Source: Macrococcoides canis
GTDB taxonomy: Bacteria > Bacillota > Bacilli > Staphylococcales > Staphylococcaceae
Direction of reading: 5' to 3'
Assembly (NCBI RefSeq): GCF_002119805.1
Contig: NZ_CP021059.1
Span: forward strand, 1,860,001 to 1,924,000
Length of the DNA: 64,000 bases
Made by a program: the position numbers and the translations under genes. Each line of letters starts with the position of its first letter. Position 1 is the first letter of the stretch. Below the pieces are notes generated by a model. It was not told the DNA's origin and ran no database searches. It saw only the letters and a list, made by a program, of their open reading frames with translations. Shown here piece by piece: positions 1 through 64,000 of the stretch.

Positions 1-674
1 CCCGATTTCTTAACTTGTCCATGACTCATCCATGTAATATAGTTCGCACGTGATCGAATCAGCTCCATATTCGAATCGATTAGTACGATAGCACGTTGTT
101 CTTTCTTAAACATATCGATAACCATATGAAACTTCTTCTTAAAGTCGCTATCCATATACTGATAAAGTTCATCGAAGATAATCACATCAGGTTTTATAAA
201 ATAAGCAAGACTTACGAGCAGCTTCGTTTGTTCCTCTGTAGTTAATTGCTGGATCGATGACTTTTCCTTACCGTTAAGCTCGGCAAAGTCGATGACATGT
301 TTACGCTTTTCATTATATGATTTCAGCGGCATATTGTACGTAAGGAAAATCGACTCAATCAGCTGTCTGACTGAAGTACTGCCTTCAAATATGTGATTAT
401 GGCTTGCAAGAAACGTTAAATACTCATTCTTAACACGACCGCTGTTAGGTTCAACAACTTTAGCCATAAGTTTCCCGATAATGGATTTACCAGAGTTCGG
501 TAAGCCAACTAAAGCAAGTATTTCTCCGCGATAGAGATGGATTGTTACATCTTTGACTTCAACAACATGGTTCTTCGATTCAGGAAGCATCAAGTCTCTG
601 AACTTCTGAAAACCACTGACTTGTCTGAAATACTTTGTAACATTAAGCAATCTTACCAAAATTTCACTTGTCAT
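1..674 (-). CDS. ABC transporter ATP-binding protein, 3' end outside window
   Basis: Only the first about 224 residues are inside the window; the C-terminus lies beyond the left edge. Walker A is G-L-P-N-S-G-K-S near residues 57-64 and Walker B is the IIFDE stretch near residue 158. The N-terminal layout, a short strand and an FRDLMLP segment before the nucleotide-binding fold, resembles TagH/TarH-type (teichoic acid exporter) ATPases. The signature motif, normally LSGGQ, reads LTTEEQ, so the ATPase looks atypical. The start at 674 has an AAGGAG site 8-9 nt upstream. It lies 12 bp after yfhH and is probably co-transcribed with recX-yfhH. The family call is sound; a teichoic acid role is inference. 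Confidence 0.75.
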   Translation of the reverse strand, partial: MTSEILVRLLNVTKYFRQVSGFQKFRDLMLPESKNHVVEVKDVTIHLYRGEILALVGLPNSGKSIIGKLMAKVVEPNSGRVKNEYLTFLASHNHIFEGSTSVRQLIESIFLTYNMPLKSYNEKRKHVIDFAELNGKEKSSIQQLTTEEQTKLLVSLAYFIKPDVIIFDELYQYMDSDFKKKFHMVIDMFKKEQRAIVLIDSNMELIRSRANYITWMSHGQVKKS

Positions 675-686
675 CTTTCATTCTCC

Positions 687-1001
687 TTATAATTGTAGCA
701 ATGCAAGCGGAATACCTTCTTCATCAAGAGAACCACCCAGTCTGAACCCCCAGGCAAACACACCTTTAACGCGGTCCACCTTAAAGTATTCCGGTTCATT
801 TCCTACGAGCGCATATACTTTGCCAGGCTGTACTTTCTGTGCATCGACTAAATAGCTTTCTGCAATAAGTGCTTTACGCATCCATACTTCATACTCATTT
901 ACAATGCCCATCATTTCTGCTTTTCGTGCTTTCTCTCTGTAATCTGCTGTAATCTGCTGTAACTCATGAGGCGTCATTTCAATCAATTTCTTCTCTTCCA
1001 C
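687..1001 (-). CDS. YfhH family protein (DUF1811)
   Basis: A 104-residue protein of unknown function matching the YfhH/DUF1811 family in length, in its charged N-terminal helical half and in its C-terminal beta-rich half (KVYALVGNEPEYFKVDRVKG). It has no signal peptide and no membrane segment, so it is likely cytoplasmic. Its start overlaps the end of recX by 23 bp, which indicates translational coupling. The recX-yfhH pairing is common in Bacillales. Confidence 0.85.
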   Translation of the reverse strand: MEEKKLIEMTPHELQQITADYREKARKAEMMGIVNEYEVWMRKALIAESYLVDAQKVQPGKVYALVGNEPEYFKVDRVKGVFAWGFRLGGSLDEEGIPLALLQL

Positions 1002-1794
1002 TTAACCCACTATCCTTTATCTTTGTCATAATATCATCATACTGAAATCCTTTTTGCATTAAACTTTGAATGACTTTCTGACTCAGCATGAAACCTTCAT
1101 GTTTTCTTGCAAGTCTCGTCACCGTTTTTTCGAATGCTTTATCTAATGCCATGTCACTTGTCTCAAGTTTAACATTTTTCATGGCATCATTTGCAATATC
1201 CAAATTATAACCTTTTTGAATAAGAGTTTGAATAACTTTCTGCTGAATCATCTTTGCAGACTGTTTCTTTTCATATTTTTTCATAACTTTCTGGGCAATC
1301 TTATCGATACGCTCTGAAGTAATCAAATCTTCAAACTGTGCATGATACTTATCTATGATCGCTTGCTCAACGCCGAGCTGTTTTAATGTCTGTATGAATA
1401 TTGCCGGACCTTTATCTGTCGTGTTCAGCAATGTATTCATATAACTCTTCGCATAATCATCGTGATCAATATATTTATTGTCCTTGCAGTACTGAATGAC
1501 ACGGTCAATCACTTCGCTACGCACTTCATCCCCGGCCAGATAACTTCTCACTTCTGACTCTGTTCGTTTCTTATATGACAAATAGTTTAAAGCATTATTA
1601 ATTGCGACGCGATACCCATCATACTCACCGATACTACGCAGATCCTCATCGGATAATATGAGATCTTTCCTTAAATTAAAATAGACATACGTCGCCGCAT
1701 CAATGCCCGCAAAGAAATTACCATTAATATACAGGTTAAATCTATCTTTGTTATGCTTTTGAACTTCAATCTTCGTAATCTTATGTTCCATCAT
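979..1794 (-). CDS. recX: Regulatory protein RecX
   Basis: This is the RecA-modulating protein RecX, which in characterised bacteria binds RecA filaments and limits recombinase activity. It has 271 residues, the long Bacillales form (about 270), with repeated three-helix RecX modules: an ALNYLSYKKRTESEVRSYL block near residues 67-85, then further repeats ending in QKGFQYDDIMTKI. The protein is basic and cytoplasmic. It is the first gene of a leftward run with yfhH and an ABC ATPase. A terminator of the upstream gene sgtB separates it from that gene. Confidence 0.93.
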   Translation of the reverse strand: MMEHKITKIEVQKHNKDRFNLYINGNFFAGIDAATYVYFNLRKDLILSDEDLRSIGEYDGYRVAINNALNYLSYKKRTESEVRSYLAGDEVRSEVIDRVIQYCKDNKYIDHDDYAKSYMNTLLNTTDKGPAIFIQTLKQLGVEQAIIDKYHAQFEDLITSERIDKIAQKVMKKYEKKQSAKMIQQKVIQTLIQKGYNLDIANDAMKNVKLETSDMALDKAFEKTVTRLARKHEGFMLSQKVIQSLMQKGFQYDDIMTKIKDSGLSGREEID

Positions 1795-1822
1795 AACCCT
1801 CCATCATGCTGCGCTCAAAATA

Positions 1823-1850
1823 AAAAAAGACGAGACAGCATCTCGTCTTT
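1823..1850 (-). terminator. Rho-independent terminator of sgtB
   Basis: A GACGAGA / TCTCGTC stem with a 5-nt loop is followed on the minus strand by a T-run, just after the sgtB stop codon. Confidence 0.85.
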
Positions 1851-1857
1851 CATTATA

Positions 1858-2565
1858 TTACAAACCACTTAAAGCTTCATTATATTGCGTTTCAGTTATT
1901 ACATTCTGTTCTAACATTTTATTTAACGCGAACTCTGTTCTGGATTTGAGCGCTGCGTCATTCTGGTAATCATCAATCTGATAAACAGAAGGCGCATTGA
2001 TCGCACTTGCTAATAGTGCACTTTGCAGAACCGTCACTTGCGGATAGTACGCATTACTTACATGAGTACTCGTATTGAAATAGTAATTTGCAGCATCCTC
2101 AGCTGAATATAGATTATCTCCGAAATAAATCGTATTTAAATAATAGCTTAATATCTGATCTTTCGAATAATTGTTCTCGATACGCTTTGCTACTACTACC
2201 TCTTTAATCTTTCTCGATATAGATTTCTCGTTGTTAAAGAAATATGTCTTCGCTAATTGCTGCGTAATCGTGCTCCCCCCTTGAGAAGCTTCGCCGTTTT
2301 TCAATGAAACGAATATAGCACGCGTCGTACCAAACCAGTCCACACCATCATGCTTATAGAATCTTTTATCTTCTAACGCCACAAATGCACCCGTTAAATG
2401 TTTCGGCATATTGTCTGCTGATACGTATGTCTGTTTCTGTTCGATCGATTGCAAGTCGTCGATATTAACACGATAACCTTGAAATACATTAAAACCGATA
2501 TAAAGTAATACTATTAAAAATGGGATTAATAATATGGATAAACATCCACAACCTCTTCTTTTCAT
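1858..2565 (-). CDS. sgtB: Monofunctional peptidoglycan glycosyltransferase SgtB
   Basis: A GT51-family glycosyltransferase that polymerises lipid II into glycan strands at the outer membrane face. One N-terminal membrane anchor spans about residues 9-27. Family motifs are present: EDKRFYKHDGVD with the likely catalytic Glu65, GGSTITQQLAKT near 97-107, KEVVVAKRIE near 121-130 and YYLNTIYFG near 141-149. There is no transpeptidase domain. At 235 residues it is somewhat shorter than S. aureus SgtB (about 269). The location next to recX matches staphylococci. Confidence 0.93.
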   Translation of the reverse strand: MKRRGCGCLSILLIPFLIVLLYIGFNVFQGYRVNIDDLQSIEQKQTYVSADNMPKHLTGAFVALEDKRFYKHDGVDWFGTTRAIFVSLKNGEASQGGSTITQQLAKTYFFNNEKSISRKIKEVVVAKRIENNYSKDQILSYYLNTIYFGDNLYSAEDAANYYFNTSTHVSNAYYPQVTVLQSALLASAINAPSVYQIDDYQNDAALKSRTEFALNKMLEQNVITETQYNEALSGL

Positions 2566-2654
2566 GCAGTCACCTCTTAGTCAATATCATATCATCACAT
2601 ATATTGAATAGGAATTATTATTGATAAAAAGAGACAAAAATCAACCTTTAGACC

Positions 2655-2794
2655 GAGAAGGTCGTCACGTGAACGATGAGCCTCGAACAAAATCCCGAAA
2701 ATGCACCAAAGAAACGCTCTTTGTTTCTGGGGCATTTTGGATTTTGCTGAAGAGGCTGTGAACGTGACGCCGTATAGAAGGTCGTCACGTGAAC
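2655..2794. repeat. Intergenic imperfect inverted repeat with 19-bp direct repeats at its ends
   Basis: In the gap upstream of sgtB, the 19-mer AGAAGGTCGTCACGTGAAC occurs at 2656-2674 and again at 2776-2794. Between them lies a long imperfect palindrome (about 2659-2773), whose left arm starts GGTCGTCACGTGAAC...AGCCTC and whose right arm complements it as GGCGTCACGTTCAC...AGCCTC. The inner arm includes AAAATCCCGAAAATGC. The 70-codon open frame across it is a by-product of the palindrome. It could be a degenerate MITE or a structured 5' region of sgtB. Confidence 0.55.
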
Positions 2795-2796
2795 AC

Positions 2797-2827
2797 AAAA
2801 AAGGCATCTCATACGAGATGCCTTTTT
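2797..2827 (-). terminator. Rho-independent terminator of the PfpI-family gene
   Basis: A perfect AAGGCATCTC / GAGATGCCTT stem with a 4-nt loop and flanking A/T runs lies directly after the stop codon at 2837. Confidence 0.85.
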
Positions 2828-2836
2828 ATAACTTTA

Positions 2837-3352
2837 TTATTTAAGTAAGTTTACAGATTCTCTATTAAAGTCTTCTAAATCATCAGGCGTACGAGAAGTT
2901 ACGATGTTTGAGTCTACTACTACTGACTCATCAACGACTGTTGCGCCTGCGTTTTCTAAGTCTTTACGTACTGATAAGTAACTTGTTAATTTTTTACCGT
3001 TTAATAAATCTGTATCGATTAATAATTGTGGTCCGTGACAGATAGCGAATACTGGCTTTTCGTTTTGTACGAAATGTTTCGTAAATTCACCGAAACGGCC
3101 TTGCTCATCACCACGTAACATATCAGGTGAGAATCCACCAGGGATAAGTAACGCATCGAAGTCTTCAGGTTTTACATCACTGATTGCTTTATCAATTTGT
3201 ACTGCTGTATCTTCAGACTTACCTTTTACTGTACCTGCTTCTTTACCGATAACAGTAATTTCATGTCCTTCTTTTTTAAAGGCCTCTACTGGGCTCGTAA
3301 ATTCTACATCTTCAAATAAATTGTCTAATACTACTGCGATTTTCTTAGTCAT
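2837..3352 (-). CDS. DJ-1/PfpI family type 1 glutamine amidotransferase-like protein
   Basis: A cytoplasmic DJ-1/PfpI-superfamily protein. The nucleophile elbow FAICHGPQ carries the conserved Cys, and the upstream [13 protein letters not shown] strand carries the typical GG turn. Relatives act as stress-response proteases, chaperones or glyoxal deglycases, and the sequence alone does not decide which. The start was placed at 3352 because AGGAGG sits upstream at good spacing; an in-frame start at 3418 would add 22 poorly conserved residues and overlap the terminator of the upstream gene. The product has 171 residues, normal for the family. Confidence 0.9.
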
Positions 3353-3406
3353 AATATAAATTCCTCCTAAAATCGTTATAGTATTATTTACCCGTCTTAG
3401 AAATGA

Positions 3407-3443
3407 TAAAACATCCATAGCAAATTACTATGGATGTTTTTAT
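3407..3443 (-). terminator. Rho-independent terminator of the first RlmCD gene
   Basis: An ACATCCATAG / CTATGGATGT stem followed by T residues on the minus strand, immediately beyond the stop codon. Confidence 0.8.
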
Positions 3444-4822
3444 TATTTTCCTAATTTTCTTTTACGTGTAAGCTTTACAACCGCTTCTACTTGCGCAGTT
3501 TGCGGGAACATATCTACTGGCTGAATGTACTCAACCTGGAATGCTTTCGTTAAATGCGCTAAATCTTTCGCAAGTGTTGATGGGTTACAACTTGTATACA
3601 CGAATGTCTTCGGTTTTATTTCGTTGATGAGTTTAATCGTTTCTTCAGAAAGTCCTGTTCTTGGTGGGTCAACTGTGATTACATCTGGATAGAACCCTTC
3701 GTCAATCCATTCATTTAATTTCTCTGATGCATCGCCAATTTCAAACTTGCAGTTATCCGCACCGTTTAACGTCGCATTATAGATCGCGTTAACGATACCA
3801 TCTTCGTTCGTATCCATACCGCGTACTTCTTTCGCATTATCCGCTAACCAGATACCGATTGTGCCTGTTCCACAGAATGCATCAACAACATTCTCCTGCC
3901 CTGTAAGTGCTGCTGCATCTCGCACTTCATTATAAAGTACCACAGTCTGTCTCGGATTCAGCTGGAAGAAGCTTTCTGCTGACAAGTCATAAATATGATC
4001 TTGTAATTGTTCACGAATCGTTTCTTCACCAGCAATAACGATCGTTTCATCGCCCATAACGATAGATGTTTTTTCAGTGTTAATGTTTAATGCCACACTT
4101 TTCACACCAGGTAAGCGCATCACACGTTCTGCTAATAGATCTTGTTTCTTCAAGTGTCTCGTGTTTGTAACGAATACAACTTGAATTTCACCTGTCGCAA
4201 GCGCTACACGTGTAACGATATGACGCACACCTTTTTCTCGCATCGGATTCTTGCAGGCATCGATATTCAGCTCGCTCATAATCTTCTTCACTTCATTTGT
4301 CGTATGCATCGTACGGTTGTCCTGCACGATACATTCATGTAAGTCGATTAATGTATTCGAGTGCTCTTTATATAACCCAGCACGAACTTTACGCCCTGTC
4401 TTCTCAACTGGAAACTGGTTTTTATTACGGTACGTGTAAGGATTATGCATACCTTTGACATCTTTAATTTTGTCGAGTTTCACATGAGGTGCATATTTCG
4501 TCAGTGCATCTTCAACAATCTGTTTCTTATACTTTAACTGTCCACGATAAGAAAGATGCTGTAATTGACACCCGCCACATAAATCGAATACATTACATTT
4601 CGGTTTTACACGTTCATTTGATTTTTCACGAATTTTAACCATCTTGGCCTGTAAATATTTCGGGTTAATATCTGTTACTTGTGCGACGATGACTTCCCCA
4701 GGTAATGCTCCTTTTACGAATGTAATCTTACGTTTAAAGTAACCAATACCTTCTCCGTTGATACCGAGTCTCTTAATTGTTAAAGGAAACTGCTGACCGA
4801 CTTTTACTTGTATATCTGTCAT
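3443..4822 (-). CDS. rlmCD: 23S rRNA (uracil-5-)-methyltransferase, RlmCD/RumA family, Fe-S type
   Basis: An SAM-dependent methyltransferase forming m5U in 23S rRNA. An N-terminal TRAM domain spans about residues 5-63. The [4Fe-4S] cysteine set is complete: Cys76, Cys82, Cys85 (CGGC) and Cys164. The SAM fold carries VVDAFCGTGTIG, and the catalytic cysteine is Cys412 in SCNPSTLAKD. The start at 4822 has AAGGAG upstream. A second paralogue lacking the Fe-S cysteines sits at 29.1-30.5 kb. Which paralogue modifies which uridine cannot be told from sequence. Confidence 0.92.
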   Translation of the reverse strand: MTDIQVKVGQQFPLTIKRLGINGEGIGYFKRKITFVKGALPGEVIVAQVTDINPKYLQAKMVKIREKSNERVKPKCNVFDLCGGCQLQHLSYRGQLKYKKQIVEDALTKYAPHVKLDKIKDVKGMHNPYTYRNKNQFPVEKTGRKVRAGLYKEHSNTLIDLHECIVQDNRTMHTTNEVKKIMSELNIDACKNPMREKGVRHIVTRVALATGEIQVVFVTNTRHLKKQDLLAERVMRLPGVKSVALNINTEKTSIVMGDETIVIAGEETIREQLQDHIYDLSAESFFQLNPRQTVVLYNEVRDAAALTGQENVVDAFCGTGTIGIWLADNAKEVRGMDTNEDGIVNAIYNATLNGADNCKFEIGDASEKLNEWIDEGFYPDVITVDPPRTGLSEETIKLINEIKPKTFVYTSCNPSTLAKDLAHLTKAFQVEYIQPVDMFPQTAQVEAVVKLTRKRKLGK

Positions 4823-4833
4823 ATATAATCTCC

Positions 4834-4992
4834 TTAATGTTTAATTGATTTTACTTTCTGTTCTAACTGATCAAGTAACGCTAACCATTCGTCAATATCA
4901 TGGATATCTGTCTTTTCAGGGTCTACTGAATCAATTGTCTCCATAAAATCATTTAATTTCACTTTAATTTCTTCTAAAGAATCTTTAGTCAT
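4834..4992 (-). CDS. SE1561 family small protein
   Basis: A 52-residue acidic, helical protein beginning MTKDSLEEIKVKLNDFME, matching the small SE1561 family of unknown function in staphylococci. The start at 4992 is preceded by AAAGGAG at good spacing; an upstream in-frame start at 5121 has no such support and overlaps the divergent gene. It lies 11 bp upstream of the RlmCD gene in the same direction, so the two are probably co-transcribed. Confidence 0.8.
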   Translation of the reverse strand: MTKDSLEEIKVKLNDFMETIDSVDPEKTDIHDIDEWLALLDQLEQKVKSIKH

Positions 4993-5124
4993 AATGTACT
5001 CCTTTTTTATTCTATGAATGTATTCATTATGTAATAGATTCCTTAAACTTTCAATGTATTTGTTGACAACACTGCATACACGTTCATAATAGTAAACGGA
5101 CAATAAATGGAAAGAAGGCAAATT

Positions 5125-6252
5125 ATGATCGCTTTAAAAGATAAAATTTCAATTCACAATGACCCATGGGAAGCCTACAATGACGTGGAGAAATTTGGTG
5201 AGACGAAGTTATCTAATATAGAATTTACGACGACAACGCTATGTAATATGCGATGTGCGCACTGTGCTGTCGGTTATACGCTGCAGCTCAAAGACCCTGA
5301 AACCATCGATATGACAACCATATTAAAGCGTCTAGATGAAGTCGAACACTTATCAACGCTAAGTATCACAGGTGGAGAACCGATGTTCTCTAAAAAATCT
5401 ATCAAAGAAACAGTGACACCGATACTTGAATATGCAAAGTCACGAGGCATCTATACGCAGATGAACTCAAACTTAACGATCAACTATGATCGATATGAAC
5501 CACTGATCGATTTAATTGATGTCATGCATATTTCTCATAACTGGGGCACAATCGATGAATTTGCAGAAGTTGGTTTCCATGTTATGGATAAGAAACCACC
5601 GCTAAAGATGCGCTATAAGCTATACGAACAAATTATCGAGAACGCACGACGCTTATCTGAAGCAGGAATGTTTGTCTCAGCTGAGACGATGTTAAATAAA
5701 AGCACGTTACCTTATTTGGAGAAAATCCATAAGGAAATCGTCAATGATATGAAATGCGCGCGACATGAAGTCCATCCGATGTACCCATCAGACTTCGCGA
5801 GCGACTTAAATGTATTGACGATAGAAGAAACGAAAGCTGCGATTAGACAGTTGTTATCATTTCGTGATGAGGATACGTGGATGTTGTTCGGTACGTTACC
5901 GATACTGCCATGTTCTATGAATGCAGATGACTTATCATTTTTAGATGAAGTCCATAGTGCAAAGAACGTCACAGTTCGTAATGACCCGGATGGGCGTTCA
6001 AGACTGAATGTTAACGTGTTTACCGGAGATGTTATCGTCACAGATTTTGGCGATGAAACAGGCACAATCGAGAATATTATCGATACGCCGCTCCAGGATG
6101 TATACGATAAGTGGAAACAGAGTGCTCTCAATCAGACGATTAACTGTCACTGCCCGAAAGTGAAATGTCTCGGTCCGAATCTACTCGTGAAGAACATGTA
6201 TTATCCTGAGGTCGACTTTAAAGTAAACGAAAAACGCATGAATAATAAATAA
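5125..6252 (+). CDS. Radical SAM protein, YfkAB-like (CxCxxxxC family)
   Basis: A radical SAM enzyme with the canonical CNMRCAHC cluster motif near residues 41-48, followed by the SITGGEP glycine motif. A second cysteine group near the C-terminus (CHCPKVKC) could hold an auxiliary Fe-S cluster. Its length (375 residues) and the two cysteine groups fit the YfkAB-type family, whose substrate is unknown. The start at 5125 was chosen over 5107 because AAGAAGG lies 6 nt upstream. It is transcribed divergently from the SE1561-rlmCD pair. Confidence 0.85.
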   Translation: MIALKDKISIHNDPWEAYNDVEKFGETKLSNIEFTTTTLCNMRCAHCAVGYTLQLKDPETIDMTTILKRLDEVEHLSTLSITGGEPMFSKKSIKETVTPILEYAKSRGIYTQMNSNLTINYDRYEPLIDLIDVMHISHNWGTIDEFAEVGFHVMDKKPPLKMRYKLYEQIIENARRLSEAGMFVSAETMLNKSTLPYLEKIHKEIVNDMKCARHEVHPMYPSDFASDLNVLTIEETKAAIRQLLSFRDEDTWMLFGTLPILPCSMNADDLSFLDEVHSAKNVTVRNDPDGRSRLNVNVFTGDVIVTDFGDETGTIENIIDTPLQDVYDKWKQSALNQTINCHCPKVKCLGPNLLVKNMYYPEVDFKVNEKRMNNK

Positions 6253-6295
6253 AAATATCACGTAAGGCTCTAACTGCCTTACGTGATATTTTTTG
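6253..6295 (+). terminator. Rho-independent terminator of the radical SAM gene
   Basis: A strong AATATCACGTAAGGC / GCCTTACGTGATATT stem with a 7-nt loop and a T-run, lying between the stop codon and the stem-loop repeat array. Confidence 0.92.
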
Positions 6296-6322
6296 TAGTA
6301 TTTGTGCGTTGTTTTTTGGACG

Positions 6323-6839
6323 CGAGTGGCCGCATTTCGGACACTCGACCCTAGTTTTGGACGCGAGTGGCCGTTTTTCGGACACTCGGTAGTATTTCGG
6401 GGCGCGAGTGGCCGTTTTTCGGACACTCGACCCTATTTCGGGGCGCGAGTGGCCGCTTTTCGGACATTCGACCCTATTTCAGGACGCGAGTGGCCGTTTT
6501 TCGGACACTCGACCCTATTTCAGGACGCGAGTGGCCGTTTTTCGGACACTCGACCCTATTTCGGGGCGCGAGTGGCCGCTTTTCGGACATTCGACCCTAT
6601 TTTTGGACGCGAGTGGCCGCTTTTCGGACATTCGACCCTATTTCGGGGCGCGAGTGGCCGCTTTTCGGACACTCGGTAGTATTTCGGGGCGCGAGTGGCC
6701 GCTTTTCGGACACTCGACCCTATTTCAGGACGCGAGTGGCCGCTTTTCGGACACTCGACCCTATTTTTGGGCGCGAGTGGCCGCTTTTCGGACACTCGAC
6801 CCTATTTCGGGGCGCGAGTGGCCGTTTTTCGGACACTCG
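6323..6839. repeat. Tandem array of 13 stem-loop units, 41-bp period (array 1)
   Basis: Thirteen units start exactly every 41 bp from 6323 to 6815 with no insertion or deletion. Each is a 25-bp stem-loop (arm CGAGTGGCCG, a 5-nt loop such as CTTTT or TTTTT, arm CGGACACTCG) plus a 16-bp linker such as ACCCTATTTCGGGGCG. A G/A mismatch at the seventh arm position is kept in all copies. Some units carry CATTCG in the right arm, which in plus-strand RNA still pairs as G-U. The array lies between a convergent pair and fills almost the whole gap. It is open in several frames only because of its base composition. Confidence 0.95.
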
Positions 6840-6860
6840 ACCCACCACTTTTCTCACTAA

Positions 6861-7379
6861 TTAAATCGTCAAGTTATTTGAGAAGAACTGATGCAGATCT
6901 TTACTCTTACTTCTACGATCTTTTCGTACTTTCGCGCGTTCTTTTCCGGTTTCATTCAGCCACACCTGATCTTCTGTTTCAGCAATAACCTCTGGCACCA
7001 TAACCGGCTGATTGTTCTCATCTAACGCAACAAACGTCAAGAAGCTGATTGCTGCCAGATGCTTTCTCTGTTCCAGTATATTCTCAGCAACAATCTTCAC
7101 ACAGACTTCTAATGAAGAAGTTCCTGTATACGTCACCAGTGCGACCATTGACACAATTTCTCCCGGTCTTATCGGCTGCAGGAAATCTACAGAATCCGTA
7201 CTAGCAGTGACGACTGATCTTCCGCAATGTCGTGTTGCTGCAATGCTCGCCACGTCATCAATCATTGCCATCAGCTTTCCACCAAATAAAGTATTATGAT
7301 GATTTGTATCTGACGGGAAGATCTGTTGTGTTTTTACAGTTCTAGATGCACTCATTGATTTTTTTAATCGTTCGCTCAT
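6861..7379 (-). CDS. Acyl-CoA thioesterase, hotdog fold
   Basis: A single-hotdog acyl-CoA thioester hydrolase of the cytosolic BACH/YciA type. The motif DTNHHNTLFGGKLMAMID contains the family NxxGxxFGG-like helix with the active-site Asp, followed by VDFLQPIRPGE. The C-terminal tail is basic (KVRKDRRSKSK). The start was placed at 7379 because the GGGGA site lies 7 nt upstream; the ATG at 7385 touches that site. No T-tailed terminator follows the stop codon; transcription runs straight into array 1. Confidence 0.88.
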   Translation of the reverse strand: MSERLKKSMSASRTVKTQQIFPSDTNHHNTLFGGKLMAMIDDVASIAATRHCGRSVVTASTDSVDFLQPIRPGEIVSMVALVTYTGTSSLEVCVKIVAENILEQRKHLAAISFLTFVALDENNQPVMVPEVIAETEDQVWLNETGKERAKVRKDRRSKSKDLHQFFSNNLTI

Positions 7380-7430
7380 ATTCATTCCCCATTCATATAT
7401 AGTCCACAATATTATATCAAAAAAAGAAAG

Positions 7431-7460
7431 AGGGTTCGGAAAATAAATCCGAATCCTCTA
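7431..7460 (-). terminator. Rho-independent terminator of the small membrane protein gene
   Basis: An AGAGGATTCGGA-type stem with a 7-nt loop (AGAGG-TTCGGA / TCCGAA-CCTCT in plus sense) and a downstream T-run on the minus strand. Confidence 0.75.
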
Positions 7461-7468
7461 AATTATTA

Positions 7469-7642
7469 TTAGTGAACGTCATCAGCAAAGACTTTCTTTT
7501 CTAATGCTTCTTCAGGTGTATCGATAATATCTGCTTCTCTAGAATCAAAAGCTTTAATCAAAAACATCATTAATACGCCACCAAATACGAAAATAGCAAA
7601 GATAAATGCAATAACGACAAACCACATCATAGCTACTGACAT
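7469..7642 (-). CDS. Small single-pass membrane protein
   Basis: A 57-residue open frame. One hydrophobic helix (VVIAFIFAIFVFGGVLMMFL) is followed by an acidic tail ending FADDVH. A strong AGAGGAGG lies 6 nt before the ATG at 7642; the ATG at 7648 directly abuts it. A clear terminator follows the stop codon. The coding quality and signals suggest a real gene. I do not recognise a function; membrane location is inferred from hydrophobicity. Confidence 0.72.
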   Translation of the reverse strand: MSVAMMWFVVIAFIFAIFVFGGVLMMFLIKAFDSREADIIDTPEEALEKKVFADDVH

Positions 7643-7697
7643 GTCCATCCTCCTCTTAAACCATTAATAATCCTATTCTATCATTTAATGCTCTAAA

Positions 7698-8927
7698 TTA
7701 AAACGCCCAATTTCCATTTAAGAAAATCTCTTCTTCGTTGCCTTCAGATGTTACGCCATATATATTCATTTCTGCTGAACCGATCATGAAGTCTTCGTGG
7801 GTAATCGAGTTGTTCAGTCCGGCAGCAGCAAGTCCTGATTCATCTAGTTCCTTACCGCCTTCAAGACAGAATGGGTACGCTGAGCCTAATGCTAAATGGC
7901 ATGATGCGTTCTCATCAAATAACGTGTTATAGTATAAAATCTTAGAATTAGAAATTGGTGAATCGTGTGGTACGAGTGCAACTTCTCCTAAGTATTTCGC
8001 TGCGTCATCTGTATTGAGCAGTCCTTCTAATATATCTTGGCCCGTTTGCGCTTCAAAATCGACTACTTTACCATCTTTAAATGTTAATTTAAAGTTATCG
8101 ATAATATTACCACCATAGCTCAGTGGCAAAGTGCTGGAAACATAGCCATTAACTTTATCTTTATGCGGAACAGTAAATACTTCTTCTGTCGGCATGTTTG
8201 CCATGAACTCTGTACCGTCTTTATTCACACTTGATGCACCACACCAAATATGACCTTCTGGTAAACCAATTTCCAGATCTGTTCCTGGTGCTTTATAGCG
8301 CAGTGCTACGTACTTCTTATTATTTAAGTAATCAGCTTTACTATGAAGATTATCATTATGCTGCGTCCAAGCAGCCTCTGGATTCTCACTATTCATACGT
8401 ACGCTATCTAAAATTGCGTCTAATAACTTTTCAAATGCTTCTGTTTCATCTAGATCCGGGAATACAAGCTTTGCCCATGCTGTCGATGGATAAGCTGCAA
8501 CCGTCCAGCTGAACTGGTCAGACTGCATCATCTTCATGTAATCTTTAAAAGCTCTGCCGTATGCTTTCATATTCGCTGAGACTTTCTTAGGATCGGCATC
8601 CTTTAAGTTTTCTGGACTTGATGAAATAAGTGCAAGTTGAGCCGCATAGTCATTTGCATAATCCATACGCTCATCCACTAAATATTGCGGTACACTTTCA
8701 AAGCTTTCCTGATTACGGTACTTAAAGTTTAACTGTGCTAACTTATCATCAGTATAGTTAACTTTAACATCGCTTGCACCCGCTTCATATGCCGCTTCAA
8801 CTACAAGATGAACGAAATCTTTCGCATCTACAGTTGCACGAATATAAACACGTTGCTCCGGCTGGACGTTCATCCCTACTTTCACAAGTAATGCCGCATA
8901 TTGCTTTAACTGCTCCTCTTTATACAT
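7698..8927 (-). CDS. ampS: Aminopeptidase, M29 family (AmpS/PepS)
   Basis: A cytoplasmic metallo-aminopeptidase of the thermophilic-type M29 family, releasing N-terminal residues from peptides. The N-terminal segment YAALLVKVGMNVQPEQRVYIRA and the C-terminal metal-site regions (LPEGHIWCGAS, SITHEDFMIGS) are typical. Its 409 residues match staphylococcal AmpS (about 413). The start has GGGGG upstream. It follows the UPF0435 gene after 11 bp, so the two likely form an operon. Confidence 0.93.
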   Translation of the reverse strand: MYKEEQLKQYAALLVKVGMNVQPEQRVYIRATVDAKDFVHLVVEAAYEAGASDVKVNYTDDKLAQLNFKYRNQESFESVPQYLVDERMDYANDYAAQLALISSSPENLKDADPKKVSANMKAYGRAFKDYMKMMQSDQFSWTVAAYPSTAWAKLVFPDLDETEAFEKLLDAILDSVRMNSENPEAAWTQHNDNLHSKADYLNNKKYVALRYKAPGTDLEIGLPEGHIWCGASSVNKDGTEFMANMPTEEVFTVPHKDKVNGYVSSTLPLSYGGNIIDNFKLTFKDGKVVDFEAQTGQDILEGLLNTDDAAKYLGEVALVPHDSPISNSKILYYNTLFDENASCHLALGSAYPFCLEGGKELDESGLAAAGLNNSITHEDFMIGSAEMNIYGVTSEGNEEEIFLNGNWAF

Positions 8928-8938
8928 TGTAATCCCCC

Positions 8939-9136
8939 TTATTTACGTAAACTTCCTAACGCATCCGTGAGCGCAGACATTTCACTCGGTGAAAATGTAT
9001 CGCGTTTTTTTACCATCTCGTAAATCTCTGTCAGTTCATCCATCTTATTATCATCTATAGATTCAGGCTTAATTACTCCGATATTTACAAGTTTTAATTT
9101 CTTTACAATTTCATCGATCATTTCTGCTTTATTCAT
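8939..9136 (-). CDS. UPF0435/DUF1128 family protein
   Basis: A 65-residue helical protein matching the YfkK/UPF0435 (DUF1128) family, for example in VKKLKLVNIGVIKPES and the conserved C-terminal ALTDALGSLRK. Function unknown. An AAAGAGG site precedes the ATG. It sits immediately upstream of ampS, as in staphylococci. Confidence 0.87.
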   Translation of the reverse strand: MNKAEMIDEIVKKLKLVNIGVIKPESIDDNKMDELTEIYEMVKKRDTFSPSEMSALTDALGSLRK

Positions 9137-9310
9137 AGGACACCTCTTTAATTTTTTTGTTCAATAAACATTTTATCAAACTATTCTTAACTTTAAAAAT
9201 AATTATTTTCAAAAAGTTATTCTTAATTGTTTATTCTCTGTACATTTTGGCTATATAATAATTAATAAGTGCGGACAGCACATTTCTTATATTTGAGAGG
9301 AGAATATATT

Positions 9311-9616
9311 ATGAACAACAAATTAGTCCCAGCAGTAATCGCCGGTGCAGTGATCGGTGCTGCAGTATCAATGGCTGATAGAAAGACACGTAACTCAGTA
9401 AAGAACACAGTAGCTAAAACTAAACAAAATGGTATTTCACCACAACCTTCAACAAAGAATAAAGTGATGAACTTAAAAGATGAATTACTTTACTGGAAAG
9501 AAACAATCGATGAGATTCGTCGTAACAACCCAGAGTTAGAACGCGCAATCTTAGATGCCAAAGATACATTCATCGAAAAGAAAAACCAAAAGAAAATTTC
9601 TGGACCAAACGGATAA
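9311..9616 (+). CDS. Hypothetical YtxH-like small protein
   Basis: A 101-residue protein with a short N-terminal glycine/alanine-rich hydrophobic segment (VPAVIAGAVIGAAVSM), then a basic, helical, probably cytoplasmic region rich in Lys/Asn. This layout resembles YtxH-type general stress proteins, but the match is only in style. The start at 9311 follows GAGAGGAG; a start at 9269 has no ribosome site. It precedes the YihY gene by 24 bp in the same direction. Confidence 0.65.
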   Translation: MNNKLVPAVIAGAVIGAAVSMADRKTRNSVKNTVAKTKQNGISPQPSTKNKVMNLKDELLYWKETIDEIRRNNPELERAILDAKDTFIEKKNQKKISGPNG

Positions 9617-9640
9617 TTTAATATAAGTAGAGGTGAAATT

Positions 9641-10669
9641 ATGTCTAAAGACAATAAGAGTAACTCTAAATTTCTGACTCAGGCTGCAAAAGGTCCTGAG
9701 TCTAATAATTTAGAGGTAGAAAACAAAAATGCTTTATCCAATGAAGATGAGCAGTATGTTAACAATCAAAGATTTAAATCAAAGCAAGCTAAGAAAGACA
9801 ATGAAACATTATATGTTTCTAAGATCAACAAACCAGCAAAGTATAAACATAACGGTAATTTCTTAAACAAGTTATTATTTAGAATCGGTAAAGACGATGC
9901 TGCCGGATTATCAGCACAGCTCGCGTATTATTTCTTACTGTCTTTATTCCCAATGTTAATTTTCTTATTAACATTAGTTCCATTATTTAAAGTATCACCA
10001 GATACAATCACTAATATGATTGCGAAGAATGCCCCTGGAGATACGGCGAAGATGATTAACGACATCATTTCGGACGTAATGAACAACGCGAATGGCGGAT
10101 TACTATCATTCGGTTTAATCGCCGCGCTTTGGTCAGCATCTAACGGTATGACTGCATTAATGAATGCATTTAATGTATCTTACGAAGTCGAAGATGCACG
10201 TAATCCAGTCGTAGCGAAATTACTCAGCGTATTATTTACAATAGTGATGGTGCTTGTATTTGGTGTTGCATTAGCATTACCAGTATTCGGTGAACAAATC
10301 GGCAACTACTTATTTGGACAGTTCGGATTAGAATCTCAGTTCAAATGGGTATTCTCACTAATTAAAGTTGTACTACCATTAATCATTACATTCATTGTAT
10401 TTACTACACTTTACGCAATTGCACCTAACATTAAGCTTAAATTTAAATCTGTAATTCCAGGCGCTTTATTTGCGACGATTGCCTGGATTGGAGCAAGTTT
10501 CTTATTTGGATTTTATGTTAGTAACTTCAGCAACTACTCTAAAACATACGGCAGTATCGGAGGAGTAATCGTGTTGATGTTATGGTTATATTTAACAGGA
10601 TTTATCATTATTATTGGTTCTCAGATTAATGCTATAATTCATGAGAAGAAACTATCATCTAATCAATAA
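9641..10669 (+). CDS. YihY/BrkB family integral membrane protein
   Basis: The YihY/UPF0761 family of unknown function. A hydrophilic N-terminal extension of about 75 residues precedes the membrane domain, which starts near LSAQLAYYFLLSLFPMLIFLLTL and has about six transmembrane helices. Family motifs include the SLFPM turn, LWSASNG and a final GGVIVLMLWLYLTGFIIIIG. Older claims of RNase BN identity for this family are not supported. Confidence 0.88.
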   Translation: MSKDNKSNSKFLTQAAKGPESNNLEVENKNALSNEDEQYVNNQRFKSKQAKKDNETLYVSKINKPAKYKHNGNFLNKLLFRIGKDDAAGLSAQLAYYFLLSLFPMLIFLLTLVPLFKVSPDTITNMIAKNAPGDTAKMINDIISDVMNNANGGLLSFGLIAALWSASNGMTALMNAFNVSYEVEDARNPVVAKLLSVLFTIVMVLVFGVALALPVFGEQIGNYLFGQFGLESQFKWVFSLIKVVLPLIITFIVFTTLYAIAPNIKLKFKSVIPGALFATIAWIGASFLFGFYVSNFSNYSKTYGSIGGVIVLMLWLYLTGFIIIIGSQINAIIHEKKLSSNQ

Positions 10670-10688
10670 TTCTGAAAGAGGGATAACA

Positions 10689-11261
10689 TTGACATTATTA
10701 TCAAGTATGCTTGAGTATAACAAGAATTTTGTAAACAACAAGGATTATGAACAGTACGCGACTTCTAAAGTACCAGCGATGAAAGCAGTACTATTAACGT
10801 GTATGGACACAAGATTACAAGAATTATCAACGAAAGCACTTGGCCTTAAAAACGGTGATGTAAAAACTGTTAAGAATGCAGGGGCTACAATTACTCATCC
10901 TTATGGCTCTACAATGCGTAGTTTACTTGTCGGTATCTATGCATTAGGTGCTGAAGAAATTATTATTATGGGTCATAAGGACTGTGGTATGGGTGGTCTT
11001 GACGTCGATAAAGTGAAATCAACAATGATTGATCGCGGGATTAAACAAGAAGTGATGGATACGATTATCCATTCTGGTATCGACGTTGATCATTTCTTAA
11101 GTGGATTTAACGACGTGAATGAAAACGTTCGTGAAAACGTTAAGATGGTTTATAATCATCCATTATTTGACCGTTCAGTACCCGTTCACGGGCTCGTAAT
11201 CGAACCTCATACAGGTGAAGTTGAGTTATTAATAAATGGATATGACCATGTAGAAAAATAA
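10689..11261 (+). CDS. Beta-class carbonic anhydrase
   Basis: A cytoplasmic Zn enzyme interconverting CO2 and bicarbonate. Likely zinc ligands are Cys38, His96 and Cys99 (HKDCGM), with the Asp40-Arg42 dyad in CMDTR. It belongs to the short beta-CA group common in Firmicutes (190 residues). The start is TTG at 10689, with GAGGG six nt upstream and a staphylococcal-like N-terminus MTLLSSMLEYNK. The upstream ATG at 10641 lies inside the YihY gene. Its terminator is shared with vraR. Confidence 0.88.
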   Translation: MTLLSSMLEYNKNFVNNKDYEQYATSKVPAMKAVLLTCMDTRLQELSTKALGLKNGDVKTVKNAGATITHPYGSTMRSLLVGIYALGAEEIIIMGHKDCGMGGLDVDKVKSTMIDRGIKQEVMDTIIHSGIDVDHFLSGFNDVNENVRENVKMVYNHPLFDRSVPVHGLVIEPHTGEVELLINGYDHVEK

Positions 11262-11267
11262 CCTTCA

Positions 11268-11305
11268 AAAAAAGAGTGAAATGCGATATGCATTTCACTC
11301 TTTTA
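11268..11305. terminator. Bidirectional terminator between carbonic anhydrase gene and vraR
   Basis: A GAGTGAAATGC / GCATTTCACTC stem with a 5-nt loop. An A-run on the left and T-run on the right serve both convergent genes. Confidence 0.9.
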
Positions 11306-11926
11306 TTCTATTAAATCATGCTGAAATGCATAGATGACGGCCTGTGTTCTATCTTGTACTTCAAGTTTGCTCAGTATATTACTCACATGTGTTTTCACCG
11401 TTTTAATCGTAATATGACTAGCGTCCGCGATTTCCTGGTTCGAGTACCCTTTAGCAATCAGTAACAATATTTCTTTCTCGCGCTCTGTTAACATGTCATG
11501 CAGTTCTGCCTTCTGGTTCATACGCGCTCGCATCTTCATCATCACTTCTTTTTCAAATACGGACTCACCCTGATATGTCTTAATGATGGCGTCTCTTATC
11601 TCTTCTGCGCTACTTGTCTTCAATATGTAACTATCGACGCCGGCATCTAGTGCACCATATACTTCTTTATCTTCTATAAAGCTTGTGAGCATTACTACTT
11701 TCACGTGTGGCATTTGTGATTTAATTTGAGCGGTCGCTTCAATACCGTCCATCTCATTCATCACCATATCCATAAGTACAACGTCCGGTTTAAGTTGTAA
11801 CGTCTTCTCTATTCCTTCTTTACCATTCGATGCTTCTCCAACAATTTCAATGCCTTCTTGCATCGATAAATAACTCGATATTCCGATTCTGACCATTTCA
11901 TGGTCGTCTACAAATATTACGCGCAT
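11303..11926 (-). CDS. vraR: Response regulator VraR
   Basis: A NarL/LuxR-type response regulator of the cell-wall stress stimulon, activated by VraS. The receiver domain (1-120) has acidic residues Asp7-Asp8 and phospho-acceptor Asp53 (VLMDM). The C-terminal LuxR HTH contains [20 protein letters not shown] and the recognition helix region [13 protein letters not shown]. Near-identity to staphylococcal VraR is visible in long blocks such as [20 protein letters not shown]. It begins 1 bp after vraS. Confidence 0.96.
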
Positions 11927-11927
11927 G

Positions 11928-12947
11928 TTATGCCTCCTCTAATGGCACTTTCACTTCTATACGAGTGCCTGACTGTGGTGCTGATATAATTTGAAATGTC
12001 CCGCCAATTTCGAGTGCTCGTTCTTTCATCGTATTAAGTCCATATCTTGAATCATCGACGCGCTCTACATCGAATCCTTTTCCGTCATCACTTAATCTGA
12101 GAATTACTTTATTCCCTGCTTTAAACAGTTCGATAACAATTTGTGTCGCTTCAGCGTGTCTTAACGTATTAGATATAGATTCCTGAGCGATTCTAAACAG
12201 ATGATCCTCCACACCTTTTTCGAGCTGTATGTCTTCGATATCAGATGTAATGTTTAGTGGTATCTTCTGTTTCAGTTCTTTTAATAGTTGCTGAATACCT
12301 TCTTCAAGTGTTCTGTTCTTCAGGCCAATTGGTCGTAAATGTAATAACAGTGCACGCATTTCAAGCTGCGTTTCTCGAAGCATCTTGTCCAGGAGTTCAA
12401 GCTGCGACTTCACTTTTTCTTCATGCGCACCTGATTTAAGTGCCGATAACATCATAGATGCTGCGAACAGTTGCTGACTTACTGAATCGTGCAGCTCACG
12501 AGCAAGTCGTTGTCGTTCTTCTTCCACGATTTGTTTCACTGTCTCTTCGTTTAATTTATGTACGTCGTTTGTAACGAGCTGATTCTGTCGTTTAATATTC
12601 GCCATTGATATACTTACTTCGTTAATGGCATGCAGTACGTCAATGACTTCAATGTTCTGATCGATTGCGGTATTGATCTGTACGCCTTCTTCAATCTGTT
12701 CGATTTCATTTTTAATGAGCATGAGCTGCTCATTCTGACGGTATGCAACGATTGACCCCATAATTATACAGGCCAGTATCACTGTTACATTTAAAAATAA
12801 AAAGGCAGGCACGCCGACAATTTGCGTATACAGCATCCCTTGAAAGTATATGATGTTGACGAATATGCGGTCTAATATAAAGAACACAATCGCTAAACTG
12901 TAAACGAGTATGAGCATCGTTCCGATCATCTTCGTATAATTGTTCAT
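11928..12947 (-). CDS. vraS: Sensor histidine kinase VraS
   Basis: A HPK7/NarX-type sensor kinase. Two N-terminal membrane helices (about 9-31 and 45-68) have a very short extracytoplasmic loop, typical of intramembrane-sensing kinases. His153 in [12 protein letters not shown] is the phosphorylated residue, and a HATPase domain follows with the G-box [10 protein letters not shown]. It overlaps vraT by 4 bp and is followed by vraR, forming the LiaFSR-like cell-envelope stress system. Confidence 0.95.
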
Positions 12948-13639
12948 CGGTACTGCACCTCGAGATCTCCGACGATTGAGGATACGAACAGTTTAATCTC
13001 AACACCGTTTGCATACTTCTCTGTTTCGTACACGACGCGTTCATTACGCGCTTTTTTTACATAATGCTCTTTAAAGTTGAGCTGTCCGTACAGCGTCGTG
13101 TAATCTACTTTCACCTGATAACGATGTGGTACGGTAATCGTCGTCTTACCGATTGCATTGCGAATCACGATGATATTCGTCTGCTTTAAGTTCGCTGCTT
13201 GTGTCAGATCAATATCCATATCACCGACAAAGTGCTGTAAGTTCATATCTTCAAACTTATATACTTTATCAGGTGTCGACTGAAAACTGAGCAGCGACTG
13301 CTTATAAATGGACATGCTGTTGTCATTCGTCTGGATGACTTTCATCGGATGCTTCTTATAGATAATATAACGGATTGCTACAATAACGATAAACAAGAAG
13401 ATGACAATTAAAGTATACGGATTAGACAGCGTTCCGAATAACAGCATAATAACGCCAATCCATAATATGATGAGTCCTCTTAAATTCTCTTTCATCATTG
13501 TGCTGAAGTATATCATGAGCAGTCCAGCGACAATGACGAGCAGCATTCCAATCTTTACGAAGAAGATATAATAAATGTTTGATAGTAGTATTAATGTGAA
13601 GAATGCGATTAACATTTCTGAATTCACAATTTGCTTCAA
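12944..13639 (-). CDS. vraT: VraT (LiaF/YvqF-like) cell-wall stress regulator protein
   Basis: A membrane protein with about four N-terminal helices (residues 7-95) and a cytoplasmic C-terminal domain of the LiaF/YvqF family (DMDIDLTQAANLKQTNIIVIRNAIGKTTITVP). It works with VraS to set kinase output under cell-wall inhibitors. The start is TTG at 13639, with AAGGA about 8 nt upstream; the first ATG would be nine codons in. It overlaps vraS by 4 bp. Confidence 0.9.
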   Translation of the reverse strand: MKQIVNSEMLIAFFTLILLSNIYYIFFVKIGMLLVIVAGLLMIYFSTMMKENLRGLIILWIGVIMLLFGTLSNPYTLIVIFLFIVIVAIRYIIYKKHPMKVIQTNDNSMSIYKQSLLSFQSTPDKVYKFEDMNLQHFVGDMDIDLTQAANLKQTNIIVIRNAIGKTTITVPHRYQVKVDYTTLYGQLNFKEHYVKKARNERVVYETEKYANGVEIKLFVSSIVGDLEVQYR

Positions 13640-13651
13640 AGCGTCACATCC

Positions 13652-14005
13652 TTATGGTTTTACGTTTGATAACAATAATATCTCATACTGTATATTTTGC
13701 TTTTCAACTTCTAAATTTGCAAGCAATTGTTCAATTTCATCAATATCATGATCAAGTTCGTTTATTCTCTGTATCAGTGGCGTGCGATTGTGTAATAGTT
13801 TATTCGAATCCGCCGACTCAATAATGTCAAGTTCCTCTTGTACACGTATTTTCTCGCTCGATAACTTTACAACTTCATTCAGCTTCATACTTTTAAGTAG
13901 ATTGATATCCGAAATCTTCTTATAGCTTGCAGCAATCTGCATGTAAAAGGTATTTTCTATACATCGTTTAACAGTTCTGTTGAGATGTGTTTTAATTTTT
14001 CGCAT
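13652..14005 (-). CDS. vraU: VraU-like protein, first gene of the vra operon
   Basis: A 117-residue hydrophilic protein with a long predicted coiled coil (about 35-105; heptad-like KLSSEKIRVQEELDII, RINELDHDIDEIEQLL). Its position directly upstream of vraT-vraS-vraR equals vraU of staphylococci, whose function is not settled. There is no signal peptide. The start follows a strong GGAGG. Identity rests mainly on position. Confidence 0.72.
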   Translation of the reverse strand: MRKIKTHLNRTVKRCIENTFYMQIAASYKKISDINLLKSMKLNEVVKLSSEKIRVQEELDIIESADSNKLLHNRTPLIQRINELDHDIDEIEQLLANLEVEKQNIQYEILLLSNVKP

Positions 14006-14033
14006 AGTACTTCCTCCTACGGTTAGTACTTTA

Positions 14034-14062
14034 ATTATAAAAAAGTTCCAAAGCCATAAAAA
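14034..14062 (-). promoter_or_regulatory. Candidate vraUTSR promoter overlapping the map terminator
   Basis: On the minus strand a perfect TATAAT (14039-14034) lies just after the T-run of the map terminator. The -35 position (about 14062-14057) reads TTTTTA, a poor match, and falls inside the terminator loop. A weak -35 would fit an operon activated by VraR. Inferred from sequence only. Confidence 0.45.
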
Positions 14063-14078
14063 GCGGCTCTGGAACGAT
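14040..14078 (-). terminator. Rho-independent terminator of map
   Basis: A GTTCCAGAGCC / GGCTTTGGAAC stem with a 9-nt loop and T-run on the minus strand, located between map and vraU. Confidence 0.85.
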
Positions 14079-14098
14079 TCTCATCTCAGACTTTAGGA

Positions 14099-14878
<780 letters not shown>

Positions 14879-14978
14879 TTAAGGATATGTATTGATTATA
14901 GTGTATAAATTCAATATCATATATTCATCACTGTTTATTATAACAGACTCAAACTATTACACAATTGGAATGATTATA

Positions 14979-15968
14979 ATGAAAATTAACTGGTTCAAGA
15001 AATTAATCGGTGCAAGAACAATTAAAACAGGTCTTGCAACATTTTTAACAGCACTCATCTGTCAATTACTAAACTTGCCTGCCATCTTTGCGGTAATTAC
15101 ATCGATCGTTTCAATTGAACCGACGGCACGTGCTTCCTTAAAGAAAGCATTCGTGAGATTTCCAGCATCGATTCTTGGTGCCTTTATCGCAGTGACAAGC
15201 ACATACTTTCTAGGGGACTCACCATTAAGTTATAGTATCGCTGCGACTGTGACAATCTTTGTCTGTTATAAATTGAAACTATACGACGGCCTACTCGTAG
15301 CAAGTCTTACCGCAGTAGCGATGGTACCAAACATCCATCAGGACTTTGCATTTAATTTCTTCTCCCGACTTGCGACGACGACGATTGGTCTGACAACTGC
15401 CGGTGTTGTCAATTTCTTCGTATTACCTCCGAAGTATCATGTACAGATTGCACAACTTCTTGATACACTTGAAACGAAGTTAATGACGATGTTGGCACTA
15501 CGCACAACAGAAATCAATTCGGGATTATCTGATTTAAGCGGAGTAATTCCAATGGTAGAAGAATCTAATAAATTGATTAGTAAGATAGATACTTTGCTGC
15601 AATATCAAAAAGAAGAACTACAGTTTCATGAAGACAAAGCGATTAAATATGAAATTACACAGTTAAAACATCGCCTCGATGTCAATCGCCTCATCCAGCT
15701 GCATGTGAACCAGATGATATTACTGCCAGACGGCACACATTTCACTTTAACCGATGATGAAAAAGAAGCTTTGAATCAATTAGTCTACGCATTTAAACAA
15801 TTTGGTGCAGACCGAACATACACTCCTGACAGAAAGTCGCTTAGTCTGCTAAAGATGAGTGTGAAGCATTTGACGGAATTTGATGATAACCAGATGCGCA
15901 GTCATTACATCTATGAAATATTGATGATTAACAGATTACTTATGGATCATCCGAATAAAGTAAAATAA
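14979..15968 (+). CDS. UPF0421/FUSC family membrane protein (aromatic acid exporter-like)
   Basis: The N-terminal half has several hydrophobic helices beginning IGARTIKTGLATFLTALICQ and a conserved VSIEPTARASLKKA loop. The C-terminal half is cytoplasmic and helical. This is the UPF0421 family, related to FUSC/aromatic acid exporters; the substrate is unknown. The start at 14979 (MKINWFKKLIG) aligns with staphylococcal homologues. A longer frame from 14892 would add a doubtful leader. The ribosome site is weak (GGA). Confidence 0.85.
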   Translation: MKINWFKKLIGARTIKTGLATFLTALICQLLNLPAIFAVITSIVSIEPTARASLKKAFVRFPASILGAFIAVTSTYFLGDSPLSYSIAATVTIFVCYKLKLYDGLLVASLTAVAMVPNIHQDFAFNFFSRLATTTIGLTTAGVVNFFVLPPKYHVQIAQLLDTLETKLMTMLALRTTEINSGLSDLSGVIPMVEESNKLISKIDTLLQYQKEELQFHEDKAIKYEITQLKHRLDVNRLIQLHVNQMILLPDGTHFTLTDDEKEALNQLVYAFKQFGADRTYTPDRKSLSLLKMSVKHLTEFDDNQMRSHYIYEILMINRLLMDHPNKVK

Positions 15969-15973
15969 AAAAG

Positions 15974-16005
15974 AAGGAACGCCTAGTTATAGGCGTTCCT
16001 TATTT
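15974..16005 (+). terminator. Rho-independent terminator of the UPF0421 gene
   Basis: An AAGGAACGCCTA / TAGGCGTTCCTT stem with a 4-nt loop, before the second repeat array. Confidence 0.9.
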
Positions 16006-16028
16006 CAATCGGGTGGATATTATATAAA

Positions 16029-16053
16029 TGAATGGCCGAGGGGTGGACATTCA
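16029..16053. repeat. Diverged single copy of the stem-loop unit
   Basis: Arms TGAATGGCCG and TGGACATTCA around a 5-nt loop AGGGG. Compared with the array consensus, two base pairs are replaced by other pairs (C-G to T-A and G-C to A-T), so pairing is kept although the sequence changed. The conserved G/A mismatch at arm position 7 is also kept. It is 64 bp before array 2 and out of phase with it. Confidence 0.75.
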
Positions 16054-16092
16054 TGGCTACCGTTTTTGTGTGCGTGTGCGGTTGTGCGTGTG

Positions 16093-16363
16093 CGAGTGGC
16101 CGGTAGGCGGACACTCGCCCACCTTTTTATACCCGAGTGGCCGGTAGGCGGACACTCGCGCTCTCTTTTATACTCGAGTGGCCGTTATGCGGACACTCGC
16201 CCATCTTTTTATACCCGAGTGGCCGTTATGCGGACACTCGCCCACCTTTTTATACCCGAGTGGCCGGTAGGCGGACACTCGCGCTCTCTTTTATACCCGA
16301 GTGGCCGTTATGCGGACACTCGCGCTCTCTTTTATACCCGAGTGGCCGGGTTGCGGACACTCG
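16093..16363. repeat. Tandem array of 7 stem-loop units, 41-bp period (array 2)
   Basis: Units start at 16093, 16134, 16175, 16216, 16257, 16298 and 16339, exactly 41 bp apart. Arms are CGAGTGGCCG and CGGACACTCG, identical to array 1. Loops (GTAGG, TTATG, GGTTG) and 16-bp linkers (CCCACCTTTTTATACC, CGCTCTCTTTTATACC) differ from array 1. A partial unit follows near 16380. It lies between convergent genes; the open frames through it are compositional. Confidence 0.95.
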
Positions 16364-16437
16364 CGCACTCTTTTATACACTCGCGCACCTTGTTAACACC
16401 CACACATCATAAGAGCACCTCAAGGGCATCTCACTAC

Positions 16438-17112
16438 TTATAGTCTTTCAAACAATACGTTATTCTCCAGATGCACATGCTGGAATGTCTCACGTTCAAG
16501 CATTGCTAATCGCTGATACACGACTCTGTATGTTCCGCATGCATCTACTGGTGGCGTGAAGTCATTTGTAATCTCGCGTAATCTTTTTAAAACTTCTCCT
16601 GCGCCATCATGCTCTGTTTCCAGCTCATCGATATGTGGCTGCAGTTGCTCACGTAATTCATCTGTCGGATTATCGCTATATTCAATAATGAGCGGGAATA
16701 CATTTTCATCTTCATCTTTCGTATGTTCGATCAATGCATCTCTTAATTTCATCACTAATGTTTTAACTTCGAGTAAATGCGGATGTCTCTCCCCATGTAC
16801 TTTCGCTACTTTCGTTACGTACGGCATCAAATTCTTGAATTCCTCTTCAAGTGGCTTATGGTATTTATTTTGAATGTAGTTGATTAAACTTCTGTTATCC
16901 AGGTATTGAACGTCTAAACCGTCCGTTGTCCCATTATCTAATCGATTAATTTCTTCAAGCAGCGCGTCGAGCGGTGCGCTTTTTTCATTTACCGCTTCAC
17001 TTAACGGAATATCTCCTCCACAGCAAAAATCAATTCGGTTGCTTCTGAATATATCTGCAGACTTAGGTAGTTGTTTAACGATTTCTGATACTTTCATATT
17101 TGCTGTAATCAT
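16438..17112 (-). CDS. scdA: Iron-sulfur cluster repair di-iron protein ScdA (RIC/YtfE family)
   Basis: A di-iron protein that restores Fe-S clusters damaged by nitric oxide or oxidants. The N-terminal ScdA_N domain has SADIFRSNRIDFCCGG with the Cys30-Cys31 pair; the C-terminal hemerythrin-like domain has spaced His/Glu ligands (HGERHPHLLEVK, HTKDEDENVFP, ELETEHDGAG). The start at 17112 lies 8 nt after GGAG; the codons at 17118 and 17121 are too close to it. A perfect palindrome upstream suggests NO-responsive control. No intrinsic terminator follows; the gene ends at array 2. Confidence 0.92.
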   Translation of the reverse strand: MITANMKVSEIVKQLPKSADIFRSNRIDFCCGGDIPLSEAVNEKSAPLDALLEEINRLDNGTTDGLDVQYLDNRSLINYIQNKYHKPLEEEFKNLMPYVTKVAKVHGERHPHLLEVKTLVMKLRDALIEHTKDEDENVFPLIIEYSDNPTDELREQLQPHIDELETEHDGAGEVLKRLREITNDFTPPVDACGTYRVVYQRLAMLERETFQHVHLENNVLFERL

Positions 17113-17147
17113 TATCATCACTCCGGTTTATTATTTAATACACTTTT

Positions 17148-17153
17148 ATTATA
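17148..17153 (-). promoter_or_regulatory. Candidate scdA -10 element
   Basis: A perfect TATAAT on the minus strand, 36 bp before the scdA start. No good -35 is present; that position falls in the adjacent palindrome, which fits control by a bound regulator. Confidence 0.5.
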
Positions 17154-17160
17154 CACATCA

Positions 17161-17183
17161 AAGATATATTTTAAATATATCTT
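17161..17183. promoter_or_regulatory. NsrR-like palindromic operator upstream of scdA
   Basis: A 23-bp perfect palindrome with 11-bp arms (AAGATATATTT / AAATATATCTT) around one central base. It resembles the ATGTATTTTAAATACAT-type sites of the NO sensor NsrR in Bacillus and overlaps the expected -35 region of scdA. Since ScdA repairs NO damage, control by an NsrR-type Rrf2 repressor is a reasonable inference; no such regulator gene is in the window. Confidence 0.6.
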
Positions 17184-17210
17184 TAAATTTGTTCTAAATT
17201 TTGTCACAAA

Positions 17211-17238
17211 AAAAATGAGACGCTAAGTCTCATTTTTA
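17211..17238 (-). terminator. Rho-independent terminator of the FAD oxidoreductase gene
   Basis: An AAAATGAGAC / GTCTCATTTT stem with a 5-nt loop, directly after the stop codon at 17239. Confidence 0.88.
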
Positions 17239-18705
17239 TTATTTTAATTTTTCAACTGCTGGTCCATGAAGAACTTCTCCAAACTGATCAAAGCGAGATC
17301 CGTCTGACGGGCAATCCCATGAATCTTCAGCATTATTATATTTAAGCAGGCTGTCACAATACGTACAAAACGGAACTACTTCTCGAGATGCTGTCGTATT
17401 GATAACTCCTTTCAGACTACCATTGTCATTATATATAACTGCATCTTTTGTCCTGTCATTTACAGACTCAAATTCATTAAGCGACAATATTTCACCTTTG
17501 ACTAACTGAACTCCTTTATTTGCTTCAGACATAATATTCGCCTTTAATCCATGATCTCTTTCTGGATCTAATATTGCTTCGTATTTATTATCTTTACCTT
17601 CCAGTAAATCAGAGATGATATGCGAAGATACCGCACTAAATAGCATACCGAATTTATTGAAGCCAGAAATCACCCATACATTATCGCGCTTATTATATCT
17701 TCCAATATACGGAACTGTATCCGGTGTATTCAAATCTTGTGCAGACCAGCGTCCTGTAATATCTTTAGCATTAAAGTACTTTCTCGCCTGATCTTCAAGC
17801 GCTTCATATGATGCTTTCGGATCATTTGCTGCACCTGTCAGATGATTCCCTCCTGCAAGTATCAACGCTTCACCATTCTGTGTATGGAAATGGCGAATAG
17901 ACATCATCGGGTCGTCCATGTATTGAAACATACCGTATTTAAATGTATCGTAACCGCTAGCTGTAATAATATACGCACGTTCTGCTTGTAATGCATATCT
18001 TCTTTCACCGTCTGTTTGAACAGGATATTGAGATGCCATTACAACATGGTCAAATGTAATTTCATGCTGATCTGTATATGCGATATTCCCTTCAATATAT
18101 TTTACAGGAGTAGATTGATAGAATGTTACACCTTCTTCAATACAAATTTCTATCATCTGTGCCATAAATTTAACTGGATTAAACTGAGCCTGTTCTTTAA
18201 TCTCAAGACCTATCGAAGTTGGAAAAGGTAACCCTTGATCTCCTTTATGGAGTTCAGAATGAATACCGATAGTTTGATGTGCCTTGTATTCATCTTCTAT
18301 GAACTTCTCTTTGTCACCATTGCTTACGATATAGTTAGACATAGGTTCGTAGTCACACTGAATATTATACTTTTCAATGAGCTGACGATAAATTTCGATG
18401 CCATCTAATTGAGATTCGTGGTACAGCTTTGCCCCTGCTTCACCAATATTTTTAAGCAGCATCTGATAAGGCGTAAAATGTTGTAACGTTAATTTAGCCG
18501 TCGTATGTGCAGAAGTTAACTGTGCAAGTTCATGTGCATCTACGACCGTTACTTTATGTCCTCTTTTATTCAGTTCATACGCATTTAATATGCCCGCCAT
18601 TCCTGCCCCGATAATAAGTATTTCTGTCTGCATACTTTTATCGAGTGGAGCGACCTTAATCACTTCAGCTGATTGTGACCAATAAGAAATATGTTCATTC
18701 TTCAT
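17239..18705 (-). CDS. FAD-dependent oxidoreductase with degenerate Rieske-like C-terminal domain
   Basis: An N-terminal DAO-type FAD domain starts with EILIIGAGMAGILNAYELNKRGHKVTVVD-like Rossmann residues (GAGMAG near 33-38). The C-terminal about 60 residues align with the Rieske domain of YhfW-type proteins (SWDCP-DGSRF, G-VLHGPA). Both histidine ligands of a Rieske cluster are replaced: the CTH motif is CTY and the CPCH motif is CPSD. An ordinary [2Fe-2S] Rieske centre is therefore unlikely. The start has GGGG upstream. The substrate is unknown. Confidence 0.85.
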   Translation of the reverse strand: MKNEHISYWSQSAEVIKVAPLDKSMQTEILIIGAGMAGILNAYELNKRGHKVTVVDAHELAQLTSAHTTAKLTLQHFTPYQMLLKNIGEAGAKLYHESQLDGIEIYRQLIEKYNIQCDYEPMSNYIVSNGDKEKFIEDEYKAHQTIGIHSELHKGDQGLPFPTSIGLEIKEQAQFNPVKFMAQMIEICIEEGVTFYQSTPVKYIEGNIAYTDQHEITFDHVVMASQYPVQTDGERRYALQAERAYIITASGYDTFKYGMFQYMDDPMMSIRHFHTQNGEALILAGGNHLTGAANDPKASYEALEDQARKYFNAKDITGRWSAQDLNTPDTVPYIGRYNKRDNVWVISGFNKFGMLFSAVSSHIISDLLEGKDNKYEAILDPERDHGLKANIMSEANKGVQLVKGEILSLNEFESVNDRTKDAVIYNDNGSLKGVINTTASREVVPFCTYCDSLLKYNNAEDSWDCPSDGSRFDQFGEVLHGPAVEKLK

Positions 18706-18771
18706 AAGTTCATCCCCTTTTATGTTGATATAATATATATACCTGGATATACATTTTTAAAACCAATAAAC

Positions 18772-18798
18772 AAAAAAAAACTGGACAATGTCCAGCTC
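18772..18798 (-). terminator. Rho-independent terminator of gatD
   Basis: A short CTGGAC / GTCCAG hairpin followed by nine T residues on the minus strand, immediately after gatD. Confidence 0.85.
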
Positions 18799-19521
18799 TT
18801 AATGATTTAACAATCTATTCACAATGACTTGCTTTGCTGCTTCTTCACGCTTATTATCCAGCTCGATTTCAGGGAACTGAATATTTTTACGTTCACATGC
18901 AGTACGCAGCAGGTAATCTGTTATTTCATGATTCTTCGGAAGAATTGGTCCATGTAAATAGGTCCCTAACAAGTTCTTGTAGTGCAGGCCTTCTTCTTTA
19001 TCGTCATCGTTGTTACCAAAGCCACTCACGACATGTCCTAACGTTCCGTAGTTATGATATGTTCTGCCGCCGTGATTCTCAAATCCTACAATTTGTCCGA
19101 AAGTATCAGATTCAATAACAATATTACCGATTAAACGTTCTGGTTTAGATTCGGTATAGAAATCTAATATATTGAGTCCTCTAAGTTCCTGTCCATCCGG
19201 TGTGATATACTTCTCACCAAGGAACTGATATCCGCCACATATCGTTAATGCCGGCATACCATCCTCTATTGCAGCTTTGAAGTCATCTTTCACATGAAAC
19301 AAATCATCAGTTGCAATCTTCTGCTCTCGGTCACTGCCCCCACCGATAAATAATATATCTGCATCACTAATTTTGATTCCTTCAGTCGAATTAATATCAG
19401 TCACATTGACATGAATGCCACGCCAAGCTGCGCGTTTTTTTAGCGCGATTATATTACCGATATCTCCATATAGATTCAGTTTATCCGGCATAAAGTGGAA
19501 TACTTCAATGGTCTTATTCAT
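18799..19521 (-). CDS. gatD: Lipid II isoglutaminyl synthase, glutaminase subunit GatD
   Basis: A CobB/CobQ-like glutamine amidotransferase that supplies ammonia to MurT for amidating the D-Glu of the peptidoglycan stem. The nucleophile is Cys95 in [11 protein letters not shown] and the partner histidine is His190 in GTYLHGPIL, matching Cys94/His189 of S. aureus GatD. It has 240 residues and is cytoplasmic. Its start codon overlaps the last base of murT, as expected for an obligate complex. Confidence 0.95.
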
Positions 19522-20834
19522 TATTTATGCCCTCCTTCAAAGTATGCTGTTAGTGTCTGATGCATCGGTTCTAAAGAGGTATAGTTTGGAATACATACTG
19601 TATACTCCGGTCGTTCAAGTATTGTCTTTGTTGCGCGTCTAATCTCTTGATCGACTTCAATCTGTGCATCCACTTCTGCATATTTCAATCTTAAAGCAAT
19701 TTCTTCAGCACGGTTTCCTGTACACATAATATAAGGAATGTCCTGACGCGTAAGTTTCTCGAAATCCGCATCCCAGATCCATGATATATCTCTGCCGTCT
19801 GCACCATTATCATTTAAGCTGATAATGTAACTTTTAGCGCCTTCTATCTTTTCACCTACAGAAAGGCTGGCATTAAGTCCTGCCGGATTCTTCGCAAGAT
19901 TGATAATTGCAGATTTACTCCCTTTATTAAAGCGCTGCATACGACCATTGTCAGATTGATATGTGCTAAATCCTTTATCAATCGACTCATCATTTAAGCC
20001 TAGTTCACGCAGCACACTGTATGCTGCAATAATATTGAATACATTAAAGTCTCCAGCAATCAGCATGTTGAATGTATAGCCGTTAATGACAGGATTTAAA
20101 AATGGATTCTCATTCAATGCTTCTACTTCATACTTCGGTTGTTCACGTTTAAAACCACATGAACAATAGTAATGTCCGATCTGATTGTAATGAATCCAGT
20201 CGTACGTCAGCATCTTTCCGCAGTTCGGGCAGTACTTACTTTCAATCATCGTACTTTCTTCAAAAGTATGCGTGTGACTTTTCATACCGTAATAAACAAC
20301 ATCATCACTTGCAATTTTTAATCGGGATACAAATGGGTCATCTGCATTGAGTATCAGTTCAATGCCTTTACCTTTAATTCTTTCTGCGATACCGTCAACT
20401 AGTATATCAATCTCTCCGAATCGGTCCATCTGATCGCGGAAGAAGTTTGTAAACACCATCTTTGTCGGTGTCATCTCATCCAGCACTCGTGGTATCGACC
20501 CTTCATCAATCTCGATGATTGCAAGTTTTGTCTGCTTAGAAGACTGTACGATAAAGCTCGACGTAATACCTGCTGCCATATTGGCACCTTCAGTATTATG
20601 GATAATGCGTATACCATTTTTCTTTAACGTATGCCCAATCAGATTACTTGTCGTCGTCTTACCGTTCGTTCCTGAAATAAATACAACTTCATCAACTTCT
20701 GCACTTAGCTTTCTTAATATATCAGTATCAATCCTACGTGCAACTTGTCCAGGTAGATCTGTCCCACGTTTACCCGCCATGATACTTAACTTCCTCGCAA
20801 CTTTCGCAATATTTACAGCAGCAAATTTTTTCAT
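19521..20834 (-). CDS. murT: Lipid II isoglutaminyl synthase, Mur ligase-like subunit MurT
   Basis: A Mur ligase-like ATP-dependent subunit acting with GatD. The P-loop is GTNGKTTT near 55-62. A Cys4 zinc ribbon is inserted in the central domain (YCPNCGKML...YYCSCGFKR), a MurT hallmark. The C-terminal MurT-specific domain (DUF1727) carries the [10 protein letters not shown] region. The start at 20834 has AAGGAGG upstream; an in-frame start at 20855 precedes that site. It is transcribed divergently from ftnA. Confidence 0.95.
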
Positions 20835-20955
20835 ACGTACCTCCTTATTCAACACTTCATTATATCATCATACAAATTATTCGCATATCAATTTACATTC
20901 GCATTTATAATTATTAATGTCATACCATATTATTATATTTACCATTTAATCTATA

Positions 20956-20970
20956 TTATAATAACTGTAA
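20956..20970. promoter_or_regulatory. PerR-like box and -10 region of ftnA
   Basis: TTATAATAACTGTAA matches the PerR consensus TTATAATnATTATAA at 12 of its 14 fixed positions, and it contains a TATAAT that can serve as -10. PerR control of ferritin is known in S. aureus; its presence here is inferred. Confidence 0.45.
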
Positions 20971-20990
20971 CGACTAAAGGAGGTTATACT

Positions 20991-21491
20991 ATGTTATCTC
21001 AATCACTTACAGATGCTTTAAACAAACAGATGAACGAAGAATTTCAGGCTGCACATGCCTATATGGCAATGGCTGCATATTGTGCTAAAGAAAGTTATGA
21101 TGGATTTGCTAACTTCTATGAACAGCAAGCTGAAGAAGAGCGTTTCCACGGGACTAAGATTTATAACTACTTAAACGACCGTGATCAGCATGCTATCTTC
21201 TCAGAAATCAAAGCACCAAAAACAGATTTCGCTACAATTCTTGATACATTTGAAGCAGGACTTGCACAAGAACAGCAAGTGACAAAGAATTTCTATAACT
21301 TAGCTGAACTCGCTAAAAATGATAATGAATATGCAACAATTTCATTCTTAAACTGGTTCTTAGATGAACAAGTTGAAGAAGAAGCGATGTTCAAGAAGCA
21401 TATCGACTATATTCGTCGCATTAAAGATGATGCAAATGCACTTTATCTATACGAAAAGGAACTCGGTAAACGAGACTTCCAGGCTGAATAA
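20991..21491 (+). CDS. ftnA: Non-heme ferritin FtnA
   Basis: An iron-storage ferritin forming a 24-subunit shell with ferroxidase centres. The four-helix ferritin fold shows ligands Glu17, Glu50 and His53 (EEERFHG) and the EEEAMF region near 126-131. It has 166 residues, the same length as S. aureus FtnA. AAAGGAGG lies upstream. The neighbouring feo genes make this a small iron locus. Confidence 0.95.
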
Positions 21492-21527
21492 TAGGACAAA
21501 AGTGTTCCGCCGCTTAATCAGTCAGAC

Positions 21528-21567
21528 GAAAGAAGTTAGAGACTTGTGTCTCTAGCTTCTTTTTATG
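21528..21567 (+). terminator. Rho-independent terminator of ftnA
   Basis: An AGAAGTTAGAGAC / GTCTCTAGCTTCT stem (one mismatch) with loop TTGT and a five-T tail. Confidence 0.9.
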
Positions 21568-21620
21568 TTATTACGTATTAAAACTGCCTTTATTTCGCCT
21601 TATTTCATTCGAAATAATTA

Positions 21621-21669
21621 TTGAGAAATATTATCAACAGTGATACACTTTCATTGAAAATAATTATCA
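21621..21669 (+). promoter_or_regulatory. feoAB promoter with Fur box
   Basis: TTGAGA (21621-21626) and TACACT (21644-21649) form a -35/-10 pair with 17-bp spacing. TGAAAATAATTATCA at 21655-21669 matches the Fur box TGATAATnATTATCA with one mismatch and would overlap the transcription start. Ferrous uptake under Fur is expected. Confidence 0.65.
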
Positions 21670-21691
21670 ATTATCTTAAGAAGGTGTTCAT

Positions 21692-21928
21692 ATGCTGCAT
21701 GTTGCTAATGCAAAGCGCAATGAAATGTATAAAATTAAATCCATGAACTTTATGAATCCACAGATGCTGCATCGATTGTATGCACTTGGATTTACAGAAG
21801 GCAGCTTAATTAAAATAAAACAGAAAAGCCTATTCAAAGGTCCTTGTACGTTAGATAAAAACGGTCAGCAAATTTGTATCCGCAATTGTGATGCGTGTCA
21901 GATCATGCTGGAGCATGTCCATGGGTAG
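21692..21928 (+). CDS. feoA: Ferrous iron transport protein A
   Basis: A small SH3-like cytoplasmic FeoA protein (78 residues) that assists FeoB. The family pattern of a first strand, [21 protein letters not shown] and a final strand is visible. It has five cysteines in its second half (CTLD...CIRNCDAC), more than usual. AAGAAGGTG precedes the start. It overlaps feoB by 8 bp. Confidence 0.9.
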
Positions 21929-23897
21929 CACATATTGTCTGCTCGGAAACCCGAATGTTGGTAAGACATCGTTATTCAATGCATTAACGGGTTCATACGA
22001 ATATGTCGGAAACTGGAGTGGTGTTACTGTAGATAAAAAGGTTGGTAAGTTAAAGGAACAAGCTGGACAGCTTGTAGATTTACCAGGAATATATGACTTA
22101 CTGCCTATTTCTAAAGACGAGAAAGTTGTTACACAGTTCTTACTGAACGAAACATTCGATGGCATGGTAAATATTATCGACACAGCACAGCTTGAGCGCA
22201 ACTTGCTGTTAACCGTTCAGCTACTGGAATTTGGTGCACCGATGATGATCGGCCTTAATATGATTGACGTTGCTTACAAGCGCGGTATTCATATTAACCA
22301 TGACTTACTGATGAAGAAATTAAAGACACCAGTTATTCCTGTCGTAGCACGAACTGGTAAAGGATCAACAGAAGTATTACATGCATTTTCAGATACCCAC
22401 CTTTCCATGAATCGACCTCTTAAGATTAATTATGACGATCGTATTGAAAGCGCAATTGGCGATGTAATGAAACATCTACCTGAACTTCCTATTGATAAGA
22501 AACATTATCGATTCTTAAGCATCCAATTCTTACTTGGTAATCCTGCTGTAATGGAATTTGTCGGACAGTCAGAAGAACTTAATCAGATTAAAACAGCTCT
22601 TGATAGAGAATTAAACGTAAAGCAGTCCATTCATCAGTCACGTGCACAGTTTATCACACAGTTATTAACAGATGTTGTCATTCATCAGGATGAAGAGAAA
22701 CAGCATTTAACTGAGCAGCTGGATCGTATCGTTACACATAATATATTCGGCATTCCAATCTTCTTATTTATTATGTGGCTTATCTTCCAAACAACGTTCA
22801 CATGGATTGGAACACCGCTTTCAGACAAGCTTGATGCGTTCTTTGCCGGTCCTTTAACGGATACAGTGAAATCATGGATGGATAGCGCGGGTGTTGTGCC
22901 ATTCTTACAAGATTTAATAACAGATGGGGTAATTGCCGGAGTTGGTGGCGTACTCGTATTCGTACCACAAATATTAGTACTGTTCTTCTTCATCTCACTT
23001 CTAGAAGATTCGGGATATATGGCAAGAATTGCCGTCATAATGGACCGTGTTATGGAGCTATTTGGACTTAACGGAAAATCGTTTATTCCGATGATTATCG
23101 GTTTCGGATGCAATGTGCCAGGCATTATGGCAGCACGCAGTATAGAAGAAGAGAAGGAACGTTTAACGACGATACTCATCGCTCCATTTATGTCATGTTC
23201 TGCACGTTTACCAGTATACGCCCTATTTGCTGGTGTATTCTTTAAAGAGAACCAGGCGCTTATCGTATTAAGTCTTTACGTTATCGGTATCGTTGTTGCC
23301 TTAGTCGTAAGCTTAATCTTATCAAAGACTGTGCTGAAGAATGATACATCTGTATTCATCGTCGAACTCCCGCCATACCGTTTACCATCCGCAAAAACGT
23401 TATGGCGCAGTACATGGGAAAAAGGAAAAGGATTTGTACGCAAGGCCGGGACGTTTATATTTGGCGGATCCGTTCTTATCTGGCTGCTTAATTATGCTGG
23501 ACCAGGAGGATTGAATGTCGATATCGATGACAGTTTCCTTGCAATGATCGGTGGGGCTATTGCTCCGTTCTTAGTACCTTTAGGATTTAGTTCATGGCAG
23601 GCAGGCGCTACACTCATCCCGGGATTCCTGGCAAAAGAAGTCATTGTTAGTGCGATGGCTATCATTTATGCGGTCAAGGATGATGCACTCGTATCTATGA
23701 TCCATACGCAGTTCACACCGTTGTCAGCATATTGCTTCATGCTATTTATACTGCTATATATCCCATGTTTATCAACTGTTGCAGCAATAAGAAAAGAAAC
23801 CTCATCATGGAAATGGACACTGATTGCGACAACTTATCCTATCGCCACTGCTTACTTATTAACAATGGCCGTGTATCAAATCGGATCATTATTCTAG
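21921..23897 (+). CDS. feoB: Ferrous iron transporter FeoB
   Basis: An integral membrane Fe2+ uptake protein with an N-terminal G domain. G1 is [10 protein letters not shown]3 is DLPG and G4 reads NMID. The membrane part begins near [19 protein letters not shown] and has the duplicated Gate cores with GFGCNVPG and [12 protein letters not shown]. The start at 21921 has GGAG seven nt upstream; frames from 21888 or 21915 are less favoured. The product has 658 residues, normal. Confidence 0.95.
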
Positions 23898-23906
23898 GAG
23901 GTCAAT

Positions 23907-24083
23907 ATGTCTCTATTAATTAATATCATCTTATTCGTACTCATATTTGGATACGCAATCTATACACTATACAGATTCTTCCAGAAATCAAAAGAAGGCA
24001 AGTGCAACAGCTGTGACGTAAAGCAGGACTGCGGCTGCGAACTCCATCAAATCGACTTTGAACATCTAAAAAACAAGCAGTAG
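23907..24083 (+). CDS. FeoB-associated Cys-rich membrane protein
   Basis: A 58-residue protein with one N-terminal membrane helix (LINIILFVLIFGYAIYTLY) and a cytoplasmic tail with CNSCDVKQDCGC. This is the FeoB-associated Cys-rich family found after feoB in many Firmicutes. AGGAGG precedes the ATG, and the gene starts 9 bp after feoB. Its cysteines may bind iron or sense redox state; that is inference. The stop codon lies inside the shared terminator. Confidence 0.88.
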   Translation: MSLLINIILFVLIFGYAIYTLYRFFQKSKEGKCNSCDVKQDCGCELHQIDFEHLKNKQ

Positions 24084-24109
24084 GCTTATTACGCCTGCTG
24101 CTTGTTTTT
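24070..24109. terminator. Bidirectional terminator between the feo operon and the YkvI gene
   Basis: An AAACAAGCAGTAGGC / GCCTGCTGCTTGTTT stem with a 7-nt loop, overlapping the 3' ends of both convergent genes. Confidence 0.88.
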
Positions 24110-25171
24110 GTTATTCATTCTTAATTTCAGTGGTGCGAGCATGATTACGATAATCAGTAAGTAGTTCATGTTCCCAAGTATCGGATAAACTTTATTGACA
24201 AGTTTCGTAAATCCTACGAAACTTAAGCCGAACCCTGCAAGTGTTGCAATGATATAGAACACTTTGAACTTTACAGTGCCTACTGTAGTAAAGCGTGCTG
24301 AGAAAGCATAGAACATACTGAGCGCTGTATTAAAGATCATTGCAAACACGATAACCGACATCACAATTCCGAGTATCGGTGAAATTTCATTTACAATGCC
24401 GAGCATCGGTAAAGGTAAATCTTTAACAGTTTCAATCTTAGAGAATATTGCAAGATGACTGAGTATAATTAATAACCCTAATACAAGTCCGCCTACTAAT
24501 CCTCCGAGTGCAGCTGCACGTTTATTCTCTTCTGCACCACCAATAACAATTGCCATCGCAGCACCAAGCCCGATATTCATCGAAACGTAGTTCACACCAG
24601 CAATTATCCAGTGCGGAAATGGTGATGCAACATTATTTGAGATATGATCCAGTTCCGCATATGGTGTGTCTAAAGTGACGATACAATAAATCGAGATAAT
24701 CACAATCATAATAATTAAAAATGGCGTGATGTTGCCAATCACTTTAACGATATGATCAATCTTAAGCATACCGGTAACAATGACGATTAATGTCATAAGT
24801 GCTGTCCCATACAGCGTAGGAACTCCGAATTGCTGTTCTAAGTTTGATCCGGCCCCTGCGAGCATTACTACACCGAAACTAAATAATGTAATAATCAATA
24901 CGATATCGATTATCCAGGCTAGTGCTTTTCCGATTCCAGGATAATCTGTTAACTTTTGAATTACAATCTGATGGTCATCCGCTTCTGTCTTGCTTCCTGC
25001 CCAGACGAGGATCATTCCGATATACGCGAATAATATCGTTGATACAATCGCTCCGAATATTCCCATCGTTCCAAAGCTTGTAAAGTACTGCAGTATCTCT
25101 TGTCCTGATGCAAATCCAGCGCCTACAATAACACCAATGAAGGCACTACTAATTAGAAAAATCTTCTTCAT
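24089..25171 (-). CDS. YkvI-family membrane transporter
   Basis: A 360-residue integral membrane protein with about ten hydrophobic helices. The N-terminus ISSAFIGVIVGAGFASGQEILQYF resembles helix 1 of the LeuT-fold YkvI family, with an unwound GAGFASGQE segment. The substrate is unknown. A GGGAGG site precedes the ATG. It is transcribed divergently from the exonuclease gene. Confidence 0.83.
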   Translation of the reverse strand: MKKIFLISSAFIGVIVGAGFASGQEILQYFTSFGTMGIFGAIVSTILFAYIGMILVWAGSKTEADDHQIVIQKLTDYPGIGKALAWIIDIVLIITLFSFGVVMLAGAGSNLEQQFGVPTLYGTALMTLIVIVTGMLKIDHIVKVIGNITPFLIIMIVIISIYCIVTLDTPYAELDHISNNVASPFPHWIIAGVNYVSMNIGLGAAMAIVIGGAEENKRAAALGGLVGGLVLGLLIILSHLAIFSKIETVKDLPLPMLGIVNEISPILGIVMSVIVFAMIFNTALSMFYAFSARFTTVGTVKFKVFYIIATLAGFGLSFVGFTKLVNKVYPILGNMNYLLIIVIMLAPLKLRMNNKNKQQA

Positions 25172-25324
25172 AATATCCTCCCAGTTTAATCACAAGTCAA
25201 ATAATTACAGATTCCAGCAGAAATCATGTAATATTACTTGCATATCCATTAATCTATTCCCTATTTTTCTAAAAATAATTATTAATTTTCAGAATAAATA
25301 AAATATTACTTCAAAGGAGTATTT

Positions 25325-26218
25325 ATGAATTCTTTCATTGCATTAGATTTCGAGACTGCAAACCATAACGCTGCATCAATTTGTAGCGTCGGAATGGTTA
25401 AAGTTATCGATAATATGATGACCGAAACTTTCTATACGCTCGTAAATCCCGAAACAAACTTTAATACTTCAAATATAAACGTCCATAACATAAAACCTGA
25501 AGATGTTACTACAGCACCAACATTTGAAACCGTCTACCCGCACATGCTGTCATTTATCGGAGATTTACCAGTCGTGTGTCACTTTGCACAGTTTGATATG
25601 AAAGTACTGCATGCATCAATTAAACGATATCACTTTGAAATGCCGACGCTACCTTACTTCTGTTCCTGTATTATGGCTAGAGATACGATAACAAACCACA
25701 GCTATAGCTTAAAAAATATGATGACCTATTATAATCTGGACTTCCATGGACATCATCACGCACTAAATGATGCAAAAGCATGTGCCATGATTACAGTACG
25801 ATTACTCAAACATTATGACTCACTCGATCAATATTTAACTTATAAGCGACGCAAGAAATACATCAGCAGCGTCTCTCTTACGTCAAAGCGTGCACAAATG
25901 TCCCGTTATCAGACGGATTTGAATCGCATCACACCCGATACTTCTGAAGTAAAAAAAGATCATCTCTTCTATAACAAGCGCGTCGCAATAACAGGTACAC
26001 TGCACAGGAAACGCAAAGACATCGTACAGTATATCGTGAATAACGGCGGTATATATACAGAAGATATAGATACGATCGATATCTTTATAATGGGAAAATC
26101 TAAGCAGGGCGTCTCAAAAAAAGAAGGCATCGTACGTAATAAAATTGCGCTCGGTAAAGAGATTATGCTCATCAATGATGATAAACTGAAAAGCTTAATT
26201 GCGTTTTATGACATATAA
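25325..26218 (+). CDS. DnaQ-like 3'-5' exonuclease with C-terminal BRCT domain
   Basis: The N-terminal DEDDh exonuclease domain (about 1-165) has catalytic Asp8 and Glu10 in ALDFETA, CHFAQFDMKVL, and the final HHALNDAKA box. A BRCT domain (about 215-290) reads KRVAITGTLHRKRKDIV...NGG. This matches the staphylococcal 'exonuclease/DNA polymerase III epsilon-like' protein; a role in repair is inferred. It is distinct from PolC. Confidence 0.87.
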   Translation: MNSFIALDFETANHNAASICSVGMVKVIDNMMTETFYTLVNPETNFNTSNINVHNIKPEDVTTAPTFETVYPHMLSFIGDLPVVCHFAQFDMKVLHASIKRYHFEMPTLPYFCSCIMARDTITNHSYSLKNMMTYYNLDFHGHHHALNDAKACAMITVRLLKHYDSLDQYLTYKRRKKYISSVSLTSKRAQMSRYQTDLNRITPDTSEVKKDHLFYNKRVAITGTLHRKRKDIVQYIVNNGGIYTEDIDTIDIFIMGKSKQGVSKKEGIVRNKIALGKEIMLINDDKLKSLIAFYDI

Positions 26219-26252
26219 AAAAGTAGCATTCAAGTTCGAATGCTACTTTTTC
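26217..26252. terminator. Bidirectional terminator
   Basis: An AAGTAGCATTC / GAATGCTACTT stem flanked by A- and T-runs, between the exonuclease gene and the convergent small membrane protein gene. Confidence 0.9.
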
Positions 26253-26449
26253 GTTGTTTCTTTAATTGTCTTCTTAATACTCTGCTTCGTAACAGGGCGT
26301 TCTAATTTGTGGTCGACCCAGAATAAAAATGCCGCTACAGCAATAATGCCGAGTAACGGTAATATATCAAAACCACTTTCAATGACATGCATCACATACA
26401 TCACGATAAGTAGTGCAGTTATTCCTATAATCGCAAATTTGAATTTCAT
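26243..26449 (-). CDS. Small two-helix membrane protein
   Basis: A 68-residue hypothetical with two hydrophobic helices (FAIIGITALLIVMYVM and LPLLGIIAVAAFLFWV) and a basic C-terminal tail. GAGGA precedes the start. It lies 15 bp downstream of dinB in the same direction. No function is recognised. Confidence 0.7.
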   Translation of the reverse strand: MKFKFAIIGITALLIVMYVMHVIESGFDILPLLGIIAVAAFLFWVDHKLERPVTKQSIKKTIKETTKK

Positions 26450-26464
26450 AATTGTTCCTCATTT

Positions 26465-27529
26465 CTAGAGAAAATCATATATCGTTAGATTTTCGTACAC
26501 TTTATTTTTTATATTCCCTGCCTGAACCCCGACTAAACGGATTTCTTCATTCTGTAGCTTTAAATCTGTATAAAGTAACACAGCCGTTGCATATATCTTA
26601 TCTGCCTGATCCGTAAAATCGAGCAGCTTCGTCTGCTTCGTATGGCTTTCAAAATCGCTTGTCTTAATCTTTACCGTTATCGTATCTGTAACTTTATTCA
26701 TGCTTTGAAGCTTTGCTGCAACTTTCTCAGTCTGTTCATTCATTACGCGTAAAATATAGGATTCATCATTCTTATCATGCGCAAATGTTGTCTCCTTACC
26801 GATTGACTTACGCTCACGTTCGACCTCGATAATATCTGTGCCAATACCACGTGCTTTGTTATATAAGCTTGACCCTTTCTTGCCGAAATGTTCAATCAGT
26901 TCAATTTCGGATAACTGACGTAAGTCTTTTCCTGATGCTATCTTTAGCTTATGCATCTTCTGTTCAGTCACTTTACCGACACCAGGAAACTCACCAATCG
27001 GCAGTTCATCTAATATTTGCTGCACGTTGTTATAATGAATGACGGTTAATCCATCCGGCTTATTCATACCGGATGCTATTTTAGCGAGAAACTTATTATA
27101 AGAAACACCAGCACTGCACGTCAAATGTGTTGCCTCATACACATCACGTTTAATAAACGCAGCAATTTGACTCGCACCAAGATCCGGACGTACAAGATGC
27201 GTGATATCAAGGTACGCTTCATCTAGTGATAATGGCTGCACAATATCCGTGTAACTCTTGAAGACATTCATAATTTGCTGGGACACAGCCTTATACACAT
27301 CAAATCGAGGACTCACATAATAACCATCTGGACATAACTGATATGCGCGAGAAGTCGGCATCGCGCTATGCACACCAAACTTACGCGCCTCATAACTCGC
27401 TGTCGCCACGACCCCACGATTACGACTCTTACCACCAACGATAACAGTCTTACCCTTAAGATCAGGATTATCCCGCTGCTCCACCTGCGCATAGAAAGCA
27501 TCCATATCGATGTGAATGATTCTTTTCAT
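26465..27529 (-). CDS. dinB: DNA polymerase IV (Y family)
   Basis: A translesion polymerase of the DinB group. Catalytic acidic motifs are [13 protein letters not shown] and [10 protein letters not shown]; the finger-region [14 protein letters not shown] and helix-hairpin-helix [10 protein letters not shown] are present. The start at 27529 ([12 protein letters not shown]) fits the family; a start at 27580 adds an unsupported leader. The C-terminus ends at [10 protein letters not shown] without a clear beta-clamp QLxLF motif. The bases at and before its start are repeated upstream of the toxin-antitoxin pair. Confidence 0.94.
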
Positions 27530-27548
27530 AATATCACTTCTTTTATTT
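27519..27548. repeat. Direct repeat copy A flanking the toxin-antitoxin cassette
   Basis: A 30-bp sequence covering the dinB start codon and ribosome-binding region. It recurs at 28261-28290 with one mismatch (29/30), 742 bp away; weaker similarity extends about 12 bp further. Confidence 0.85.
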
Positions 27549-27560
27549 TCTAGTACCTTT

Positions 27561-27566
27561 ATTATA
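27561..27566 (-). promoter_or_regulatory. Candidate dinB -10 element
   Basis: A perfect TATAAT on the minus strand, 32 bp before the dinB ATG. The best -35 (TTACCT near 27590-27585) is weak. Confidence 0.4.
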
Positions 27567-27605
27567 TATGAATTGAGCAAGAGAAGGTAACGAGGAGGTT
27601 GTTTG

Positions 27606-27923
27606 TCATAATTGAGAAGTATTTATGTCTCTTTTATTATGAATTATTCTACGAAATTCTATATTATCATTATTAACAACATAATAAATTGAATAATTTG
27701 ATACAATAATTCGGAAAAAACATAAATCTAACGTCGTATTTATATAAACTGGTGGTAATATCAAAGGTGTCTTCGATCTTTTCAATACTGCATTCTCTAC
27801 ATCATCTAAGAATTTTTCTGCAGCTAAATTATTTCTCAGATCATTTTGAAAATATTCTATTATCTCTGAAAGATCCGTGTAGAAAGTAGATAAATAAGTT
27901 ACTTTATATCTCTTTATTTCCAT
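27606..27923 (-). CDS. Type II toxin, RelE/ParE superfamily
   Basis: A 105-residue protein with the RelE/ParE layout: helices [23 protein letters not shown], then a beta-sheet ending [30 protein letters not shown]. The final RRIIHNKRD is typical of the superfamily. Relatives act as mRNA interferases or gyrase poisons; which applies is unknown. It overlaps the upstream antitoxin by 20 bp and is AT-rich relative to neighbouring genes. Confidence 0.83.
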
Positions 27924-28173
27924 TCAATCTTTCCTTTAAACCTTCAAACACTTCATCATGTGTCATTCTTTCTTTTGTTGTTCTGGCAATGATTTCAGAT
28001 TCTAATAAATATGCTTCATGAGATTCTGCTAACTTAGAATACTTATCAATACTCATCAACACCATTGTTCCATAACCATTCTTAGTTAGAAACACAGGTG
28101 CATCTTCTTTGATAACATCCTTCTCTATTTCTGCAAACTTATTTCTTAAGTCTGATACTGGTCTAATTTTCAT
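27904..28173 (-). CDS. Type II antitoxin, Phd/YefM family
   Basis: An 89-residue antitoxin with an N-terminal DNA-binding fold (MKIRPVSDLRNKFAEIEKDV, then PVFLTKNGYGTMVLMSIDKY, a Phd/YefM hallmark) and a charged C-terminal tail expected to wrap the toxin. AAAAAGGAG precedes the start. It is first in the operon, the usual order, and probably autoregulates it. Confidence 0.88.
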   Translation of the reverse strand: MKIRPVSDLRNKFAEIEKDVIKEDAPVFLTKNGYGTMVLMSIDKYSKLAESHEAYLLESEIIARTTKERMTHDEVFEGLKERLNGNKEI

Positions 28174-28190
28174 TATATTAGACTCCTTTT

Positions 28191-28237
28191 TATCATAATT
28201 TTATCTTTATTATATCATAATATTAATTGGTGTAATA
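28191..28237 (-). promoter_or_regulatory. Candidate promoter and operator of the toxin-antitoxin operon
   Basis: TATCATAAT occurs at 28191-28199 and 28213-28221, a 22-bp spacing that puts both on one DNA face. A minus-strand TATAAT lies at 28214-28209 with a weak TATTAC -35. This arrangement would suit repression by the antitoxin complex. Confidence 0.4.
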
Positions 28238-28260
28238 ATACAAAGTTTGTAGATGCAAAT

Positions 28261-28290
28261 ATTCTTTTCATATTATCACTTCTTTTATTT
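28261..28290. repeat. Direct repeat copy B flanking the toxin-antitoxin cassette
   Basis: Matches the dinB start region (27519-27548) at 29 of 30 bases. It lies 87 bp upstream of the antitoxin start, so the pair of copies brackets the whole toxin-antitoxin module. Confidence 0.85.
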
Positions 28291-28476
28291 AGTAACTTCT
28301 AAAAGATGCAACTTATTTCTAAGCAAAAAGCGGATAATCATACCTACTTTTCGATATAACTCGAACTATATTTGATATGTTATTTGAGGAATAGATATAA
28401 TAATGATAAATTATTTTATAAATAGACTATTTAATGAAACAAGGGTAAGTTATTTTATCTGAATAGGAGTAAATAT

Positions 28477-28989
28477 ATGGATTTATATACTGAATATGAT
28501 GATTTAATTAAAATCAGACCTTTAACCAAAGAAGATTTTAATTATGTTTTAAACTGGAGTAAAGATATCTCATTTTGTTCAGCAAATGACTGGGAAGAAA
28601 ATCGAAGCGAACAAGAGTTATACCATTGGTGGCTACATTGTGTAAATAATAAAGCTGATGATTTTATTCGATTAGGCATTGAATTGGATGATAAGTTAAT
28701 TGGATATGCAGATTTAGCATATATTAAGGGAAATTCAGCTGAATTAGGAATCGCAATTGGTGAAAGTAAACTATGGGGAAGAGGAATTGGATATTACTCT
28801 AGTCTCAGTATGATAGATTATGCTTCTACACATTTAGGCATTTCAATCTTTAATGCTGAAACACATGAAACAAATATACGTGCAAGAAAAATGCTAGAGA
28901 GACTAAGATTTAGAGAAGTTAGTAGAATTGGAAGTGAAAAATACCTAGGATCTGATAGCAAGCTAATACAGTACCAACTCTCATTGTAG
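28477..28989 (+). CDS. GNAT family N-acetyltransferase (RimJ/RimL-like)
   Basis: A 170-residue acetyltransferase. IRPLTKEDFNYVLNW at the start, the acetyl-CoA site GESKLWGRGIGYYSS (Q/RxxGxG/A type) and ETHETNIRARKMLERLRFRE near the end are typical of RimJ/RimL-like enzymes. The substrate is unknown; relatives modify proteins, amino acids or antibiotics. Low GC and its place beside the toxin-antitoxin pair suggest accessory DNA. Confidence 0.83.
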   Translation: MDLYTEYDDLIKIRPLTKEDFNYVLNWSKDISFCSANDWEENRSEQELYHWWLHCVNNKADDFIRLGIELDDKLIGYADLAYIKGNSAELGIAIGESKLWGRGIGYYSSLSMIDYASTHLGISIFNAETHETNIRARKMLERLRFREVSRIGSEKYLGSDSKLIQYQLSL

Positions 28990-29042
28990 AAATATTACGT
29001 TATAAAGAGCAATTGCGGAGAAACAAATAATGCTATTATGAT

Positions 29043-29100
29043 AAAATCCCGAACAATGCAGAAGAAAGAAGATTTCCTTAGCATTGTTCGGGATTTATTT
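29043..29100. terminator. Long hairpin terminator between convergent genes
   Basis: AAATCCCGAACAATGC at 29044-29059 pairs perfectly with its complement at 29081-29096 around a 21-nt loop. T-rich flanks serve the leftward methyltransferase gene and probably the rightward acetyltransferase gene. The arm resembles AAAATCCCGAAAATGC in the 2.7 kb palindrome. Confidence 0.8.
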
Positions 29101-29124
29101 ATGATAGAATCCTTATCCTATTTG

Positions 29125-30489
29125 TTATTTCGTCAACTTCACAACACACTCAACATGCGGCGTTTGCGGGAAGAGATCTACTGGTTTTACGTACTCTAAT
29201 TTATATCCTGCATCTGCGAACTTACGGCAGTCACGCGCACATGTTCCTGGATTACAGCTGACATAGACGATTGTTTTAGGGTTTTGTGAAATTAATGTCT
29301 GAATAAAGTCATCGTCTAATCCTTTACGTGGTGGATCGACGACTGCGACGTCAAACTTCACGCCTTGTTCGCTCCACTTCGGTAAGATTTCATCTGCTGA
29401 ACCTGTTTCAAAGTGTACGTTATCAATGCCATTCATCTTCGCGTTCTGCTTCGCCATCTTAATTGACTCATGCACGATTTCCATCGCATATACTTGTTCT
29501 GCATGCTGTGCAAGTGCAAGCGAGATTGTTCCGATTCCACAATAGGCATCGAGTACTGTTTCATGACCTTTTAAGTTTGCTGCTTCAAGTGCAAGTTTAT
29601 ATAGTGCTTCTGCTTGTGGTGTGTTCACCTGGAAGAACGAATTCGGTGATACTCTGAATTCTAGTCCTAGCATCTTATCTGTATAGTAAGGCGTTCCGTG
29701 TAATACTGTGTTGTTACGACCTAAAATCACGTTACCTTCTTGATTGTTAAAGTTTAATACAACGCTTTCAACGTTATCGATTGTGTTCACGATATCATGT
29801 GTAATTGATTCGATGTTTTGCAGACGCTTTTTGTTCGTTACTAATATGATCATTAATTGTCCTGTATAATGACCTCGTTTCACGACGATATGACGAATTT
29901 CTCCGTTATGGTTGCGCTCATTATAAGGCACGATATCATATTTACGTAATATATCTCTTACTTTCACAATTGCTTCATCGATTGCTTTATGCTGAATATA
30001 GAAATTCTCTACAGGAACGAGCTGATGACTGTTCTTTCTGAAGAATCCAGTTTCAACATTGCCGTTTAGCGATCGTACTGGTATCTGTGCTTTATTACGG
30101 TATTCATACGGATAATCCATACCGACAGTTTCCCATACTTTCACTTTATTAAATTTCCCTAGACGAATAAACGCACTTTCAACGAGATGCTGCTTAAACT
30201 TCAGCTGTGCATCATATGACATATGCTGCAAAGTCATCGTTCCTACTTGTCTGCCGATAATATCTTTCTCTTCAACACGGTCAGCGCTTGGCGTTAATAC
30301 TTTCTCAAGTCTTGCAAATCCAAATGTTTTGCCGACTTTCATGACTTTGATTGAGACCTCTTCTCCCGGAAGTGCACCTTCAACGAAGAACGGATAGTCG
30401 TCAATCTTTACAACCCCAGCACCTTCATGTGTTAAATCTACGACTGTTCCAGTAAGTACTTCATTTTTGTTAAAATTAATTTGTTTCAT
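29125..30489 (-). CDS. rlmCD: 23S rRNA (uracil-5-)-methyltransferase paralogue lacking Fe-S cysteines
   Basis: A second RlmCD/RumA-family protein (454 residues). The TRAM domain spans about 10-65; the SAM site has VLDAYCGIGTIS; the catalytic Cys412 lies in SCNPGTCARD. Where family members carry C...CGGC, this one reads IIGRQVGTMTLQHM, so the [4Fe-4S] ligands are gone. Synteny with dagK is like the staphylococcal rlmCD gene. Catalytic residues appear intact, so it is probably active. Confidence 0.88.
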   Translation of the reverse strand: MKQINFNKNEVLTGTVVDLTHEGAGVVKIDDYPFFVEGALPGEEVSIKVMKVGKTFGFARLEKVLTPSADRVEEKDIIGRQVGTMTLQHMSYDAQLKFKQHLVESAFIRLGKFNKVKVWETVGMDYPYEYRNKAQIPVRSLNGNVETGFFRKNSHQLVPVENFYIQHKAIDEAIVKVRDILRKYDIVPYNERNHNGEIRHIVVKRGHYTGQLMIILVTNKKRLQNIESITHDIVNTIDNVESVVLNFNNQEGNVILGRNNTVLHGTPYYTDKMLGLEFRVSPNSFFQVNTPQAEALYKLALEAANLKGHETVLDAYCGIGTISLALAQHAEQVYAMEIVHESIKMAKQNAKMNGIDNVHFETGSADEILPKWSEQGVKFDVAVVDPPRKGLDDDFIQTLISQNPKTIVYVSCNPGTCARDCRKFADAGYKLEYVKPVDLFPQTPHVECVVKLTK

Positions 30490-30497
30490 AATTGCTC

Positions 30498-32303
30498 CTA
30501 TTGTTTATTTGTACTAATTTCATATATTAAATAATCTCCGTCATAAGCTTGTGTTGCTGTCATGCCTTCTTGAATGTGGCGGATACCTTCTGGACTTGAT
30601 TTGAATCGGAATACCCCTTCTTGAACGAAAGAAAATGGGCGTTTCAGTTCAAAGTTTAAATCTGAATGCTTTATATAATCGATAATACACTGTCTCACTT
30701 CTAATGGTTCTATTTGCAGCTTCACTACAGACTCATCTTTTAATATCGGACAAAAATTTGTTCTGTAATCATTCGTAATGACCGTATAAATGTCATCATC
30801 AATAACAGGGCACCCTTCATACTGGAGGTCTACAACACGTTGACTGTTATTGATTGCTTCCCCGGTAGTTCCGTATCTTGCCTCTTGTGTAAGGTCGATA
30901 CTATATGTCAGTTCATAAAATAAATCCATATTATAGCTTGGAAATCCGGGGGCAGTAGACTTATTATCCTTCAATATGAACGGTTTGTCTATCTTATTAA
31001 AACAAGAGACACTCCATTCGACCCATTCTTTAAGTACTTTACCGCTTACTTGTACGACTGACATGATATTTGGAAAACGATAAATATTGATCGCATCCTT
31101 TAACGTCAGCGGGCCTTGTTTAATATCAATATAATCATTTACACCGTCACGTCCTGCTTTTATCGGTGCGCTTGTAGCTATTATATTCTTTACATTAAGG
31201 CCATCTCGTTTCGCTAACTGCATAAAGCTTTCTCTACCTGCCTGAGCAACGATTTGTGCTGCACGGCTGACACCAATTTGTGCGAAATAGCTTTCAATAT
31301 GCTGCTCTGAATAACCAATCGGCTGATTGATATAATTCAATATCGCTTCATGTGTCGCTTTATTTGCTGCTACGTACGCATCATTGATATGGATGGGTGA
31401 CTGCTTTAATGCATGTACTGTACTCTTGCCATCTACTATGTCAAATCCTGTTGCTGTCTTTTCAAGATGCAATATGATTTCTCCGAGATGACTGCCAAAA
31501 CACATTGGTTGCACACCATATGCATTAAATATCTTGCCTTGATTCACATCGATATGCGGTACGTCTATATAATCAGGTCCTGGGAAAGCTTGATGCGTAT
31601 GTCCAAATACAAATGCATCCACTGCATCAATTTGCGCCAGTTGATAGACCATATTCTCTGCACCTTCTATATGATCAAGCTGTTCCTTATCTAATCCCGT
31701 ATGCATTAACGCGATGACAACATCCGCACCTTGACTCTTCATCTGATGTGCATACTGATAGAGTGACTGATACATATCCTCTACAATTACTTTATCTCTT
31801 AGATGTCCTTCATCCCACTTTAATATTTGTTCAGGAACGACACCTGTTACACCAATCTTCACCTTCTCACCATCTGAAAAAGCTTTCTCAAACATCACAA
31901 ACGGTGTACCGACATAATCCCCATTAATATACTTCACATTGCAGTTTACAAATGGAAACTCTGCCTTCGTTATCGCTTCTTTCAAATAATCAAGTCCATA
32001 GTTAAACTCATGATTTCCGAATGTTGCCACGTCGTATTTAATCTCGTTCATCATGCGAACTGCTGGATGTACTTGTGGACGTATCTCCGCTGCATAATCT
32101 GCCAGAATATTGCCCTGCAGAATATCTCCGTTATCTACAACAACCGTCACTGCACCTTCAGCATCATTAATATGACGTATTTCATCAATCTTACTGCCCG
32201 CTAAAATCAATCCATTGTCCTGCGAATAAGTTTCCATAAAGTAATCATAAAGACTTACATGACTATGTGTATCTGTAGTTGCTAATATCGACAATTTATA
32301 CAT
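30498..32303 (-). CDS. Bifunctional metallophosphatase/5'-nucleotidase family protein
   Basis: An N-terminal calcineurin-like metallophosphoesterase domain has the metal ligands TTDTHSH, VVDNGDILQGN, TFGNHEFNYG and FGHTHQAFPG. The C-terminal 5'-nucleotidase domain spans about 330-590. There is no signal peptide or cell-wall anchor, so unlike surface AdsA it should be cytoplasmic, resembling YunD. The substrate (nucleotides or 2',3'-cyclic nucleotides) is not certain. It ends 9 bp before the rlmCD gene in the same direction. Confidence 0.85.
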   Translation of the reverse strand: MYKLSILATTDTHSHVSLYDYFMETYSQDNGLILAGSKIDEIRHINDAEGAVTVVVDNGDILQGNILADYAAEIRPQVHPAVRMMNEIKYDVATFGNHEFNYGLDYLKEAITKAEFPFVNCNVKYINGDYVGTPFVMFEKAFSDGEKVKIGVTGVVPEQILKWDEGHLRDKVIVEDMYQSLYQYAHQMKSQGADVVIALMHTGLDKEQLDHIEGAENMVYQLAQIDAVDAFVFGHTHQAFPGPDYIDVPHIDVNQGKIFNAYGVQPMCFGSHLGEIILHLEKTATGFDIVDGKSTVHALKQSPIHINDAYVAANKATHEAILNYINQPIGYSEQHIESYFAQIGVSRAAQIVAQAGRESFMQLAKRDGLNVKNIIATSAPIKAGRDGVNDYIDIKQGPLTLKDAINIYRFPNIMSVVQVSGKVLKEWVEWSVSCFNKIDKPFILKDNKSTAPGFPSYNMDLFYELTYSIDLTQEARYGTTGEAINNSQRVVDLQYEGCPVIDDDIYTVITNDYRTNFCPILKDESVVKLQIEPLEVRQCIIDYIKHSDLNFELKRPFSFVQEGVFRFKSSPEGIRHIQEGMTATQAYDGDYLIYEISTNKQ

Positions 32304-32413
32304 GCATATGCCACCTTTCCACTATTATTTTATAGGAAAATTTGATGTGCGTAAAAGATTATATATAACATAATGAGGGTAATATAAACCATCATATTTG
32401 AAGGAGTTTTGCT

Positions 32414-33247
32414 ATGTATCTTGATCTAAAAGGTAAAGTCGCAATAATCACAGGCGGGGCATCAGGGATAGGACGCGCTACAGCTTTACGCTATGCACAA
32501 GAAGGTGTAAATGTTGTTATCAATTATCATTCGAGAGAAGATGAAGCACAAGCTTTAATCGAAGCAATTCAGTCATATGGTGTCGAGGCACTGATGATTC
32601 AAGGAGACACAACCAATAAGAATGATATGGAACATCTCGTACAAGAGACGATCAAACACTTTGGTGAATTCCACATTTTCGTTAATAATGCAGGGATCCA
32701 GTCCGATGTTCAAAGCCATACGATGCCGATAGAAACATTTGATAAAGTAATCGATGTTAATTTACGTGGAACATTCATCGGGTGTCAACTCGCATTACGT
32801 CACTTTATGGAGAATAAATATAAAGGATCCATCATCAATATATCAAGCGTCCATGAAATTATACCGTGGCCACATTATGCGCATTACTGTGCAAGCAAAG
32901 GCGGCGTAAAATTACTGACTCAAAGTCTCGCGCTAGAATATGCCCGTGTACAAATACGCGTTAATAATATTGCTCCCGGCAGCATCAATACACCAATCAA
33001 CGCAGAGAATTTCAAGACGGAACAAGATAAGAAAGATGCTGATTTATTTGTGCCGATGGGATATGTTGCGGAACCTGAAGAAATCGCAAGTGTCGCTGCA
33101 TTTCTAGCCAGCAAGGAAAGTAAATATATTACCGGCCAGACGATTGTAGCAGACGGTGGTCTAAGCCTATATCCATCTCACCGAAACTTTGAACATGATG
33201 CACTGCTCGATGAATTTACGGATGAGATCAATGTAAAGACGAAATAA
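32414..33247 (+). CDS. Short-chain dehydrogenase, glucose 1-dehydrogenase-like
   Basis: A classical SDR of 277 residues. The cofactor motif is TGGASGIGRA (about 14-23); NNAG follows near 91-94; the catalytic Ser is in INISSVHE and the Tyr-x-x-x-Lys is YCASK. The region NIAPGSINTPIN and final TGQTIVADGG are typical of the glucose 1-dehydrogenase subgroup. The true substrate is unknown. AAGGAG lies upstream. Confidence 0.87.
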   Translation: MYLDLKGKVAIITGGASGIGRATALRYAQEGVNVVINYHSREDEAQALIEAIQSYGVEALMIQGDTTNKNDMEHLVQETIKHFGEFHIFVNNAGIQSDVQSHTMPIETFDKVIDVNLRGTFIGCQLALRHFMENKYKGSIINISSVHEIIPWPHYAHYCASKGGVKLLTQSLALEYARVQIRVNNIAPGSINTPINAENFKTEQDKKDADLFVPMGYVAEPEEIASVAAFLASKESKYITGQTIVADGGLSLYPSHRNFEHDALLDEFTDEINVKTK

Positions 33248-33305
33248 AATGATTACAAGATAATATTTAATCCTATATCGATAACTATCTAAACGGCAGA
33301 ACAAT

Positions 33306-33380
33306 GCCACAAGCAAAAACCGGACAAAAACTATAAATCAAAAAGTGATTTATTAGTCTTGCCCGGTTTTTGCATGTGGC
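33306..33380. terminator. Nested 75-bp hairpin between convergent genes
   Basis: The outer arms GCCACAAGCAAAAACCGG and CCGGTTTTTGCATGTGGC pair with one small bulge. Inside is a second stem ATAAATCA / TGATTTAT around AAAAG. It can fold on both strands and may end both the SDR gene and dagK, although it lacks a classical T-run at its base. Confidence 0.6.
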
Positions 33381-33408
33381 GGAACACTTCTGTTCCAGCC
33401 TCTCCATT

Positions 33409-34368
33409 TTAATCACGTACTACCTTTGTCATTTCTCGATACTCTTCTTCAATCTTACTCTTCTTCTCTGGGTTCAGCTGCTCAAGTAAGCTATAAACAT
33501 TAATATGACGTTCAAGGTTGATAAAGTGCGCTGGTAATATACCACCAAATTCTCCATCAACATTTAACTGTACCTTATCAAACGAAGACACTTTAATATC
33601 TTTAGCCTTAACATAACGTACTTTAGGATGTTTAATATGTTCACCTCTTGAAGCCAGCGTAAATATATGTCCGAATTCTGCAAAGTTCACTTTCTCTAAT
33701 ATTAATAACGTAAAGTAACCATCATTAATCGATGCATCCGGTACGAGCTTCTCAAAGCCGCCTACCGAATTTGTAAGACCGATCAGAAACATCATTGCTT
33801 CTCCGCTGAACACTTCACCATCATACTCGATACGAACATCACTCGCTTTAATTTCTGGGAGCATCTCTAATCCTTTGACGTAATAAGCAAGTGGTCCTAA
33901 TACAGTCTTCAATCGGCTTGGTGCTTCGTAGCTCACTTCTGTAATCTTTCCACCTCCAGCGATATTGATAAAATAACGATTATTCATTTTACCGACATCT
34001 ACTGATACTGTCTGTCCACTGACAATCACATCAACCGCTTCATCGATATCTTTCGGAATAAGCAACGCACGACCAAAGTCATTTACCGTTCCCATCGGTA
34101 TGACACCGATGTCCGGTCGATAGTCTTTTTCTGCGATACCGTTAATAACTTCGTTAATCGTACCGTCTCCACCGGCAGCGATCACTAGGTCAAACTTATC
34201 TTCAACTGCACGTTCTGCAGCAGCTGTTGCATCTCCTGCACGCTTTGTTGCATATGCACTTGTTTCATAACCTGCATCTTCCAACTTGATCAATACATCG
34301 GGTAATGCTTTCTTAAATAGCTCTCTCCCTGATGTTGGATTATAGATAATTCTGGCACGTTTTCTCAC
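33409..34368 (-). CDS. dagK: Diacylglycerol kinase DagK (DgkB)
   Basis: A soluble DGK-catalytic-fold lipid kinase recycling diacylglycerol released during lipoteichoic acid synthesis. ATP/Mg motifs AAGGDGTINEV and GVIPMGTVNDFGRAL and the C-terminal VDGEFGG are present. The start is GTG at 34368 (MRKRARIIYNP), 7 nt after AGGAGG; the GTG two codons earlier abuts it. The gene follows the HerA-like gene with a gap of about 10 bp. Confidence 0.94.
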   Translation of the reverse strand: MRKRARIIYNPTSGRELFKKALPDVLIKLEDAGYETSAYATKRAGDATAAAERAVEDKFDLVIAAGGDGTINEVINGIAEKDYRPDIGVIPMGTVNDFGRALLIPKDIDEAVDVIVSGQTVSVDVGKMNNRYFINIAGGGKITEVSYEAPSRLKTVLGPLAYYVKGLEMLPEIKASDVRIEYDGEVFSGEAMMFLIGLTNSVGGFEKLVPDASINDGYFTLLILEKVNFAEFGHIFTLASRGEHIKHPKVRYVKAKDIKVSSFDKVQLNVDGEFGGILPAHFINLERHINVYSLLEQLNPEKKSKIEEEYREMTKVVRD

Positions 34369-34379
34369 GTACACTCCTC

Positions 34380-35822
34380 CTAACGTCTTCTCGTTCCAAA
34401 TATGTTCCTTACAATCTCACGCCCAATTTGTCTGCCGACGCTCGTAAGTACGCTTGAAGCAATCTTTTCAAATTCTGATTTGCGTTTTCTTTTCGGCGCT
34501 GCTTTTTCTGCTTGCGCTTCATGCGTCTGCGCTTCTGCTTTCGATGCTTCTACTTTCTTCTGCAGTAATTCATACGCACTCTCGCGATCAACTGTTTCAT
34601 TATACTGTGCATGATATGGATTGTCTTCTATAACCTTTACTTTCACTTGTTCATCAATCACGCCAATCTTACTTTCAGGAGGGCGAATAAATGCACGCTC
34701 TACAATACTCGGCTGTCCTTCTTCATTCAGGCAGGAAATGAGTGCTTCACCTGTCTTCAATTCTCCAATAACAGATGCAACATCAATTTCAGGGTTTTGT
34801 CGGAATGTTTCAGCCGCACTGGCAACTGCCTTTTGATCACGTGGTGTAAATGAGCGTAAAGCATGCTGAACACGGTTGCCAAGCTGCCCTAATACTTCAT
34901 CAGGTAAGTCGATTGGATTTTGCGTAATAAAATATACACCGACGCCTTTTGAACGTACGAGACGTACTACTTGCTCCACCTGTGTCACAAATGACTTCGG
35001 TGCATCTTTAAATAACAGATGCGCTTCATCAAAGAAGAAGACAAGTTTCGGCTGATCCATATCTCCGACTTCCGGCAACGTCTCAAAGAGTTCTGTTAAT
35101 AACCAAAGCAGAAATGTAGAGTACAATACTGGTTTTGTGTATAAATTGTTGGCCATCAGGACGTTGATGACACCTTTATCATCTGCTGTCTCCATAAAGT
35201 CTGTTAACTTTAATGCCGGCTCCCCGAAGAACTGATCAGCACCTTGGGTTTCTAATGATAACAATTTACGTTGAATTGCACCTATCGACTGCTTCGTAAT
35301 ATTACCGTAGACACTGCTATATGCTGTCGCATTTTCAGCCATATCCTTTAATAATGCCTGTAGATCCTTAAGGTCTAACAGAAGCAGACCTTGTTCATCA
35401 CTAATCTTAAACGCAATATCTAATATACCCGACTGTGTATCATTCAATTCTAACAGACGACTTAACAGCATCGGTCCCATATCTGTAATCGTCGCTCTCA
35501 CAGGTGTACCTTGTTCACCAAATATATCCCATAACCTTACAGGAAAGGTCTGAGGTGAATAATCATCAATCTGCAAGTTCGTCAGTCGTTCCTGAATCTT
35601 ATCATTAACCGTCATCGGTTCAGCAATACTTGCCAGATCCCCTTTAATATCAGCTAGAAATACAGGCACTCCCGCTTTTGAAAACTGCTCAGCCATAACT
35701 TTTAACGTAACAGTCTTACCTGTTCCTGTCGCTCCTGCTATCAATCCATGACGATTTGCCATAGGAAGATTTAAATATATATCATGATCAGCTGTTTTAG
35801 CTATCTTTATATTATTCGTCAT
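34380..35822 (-). CDS. HerA/YjgR-like P-loop ATPase (DUF853)
   Basis: A FtsK/HerA-superfamily ATPase of 480 residues. Walker A is AGATGTGKTV near 28-37; Walker B is KLVFFFDEAHLLF; FITQNP and the Arg-finger-like GNRVQHALR follow. The C-terminal tail is Lys/Glu-rich and ends NIFGTRRR, the DUF853 pattern. The function in vivo is unknown. The start at 35822 sits 9 nt after GAGGG; the ATG at 35837 immediately precedes that site. Confidence 0.85.
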   Translation of the reverse strand: MTNNIKIAKTADHDIYLNLPMANRHGLIAGATGTGKTVTLKVMAEQFSKAGVPVFLADIKGDLASIAEPMTVNDKIQERLTNLQIDDYSPQTFPVRLWDIFGEQGTPVRATITDMGPMLLSRLLELNDTQSGILDIAFKISDEQGLLLLDLKDLQALLKDMAENATAYSSVYGNITKQSIGAIQRKLLSLETQGADQFFGEPALKLTDFMETADDKGVINVLMANNLYTKPVLYSTFLLWLLTELFETLPEVGDMDQPKLVFFFDEAHLLFKDAPKSFVTQVEQVVRLVRSKGVGVYFITQNPIDLPDEVLGQLGNRVQHALRSFTPRDQKAVASAAETFRQNPEIDVASVIGELKTGEALISCLNEEGQPSIVERAFIRPPESKIGVIDEQVKVKVIEDNPYHAQYNETVDRESAYELLQKKVEASKAEAQTHEAQAEKAAPKRKRKSEFEKIASSVLTSVGRQIGREIVRNIFGTRRR

Positions 35823-35896
35823 TTTGTTATCCCTCATTTTGTATTATCGAATACTTTTATTTTACATGAACAGCACGAATATGCAATTTTGATACA

Positions 35897-35927
35897 AAAA
35901 ATAGAGGGTGGAATCCACACCTCTTAA
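35897..35927 (-). terminator. Rho-independent terminator of the GrpB-family gene
   Basis: A GAGGTGTGG / CCACCCTC stem with a 3-nt loop, followed by a T-run on the minus strand. Confidence 0.75.
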
Positions 35928-36445
35928 TTGTTTAACCGATACCAGTATATCGCTTTTGCTTCAATTTCTTTTAAATATTCATCTTCTGCACGTTGAATGT
36001 CCTGCGTTCCACGTGTAAAATGATTTAATTTCTGCTTAAACTGCTTGTATGCGATACGCGCTTCATTATGCGTTCTTAAATAATCTCTTACCGCTAGCTT
36101 CTTCTCTAGACTATCGCAGTCTGAGCGTTCAATAATAAGAACGCTTATCTCTATATCGTTCTTATGTGCAGTAAATAATAGATACTTGTTATTTTTATCA
36201 AGTGAAGTTTGCGTTAATGAATAGCCGATCTGCTTCATCTGAGTGACATAATTATCAATCTTGTTCAAGTCCTTTACAACCGGCAATATTTCAACTGACG
36301 GTACGATACTTACTCCTTCAATAGAAGTACTGCCAATGTGATGTAATTCAACAATCTCATTACGAAAGACTTCTATCAGTTCTTTAGACGCATTGATATA
36401 TATATGATGATAGTCAAGGTCACTATATAATTTATAATCCAGCAT
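35924..36445 (-). CDS. GrpB/UPF0157 family nucleotidyltransferase-like protein
   Basis: A 173-residue protein with the family motif HHIGSTSIEGVSIVPSVEILPVV and the later RDYLRTHNEARIAYKQFKQ. The usual KPIID is SVEILP here, so a metal-binding Asp may be missing. Other members are associated with CoaE or are uncharacterised. GGAGG precedes the ATG. Confidence 0.82.
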   Translation of the reverse strand: MLDYKLYSDLDYHHIYINASKELIEVFRNEIVELHHIGSTSIEGVSIVPSVEILPVVKDLNKIDNYVTQMKQIGYSLTQTSLDKNNKYLLFTAHKNDIEISVLIIERSDCDSLEKKLAVRDYLRTHNEARIAYKQFKQKLNHFTRGTQDIQRAEDEYLKEIEAKAIYWYRLNN

Positions 36446-36465
36446 AGTATTCCTCCATACTTTGT

Positions 36466-36502
36466 AAACTACTTCGAATTTCGTGCTAATTTCAAGTAGT
36501 TT
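36466..36502. promoter_or_regulatory. Inverted repeat in a divergent intergenic region
   Basis: AAACTACTT (36466-36474) and AAGTAGTTT (36494-36502) form perfect 9-bp arms around a 19-bp AT-rich centre, just upstream of the GrpB-family start. It could be an operator for the divergent pair or an RNA hairpin in the leader; no regulator is identified. Confidence 0.35.
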
Positions 36503-36669
36503 ATCACATAATCTGTAATTTTTCTATGAATATTAATAATCTTTAGATAAATACAATATTTATTCATATACTATACCCATTCTTAACAAAAATAGTTATC
36601 ATCATCATATATTATTTATATTTATTATTTGATAAAATAATAATATCGATGAAACTGGAGGTCTAATTA

Positions 36670-37401
36670 ATGAAAAATATATTATTCTGGATATACATAC
36701 TAGCGGCGGTGCTTCTAATAGGTGCCGGCTATAAATACTGGCAAAGTAAAGTTGCTGAAGGTGGAGAAACGCAGACTATTGAAACGAAAGATACACAGCA
36801 AAAAAAGACTGCGGATAAAACTGAAGAAAATGAAGAAGTAAGTTTACCGCATGTCTTCAAAGAACCTGCTATTCAAAAAATTTATGAAGAAAAAACAAAA
36901 GGTAATAAAAAGATGCAGCTGACATTTGTAAGCACACCGTACCAAACTTCAAATAAAGATACGAATGTCGCCAATACATTTATTTCAAACTTGCAAGAAG
37001 ATGTAAATTATAATATCGTTGAAGTTGATGCAAGTTCTAACACAGTGAACAGTGACGATATTAATAAAGAAAATCCAGATGTCGTTATTTTAGATGCGCT
37101 TACACTTAATGACTATATCGAAGGCGTAACTATCGAAGAACATTTGAACAATCTTGAAGCCATCATTAATAATATAAAAAATGATAACCGAAAAATTTAC
37201 GTTACAGGTACACGCAGTATGAAAGATGATGAATTTAATGCATACCAGCAAGAAGAAGCAAACTTCCTGCAAAACCAGGACGTAATTTTCATTCCTGTAG
37301 GTGAAGCTGTTGAAGATAAATATGATGATGACACTGAACTCCTTACAAAGGATGGCGTAACGAACTGGAGTAAAGTAATTAAGGATGAAATATTAAAATA
37401 A
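36670..37401 (+). CDS. Membrane-anchored SGNH/GDSL-like protein of unknown function
   Basis: A 243-residue protein with one N-terminal membrane helix (ILFWIYILAAVLLIGAGYKYW), a Lys/Glu/Thr-rich linker (about 30-60) and an extracytoplasmic domain. PDVVILDALTLNDYI and KIYVTGTRSM resemble strands of SGNH hydrolases, but a clear GDS nucleophile block is not visible, so catalytic activity is doubtful. It is convergent with cpsB. Confidence 0.6.
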   Translation: MKNILFWIYILAAVLLIGAGYKYWQSKVAEGGETQTIETKDTQQKKTADKTEENEEVSLPHVFKEPAIQKIYEEKTKGNKKMQLTFVSTPYQTSNKDTNVANTFISNLQEDVNYNIVEVDASSNTVNSDDINKENPDVVILDALTLNDYIEGVTIEEHLNNLEAIINNIKNDNRKIYVTGTRSMKDDEFNAYQQEEANFLQNQDVIFIPVGEAVEDKYDDDTELLTKDGVTNWSKVIKDEILK

Positions 37402-37433
37402 GACTATCGAGACTTTGTCTCGATAGTCTTATT
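37399..37433. terminator. Bidirectional terminator between the SGNH-like gene and cpsB
   Basis: An AAGACTATCGAGAC / GTCTCGATAGTCTT stem with loop TTT, flanked by A/T-rich runs. Confidence 0.9.
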
Positions 37434-37464
37434 TATGAGCGTGATGCTTTGTCCTCATATCAAT

Positions 37465-38268
37465 TTAAAATAAACCTAGAAATTTCTTTTTCTTTTTCTT
37501 CTTTACTTGTCTGTCTGATGAACTTTCAGACTTAATGATTTCTTTCGGACTTAAATACGGGATTTGCTCGCCAAGCAATACTTTCTTCGCATTACTTTTG
37601 AAGCGACCAGCGACTTCACTACCGAACTTACTTTCAATCGCTTCGTAAGCTGCTTTCATATGGAAGTTACGATTATTCACGTTATGCGCATCACTTGCCA
37701 CAAAGTGAATCAGCTGATGTTCAATCATCAGTTCCGCACATTCTTGTGCATGATGTCCTAAATTTCCGATAACAACGCCCGCTGTAACTTGCGCAAGTGC
37801 ACCAAGTTCAATCAGTTCAGCGAGTTTCTTCGGGTTCTTCTGCAGCTCTGTATTACGTTCAGGATGGGCGATGATTGGAACATACCCTTCCATTGCAAGT
37901 TGTGTAAATAACTGCTCCGTATAAATCGGTACTTCCGTTGAAGGAAATTCAATTAATACATAAGGTCCTGATAACGGCAGCGCTTTACCACTTTTCAGAT
38001 CTGTAATGACGTCACCATAGATTCTAATTTCTTGACTTGCATGAACGTTAAGCGGAATATTGTTATCTTTAATCAGCTGATTAACTTTGTCCGTTAAATC
38101 TTTAATCTTCGGACCGAAATTGTCATACATCTGTATCTTATGGTGCGGTGTTGCAATGATATCGGTAATCCCTTCTGCAACGGCTTGTCGTGCCATATCA
38201 AGCGTATCTGCTTCTGTCTGTGCACCATCATCGACACCATATAATATATGGTTATGAATATCAATCAT
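37465..38268 (-). CDS. PHP-family tyrosine-protein phosphatase (CpsB/CapC-like)
   Basis: A manganese-dependent phosphotyrosine phosphatase of the PHP fold. Metal motifs are DIHNHILYGVDDGA, ATPHH, AHPERN and SDAHN. Such enzymes control chain length via a BY-kinase in capsule loci, yet no kinase or capsule gene is near, so it is an orphan here. The C-terminus ends in a run of lysines then FLGLF. The start follows GAGGTG. Confidence 0.87.
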   Translation of the reverse strand: MIDIHNHILYGVDDGAQTEADTLDMARQAVAEGITDIIATPHHKIQMYDNFGPKIKDLTDKVNQLIKDNNIPLNVHASQEIRIYGDVITDLKSGKALPLSGPYVLIEFPSTEVPIYTEQLFTQLAMEGYVPIIAHPERNTELQKNPKKLAELIELGALAQVTAGVVIGNLGHHAQECAELMIEHQLIHFVASDAHNVNNRNFHMKAAYEAIESKFGSEVAGRFKSNAKKVLLGEQIPYLSPKEIIKSESSSDRQVKKKKKKKFLGLF

Positions 38269-38291
38269 TTGCTCACCTCATTGATAGCACA

Positions 38292-38320
38292 AAGAGCTTG
38301 AATCAATATCCAAGCTCCTG
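38292..38320 (-). terminator. Possible weak terminator after gatB
   Basis: A GAGCTTG / CAAGCTC stem, but only three T residues follow on the minus strand, so read-through into cpsB is possible. Confidence 0.4.
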
Positions 38321-38326
38321 TACGAT

Positions 38327-39754
38327 TTATCTTTTTTCTAGCTCTTCACGTAAAATTTGATTTACTAATTGTGGATTTGCCTGTCCTTTAGAAATTTTCA
38401 TGATTTGTCCGACTAAGAAGCCTGTTGCCTTACCTTTACCATTCTTGAAGTCTTCAATAGATTGAGGGTTATTATCTAATGCTTCCGTAACAAATGCTTT
38501 GAGTTGCTCTGGATCAGAGATTTGTACGAGACCTTGCTCTTCCATAATCACTTTCGGCGCTTTACCTGTTTCTACAGTGTCAGCGAATACTTTCTTCGCG
38601 ATTTTAGATGAGATTGTGCCGTCTGCAAGCAATTTCACCATTTCAGCTAAGTTTTCTGGTGTTAAAGCTGTTTCGTGTAATTCTTTCTGATTCTTGTTCA
38701 AGTATTCATTTACGCCACCCATCAACCAGTTTGATGATAGTTTCGCATCAGCGTTAAGTGCGATCATCGACTCGAAGAAATCAGACATCTCTTTCGTCAA
38801 TGTTAATACGTGTGCATCGTATTCAGGTAATCCATACTCTGATACATACTTCGCTTTACGTACATCCGGAAGCTCTGGAATCGACGCGCGAACACGTTCT
38901 TTCCATGCTTCATCGATATATAACGGTACTAAATCTGGTTCTGGGAAGTATCTGTAATCGTCAGAACCTTCTTTAACACGCATAAGGATTGTCTTACCTG
39001 TCGACTCGTCAAAACGACGTGTCTCCTGTAAGATTTCTCCACCATTTAATAATACTTCTTCCTGACGTTTTACTTCGTGCTCTAAACCTTTCTTAACGAA
39101 TGAGAAAGAGTTTAAGTTTTTAAGTTCTGCTTTCGTACCGAACTTCTCCTGACCTACTGGACGTAATGAAATATTCGCATCACAACGCAGCGATCCTTCT
39201 TCCATACGTACATCAGATACACCTGTGTACTGAATGATTGCTTTTAACTTTTCTAGATACGCATACGCTTCTTCAGGTGTACGAATATCTGGTTCAGATA
39301 CAATCTCGACTAATGGCGTACCTTGACGGTTTAAATCCACTAACGAATAGCCGTCTTTATGCGTCAATTTACCTGCATCTTCTTCCATATGCAGACGCGT
39401 AATGCCGATACGTTTCGTTTCGCCATTCACTTCGATATCGATATATCCGTTCTCACCAATTGGCTCATCAAACTGTGAAATTTGGTAAGCTTTCGGATTA
39501 TCCGGATAGAAATAGTTTTTACGGTCAAACTTTGTTTCTGTACGAATATCCATATTGAGTGCCATCGCTGCTCGCATCGCCCAGTCAACGGCAGTCTTGT
39601 TTACAACTGGTAACACACCAGGGTACCCAAGATCTACAACGTTAACATTTGTGTTTGGCTCTGCGCCAAAATGTGCAGGAGAAGCTGAGAACATTTTAGA
39701 TTCTGTCTTTAATTCTACGTGGACTTCTAGTCCGATTACTGTTTCAAAATGCAT
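38327..39754 (-). CDS. gatB: Aspartyl/glutamyl-tRNA amidotransferase subunit B
   Basis: The GatB subunit of GatCAB, which activates misacylated Glu-tRNA(Gln) or Asp-tRNA(Asn) for amidation. Signature stretches are [36 protein letters not shown] and the C-terminal YqeY-like tail ending [13 protein letters not shown]. Its 475 residues equal the S. aureus subunit. The order gatC-gatA-gatB with 1-13 bp gaps shows an operon. Confidence 0.97.
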
Positions 39755-39767
39755 AGTTTAAGTCTCC

Positions 39768-41213
39768 TTATAATGATTGATAACGTTCGTGCATGTTATA
39801 GATTTGTTCATAGTTATATGCAACGTTGTATAATGTTTTCTCGTCGAATGGCTTACCAATTAACTGTAAACCGATTGGACGGCCGTTTGACTCTCCGCAA
39901 GGGATAGACATAGATGGTAATCCTGCTAAGTTGATTGGAATCGTTAAGATGTCATTTGCATACATCGTTAACGGATCGTTGATTTGAGCACCGATATCAA
40001 ATGCTGTTGTTGGTGCAGTTGGTCCTACGATAATGTCATAGTTTTCAAATACACGTTCAAAGTCCTGCTTAATTAGCGTACGAACTTTCTGTGCTTTCTT
40101 ATAGTAAGCATCGTAGTACCCTGAACTTAATGCATATGTTCCAAGCATGATACGACGTTTCACTTCGTCACCGAAGCCTTCTTGACGCGTCTTCTTGTAT
40201 AGTTCTTCTAAGTTTTGAGCACCTTCTGCCTGGTAACCATAACGGATACCATCGAAACGTGCTAAGTTCGCACTTGCTTCACTTGAAGAAAGAATATAGT
40301 ATGTTGCAACACCATATTTGGAGTTAGGAAGTGATACTTCATCAACTGTTGCACCCATCTTCTCCAACTCTTTTATTGCTGCTTGTACACTTGCTTTAAC
40401 TTCTTCAGATACACCTTCACCTAAATATTCTTTTGGTACAGCGACGCGTAATCCTTTAATGTCTTTATCGATTTGAGATGTGAAATCTACATTATCAACA
40501 GGTGCACTTGTTGAATCATGCGGATCAAGTCCTGAAATCACTTCTAATACAGTCGCGTTATCTTTAACATTACGTGTAATTGGTCCAATCTGATCAAGTG
40601 ATGATGCAAATGCCACTAAACCGAAACGTGATACACGCCCGTATGTGGGTTTCATTCCTACTACACCACAGTATGACGCTGGCTGACGAATAGAACCACC
40701 CGTGTCACTACCAAGTGAGAACGGTACTAAACTAGCAGCAACTGCAGCTGCAGAACCACCTGATGATCCACCAGGAACCGCTTTATGGTCAAATGGGTTC
40801 ACTGTTTTCTTGTAGAATGAGTTTTCAGTTGAACCACCCATCGCAAACTCATCCATGTTCAGTTTACCGACAAGAATCCCGTTTTCCGCATTTAATTTAT
40901 TCATAACCGTTGCATCGTATACAGAATTAAAGCCACCTAAAATTTTAGACGCACACGTTGTTTCAACATCTTTCGTAACGATATTATCTTTAATCCCCAT
41001 CGGAATACCGAATAACTTTCCTGTCGGTGCTGTGCTATCCATTGATTTTGCTTTTTCTAATGCAGCTTCTTTATCTAAAGCTAAAAATGAATTGATGACT
41101 GCATCATCTTTTTCGATATTCACAAAAGTATCCTCAATTAATTCAGAAGGTTTGATTGTTTTGTTCTGAATCATTTGAGATAAGCTTTCGATTGATTCGT
41201 ATCTTAATGACAT
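39768..41213 (-). CDS. gatA: Aspartyl/glutamyl-tRNA amidotransferase subunit A
   Basis: An amidase-signature enzyme that releases ammonia from glutamine. The Lys-cisSer-Ser triad is visible in [20 protein letters not shown] and [13 protein letters not shown]. It has 481 residues (S. aureus 485). It begins 1 bp after gatC, and its ribosome site lies inside the gatC end. Confidence 0.97.
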
Positions 41214-41214
41214 A

Positions 41215-41514
41215 TTATTCTCCTCCGCCTAAAATCGATGGTACTTTAAATTGTCCATCTTCAGTATGTGCAGCATTCTTTAAGATTTCTTCTTGTGTTA
41301 AGCTCTTCTCTGCTACATCTTCACGTAATACATTCTGTAAATCTAATACGTGGAACGTTGGTTCAACACCTTCAGTATCCACTTCTTCTAACTGATCCGC
41401 AAAGTTAAGAATTGCTTCAAGCTGCGCACTGAATTTCGTTGCTTCTTCTTCAGTAATTTCTAAACGTGCTAAATGCGCAACGTGTTTAACTTGCTCATTT
41501 GTAATCTTTGACAT
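41215..41514 (-). CDS. gatC: Aspartyl/glutamyl-tRNA amidotransferase subunit C
   Basis: The small GatC subunit that links GatA to GatB. The pattern [17 protein letters not shown] and the C-terminal [16 protein letters not shown] are diagnostic. It has 99 residues. AAGGAGG precedes the start. It is first in gatCAB and divergent from putP. Confidence 0.95.
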
Positions 41515-41597
41515 GTGAGTCCTCCTTATGTACGTATAACATCTTTAAATTTTATCAAATTTTAGAGAAAAAATCTAAACATACTGAAAATAAATCT

Positions 41598-41625
41598 ATG
41601 AAAACGCTTAAATGCCGATTATAAT
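41598..41625 (+). promoter_or_regulatory. putP promoter region with cre-like site
   Basis: ATGAAAACGCTTAAA at 41598-41612 fits the CcpA cre consensus WTGNAANCGNWWNCA with one mismatch. TATAAT at 41620-41625 is a perfect -10, which puts the cre over the -35 region, a position typical of repression. Catabolite control of proline uptake is inferred. Confidence 0.5.
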
Positions 41626-41691
41626 AGAGTTATTGTTACTTTAGTACAATAAAATTAGTAGTAGTTGTAAAGACAAAGGAGGATAAAACAA

Positions 41692-43224
41692 ATGGGCTTT
41701 ATATTAGGTCATACGTTTCAAAACGTTAAAATTGAAGCAACATGGATGACGTATGTCATGATTGCTGTATATTTCTTAATCCTGTTAGGAATCGGTTATT
41801 ATGCATATAAACAATCAACAAGTACATTAGATGAATATATGCTTGGCGGTCGTAACCTCGGACCATTAGTAACAGCACTTTCAGCTGGAGCAGCGGATAT
41901 GAGTGGCTGGATGCTGATGGGGTTACCAGGTTCTGTATACACTACAGGACTTTCTGCAACTTGGATTGCAATCGGATTAACAATAGGAGCATGGTTAAAC
42001 TATATCCTTGTTGCCCCGAGATTACGTGTATATACGGAGCTTGCAGATAATGCCATTACCATTCCTGACTTCTTCGAGAAGCGTGTAAGTGATCATACAC
42101 GTATTTTAAAGATTATTTCTGGTCTTGTTATCGTTATATTCTTCACGTTATATACACATGCCGGAATGGTTTCTGGTGGCGTATTATTTGAAAGTGCATT
42201 CGGATTAAATTATCACTATGGGCTTGTACTTACTGCAAGTATCGTAATTATTTACACGTTATTTGGCGGATATCTTGCCGTATCATTAACTGACTTCTTC
42301 CAAGGGGTTATCATGTTAATCGCATTAGTGCTAGTACCAATCGTAGCATTGATGAAATTAAATGGTATGGAAGCATTCGATACTGTCGTTGAACTTAAAC
42401 CGACGAACTTAGATTTCTTCAAAGGAACGACGACAATTGGTATTATCTCTTTACTTGCATGGGGATTAGGTTACTTTGGACAGCCACATATTATCGTGCG
42501 TTTCATGTCTATCAAATCACATAAACAGTTACCAGCAGCACGTCGCATCGGAATTTCCTGGATGGCAATCTCATTAATCGGTGCCTGTGTAACAGGACTT
42601 GTTGGTATTGCATTTGTCAATGAATCAGGTGCGAAGCTAGACAATCCTGAAACAATCTTCGTAATGATGAGTCAAGTGTTATTCCACCCATTAATTGCTG
42701 GATTCTTCTTAGCAGCAATTTTAGCAGCAATTATGAGTACGATCTCTTCACAGCTACTTGTAACAAGTAGTGCATTAACACAGGACTTCTATATGCTGTT
42801 ACGTAAAACGAATATTCAGGACACAAGTCGCGAGAAAGAATTCGTTATGGTCGGACGTCTATCAGTATTGCTCGTAGCAGTTGTTTCAATGGCGATTGCA
42901 TGGAGCCCGAACGATACAATCTTAAACTTGGTTGGTAATGCATGGGCAGGATTCGGTGCCGCATTCGGACCGCTCGTATTGCTATCACTTTACTGGAAAG
43001 GTTTAACGAAACATGGAGCGATTACAGGAATGGTACTCGGATCAGTTACAGTAATCTTCTGGATTATGATGAAGTCACATGGTGGCATCTTCGAATTATA
43101 TGAAATTGTTCCTGGATTCTTAATCAGTTTAGTGTCTACTGTACTTGTGAGTATGGTTACACCGAAACCTGAACAACGTATTATTGATGAATTCGATGAA
43201 ATGAAACAAATAGTGAAATCATAA
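41692..43224 (+). CDS. putP: Sodium/proline symporter PutP
   Basis: An SSS-family Na+/proline symporter with about 13 membrane helices. Typical segments are [42 protein letters not shown] and [16 protein letters not shown]. It has 510 residues (S. aureus PutP about 512). AAAGGAGG lies upstream. Confidence 0.95.
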
Positions 43225-43225
43225 G

Positions 43226-43260
43226 AAAAAGGTCGAGACATCGTGTCTCGACCTTTTATT
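43226..43260 (+). terminator. Rho-independent terminator of putP
   Basis: An AAAAGGTCGAGACA / TGTCTCGACCTTTT stem with loop TCG, ending at the first unit of array 3. Confidence 0.92.
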
Positions 43261-43450
43261 GTTTCTGCACGTTCGGGCGGCCGGGCGTGCAAATTCTGAT
43301 GTTTCTGCACGTTCGAGCGGCCGGGCGTGCAGATTCCGCTGTTTCTGCACGTTCGGGCGGCCGGGCGTGCAAATTCTGATTTTTCTGCACGTTCGGGCGG
43401 CCGGGCGTGCAAATTCTGATATTTCTGCACGTTCGAGCTGTCGTATGTGC
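43261..43450. repeat. Tandem array of 5 stem-loop units, 40-bp period (array 3)
   Basis: Units start at 43267, 43307, 43347, 43387 and 43427, exactly 40 bp apart. Arms GCACGTTCGG and CCGGGCGTGC pair over 10 positions (two G-U in plus-strand RNA) around loop GCGG; the linker is 16 bp (such as AAATTCTGATGTTTCT). Sequence differs from arrays 1 and 2 but the build is the same. In the last unit several arm bases change, mostly retaining pairs. It lies between the convergent putP and camS genes. Confidence 0.93.
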
Positions 43451-43469
43451 AGATTAATATCAATCCTCA

Positions 43470-44639
43470 CTATTCATATACATGAATATAAGGTTCTTTA
43501 TCTCCTTTTTCCTTCACTATTAAAGCGCGGGGTCTGTTGTTGTCTACGATGGAGATTTCAAAGCGATCGACATGTGCAAAGTTTTTCATTGATAAGTCAG
43601 CGATATATTGTGTTACACCCACAACTTCTGCTTTTCCGTAATAATCTAATGGCACATTAATTTTCAATGACTGTATCTTATCATTAACAAAATAACCTGT
43701 TCCGATTGCCTGTGTAAAGTTCGGGAAATAGTTCTGTAGCTGATCATTAAACTGCTTGAATCCATTATTCAGCTTTTCATCCAGATCTCCCACTTCGCCT
43801 GATGGCACTAAGATGTAATCTTCATCAATTTTCTTCCACTCACCAATCTTGCTACTTCCGGCCTTACTTGTTCCATATGAAATAAACGATCCTGGCGTGA
43901 TGCTTTCTGCGGACGACTGTACAAACACAGCGAATGTAATCGGGATATTTTTAAGCTCCTGCTTTACACGTAGTCTAGAAAGTATTTCGTCAGACATCTG
44001 CTTAGCTTGTTTCTCAATTTCTTTTTTATCGAGTTTCACACTGTAAGTAGCACCAAACTCTTCTTTTTGATAATAGTACACACTATTCATTGCAAGACCG
44101 ATTGTCATTCCGGAAATTTTCTGTTTTTTTGCGTCTTCTTCAGTATAGAAATCCTGTTCTAAAAGATGAGACAAATATGCTGGAGATTGTTGTGCAATTT
44201 TTTCTGCATCTGTTTCTCCTTTATGCGATGGATTGAGACCGAAATTGGCATAAGCATTTTTTTCAATGCGTTCATCTTTATCCATGTTATCGATTTCCTG
44301 CTTCGTATATTCCGGTTCAAGATAGCTCTCGACAGCACTTTTCGATAATAACTGACCATCACGGTATAAATATTTATCGGGTGCGTAGACTTTCTTGCTG
44401 ATATTCAGTAAGCCGTCCTCAAATGCTTCTCCATTATAGCTACTCACCATATTCGAACTGGTAAGTCCACGTGCCTGGCTCTCTTTGAATGGCAGCAATG
44501 TTCTGTAATAATCATTTGAAATCTGTACTTCTGTTGAAATCTGCTTATCCTTCTCTTTATTGCTGCTACTTTCTGGCGTGCCATTTGAACAGCTTGCCAG
44601 AATAATTGTAGACAACATTAATATCCCTATTCGTTTCAT
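43470..44639 (-). CDS. camS: CamS family sex pheromone lipoprotein
   Basis: An exported lipoprotein. The signal peptide ends in a lipobox L-A-S-Cys17. The CamS family is named for a staphylococcal peptide pheromone cut from the signal sequence; the role of the mature protein is unclear. It has 389 residues. It follows ligA by 12 bp and is the last gene of pcrB-pcrA-ligA-camS. No intrinsic terminator follows; the gene ends beside array 3. Confidence 0.92.
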   Translation of the reverse strand: MKRIGILMLSTIILASCSNGTPESSSNKEKDKQISTEVQISNDYYRTLLPFKESQARGLTSSNMVSSYNGEAFEDGLLNISKKVYAPDKYLYRDGQLLSKSAVESYLEPEYTKQEIDNMDKDERIEKNAYANFGLNPSHKGETDAEKIAQQSPAYLSHLLEQDFYTEEDAKKQKISGMTIGLAMNSVYYYQKEEFGATYSVKLDKKEIEKQAKQMSDEILSRLRVKQELKNIPITFAVFVQSSAESITPGSFISYGTSKAGSSKIGEWKKIDEDYILVPSGEVGDLDEKLNNGFKQFNDQLQNYFPNFTQAIGTGYFVNDKIQSLKINVPLDYYGKAEVVGVTQYIADLSMKNFAHVDRFEISIVDNNRPRALIVKEKGDKEPYIHVYE

Positions 44640-44651
44640 ATTTTTCCCCTC

Positions 44652-46646
<1,995 letters not shown>

Positions 46647-48812
46647 TTACTCCTTCTTTTCAATTGGGGCAAACTGGCTTAACAGTCGTTTCATCCCTAC
46701 AGATTTAAAGATGATATCCAGTTCTGTTGAACCGCCTTTATCTGTTACATTGCTGATTAATCCTTCTCCCCATGCTTTATGCATTACTTTATCACCAACT
46801 TTATATGTCGCTTGTGATTGTGCATCAGATGCTGCTTGTGTCATACGGCGTGCCGGACCACGTTTAACACCTGCTGGAAGCTTTCTCGCTACTGGTACAT
46901 CAAGAATATCTTCAGGAATTTCAGAGATGAATCTCGATTTCTTATTCGCTTGTGTACGGCCGAACAAGTTACGCATCTCAGCATGCGATAAATAAAGATG
47001 TTCTTCTGCCCTTGTAATTGCAACATACATTAAACGTCGTTCCTCTTCCATTTCGCTATCACTATTCAAGCTGCGGCTATGCGGGAATATCGACTCTTCA
47101 AGCCCTGCAATAAAGACGACTTTAAACTCCAACCCTTTTGCTGAGTGCATCGTCATCAGTGTAACACCCGCTTCCAGATCTGCATTGTCAACATCTGCAA
47201 CAAGCTGTAAATCTGTAAGGAAATTAATTAAAGACTGTTCTTCAATCGGCGTGTCCTTTTCATAATCTTTCGGCACGTTCATAAACTCCTGAATGTTCTC
47301 GATACGGGACTGTGATTCTAACGTATTCTCTGCTTCAAGCATCTTCATATAACCTGACTTATCGAGCAGCATCTCGGTTAACTCCGTGATAGATAAGAAT
47401 TCCTGCTGCTTCATTAAATTATCCATCATCGTATAGAATTCAACGAGTTTCTCTGTCGTCTTCTTCGGCAGTCCGATAAAGTCAACTTCTGCTAATGCAT
47501 CAAAATAGCTTAAACCGTTATGCTCTGCATAAGCGATAATCTTATCCAGAGCGCCTGGTCCTATACCACGTTTTGGTGTGTTGATAATTCGTGTGAAACT
47601 GATATCTTCGTTGCTATTAGCAACTAGTCGCAGGTAACTGAGCAGGTCTTTAATCTCTTTTCTGTCGTAGAACTTCGTGCCTCCGACCATCGTATAGCTG
47701 ATGTTTGATTTCATCAGCGTCTCCTCAATGACACGGGACTGTGCATTCGTTCGATACAGTATTGCCATATCGCTAAGCGCGTAGTTTTCACGCTTTTTCT
47801 TCAATATTTCTGCAACGATATATTCTGCTTCTGCACGTTCTGACATCGCTTTATAATAATTGATCTTAGAGCCATGGTCATTGTCTGTCCAAAGTGCTTT
47901 CGGTTTACGCTCTGTATTATTTTTGATCACTTCATTTGCGGCAAAGAGAATATTTTTCGTCGAGCGGTAATTACGTTCTAAAAAGATCGTCTTAGCATCT
48001 TTATAATCATCTTCAAAGCTCAGGATGTTATAAATATCTGCGCCACGCCATCCGTATATCGACTGATCCGAGTCCCCGACAACACAAATATTCTTAAATT
48101 TATCCGCAAGCATCTTTACGAGTAGATACTGCGCTCTGTTTGTATCCTGATACTCATCGACATGAATATACTGAAACTTCGACTGATAATAATCCAGAAC
48201 TTCAGGTACACGTTCAAACAATTGAATCGTCGTCATAATGAGGTCATCAAAGTCCAGTGCATGATTCTTAAGCAGTACTCTCTGATATTCCATATAGACT
48301 TTGCTGATCATCATACCCATAAAGTCACTCGCTGCTTCAATCGCATCATCAGGTGATTTCATTTCATTCTTTAAGTTAGAAATTTCTGCGACAAACATAC
48401 GTGGATCATATTTCTTCGGATCGATATTCTCACGCTTTAATATATCCTTGACGACAGAGCGCTGATCTGTTGGATCTAATATCGTAAAGTTACGCTCAAT
48501 ACCGATGCGGTCAATATCGCGTCTCAATATACGGACACACATCGAGTGGAACGTTGATATCCATATAACATCACTTTCGTCACCGATAATCTTCTTAACA
48601 CGTTCTTTCATTTCTTTCGCTGCTTTATTCGTAAATGTAATTGCCAGTATCTTATACGGTGAAACATCTTTCTCATCGATTAAATAAGCGATGCGATGTG
48701 TCAGCACACGTGTCTTACCAGAACCCGCTCCTGCCATAATAAGGAGTGGTCCTTCCGTCGTCATTACTGCTTGGCGCTGTTCTTCATTCATATGTTTTAA
48801 TAAATCGTTCAT
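46647..48812 (-). CDS. pcrA: ATP-dependent DNA helicase PcrA
   Basis: A UvrD/Rep-family 3'-5' helicase. Motif I is [11 protein letters not shown], motif II is VDEYQDTN, motif III is [14 protein letters not shown] and motif VI is [13 protein letters not shown]. The C-terminal RNA polymerase-binding Tudor-like segment ends near SQFAPI. It has 721 residues. Its start overlaps the pcrB end, showing coupling. Confidence 0.97.
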
Positions 48813-49495
48813 TATAATCCTACCTTTACTGTTTGTAATGCTGCTTTAATATCTGTGTAGATCACGTTACCAACGACAATTGTATCTGCAACTTCACGCA
48901 TCTCTTGTGCGCGTGCATGCGAATCGATTCCCCCACCATATATGAGGCGAGTAGATTTCAATTTCTGCTTGGCAGCCTTAACCATTTCCACATCACCGTA
49001 TGTGCCACTGTATTCTATATACATTGCCTTCAACTTATAGACTTCTTCAATCATCTCAGCATACGCTTCAATATCATCTATTGATAATTCGGTGTTCGCC
49101 TTCGTTAACTGTGCTACTTTACTGTCTTGATTAAGCACAATATAGCCTTCAAGTGTAAACAATTCATAATCAATCATATGACCGAACTGTTTAATTGCTT
49201 CGTGCAGCAAACCATTATGAAACGTTACATCCGGACTGTTCAGTACAGAAGGAATCATATAATGGTCAAATCCGGGTATCGCACTTTCTAAAGTCGATAA
49301 TTCCAGTACGCAAGGAACAGGATATCTTCTTACGCGACTCATTAAATCGAGTACATTATCTACAGTTACATTATCAGATCCACCGATAAAGATGGCATCT
49401 GTTCCCGACTCACAAATAAGTTCCAGATGCGCATCGCTAATTTCTTTTGCTGGATCTAACTTAAATACATGTTGCCAATCTTTCACTTCGTACAT
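48812..49495 (-). CDS. pcrB: Heptaprenylglyceryl phosphate synthase PcrB
   Basis: A TIM-barrel prenyltransferase joining sn-glycerol-1-phosphate with a heptaprenyl diphosphate. Typical segments are [32 protein letters not shown] and [15 protein letters not shown]. It has 227 residues (S. aureus 230). It is first in the pcrB-pcrA-ligA-camS operon. Confidence 0.95.
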
Positions 49496-49553
49496 AATGT
49501 CTCTCCTTTAAATATTAATAATGTATATTATATCATTTATCATTCATAACATT

Positions 49554-49600
49554 AAAAAAAGAGAGGATGAGATTTTACAATTTCTTCTCATGCTCTCTAT
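49554..49600 (-). terminator. Rho-independent terminator of the M15 lipoprotein genes
   Basis: An AGAGAGCATGAGA / TCTCATCCTCTCT stem (one mismatch) with a loop of about 14 nt and a seven-T tail on the minus strand. Confidence 0.82.
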
Positions 49601-50250
49601 TATTCTACTGTCTGATCTTTCGGGTATAATCCAAGGTATTCTTCAAGCGTTATTTTCTTATTAAATATCTCTTGTGCAATCTTCGTGCCAACATATCGCA
49701 CGTGCCACGGCTCATACTGATACCCTGTAATATGTGTCTTACCTTCAGGATATCTGATGATAAAGCCATACTTATGTGCATTTTGTGCCAGCCATTCTCC
49801 TTCAGTCGTATCACCAAATGAAATTGTGAAATCTCTTGCTGACTCAACAGAACCGATGTCAAAAGCAAGTCCTGTCTGATGTTCAGAATGACCAGGACGC
49901 GCACTATATGTATCTGCATTTGCATCTTGCGCCTTATACGCTTTATAGAGCTTATCCTGCATTTGATAAGTGCGATAACCACTTCTTACAACGAGCGACT
50001 GCTTATCCTTCTTGGCATCTTTGATCATCTGATTCAATTTCATACGCGCATACCGATTCTCTCCAGGATTGAAATCAGCGGGCAGTCCGATTTTCTTATT
50101 AACAATCAATATATCGTTAACATATGTGACGCCACTACGTGTTATACGTTCATATTTCGGTGGTGCTACATATGTGTTTTTCTGTGTGACTACTTGTTCA
50201 TTCGAACAGGCAGCTAAACACAAAATAATGATGATGAGTAATTTCTTCAT
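49600..50250 (-). CDS. M15 family D-alanyl-D-alanine carboxypeptidase-like lipoprotein
   Basis: A VanY/DdcP-type zinc carboxypeptidase predicted to trim peptidoglycan stems. The signal peptide ends in lipobox L-A-A-Cys15. The zinc motif is SARPGHSEHQTGLAFDIG and the later ligand is WHVRY. It has 216 residues. It is followed by a terminator and preceded, with a 13-bp gap, by a close paralogue in the same direction, so the two arose by tandem duplication. Confidence 0.9.
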   Translation of the reverse strand: MKKLLIIIILCLAACSNEQVVTQKNTYVAPPKYERITRSGVTYVNDILIVNKKIGLPADFNPGENRYARMKLNQMIKDAKKDKQSLVVRSGYRTYQMQDKLYKAYKAQDANADTYSARPGHSEHQTGLAFDIGSVESARDFTISFGDTTEGEWLAQNAHKYGFIIRYPEGKTHITGYQYEPWHVRYVGTKIAQEIFNKKITLEEYLGLYPKDQTVE

Positions 50251-50263
50251 GCTGTTTAACCCC

Positions 50264-50947
50264 TTATTTTAAGCCGAGATATTCTTCTAATGTGAGGCCG
50301 CTTTCATAAACCTTCTCCGCTGTAGGCTTACCCAGATATCTTAAATGCCAAGGTTCATACTGATACCCCGTAATATCACTTTTCCCTTTCGGATATCGTA
50401 TAATGAAGCCATACTCATGGGCATGACTTTTCAGCCACTGGCCTTCTTTCGTATCTTCAAAAGATTCCATAAAATCATCAGAGCCTTCAATATTACCTAA
50501 ATCAAATGCAAGTCCCGTCTGATGTTCAGAATGACCAGGACGCGCACTGTACGTATCAGCTTTCTTCTGTCCGTCTCTTGCAACGTATTGATTATATAAT
50601 GAAGCTTGCGTCTCATAACTTCTAAAAGCACTGCGGAGTACAAGGTTCAATCCGTCTTCATTACCTGCAGCTATCAGCTCATTTAAATGCTGGTTCGCTG
50701 TCTGATCTACATCTGGATGATACGTTTCTGGAAGTTCGATATCTTTATTTACGATAAGAATTCCATCGATATACGTAATGCCATCCTTCACTTCTTTGTC
50801 ATGTGACTTTACTGCCTCTTGTTCTTTAACTTGTACCGTTTCTTTTTCATTATTCTTCGTTGTCTCTTTCGTTTCAACTGGGGGTTCATTTTCCTGGCAC
50901 GCAGTAAGCAATATTGCCGACAATAGTATTACAGATAATTTTCTCAT
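50264..50947 (-). CDS. M15 family D-alanyl-D-alanine carboxypeptidase-like lipoprotein (paralogue)
   Basis: Same family as the next gene downstream; the lipobox is L-T-A-Cys17, followed by a Glu/Lys-rich linker. The zinc motif SARPGHSEHQTGLAFDLG and WHLRYLG are present, as is the terminal EEYLGLK shared with its paralogue. The start at 50947 has AGAGG seven nt upstream; a frame from 50983 adds a non-signal leader. It has 227 residues. Confidence 0.9.
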   Translation of the reverse strand: MRKLSVILLSAILLTACQENEPPVETKETTKNNEKETVQVKEQEAVKSHDKEVKDGITYIDGILIVNKDIELPETYHPDVDQTANQHLNELIAAGNEDGLNLVLRSAFRSYETQASLYNQYVARDGQKKADTYSARPGHSEHQTGLAFDLGNIEGSDDFMESFEDTKEGQWLKSHAHEYGFIIRYPKGKSDITGYQYEPWHLRYLGKPTAEKVYESGLTLEEYLGLK

Positions 50948-50981
50948 GGATTCGCCTCTTTTCATTTTTCTATTATATGAC

Positions 50982-51017
50982 AAAAAAAGTACCGAATCAA
51001 TGAAGACCCAGTACTTG
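50982..51017 (-). terminator. Rho-independent terminator of yerC
   Basis: An AAGTAC / GTACTT stem extended by weaker pairs, with an A/T-rich loop and a seven-T tail on the minus strand. Confidence 0.65.
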
Positions 51018-51036
51018 TAAATATTAGTCGTCTACG

Positions 51037-51333
51037 TTATTCTTCTTTATCCAGTCGATTTAAGACGAGCGTATACGCATCGTTCCCCCATTGCAGTGAA
51101 CGTTTTACGCGTGAAATGGTAGCGGTAGATGCACCTGATTCCTTTTCAATAGAAGCATATGTATGTCCTTGTTTAATCATTCTTGCAACAAGTAAGCGCT
51201 GTGATAACGACTGTAATTCGTTCACCGTACATAAATCATCGAAGAAAAGATAACATTCTTCACGTGTTTTAAGTGTCAGTATCGCATCAAATAAGTCGTC
51301 CAGCTGCTTTCCTCTAAGTTTGTCAATTTGCAA
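51037..51333 (-). CDS. YerC/YecD family TrpR-related protein
   Basis: A 98-residue HTH protein of the TrpR-like YerC/YecD family. The core TVNELQSLSQRLLVARMIKQGHTYASIEKESGASTATISRVKRSL contains the helix-turn-helix. The start is TTG at 51333, 9 nt after AAGGGG, giving the family N-terminus MQIDKLRG. A TTG at 51351 lies upstream of that ribosome site. Targets are unknown. Confidence 0.87.
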   Translation of the reverse strand: MQIDKLRGKQLDDLFDAILTLKTREECYLFFDDLCTVNELQSLSQRLLVARMIKQGHTYASIEKESGASTATISRVKRSLQWGNDAYTLVLNRLDKEE

Positions 51334-51420
51334 AATACTCAACCCCTTCAAACTCTTTCATAGTTTAATTTTATATTAGTAATATATAGAAGTACAGACA
51401 AAATATTTAGATTTCCGAAA

Positions 51421-51666
51421 TTAATCATTAATCTCGATGACTTTTATTCGATTATCCCCGATGACCTTGACCAGGTCCGTATAGTGATTGATATCTACAA
51501 TCCTATAGTCATCGCCAGTTCTGTCGAAAGAAATTTCACATACGATAGAAGTATTATCTTGCGTATCTGTAATATAGATCGTGTCATCATCTTCTACCAT
51601 CTTTAATTTCGGTATCGAGTAATCCTCGATCGTCCACCCTTTAATATAATGAAGTTCCTTATTCAT
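51421..51666 (-). CDS. Hypothetical protein
   Basis: An 81-residue acidic protein of alternating beta-like segments (TIYITDTQDNTSIVCEISFD) with no signal or membrane segment. The start at 51666 has AAAGGAG upstream at good spacing. It lies alone between yerC and purB. I do not recognise the family; coding is supported by the ribosome site. Confidence 0.65.
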   Translation of the reverse strand: MNKELHYIKGWTIEDYSIPKLKMVEDDDTIYITDTQDNTSIVCEISFDRTGDDYRIVDINHYTDLVKVIGDNRIKVIEIND

Positions 51667-51730
51667 TGCTGTGCTCCTTTTAAATATCAATATACCTTTA
51701 TTAAACCATGAAACTTTAATTCTTTAAAGT

Positions 51731-51760
51731 AAAAAACCACTTACAATTGTAAGCGGTTTA
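51731..51760 (-). terminator. Rho-independent terminator of purB
   Basis: An AAACCGCTTAC / GTAAGTGGTTT stem with a short loop and a T-run on the minus strand, just after purB. Confidence 0.85.
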
Positions 51761-51772
51761 ATAAAGTGTAAA

Positions 51773-53068
51773 TTATTCTAATCCAGCACGTTTGAATAAT
51801 GTATCGATTTGATTTAGATGGTGGTTTTCGTTGAAGCATTCATCTAATTCTTCTTTTGATAATAAGTCAGTAATCTTGCTATCCTGTTCAACTAGCTCAC
51901 GGAATGGTGTCTTCGTTGCCCATGATTCCATCGCTTTCGGTTGAACTGTATCATACGCCTCTTCACGTACCATACCTTTATCGATTAATGTTAACATCAC
52001 GCGTTGTGAATAGATTAATCCGAAAGTTTTTTCCATGTTCGCTTTCATGTTCTCTTCGTAAACTGTTAAGTTATCGATGATATTTGTGAAACGATTTAAC
52101 ATGTAGTCTAACGCGATTGTAACGTCTGGTAACATAATACGTTCAGCAGATGAATGTGAAATGTCACGTTCGTGCCATAACGGTACGTTTTCATAAGCTG
52201 TAGTTAAGTAGCCGCGAATCACACGCGCGATACCAGTAACGTTCTCTGAACCGATCGGATTACGTTTATGCGGCATTGCTGAAGATCCTTTTTGACCTTT
52301 TGCGAACGCTTCTTCTACTTCACGTGTTTCAGTCTTTTGTAACCCACGTACTTCTACTGCAAACTTCTCGATTGAAGTCGCGATTAAGCTTAATGTTGCA
52401 ATGTAGTATGCGTGACGGTCACGTTGTAATGTCTGTGTAGAAATCTCTGCGCAGCCTAATCCTAATTTATCACATACGTAAGCTTCAATTTCAGGTGGAA
52501 TGTTCGCAAACGTACCAACAGCCCCACTCATCTTACCTACTTCGATTTCTTTACGCACTTCTTTGAAACGCTTTAAGTTACGTTGCATTTCCATGTACCA
52601 TAATGCCATCTTTAACCCGAATGTCGTAGGCTCAGCGTGTACACCATGTGTTCTACCCATCATTAATGTCGTTTTATGTTTTAATGCTTTTTGCTTTAAT
52701 ACTTCAATGAATCTTTCAAGATCTTGCTCGATGATGTCATTCGCTTGTTTGATCATATAGCTTAATGCTGTATCCACTACATCTGTACTTGTTAAACCGT
52801 AATGAACCCATTTCTTCTCTTCACCTAAAGTTTCAGAGACTTGACGTGTGAATGCTACGACGTCGTGACGTGTTTCCATTTCGATTTCTTTCGCGCGCTC
52901 AACATCAACGCGTGCATTTTGACGAATAAGTTTCACGTCTTCTTTCGGGATATATCCAAGTTCTGCCCATGCTTCACTCGCTAATATTTCAACTTCCAAC
53001 CAAGCTTCAAATCTGTTTTGTTCCGTCCAGATGTTAGACATCTCTTCTCTTGAATAACGTTCAATCAT
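51773..53068 (-). CDS. purB: Adenylosuccinate lyase PurB
   Basis: A fumarase-superfamily lyase working twice in purine synthesis (SAICAR to AICAR and adenylosuccinate to AMP). The signature [11 protein letters not shown] and the catalytic His region TSTDVVDT / [14 protein letters not shown] are clear. It has 431 residues, equal to S. aureus. The start at 53068 ([10 protein letters not shown]) has GGAGG upstream; the extension from 53113 is not supported. Confidence 0.96.
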
Positions 53069-53221
53069 GAATAGATTCCTCCGTAAATGTTTTGTCATAG
53101 TACAGTATAACAAATTTTTGAATATCCGTACATTGTTTATTAAATCTTTTAAAAAGTTCGTATATTACAATGCACTTACATTTATTTTAACAGAAAAACA
53201 TTAATCATTAAATTAACATAT

Positions 53222-53253
53222 AAAAAAACGACCTGTGTGAAGGTCGTTTTTCA
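53222..53253 (-). terminator. Rho-independent terminator of the NETI gene
   Basis: An AAAACGACCT / AGGTCGTTTT stem with a short loop and a long T-run on the minus strand. Confidence 0.88.
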
Positions 53254-53427
53254 TTGTTCAATTTTCTTACCGGTAAAAATTATCTGTTCTTTAAACACTT
53301 CGATCTCACCTTTATCGTTCTCACGAAATATCGGCTTCTGGAATCGTTTCACCGGTGTATAACCTGCTGCTTTCATACGTTCTAGACATTCAGTGATCGT
53401 TTCATTATCCTGCACTTCAAATTTCAT
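53251..53427 (-). CDS. NETI motif-containing small protein
   Basis: A 58-residue protein beginning [23 protein letters not shown] with the eponymous NETI motif; conserved in Bacillales, function unknown. It overlaps the upstream UPF0316 gene. An alternative in-frame ATG at 53436 is closer to the AAAGG site; 53427 is chosen because the family begins MKFEV. Confidence 0.85.
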
Positions 53428-53983
53428 CTGTATCATACGCCTTTAACTTTTTACTGCGCACACCTTTAACCCAGAACCCACCATGGATATTCTTCGGTTC
53501 GTATGCGATGATAAATGCTTTTGGATCAAGTTGTTTCACCGTATCCATCAATTTAAGTTCAAAACGTCGTGGTGTCAGAATCTGCATTACAAGACGGTCA
53601 CCATCGCGTCCATGTGCTGCATAGTGGGTTACACCATAACCTAGATCACGTAGTGTCTTCGGTATCTCTTTGTCGTACTCTGCAGTTGTGACATTGATTA
53701 CGATATAGCCAAGCGCAATCATCTCTTCAATCTTCATCCCTACGATAATTCCTGCACCAAATCCTAACGCATACGCGATGATGTTTTCGATCTTATCGAG
53801 TCCATTCATTACCATACCTAAACCTACGATATACACAAGCACTTCAAGTACGGAGACAAACGCCGCTAAGTAGCGGTAACCTTTTAACGTTAAAATCATA
53901 CGCATCGTTAAGAACGACACATAAAATATGTTGATCACAAATATGAGTACTACGGTAATCCACGGGTTATCAATTGCCGGCAC
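53417..53983 (-). CDS. UPF0316/DUF2179 family membrane protein
   Basis: A 188-residue protein with about three N-terminal membrane helices ([24 protein letters not shown] onward) and a C-terminal DUF2179 domain (about 115-175; [28 protein letters not shown]), a predicted small-ligand-binding ACT-like fold. The start is GTG at 53983 after a GGGGG site. It is coupled by overlap to the NETI gene. Confidence 0.87.
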
Positions 53984-54051
53984 TTAAATCCCCCCTATAA
54001 AAAAATCATTCTTAAATTCTACTACTGAAGATAAGGGTTTGCAATGATAAT

Positions 54052-54870
54052 TTATTTCATCAGTTCATCGATTGAATAACGTGTGATCGGAAGCATACGC
54101 TTATGCTGCGTTTTTAAATAATGATTTTCTATCGTTTCTTGGGACTTTGCATCTACTGTCTTGCCTTCAAGATAGTCATCGATGGCTTCATAAGTCACAC
54201 CAAGTGCAACTTCATCAGGCAATTGTGGCTTATCCTCTTCCAGATCAGCTGTCGGCACTTTTTCATATAGATGGACAGGGCAATCTAAATACTTCAGGAT
54301 TGATTTCCCTTGACGCTTATTTAAGCCGGCAAGCGGGAATATATCAGCTCCACCATCTCCAAATTTCGTGTAGAACCCGGTAATGCTTTCTGCCGCATGA
54401 TCCGTACCGATAACAATGCCGCTCGTTGCAGCAGCAATCGAGTACTGTGCTTTCATGCGTTCACGTGCTTTTTCATTCCCTTTTTGGAAGTCTGTTAACG
54501 TAATCCCTGCTGTTTTCAACGTTTCAACACTGGCATCTACTGCCTGTTTAATATTGATCGTATATACTTTATCAGGCTGAATAAAAGCTAATGCATCTTC
54601 GCAATCCTGTTCGTCCTTTTGAACACCATAAGGTAATCGTACGGCAATAAATTCAATAGCGCGCTCTGACTTGAGTTCATTGACTGCCAGCTGACAAAGT
54701 TTACCGCACAGCGTTGAGTCCTGCCCTCCTGAAATTCCGAGCACAAGTGATTTGATAAATGGATAACGCTGAACATACGATTTGATAAAATCAATAATTT
54801 CACGTGTCTCTTGTTCAGCATCAATGGACGGCTTCGTCTTTAACGTTTCAATAATTTGATGTTGCAGCAT
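54052..54870 (-). CDS. nadE: NH3-dependent NAD+ synthetase
   Basis: Converts deamido-NAD to NAD. The ATP-PP motif is [13 protein letters not shown]; the [21 protein letters not shown] loop and the [11 protein letters not shown] region are typical. No nitrilase (glutaminase) domain is present, so it is the ammonia-using form. It has 272 residues. It immediately follows pncB with no intergenic base. Confidence 0.96.
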
Positions 54871-56328
54871 CTATTTCACTTCTTTCACTTTATTGGAAAC
54901 TTCATAAATTTCCTGATTCTTATTTTCCCAGCACAATAAGCTTAGATCGACCGGATACTCTTCAGGATTCAAGTAACGAATCGTCTCTTCCCATAGAAGG
55001 TTTAAATTATCCTGTAAATATTGACGTGACACTTCAAGTGACGGCACATCATAAACGAGTTTTCCATCTACAAAGATATCATGATGCAAGTCTCTTGCTG
55101 TAAAATCATTGATCCACTTTTGCTTATACGTATGGATCGGATGGAACATCTTTAATGGCTTTTCTTTAGACGGATCTTCAAAGTCCAGTGTAATATAGTC
55201 CCCTTCAGACTTGTTTGTCTGATTATTGATGATACGATACACATTCTTCTTACCAGGCGTTGTTACTTTTTCTGCATTGTTTGATATTTTAATACGGTCT
55301 TCTAGCTGACCTGCTTTATTTTCTATTGCGACAAGCTTGTACACTGCACCTAGAGCCGGCTGATCAAATGCTGTAATCAGCTTTGTTCCGATACCCCATG
55401 CTGTAATTTTAGCGCCCTGCTGTTTGAGTGCGATAATTGTTTCTTCATCCAGGTCGTTAGATGCAAATATTTTAGCATCAGGGAAGCCTGCTTCATCGAG
55501 CATACGACGTGCTTCCTTAGAAAGGTATGCTAAGTCCCCTGAATCAAGGCGGATACCGACGAAATTGATCTTATCACCTAATTCTTTAGCAACACGAATA
55601 GCGTTCGGCACACCTGACTTCAATGTATGGAAAGTATCGACTAAGAATACACAGTTTTTATGACGTTCTGCATATTTCTTAAACGCCACATACTCATCAT
55701 CATAAGCTTGCACCATCGCATGTGCATGCGTGCCAGCAACAGGAATACCGAACAGTTTCCCTGCGCGCACATTACTAGTCGAGTCAAAGCCCGCGATATA
55801 CGCTGCACGTGTCCCCCAGATTGCTGCGTCTAATTCCTGCGCACGACGTGTACCAAACTCCATCACGATTTCATCACCGACAACTTGTTTAATACGACTT
55901 GCCTTCGTTGCGATCAATACTTGGAAGTTAACGATATTTAATATCGCTGTTTCTAGTAGCTGAGCCTGAATTAAAGGCGCTTCAATACGCAGTAACGGCT
56001 CATTGTTGAAACACACTTCACCTTCTTGCATCGCACGGATATTACCTGTGAACTTCAAATCTTTCAAATAAGATAAATAATCCTCTTTATAACCAAGTGT
56101 CTTTAAATATGCCATATCTGTATCCGAGAACTTGAAACCTTTCACATACTCAATCACGCGTTCAAGACCTGCAAACACTGCATATCCATTGTCAAACGGC
56201 ATGCTGCGGAAATAGACATCAAATACTGCAGTCTGCTCATGAATACCATCATTCCAGTACGTCTCTCCCATATTAATCTGGTATAGATCTGTGTGTAACA
56301 TCAAGCTATCATCTTCGTACTTGTACAT
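54871..56328 (-). CDS. pncB: Nicotinate phosphoribosyltransferase
   Basis: First step of the Preiss-Handler NAD salvage route. The N-terminus LHTDLYQINMGETYW, EFGTRRAQELDAA with the active region, and FVGIRLDSGDLAYLS are family markers. It has 485 residues (S. aureus 489). With nadE it forms an NAD salvage operon; the nicotinamidase at 59.9 kb supplies nicotinate. Confidence 0.95.
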   Translation of the reverse strand: MYKYEDDSLMLHTDLYQINMGETYWNDGIHEQTAVFDVYFRSMPFDNGYAVFAGLERVIEYVKGFKFSDTDMAYLKTLGYKEDYLSYLKDLKFTGNIRAMQEGEVCFNNEPLLRIEAPLIQAQLLETAILNIVNFQVLIATKASRIKQVVGDEIVMEFGTRRAQELDAAIWGTRAAYIAGFDSTSNVRAGKLFGIPVAGTHAHAMVQAYDDEYVAFKKYAERHKNCVFLVDTFHTLKSGVPNAIRVAKELGDKINFVGIRLDSGDLAYLSKEARRMLDEAGFPDAKIFASNDLDEETIIALKQQGAKITAWGIGTKLITAFDQPALGAVYKLVAIENKAGQLEDRIKISNNAEKVTTPGKKNVYRIINNQTNKSEGDYITLDFEDPSKEKPLKMFHPIHTYKQKWINDFTARDLHHDIFVDGKLVYDVPSLEVSRQYLQDNLNLLWEETIRYLNPEEYPVDLSLLCWENKNQEIYEVSNKVKEVK

Positions 56329-56407
56329 CTTCTTCTCCCCTATTCAAAAAGCTCATATTATCTTCATATTAACATAGTGATTTCATTTAGGCATCGCTTT
56401 AACATTC

Positions 56408-56416
56408 TGTTACAAT
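56408..56416 (+). promoter_or_regulatory. Extended -10 promoter for the MFS-nos operon
   Basis: TGTTACAAT is an extended -10 element (TGn plus TACAAT) about 20 bp before the MFS start. No good -35 is seen at the expected distance, as usual for extended -10 promoters. Confidence 0.45.
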
Positions 56417-56435
56417 TAATGTAAGGAGGCTTCAT

Positions 56436-57596
56436 ATGTTCAAGAAGAATTTCATCATCTTATCTATCATCGTATCAATTTCTGGAATGACTCAAGGGAT
56501 GCTGTTACCATTAATCGCAATTATATTCGAACATGATAATGTATCGACATTCGTCAATGGACTTCATGCATCATCCATATACATCGGCGTCTTTTTAGCC
56601 TCATTATTCTTAGAAGGATTACTCAGAAAGTTCGGTTATAAGAACCTTATCATTATAGGCGGAGCCATTATATTCTTGTCGCTCGGACTGTTTCCGATAC
56701 TTGAGAATATGACAATCTGGTTCATATTACGCCTGCTCGTCGGCGTCGGGGATAATATGCTGCATTTTTCAACACAATCGTGGCTGACGGAGTCAACGCC
56801 AAGACATAAACTCGGACGTATTATCTCCATTTATGGCCTTAGCTTTTCAGCAGGATTTATGGTAGGTCCATTATTATCTAAACTGTATGACATACATGAA
56901 GCACTGCCATTCGTTGTCAGTAGTTTACTCACGCTATGTGCCTGCAGTTTAATCTTGCTCCTTAAAAATCAATATCCTGAAGCACAAACATCAACAATTT
57001 CACTGAAGAACACAACTGCAAACTTCGGTAAAGTGATGAAGACGAGCTGGGTGGCATTTTTATTTCCAATGATGTACGGCGTACTGGAAGCAAGCATAAA
57101 CAGCAACTTCCCTGTATTCGCAATGAAAAATGGGGTAGATGTAAATTTAATCATCTTAATTATACCTGCGTATAGTTTAGGTGCGATTCTGTTTCAGCTG
57201 CCTCTTGGCATAGTGTCAGATAAAGTAAACCGCAATCTTCTATTAAGTGCCGTTACGTTAATCGGTGCATTCATATTCACGTTATGCCAGTTATTTATCA
57301 GCAATGGATACGTCTTACTAATTCTCTTCTTTATCGCCGGCATCTTTATCGGATCACTCTATTCATTAGGCGTGACATTAATGACAGAAATCACACCGAA
57401 AGTACTTTTGCCAGCAGGAAACTTAATGTGCGGATTAATATTCAGTATCGGTAGCATAACTGGACCGATGATCGGTGGGATGACGATACAGCTGTCACAT
57501 AACACACAATTTTTCAGCTTTATTGCTGTTATACTTGTGCTTATCAGCGCAGCGACATTCTATGATTACAAGAAAAGATATACTGTTACGAAATGA
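56436..57596 (+). CDS. Major facilitator superfamily transporter
   Basis: A 386-residue MFS protein with 12 predicted helices. The helix 4-5 region RLLVGVGDNMLHFSTQSWLTEST and the central loop around residues 190-205 are typical of drug/sugar-type MFS carriers. The substrate is unknown. AAGGAGG lies upstream. It overlaps the nos reading frame region and is co-transcribed with it. Confidence 0.86.
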   Translation: MFKKNFIILSIIVSISGMTQGMLLPLIAIIFEHDNVSTFVNGLHASSIYIGVFLASLFLEGLLRKFGYKNLIIIGGAIIFLSLGLFPILENMTIWFILRLLVGVGDNMLHFSTQSWLTESTPRHKLGRIISIYGLSFSAGFMVGPLLSKLYDIHEALPFVVSSLLTLCACSLILLLKNQYPEAQTSTISLKNTTANFGKVMKTSWVAFLFPMMYGVLEASINSNFPVFAMKNGVDVNLIILIIPAYSLGAILFQLPLGIVSDKVNRNLLLSAVTLIGAFIFTLCQLFISNGYVLLILFFIAGIFIGSLYSLGVTLMTEITPKVLLPAGNLMCGLIFSIGSITGPMIGGMTIQLSHNTQFFSFIAVILVLISAATFYDYKKRYTVTK

Positions 57597-57604
57597 GGGA
57601 TGAT

Positions 57605-58651
57605 ATGCTCTTAAATGAAGCGAAAATATTTATTACACAATACTATAAAGAACAAAATTTACCACTAGAAACATTGAAGCAGCGAATAGCCGCAATTGAA
57701 GAAGAAATTATACAGACCGGTACATATAAACATACATTTGAAGAACTCGAATACGGCGCACGTGTCGCATGGCGTAACAGTAATCGCTGTATCGGCAGAC
57801 TATTCTGGGATAAATTAAAGGTCATCGATAACAGACATATCGAAAGTGAAGCGGGATTTATCGAAGCAATTGAACATCATATCGACAGCGCGACAAACAG
57901 CGGCATGATCATACCGACAATTACAATATTTGCTGAAGCGAATAAACAGCACATCAAACTTTATAACGATCAGCTCATCCGCTACAGTGACGACCCGATA
58001 GTGCGTGAAACGAAAGCGATCATTGAACATACAGGGTATACAAATTTCGGTAAGTTCTTACCACTCCTGTACTCAATTGATGGAACCTTTAAGACACACG
58101 ATATCAACCCCGATATCATTAAAGAAGTCACTATCACGCATCCGGAACACGCAGCATTTAACGCGTTAAACCTCGCATGGTATGCAGTGCCGATTATCTC
58201 AAGCATGGACTTAAAAATCGGCGGACTCACATACCCGTTAGTGCCATTTAACGGCTGGTATATGGAAAGTGAAATCGCAAGTAGGAACTTCCTTGATGAC
58301 TACCGTTATAATAAGATGAAAGAAATCGCAGAAGCGCTCGGATTCGATACGACGACAACAGCAAGTTACTGGAGAGACAGAACCGTTGTTGAGATGAACT
58401 ATGCGGTATATCATTCATTCAAACAGCACGGTGTGTCGATTGTGGATCACTATACCGCAAGTAAACAGTTCCCACGCTTTGAACAAAATGAAGCAGATGA
58501 AGGCAGACGAGTAACCGGAGACTGGACATGGCTCATCCCACCAATCTCACCATCCATCGTGCATAACTTCCATAAAGGATATAAGAATATATACAACAAC
58601 CCGAATTTCTATTACAAGAAAAAGATGGGTAAATGCCCGTTTAGTACATAG
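57605..58651 (+). CDS. nos: Bacterial nitric oxide synthase oxygenase
   Basis: Makes NO from arginine; protects staphylococci against oxidative stress and affects respiration. The heme-thiolate Cys62 is in WRNSNRCIGR; the substrate Glu is in NGWYMESEIASR. The C-terminus WTWLIPPISPS carries the pterin-side Trp. It has 348 residues, no reductase domain, as in bacterial NOS. The start at 57605 has GAGGG 7 nt upstream; a start at 57593 would overlap the MFS stop. Confidence 0.95.
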   Translation: MLLNEAKIFITQYYKEQNLPLETLKQRIAAIEEEIIQTGTYKHTFEELEYGARVAWRNSNRCIGRLFWDKLKVIDNRHIESEAGFIEAIEHHIDSATNSGMIIPTITIFAEANKQHIKLYNDQLIRYSDDPIVRETKAIIEHTGYTNFGKFLPLLYSIDGTFKTHDINPDIIKEVTITHPEHAAFNALNLAWYAVPIISSMDLKIGGLTYPLVPFNGWYMESEIASRNFLDDYRYNKMKEIAEALGFDTTTTASYWRDRTVVEMNYAVYHSFKQHGVSIVDHYTASKQFPRFEQNEADEGRRVTGDWTWLIPPISPSIVHNFHKGYKNIYNNPNFYYKKKMGKCPFST

Positions 58652-58659
58652 AGAACAAT

Positions 58660-58706
58660 AAAAAGATAGCGAGAAAACATCGTTTCTCGCTATCTTTTTA
58701 TTTTTT
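58660..58706 (+). terminator. Rho-independent terminator of nos
   Basis: An AAAAAGATAGCGAGAAA / TTTCTCGCTATCTTTTT stem with a 6-nt loop; probably also serves the convergent beta-helix gene. Confidence 0.9.
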
Positions 58707-58734
58707 CCTAGTGTCTAGCCGCTCGTGTCACGAC

Positions 58735-59868
58735 CTATTTCTCCCCTACATTCTCCGTCGCCACTTCAATCACATCAAAGAAGTCATCTACCGCTTCTTT
58801 CTTAATATTATTCAGATTCTTATTTTGTGCACAGACAACGTGGGATGCGTGTCCTATTTTCACAGAGCATGCGTCGTTTTCAAAATCATTGTCGACGATA
58901 TAGATATCTTTATTTTTTGCGCCTTCATAGCTCTGGAATAGTATTGCATGTTTGGCTTGAATACCTTTAAATGTGTTTCGTCTAATCACTGTGAGCTCTC
59001 CAGCTTCTCCTTTATGCACATGGCCGGATAAGTCTGTCGTATACTTACCACTTTTTGTTGAACGGTAGCGAATACCTCCTGCACAGTCGATAAATTCGTT
59101 GTCATGGATATGCAGTACTTTCGATTTCAGGAATGTCAGCGCATAGTCGCCCATGCCTTCGAATGTATTGTTTCGCACTGTTATATTCTCATAGAATACA
59201 TCATGGTGGCTCGCATGTGAGCCGATTGCACGGTTCCACGGTTTCATAAGTGGATCGTTCGAATTCCCGAAATAGCAGTTTTCGATAATAACGTTTTTCG
59301 TCGGTGTTGCATCATATGCACCAAACTTCGGAAACGAGTCTTTCAGCTGCAGATCAATTTGTATTGCTTCACTGAATGCACGTTCTCCGCTGTCATCGCG
59401 GAATCCAAGAAACTTACATCGTGACACTTTAAATCCATCTAAGCCGCACGCATCGATGGCATGTCCTTGTACAACGTTTTTGAATGTAACGTCTTTAATC
59501 GTTATTTCTCGCGCATGTCCGAGTGACATGATGGTATTGTTAAAGTTCAGCACATGTCCGTTCTGGTTGAATGTGCCGCCTTCAATTGTAATGAAGCTGT
59601 TGCCATCATATCCTTTAAACTTATCGCCTTTATTGCCGTTTTTCAGCAGTGCAAACGGGCTCATCCTGATAATTTCTGCATCTTTATGCAGATGTAAATG
59701 TGTATGTTTATAGATCACGAGTTCTTTCGCGATATAATACTTTCCTTTTGGCACATAGACTTCAACCGGCTCTTTTTTAGCGACGTTCAGCGCTCTTTGA
59801 AATCCTATTGTATCTCTTATAATACTTTTGCCTTTTGCGCCGTAATTTAAAACATTTATCTTTATCAA
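58735..59868 (-). CDS. Right-handed parallel beta-helix (pectate lyase-like) protein
   Basis: A protein of about 377 residues with repeated beta-helix coils (IEGGTFNQNGHVLNF, IKDVTFKNVVQGHAID, VIIENCYFGNSNDP, ITVRNNTFEGMGDYAL, IRRNTFKGIQAK). The N-terminus INVLNYGAKGKSIIRDT resembles pectate lyase 3/GH28-like and phage spike openings. It has no signal peptide or anchor. The substrate is unknown. The start is uncertain: TTG at 59868 has AGGTG upstream; GTG at 59877 is the alternative. Confidence 0.8.
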   Translation of the reverse strand: MIKINVLNYGAKGKSIIRDTIGFQRALNVAKKEPVEVYVPKGKYYIAKELVIYKHTHLHLHKDAEIIRMSPFALLKNGNKGDKFKGYDGNSFITIEGGTFNQNGHVLNFNNTIMSLGHAREITIKDVTFKNVVQGHAIDACGLDGFKVSRCKFLGFRDDSGERAFSEAIQIDLQLKDSFPKFGAYDATPTKNVIIENCYFGNSNDPLMKPWNRAIGSHASHHDVFYENITVRNNTFEGMGDYALTFLKSKVLHIHDNEFIDCAGGIRYRSTKSGKYTTDLSGHVHKGEAGELTVIRRNTFKGIQAKHAILFQSYEGAKNKDIYIVDNDFENDACSVKIGHASHVVCAQNKNLNNIKKEAVDDFFDVIEVATENVGEK

Positions 59869-59944
59869 TGATTTCACCTACACATCTTATATAATATAAT
59901 TGAGTATACCCTTTTTTATAAATTTATCTCAAGGAGTGAATGAT

Positions 59945-60499
59945 TTGAAAGAAGCTTTAATTATCGTTGATTATTCTTATGATTTCGTAGCACCAGATGG
60001 TAAACTCACATGCGGTGAGCCTGGTATGAAGCTAGAGCCAGTCATCGCTGAGAAATGGGAACAGTATGTGAGTGCTGACAAGCCAGTCTATATATTGATG
60101 GATCTTCACTTTGAACAAGATGCGTATCATCCGGAATCAAAATTATTTCCACCGCACAATATTGAAGGTACAGATGGCAGAAAACTATATGGGCAGCTCA
60201 ATACATTGTTTGAACGTGACGGGCATAAAGAAAATGTACACTGGATTGACAAACGCCGTTACAGCGCTTTTAGTGGTACACCGTTAGATCAGTTATTAAC
60301 AGAACGTCATATTAAGTCGATCGAGCTTACTGGGGTGTGCACGGATATATGTGTTCTGCATACTGCAATGGATGGCTATAATTTAGGGTATAATATGTAT
60401 GTCGATGCGCGTGCAGTTGCATCGTTCAACCCTGTCGGTCATACGTATGCGCTGGAACATTTCAAAAATGTACTGGGCATGACTGTAGATAGCGAATAA
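59945..60499 (+). CDS. pncA: Nicotinamidase / isochorismatase-like cysteine hydrolase
   Basis: Converts nicotinamide to nicotinate. The triad is Asp9, Lys103 and Cys136 (VCTDICVLHT); metal ligands are Asp53, His55 and His71. The start is TTG at 59945, 8 nt after AAGGAG; the frame extends upstream to 59900 without a ribosome site. It has 184 residues. It feeds pncB and nadE encoded 4 kb to the left. Confidence 0.88.
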   Translation: MKEALIIVDYSYDFVAPDGKLTCGEPGMKLEPVIAEKWEQYVSADKPVYILMDLHFEQDAYHPESKLFPPHNIEGTDGRKLYGQLNTLFERDGHKENVHWIDKRRYSAFSGTPLDQLLTERHIKSIELTGVCTDICVLHTAMDGYNLGYNMYVDARAVASFNPVGHTYALEHFKNVLGMTVDSE

Positions 60500-60544
60500 T
60501 AATCATGATAAACTAATAACAAACATGTTTAAAGGAGAAGAACT

Positions 60545-61465
60545 ATGACAATTTTAACTTTCGGACATCAAAATCCAGATACAGATACAATTACATCAGC
60601 TTTAGTAATGGCTGACTTACAAAAAGCTTTAGGTAAAGATATTGAAGCAGTACGTTTAGGTGATATTAACGGTGAAACTGAATATGCATTAAACAAATTC
60701 GGTGTTGAAGCACCACGTTTAATTGAAAAGCTGAATAAAGAAGAAGTTATTTTAGTTGACCATAACGAATTCCAGCAGTCAGCGCCCGGCATTGAAGAAG
60801 CAACAATCTTCATGGTAGTGGACCATCACCGTATCGCAAATTTCGAAACTGCAGGACCATTATACTACCGTGCTGAACCTGTAGGATGTACAGCAACAAT
60901 CTTACGTAAGATGTATAAAGAAAACGATGTAGAAATCAAACCTGAAATCGCTGGATTAATGCTTTCTGCGATTATTTCAGATACTTTATTATTTAAATCG
61001 CCAACATGTACAGATGAGGATGTAAAAGCTGCTGAAGCGTTAGCTGAAATCGCGAATATCGATCTTCAGTCATACGGTCTTGAAATGTTAAAAGCAGGTG
61101 CATCTACGAAAGATAAAACTGCTGAAGAATTATTAAATATCGATGCGAAGTCATTTGCGATGGGTGATCACGAAGTACGTGTCGCTCAAGTAAATACGGT
61201 TGATATCGACGAAGTCCTTGCGCGTAAAGATGAGCTGGAACAAGCAATCAATGCTGAAACTGCTCAAGAAGGCTACGCATTATTCGTACTCGTAGTCACT
61301 GATATTCTAAACTCAAACTCTAAAATATTAGCTTTAGGACAACAACAGTCTATGGTGGAAAAAGCATTTAACGTAGCGCTTGATCAAAATACTGCATTAT
61401 TAGAAGGCGTAGTATCTCGTAAAAAACAAGTTGTACCACAATTAACTGCAGCACTTACTGAATAA
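60545..61465 (+). CDS. ppaC: Manganese-dependent inorganic pyrophosphatase
   Basis: A family II (DHH) pyrophosphatase. Motifs [21 protein letters not shown] and the C-terminal [10 protein letters not shown] are clear. It has 306 residues (S. aureus 309). AAAGGAG lies upstream. It is followed after 12 bp by a small GNAT gene. Confidence 0.96.
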
Positions 61466-61477
61466 GGAGTGATAAAG

Positions 61478-61744
61478 ATGGAAATCTTACAAGGAAATAA
61501 TAAGTTCTATGTAGGTAATGAAGCATCACCTGATGCTGAAATTACGTTCCAGCCATCAGGTGATGCGATTGTAATTGATCACACATATACAGATCCTAAG
61601 TTGCGTGGACAAGGTGTCGCGAAACAGCTCGTTGAACGTGCAGTAGCCTATGCCCGTGAGAACAACTTAAAGGTTGTACCACTTTGCTCTTATGCACGTG
61701 TCGTAATGGAAAGAGATCCTGAGATGCAGTCACTTATTAAATAA
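61478..61744 (+). CDS. Small GNAT-like acetyltransferase (YidJ/GtnA type)
   Basis: An 88-residue Gcn5-related protein of the small NATD1-like class. The acetyl-CoA loop LRGQGVAKQLVERAVAYARENNLKVVPLCSYA is diagnostic. The substrate is unknown. The start at 61478 is 8 nt after AAGGAG. It is co-transcribed with ppaC. Confidence 0.87.
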   Translation: MEILQGNNKFYVGNEASPDAEITFQPSGDAIVIDHTYTDPKLRGQGVAKQLVERAVAYARENNLKVVPLCSYARVVMERDPEMQSLIK

Positions 61745-61747
61745 TAC

Positions 61748-61782
61748 AAAAGCGCGATTCGGATATCCGAATCGCGCTTTCG
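61748..61782. terminator. Terminator after the GNAT gene
   Basis: An AAAGCGCGATTCGGA / TCCGAATCGCGCTTT stem with a 2-nt loop, nearly perfect; the T-run is short. Convergent gene ends at 61862. Confidence 0.85.
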
Positions 61783-61861
61783 ATTTGAAAGAATGAAAAA
61801 ATGGTATGTATTTATTATAAACTGAATTGTCTGAATAATCAATATTATTTTCGTATTTTTA

Positions 61862-62818
61862 TTAAAATAATAAATCCATCTGTGCTTTTAGTTCATCGAT
61901 CAACTGCATCGTCATGCGTGATGTCTCATTGTTCATATCGCCTTGCTGTGCTGTGACACATTTAATAAAATGGTCAATCTCATATTGCATCGGCTGACCG
62001 TCACAGCTAAATGTCTCAATCACTTCTCCGCTGCGTTTCATTTTTACGATTTGAGATGGTGCGGAAATTTTATCTATAGTAATAATACCTTCTTCTCCAA
62101 TAATCTCTGAAGGCAGATGACTGTCGATAATCTTTGAGAAACTTAGTAGCGCCGTCATATTATGGTAGTTACAAATCACAGTTCCTTGACAATCTGCACC
62201 GGTCGATAAGATTTTCCCAGTCGCCTGTACGCTTTTAGGATAACCGAATAAATCAACGAGCGGACTAATCGTATATACACCGAGGTCCATCAAAGCACCA
62301 TTTCCTAGTTCAGGTTTAAAGGCATTTTCGATAATCCCTTCCTTGTATTTGTCATATCGCGACGAATATTGATTATAATGAAAGTTCACACGTCTAATCG
62401 TGCCAATCTCTTCAATCCATGATTTAAGTTTTAAATATGCAGGAGAATAAATACTCTTCATCGCTTCCATAAAGTATACGCCATTATTCTCTTGTGCCTG
62501 CACCATTAAATTGAAGTTCTTTAAAGACGTCGTTATCGGCTTTTCACAGAGTACATGCTTTTTATGATTCATTGCTTGAATCGCCTGTTGATGATGGAGT
62601 ATATTGGGAGTAGCGATATATACGGCATCGAGCGCTTCATCTTCTAGAAATGCATCAAAGTTATCGGTAAAGTTCGGGATATGGTGACGCTTGCTAAACA
62701 TCTCTGCCTTATCCAGCGTTCTTGAATACACGCTGTGGAGCTCAAATCCATCCGTTACTTTACCCGCTTCAATAAAACGATCCGTTATCCAGTTCGTTCC
62801 GATAATTCCAAATTTCAT
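61862..62818 (-). CDS. Gfo/Idh/MocA family oxidoreductase
   Basis: An NAD(P)-dependent oxidoreductase of 318 residues. The N-terminal Rossmann motif is GIIGTNWI; the EKP motif is in HVLCEKPITTS near 91-101; the later GALMDLGVYTISPLV is typical of the family. The substrate, probably a sugar or polyol, is unknown. It is transcribed divergently from aldH. Confidence 0.9.
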   Translation of the reverse strand: MKFGIIGTNWITDRFIEAGKVTDGFELHSVYSRTLDKAEMFSKRHHIPNFTDNFDAFLEDEALDAVYIATPNILHHQQAIQAMNHKKHVLCEKPITTSLKNFNLMVQAQENNGVYFMEAMKSIYSPAYLKLKSWIEEIGTIRRVNFHYNQYSSRYDKYKEGIIENAFKPELGNGALMDLGVYTISPLVDLFGYPKSVQATGKILSTGADCQGTVICNYHNMTALLSFSKIIDSHLPSEIIGEEGIITIDKISAPSQIVKMKRSGEVIETFSCDGQPMQYEIDHFIKCVTAQQGDMNNETSRMTMQLIDELKAQMDLLF

Positions 62819-62884
62819 AGTAACACCTCGTAAACAAGTTTTTTTATAGTATACCCTATTTCTAAATAGATGGAGGCTAAATTT

Positions 62885-64000
62885 ATGTTAAATACAGAAA
62901 CTCAAAATGTGCGCGATTTCTTTCAAACACAAGCAACAAAAGATATAAAGTTCAGAAAGAAATATTTGAAAGCTTTGAAGAAATCTATCAAGAAACATGA
63001 ATCAGATATTCTAGATGCACTTAAAAGTGACCTTGGGAAGAATAAGGTAGAGGCATACGCGACAGAAATTGGGTTCGTTAAGAAAGAATTATCCTATATC
63101 ATTAAAGAACTTAAAAATTGGGCGAAGACAAAGTCTGTGACAACGCCGATGATGCAGTTTCCGGCAAAGAGCTTCATTAAATATGAACCCTATGGCACCG
63201 TGCTTATAATCGGACCGTTTAACTATCCATTCCAGCTCGTGATGTCACCGCTTATCGGGGCACTTGCTGCGGGGAACTGCGCAGTTGTGAAACCTTCAGA
63301 AATGACACCGCAGACAAGCATGGTCGTTCAAGAAATACTGGAAGAAGTCTTCCCTGAAAATTATGTGAAAGTGATACAAGGAGAAAAAGAAGTAACATCA
63401 CAGTTACTCGATGAGCGCTTCGACTATATTTTCTTTACAGGCAGCACGAAAGTCGGACAAATCGTCTATGAGAAAGCGAGCAAACATTTAACGCCAGTAA
63501 CACTGGAGCTTGGTGGAAAAAGTCCAGCGATTATTGATGATACTGCGAATCTTAAAGTGGCTGCTGAACGTGTCGCATTCGGTAAATTTATGAACGCGGG
63601 TCAGACATGTGTTGCTCCAGACTACGTTCTAATTGATAACAAAGTTAAGATGAAGTTTGTGAAGGCGCTGCAGTCAACAATCCAGGAGTTTTATGGTACT
63701 CAAACAGAACAGAGCGAAGACTTCGGACGCATCGTCAATGATAATCACTTCAATCGCTTAGTCAATATAATAGAAGACAGTCGTCAACAAGTTATTTACG
63801 GCGGAGAGAGCAATGCTGATGAACTGTTTGTTGCGCCTACCATTATTCTTGATCCTGAACTCAGCGATAGCGTGATGCAGCAGGAGATCTTCGGTCCGAT
63901 ATTACCGATTATCGGCTATGATATGTTCAATGAAGTGTATGATATCGTCGAGCAGTATGAGAAGCCGCTAGCACTGTATCTCTTCACTGAAGACAGCGAT
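62885..64000 (+). CDS. aldH: Aldehyde dehydrogenase, 3' end outside window
   Basis: A class 3-like NAD(P)-dependent aldehyde dehydrogenase; the first 372 residues are present. The cofactor region GPFNYPFQLVMSPLIGALAAGN, the FFTGSTKVG turn, the catalytic Glu in LELGGKSP and the catalytic Cys in GQTCVAPDY are visible. There is no signal peptide. GGAGG precedes the ATG at 62885. Homologous to staphylococcal AldH by position and motifs. Confidence 0.92.
   Translation, partial: MLNTETQNVRDFFQTQATKDIKFRKKYLKALKKSIKKHESDILDALKSDLGKNKVEAYATEIGFVKKELSYIIKELKNWAKTKSVTTPMMQFPAKSFIKYEPYGTVLIIGPFNYPFQLVMSPLIGALAAGNCAVVKPSEMTPQTSMVVQEILEEVFPENYVKVIQGEKEVTSQLLDERFDYIFFTGSTKVGQIVYEKASKHLTPVTLELGGKSPAIIDDTANLKVAAERVAFGKFMNAGQTCVAPDYVLIDNKVKMKFVKALQSTIQEFYGTQTEQSEDFGRIVNDNHFNRLVNIIEDSRQQVIYGGESNADELFVAPTIILDPELSDSVMQQEIFGPILPIIGYDMFNEVYDIVEQYEKPLALYLFTEDSD

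Follow-up and report, generated by a model that had tools for sequence, protein, structure and literature searches.

A diverged palindrome unit beside an intergenic tandem array in Macrococcoides canis, and the repeat periods of unrelated intergenic arrays in its relatives

Intergenic tandem repeats of unrelated families in Macrococcoides canis and its relatives mostly have periods at 4, 5 or 6 turns of the DNA helix, and a diverged palindrome at 16029-16053 of the window belongs to one of these families. Our preferred reading, to which we give somewhat less than an even chance, is that this unit is the old first member of an intergenic tandem-array family acting as double-stranded DNA architecture at the 3' ends of genes. 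More tentatively, the unrelated units may be held at whole turns (10.5 n - 1.4 bp) and may thus provide one-sided phased DNA at gene ends, with the place conserved and the sequence replaced. A double-stranded DNA element whose helix phase matters is the most economical reading of the observations below, from which we infer a function of the arrays in DNA shaping. The main rival is that the mutation process itself gives whole-turn units.

The window is the whole stretch of DNA that was analysed, 64,000 nucleotides corresponding to C1:1860001-1924000 of a single-contig genome (G000) of 2,363,414 bases. The arrays, genes and terminator-like hairpins discussed here are located in the window as follows:

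5107-6252, plus strand: radical SAM / YfkB-like gene, left of array 1
6251-6293, both strands: intrinsic-terminator-like hairpin beside array 1, from a scan
6323-6839, plus strand: array 1, thirteen units of the family of array 2 (F1), period 41, with other loops and linkers
6861-7409, minus strand: 4HBT thioesterase gene, right of array 1, convergent
14892-15968, plus strand: gene of an ArAE_1/FUSC family membrane protein, left of array 2
15974-16001, minus strand: intrinsic-terminator-like hairpin adjoining the FUSC-like gene, from a sequence scan
16029-16053, plus strand: the anchor, a diverged palindrome unit of 25 nt, TGAATGGCCG-AGGGG-TGGACATTCA, from the sequence and from orthologues in relatives
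16093-16363, plus strand: array 2, with seven palindrome units of 25 nt separated by 16-nt linkers (period 41), from the sequence; units start at 16093, 16134, 16175, 16216, 16257, 16298 and 16339
16438-17121, minus strand: ScdA-like gene (ScdA_N and hemerythrin), right of array 2, convergent
43260-43459, no strand assigned: array 3, an unrelated palindrome TGCACG..CGTGCA, period 40 (Tandem Repeats Finder, 43260-43435)

The convergent genes on either side of array 3 encode an SSF symporter and a CamS lipoprotein. The ScdA-like gene beside array 2 presumably has an iron-sulfur repair role. Elsewhere in the window, 134 bp are shared at 73% identity between 49688-49821 and 50331-50464, 643 bp apart in neighbouring ORFs, a resemblance that probably reflects a tandem gene duplication.

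The diverged unit and the F1 palindrome family

The preliminary description of a diverged unit beside array 2 was accurate, as the sequence at 16029-16053 and the seven units of the array are as it gave them. The anchor stands 64 bp before the first array unit, after which the spacing is a regular 41 bp; the longer first step is due to a GTGTGCG-type low-complexity stretch at 16063-16092, which is gapped in two aligned relatives. The anchor departs from the array-2 unit CGAGTGGCCG GTAGG CGGACACTCG at five arm positions (1, 4, 16, 22 and 25) and three loop positions (11-13). Both partners have changed in pairs 1-25 and 4-22, which bears out the earlier claim of two such pairs, and pair 10-16, absent from that description, goes from G-C in the array unit to G.T in the anchor. 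Position 7 is G.A in both.

A chance match of the diverged copy is ruled out. With up to three mismatches, the 25-nt pattern has 79 forward and 77 reverse matches genome-wide, compared with none for the reversed control pattern; the reverse matches, among those listed, are mostly the same near-palindromes on the other strand. With at most one mismatch there are 66 forward and 10 reverse matches, and their sum of 76 equals the number of F1 units extracted. Each counted once, these units make seven arrays of 41-bp period in the 2.36-Mb chromosome, starting at 560,997 on the minus strand and at 1,712,979, 1,766,432, 1,823,757, 1,866,324 (array 1), 1,876,030 (array 2) and 1,948,362 on the plus strand, a count that covers near variants of the search pattern, since more distant ones would escape it. 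Identity between the seven arrays is 96% in the arms, 52% in the linkers and 30% in the loops. Array 2 thus has the arms of array 1 with other loops and linkers, and the stem is the conserved part, both as had been proposed. Units are homogenised inside each array and differ between loci. Outside the genus, a single F1-like match (GAGTGGCCGGTAAATGGTCACTC) with at most one mismatch is found at G024:C2:18401, in one of 72 genomes of other genera in the bacterial family. A solo unit of the F1 family in G001 (L046, G001:C1:1843179) is by eye a perfect bidirectional terminator, with an A-tract, a stem and a T-tract, and it is possible that F1 units descend from such a solo unit.

Orthologous sites give the anchor an age. 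The closest named relative, judged by the window protein at 12944-13639 (96% identity), is Macrococcoides caseolyticum DSM 20597. Between the FUSC-like and ScdA-like genes of G008 (L052/L067) we found TGAATGGCCG-AGGAT-TGGCCACTCA, orthologous to 16029-16053, followed 41 bp on by an array of another unit (CGGGTGTCAC...). In DSM 20597 (L056) the anchor is one base shorter (TGAATGCCGAGGATTGGCCACTCA) and is accompanied by one further unit, and the flanking ATATTATAT is shared as well. Because the orthologous copies occupy a shared site, the anchor is older than the split of these strains, and we rejected the idea that it is a mutated array-2 unit. It is judged from these alignments to be an old first member of the family, predating the split, and no recent derivative of array 2; array 2 beside it is, on the same comparison, judged to have been replaced or homogenised since. 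Some other arrays likewise start or finish with a diverged unit. At the FUSC/ScdA site, six of the seven named relatives (L057-L062) have 45-96 bp of intergenic DNA with no array visible.

Turnover is also seen at the radical SAM / thioesterase site, which holds 13 F1 units in G000, nine in G001, six in G008 and two in DSM 20597, and at which Macrococcus sp. DPC7161 (L062:17001-17401) has an unrelated palindrome array, also of period 41, orthologous in position to array 1. These comparisons indicate that array places persist in part of the genus while sequences are replaced and the period stays. They also bear on the rival that the arrays are neutral or selfish tandem repeats with no host function, produced by slippage near terminators, with symmetry from template switching and a mutation process favouring whole turns, a rival that we consider unlikely but take seriously. 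Loci whose flanks match can differ greatly in copy number, as at the 1713-kb locus (13 units in G000 and one in G004 and in G008, the left flank matched by eye), which agrees with such a process, as do the homogeneity inside arrays and the differences between loci.

Pairing, covariation and length of the F1 unit

Covariation was assessed on 168 F1 units (84 distinct) from 24 loci in G000, G001, G008, G004 and DSM 20597, the rows of G004 and of DSM 20597 coming from different loci; 38 representatives of these, 35 of them distinct, were tested against 500 shuffles. The compensatory changes proposed for the anchor stand in part. Among the 35 distinct units the stem register is strong, with 79.7% of cells paired compared with at most 41.4% when the register is slid, but the covariation signal over genomic copies is weak and hardly above the shuffles (0.173 compared with 0.146 ± 0.015, with 18 of 500 reaching the observed score). 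Pairs changed on both sides number four, compared with 4.3 in the shuffles, 445 of which reach the observed value. Pair 1-25 is unpaired in 18 of the 35 units, C.A in 17 of those, and gives no signal when tested singly (p = 0.14); pair 10-16 is without constraint. Pair 4-22 (G-C in 21 units, G.T in nine, A-T in four and A.C in one; Fisher p = 0.052) gives a suggestive signal. The best-kept sequence of the F1 family is the stem, but the claim of covariation is not established. A clearer compensatory pair than that of the array unit is seen in the terminator-like hairpin at 15974-16001, where the inner pair is C-G here and T-A in G008 and DSM 20597.

Pair 4 is A.C in the orthologues of the anchor in both G008 and DSM 20597, so that pair 4-22 probably went through an intermediate, its two sides changing separately as A-T was reached or lost. 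The available text of PMC8794818 documents template switching, a point in favour of neutral repeats, and states that a single such event can change both sides with no selection on RNA; even a stronger covariation alone would therefore not prove an RNA. The reading in which transcribed arrays form 3'-UTR hairpins that block 3' exonucleases or end transcription, the stem being kept as RNA, seems improbable to us. The frequent G.T at pair 4 would suit it, but the weak covariation speaks against it. We also tried wobble pairs as an indicator of the strand and rejected them, as pair 4 has G.T at 11 loci compared with A.C at two, but pair 1 has C.A at 20 compared with T.G at eight.

The mismatch at position 7 was said to be kept, and this holds for the anchor, array 2 and all 76 units found in G000, but not for the relatives: among the 35 distinct units, 20 have G.A at pair 7-19, 11 have T-A and one has G-C, and across the 24 loci T-A units occur at 10 and G-C at one. 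The constancy in G000 argues against neutral repeats, as template switching should repair the mismatch. Among the 38 representatives, conservation is complete or at least 90% at many arm bases (G2, T5, G6, C8, G17-A21, T23 and C24). This conservation would suit arrays of operators, in which each palindrome is the site of a dimeric DNA-binding protein and phasing brings the stacked sites onto a single helix face, and side-by-side binding would suit strict phasing as well. We nevertheless regard operator arrays as a distinctly improbable reading, as the arms of lattice families are unrelated, even where the position is orthologous (L062 at the radical SAM / thioesterase locus).

The length of the unit is kept more strictly than its sequence. 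Spacing between F1 units is exactly 41 bp in 141 of 144 cases, a set that excludes the DSM 20597 anchor with its missing base, and the exceptions are 42, 64 and 81 bp, the last of which contains one further unit with a shorter loop. Across 18 array consensuses, a minimum spanning tree has 135 substitutions and no change of period. Neighbouring intergenic DNA (65 alignments, each of at least 800 bp) has 397 gap openings per 4,597 substitutions, or 0.086 per substitution, a ratio that predicts about 6 to 12 indels for the tree. The absence of any period change despite this expectation shows that unit length is kept, and a unit length without indels although the linkers drift is a second point against neutral repeats.

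Periods of intergenic repeats

The sample consisted of 864 kb of G000 (the window and forty 20-kb stretches) and 1.74 Mb of relatives (400 kb each of G001 and G008, 200 kb each of G002, G005, G006 and G007, and 145 kb at seven named loci), in which 1,219 intergenic regions of 60-1,500 bp were scanned for direct repeats with a score of at least 16. Such a repeat was found in 61 regions, and in one after a single shuffle of each region. We kept the 40 regions with lags of 18-70 bp and dropped seven with lags below 18 bp and 14 with lags above 70 bp; the 14 comprise two at 81 bp that are tRNA gene clusters, one each at 84 and 106 bp, and ten at 118-124 bp, mostly another element. A second dispersed element of about 105-120 bp, grouped by eye, has GTGACACGAGCGTT-like ends flanking a long stem with a terminator inside it; its direct repeats are spaced by 118-124 bp, and one site has 2.9 perfect 119-bp copies. 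It is seen in the window at 2656-2794 (the least alike) and 58617-58742, at L105:13471-13816, and in L080, L165, L166, L082 and L107.

Periods of 32 of the 40 regions fall on a lattice of 40 (three regions), 41 (12), 50 (one), 51 (two), 61 (two) and 62 bp (12), with repeat scores from 19 to 613. The eight off-lattice lags (21, 28, 30, 33, 36, 44, 46 and 52 bp) have scores of at most 21.5, and the region assigned a lag of 36 has its best lag at 121. Tandem Repeats Finder places 30 of 32 non-coding rows of period 18-70 on the lattice, the others being at 24 and 33 bp. Inside called genes, all 14 arrays have periods that are multiples of three, a split between coding and non-coding that is partly circular because the gene caller dropped ORFs over arrays whose period is not such a multiple. 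Among the lattice periods, 51 is a multiple of three and 40, 41, 50, 61 and 62 are not. A protein-coding repeat was rejected for F1 since its period of 41 is not a multiple of three, and a CRISPR array was rejected since the linkers are alike within each array and are not unique spacers.

By blastn, on which the independence of the families rests, the 32 regions make 17 families, or 16 if two similar 61-bp ones are joined; our labels F1-F17 keep F3 and F4 apart although blastn unites them, and give one label to two 61-bp arrays that are separate families in blastn. Over families the Rayleigh R is 0.95. With the helical repeat left free, none of 20,000 uniform draws reaches the maximum, the null being maximised on a coarser grid of helical repeats than the observed value; a null barring multiples of three, on an equal grid, gives 0 of 2,000 with the helical repeat free and 0 of 20,000 at 10.5 bp. 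The periods fit 10.50 n - 1.38 bp at 4, 5 or 6 helical turns. R is 0.91 at 10.0 bp, 0.94-0.96 at 10.25-10.6 and 0.93 at 11.0, and being at least 0.91 over this whole range it fixes the helical repeat itself loosely. We note that the lattice was noticed post hoc, and that three window arrays and two named-locus arrays among the 32 are not random picks; the 13 families left when window and named loci are taken out give an R of 0.96 at 10.5 bp. A 40-bp repeat of 2.0 copies at L106:8908 is not counted in the 32.

A length rule in the mutation process would yield the same lattice. We know of no slippage rule that yields whole helical turns, which counts against neutral repeats. Staphylococcus aureus offers a comparison: the available text of PMC2825195 gives unit sizes of 55-58 bp for STAR elements and of 64 and 67 bp for other intergenic VNTRs, and eight such sizes, five of them from STAR loci, have an R of 0.77, which is not a clean negative for the lattice.

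Hairpins do not define these repeats. When 20 arrays, one or two per family label, were folded with 60 shuffles, eleven of the labels F1-F17 had hairpins beyond nearly all shuffles (none or one of 60 as good) and F8 was borderline (three of 60). Hairpins in F3, F4, F5, F11 and F14 were not clearly above the shuffles, yet these families are on the same lattice, so the class is defined by its spacing and the stem is not common to all. Families of this kind speak against hairpins acting as RNA, as does the lack of an RNA-based reason for steps of 10.5 bp. The ten labels of 40-51 bp have helically phased AA/TT steps (p = 7e-4, or 0.0014 with F3 and F4 joined), where neighbouring harmonics give p = 0.48-0.95. 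Such phasing is absent from four families of 61-62 bp (p = 0.40; one neighbouring harmonic 0.02). These family p values are geometric means and approximate, with three two-copy families left out.

Location, terminators and possible roles

Lattice arrays are found at the 3' ends of genes and reach their highest density between convergent ones, occupying 18 of 173 convergent, 14 of 748 tandem and none of 298 divergent gaps (p = 2e-8 for convergent against the rest); single gap assignments may be wrong, as the gene calls come from a custom script. The enrichment could be mere avoidance of promoters. The empty divergent gaps are a further point against operator arrays, and the 3'-end position is what 3'-UTR hairpins would lead one to expect.

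Terminators give a mixed picture of the RNA-level reading. Arrays 1, 2 and 3 are all placed between terminators beside the plus-strand gene and the stop of the minus-strand gene, and at each of them the array is reached before the minus-strand terminator when one starts from the minus-strand gene; left of array 2, the terminator scan makes calls on both strands. These placements and the terminator-like solo unit of L046 favour RNA hairpins. Against them, the order of array and terminators is mixed among 11 loci and gives no consistent transcript context. A search for intrinsic terminators (a GC stem and an immediate T-run) gave three weak plus-strand matches in array 2 and none in array 1, and none of 4,227 Rfam models matched the window at gathering score.

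The seven F1 arrays of G000 share one orientation relative to replication (a DnaA domain lies at 431-916 of the contig), as does an eighth in G001 (L128), on the assumption that the terminus is roughly opposite dnaA. Of 24 loci, 21 have the more stable DNA hairpin of F1 on that strand, one is a tie and two show the opposite. The shared orientation counts for the preferred reading as well as for neutral repeats, this difference favours neutral repeats, and the strand-specific stability fits a model of slippage on the nascent lagging strand.

Under the preferred reading of double-stranded DNA architecture, repeats at whole helical turns would put equal features on one face of the helix, where phased palindromes and AT tracts would either bend or writhe the DNA or line up sites along one side of it. 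A non-specific partner such as gyrase, HU or similar would bind those sites, and the array would then take up or pin supercoils from transcription, much as BIMEs are thought to do. We guess at such a BIME-like role in supercoil handling by reasoning from where the arrays lie and from known REP biology, in which REP, BIME and RIB elements are bound by gyrase, HU and IHF. The arrays would grow and homogenise by replication slippage starting at the old anchor unit, and the symmetry of the arms would be upheld by selection, by template switching, or by both.

REP and BIME elements resemble the arrays in being stem-mismatched palindromes located, according to the available text of PMC3733652, mostly between convergent and co-directional genes. 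They differ in that the arrays here have direct units, and in that several unrelated families per genome share one length lattice. Mobile palindromes of the REP/RAYT type, moved by a Y1 (HUH) transposase, would account for a dispersed, intergenic palindrome with an internal mismatch at gene 3' ends, but are highly improbable here: units within an array are direct and not inverted repeats, and Y1_Tnp (PF01797) is found in one of nine genomes of the genus, on contig C2 of G008, and not in G000. STAR elements of S. aureus are likewise intergenic tandem repeats with locus-specific spacers, variable copy number and unknown function, as far as the available text of PMC3532100 describes them. Their 14-bp signature with TGTTGnGGCCC, however, has no match in the window even with one mismatch, and their locations differ between species in the same text, whereas F1 sites are common to relatives. 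Bidirectional intrinsic terminators occupy the same place between convergent genes, and the solo unit of L046 has, by eye, A- and T-tracts on both sides as they do, but most array units in the window lack an adjacent T-run and separate terminators adjoin the arrays. Among the titles seen in the open-licence literature, none concerned Macrococcus intergenic or helically phased repeat arrays.

Double arm changes in hairpins of this kind are poor evidence for a functional RNA. If the preferred reading of phased double-stranded DNA is true, the genus would have a bacterial DNA element recognised by helix spacing and not by sequence, across unrelated repeat families, and the function of REP, BIME and STAR arrays would become directly testable by a half-turn phase shift.
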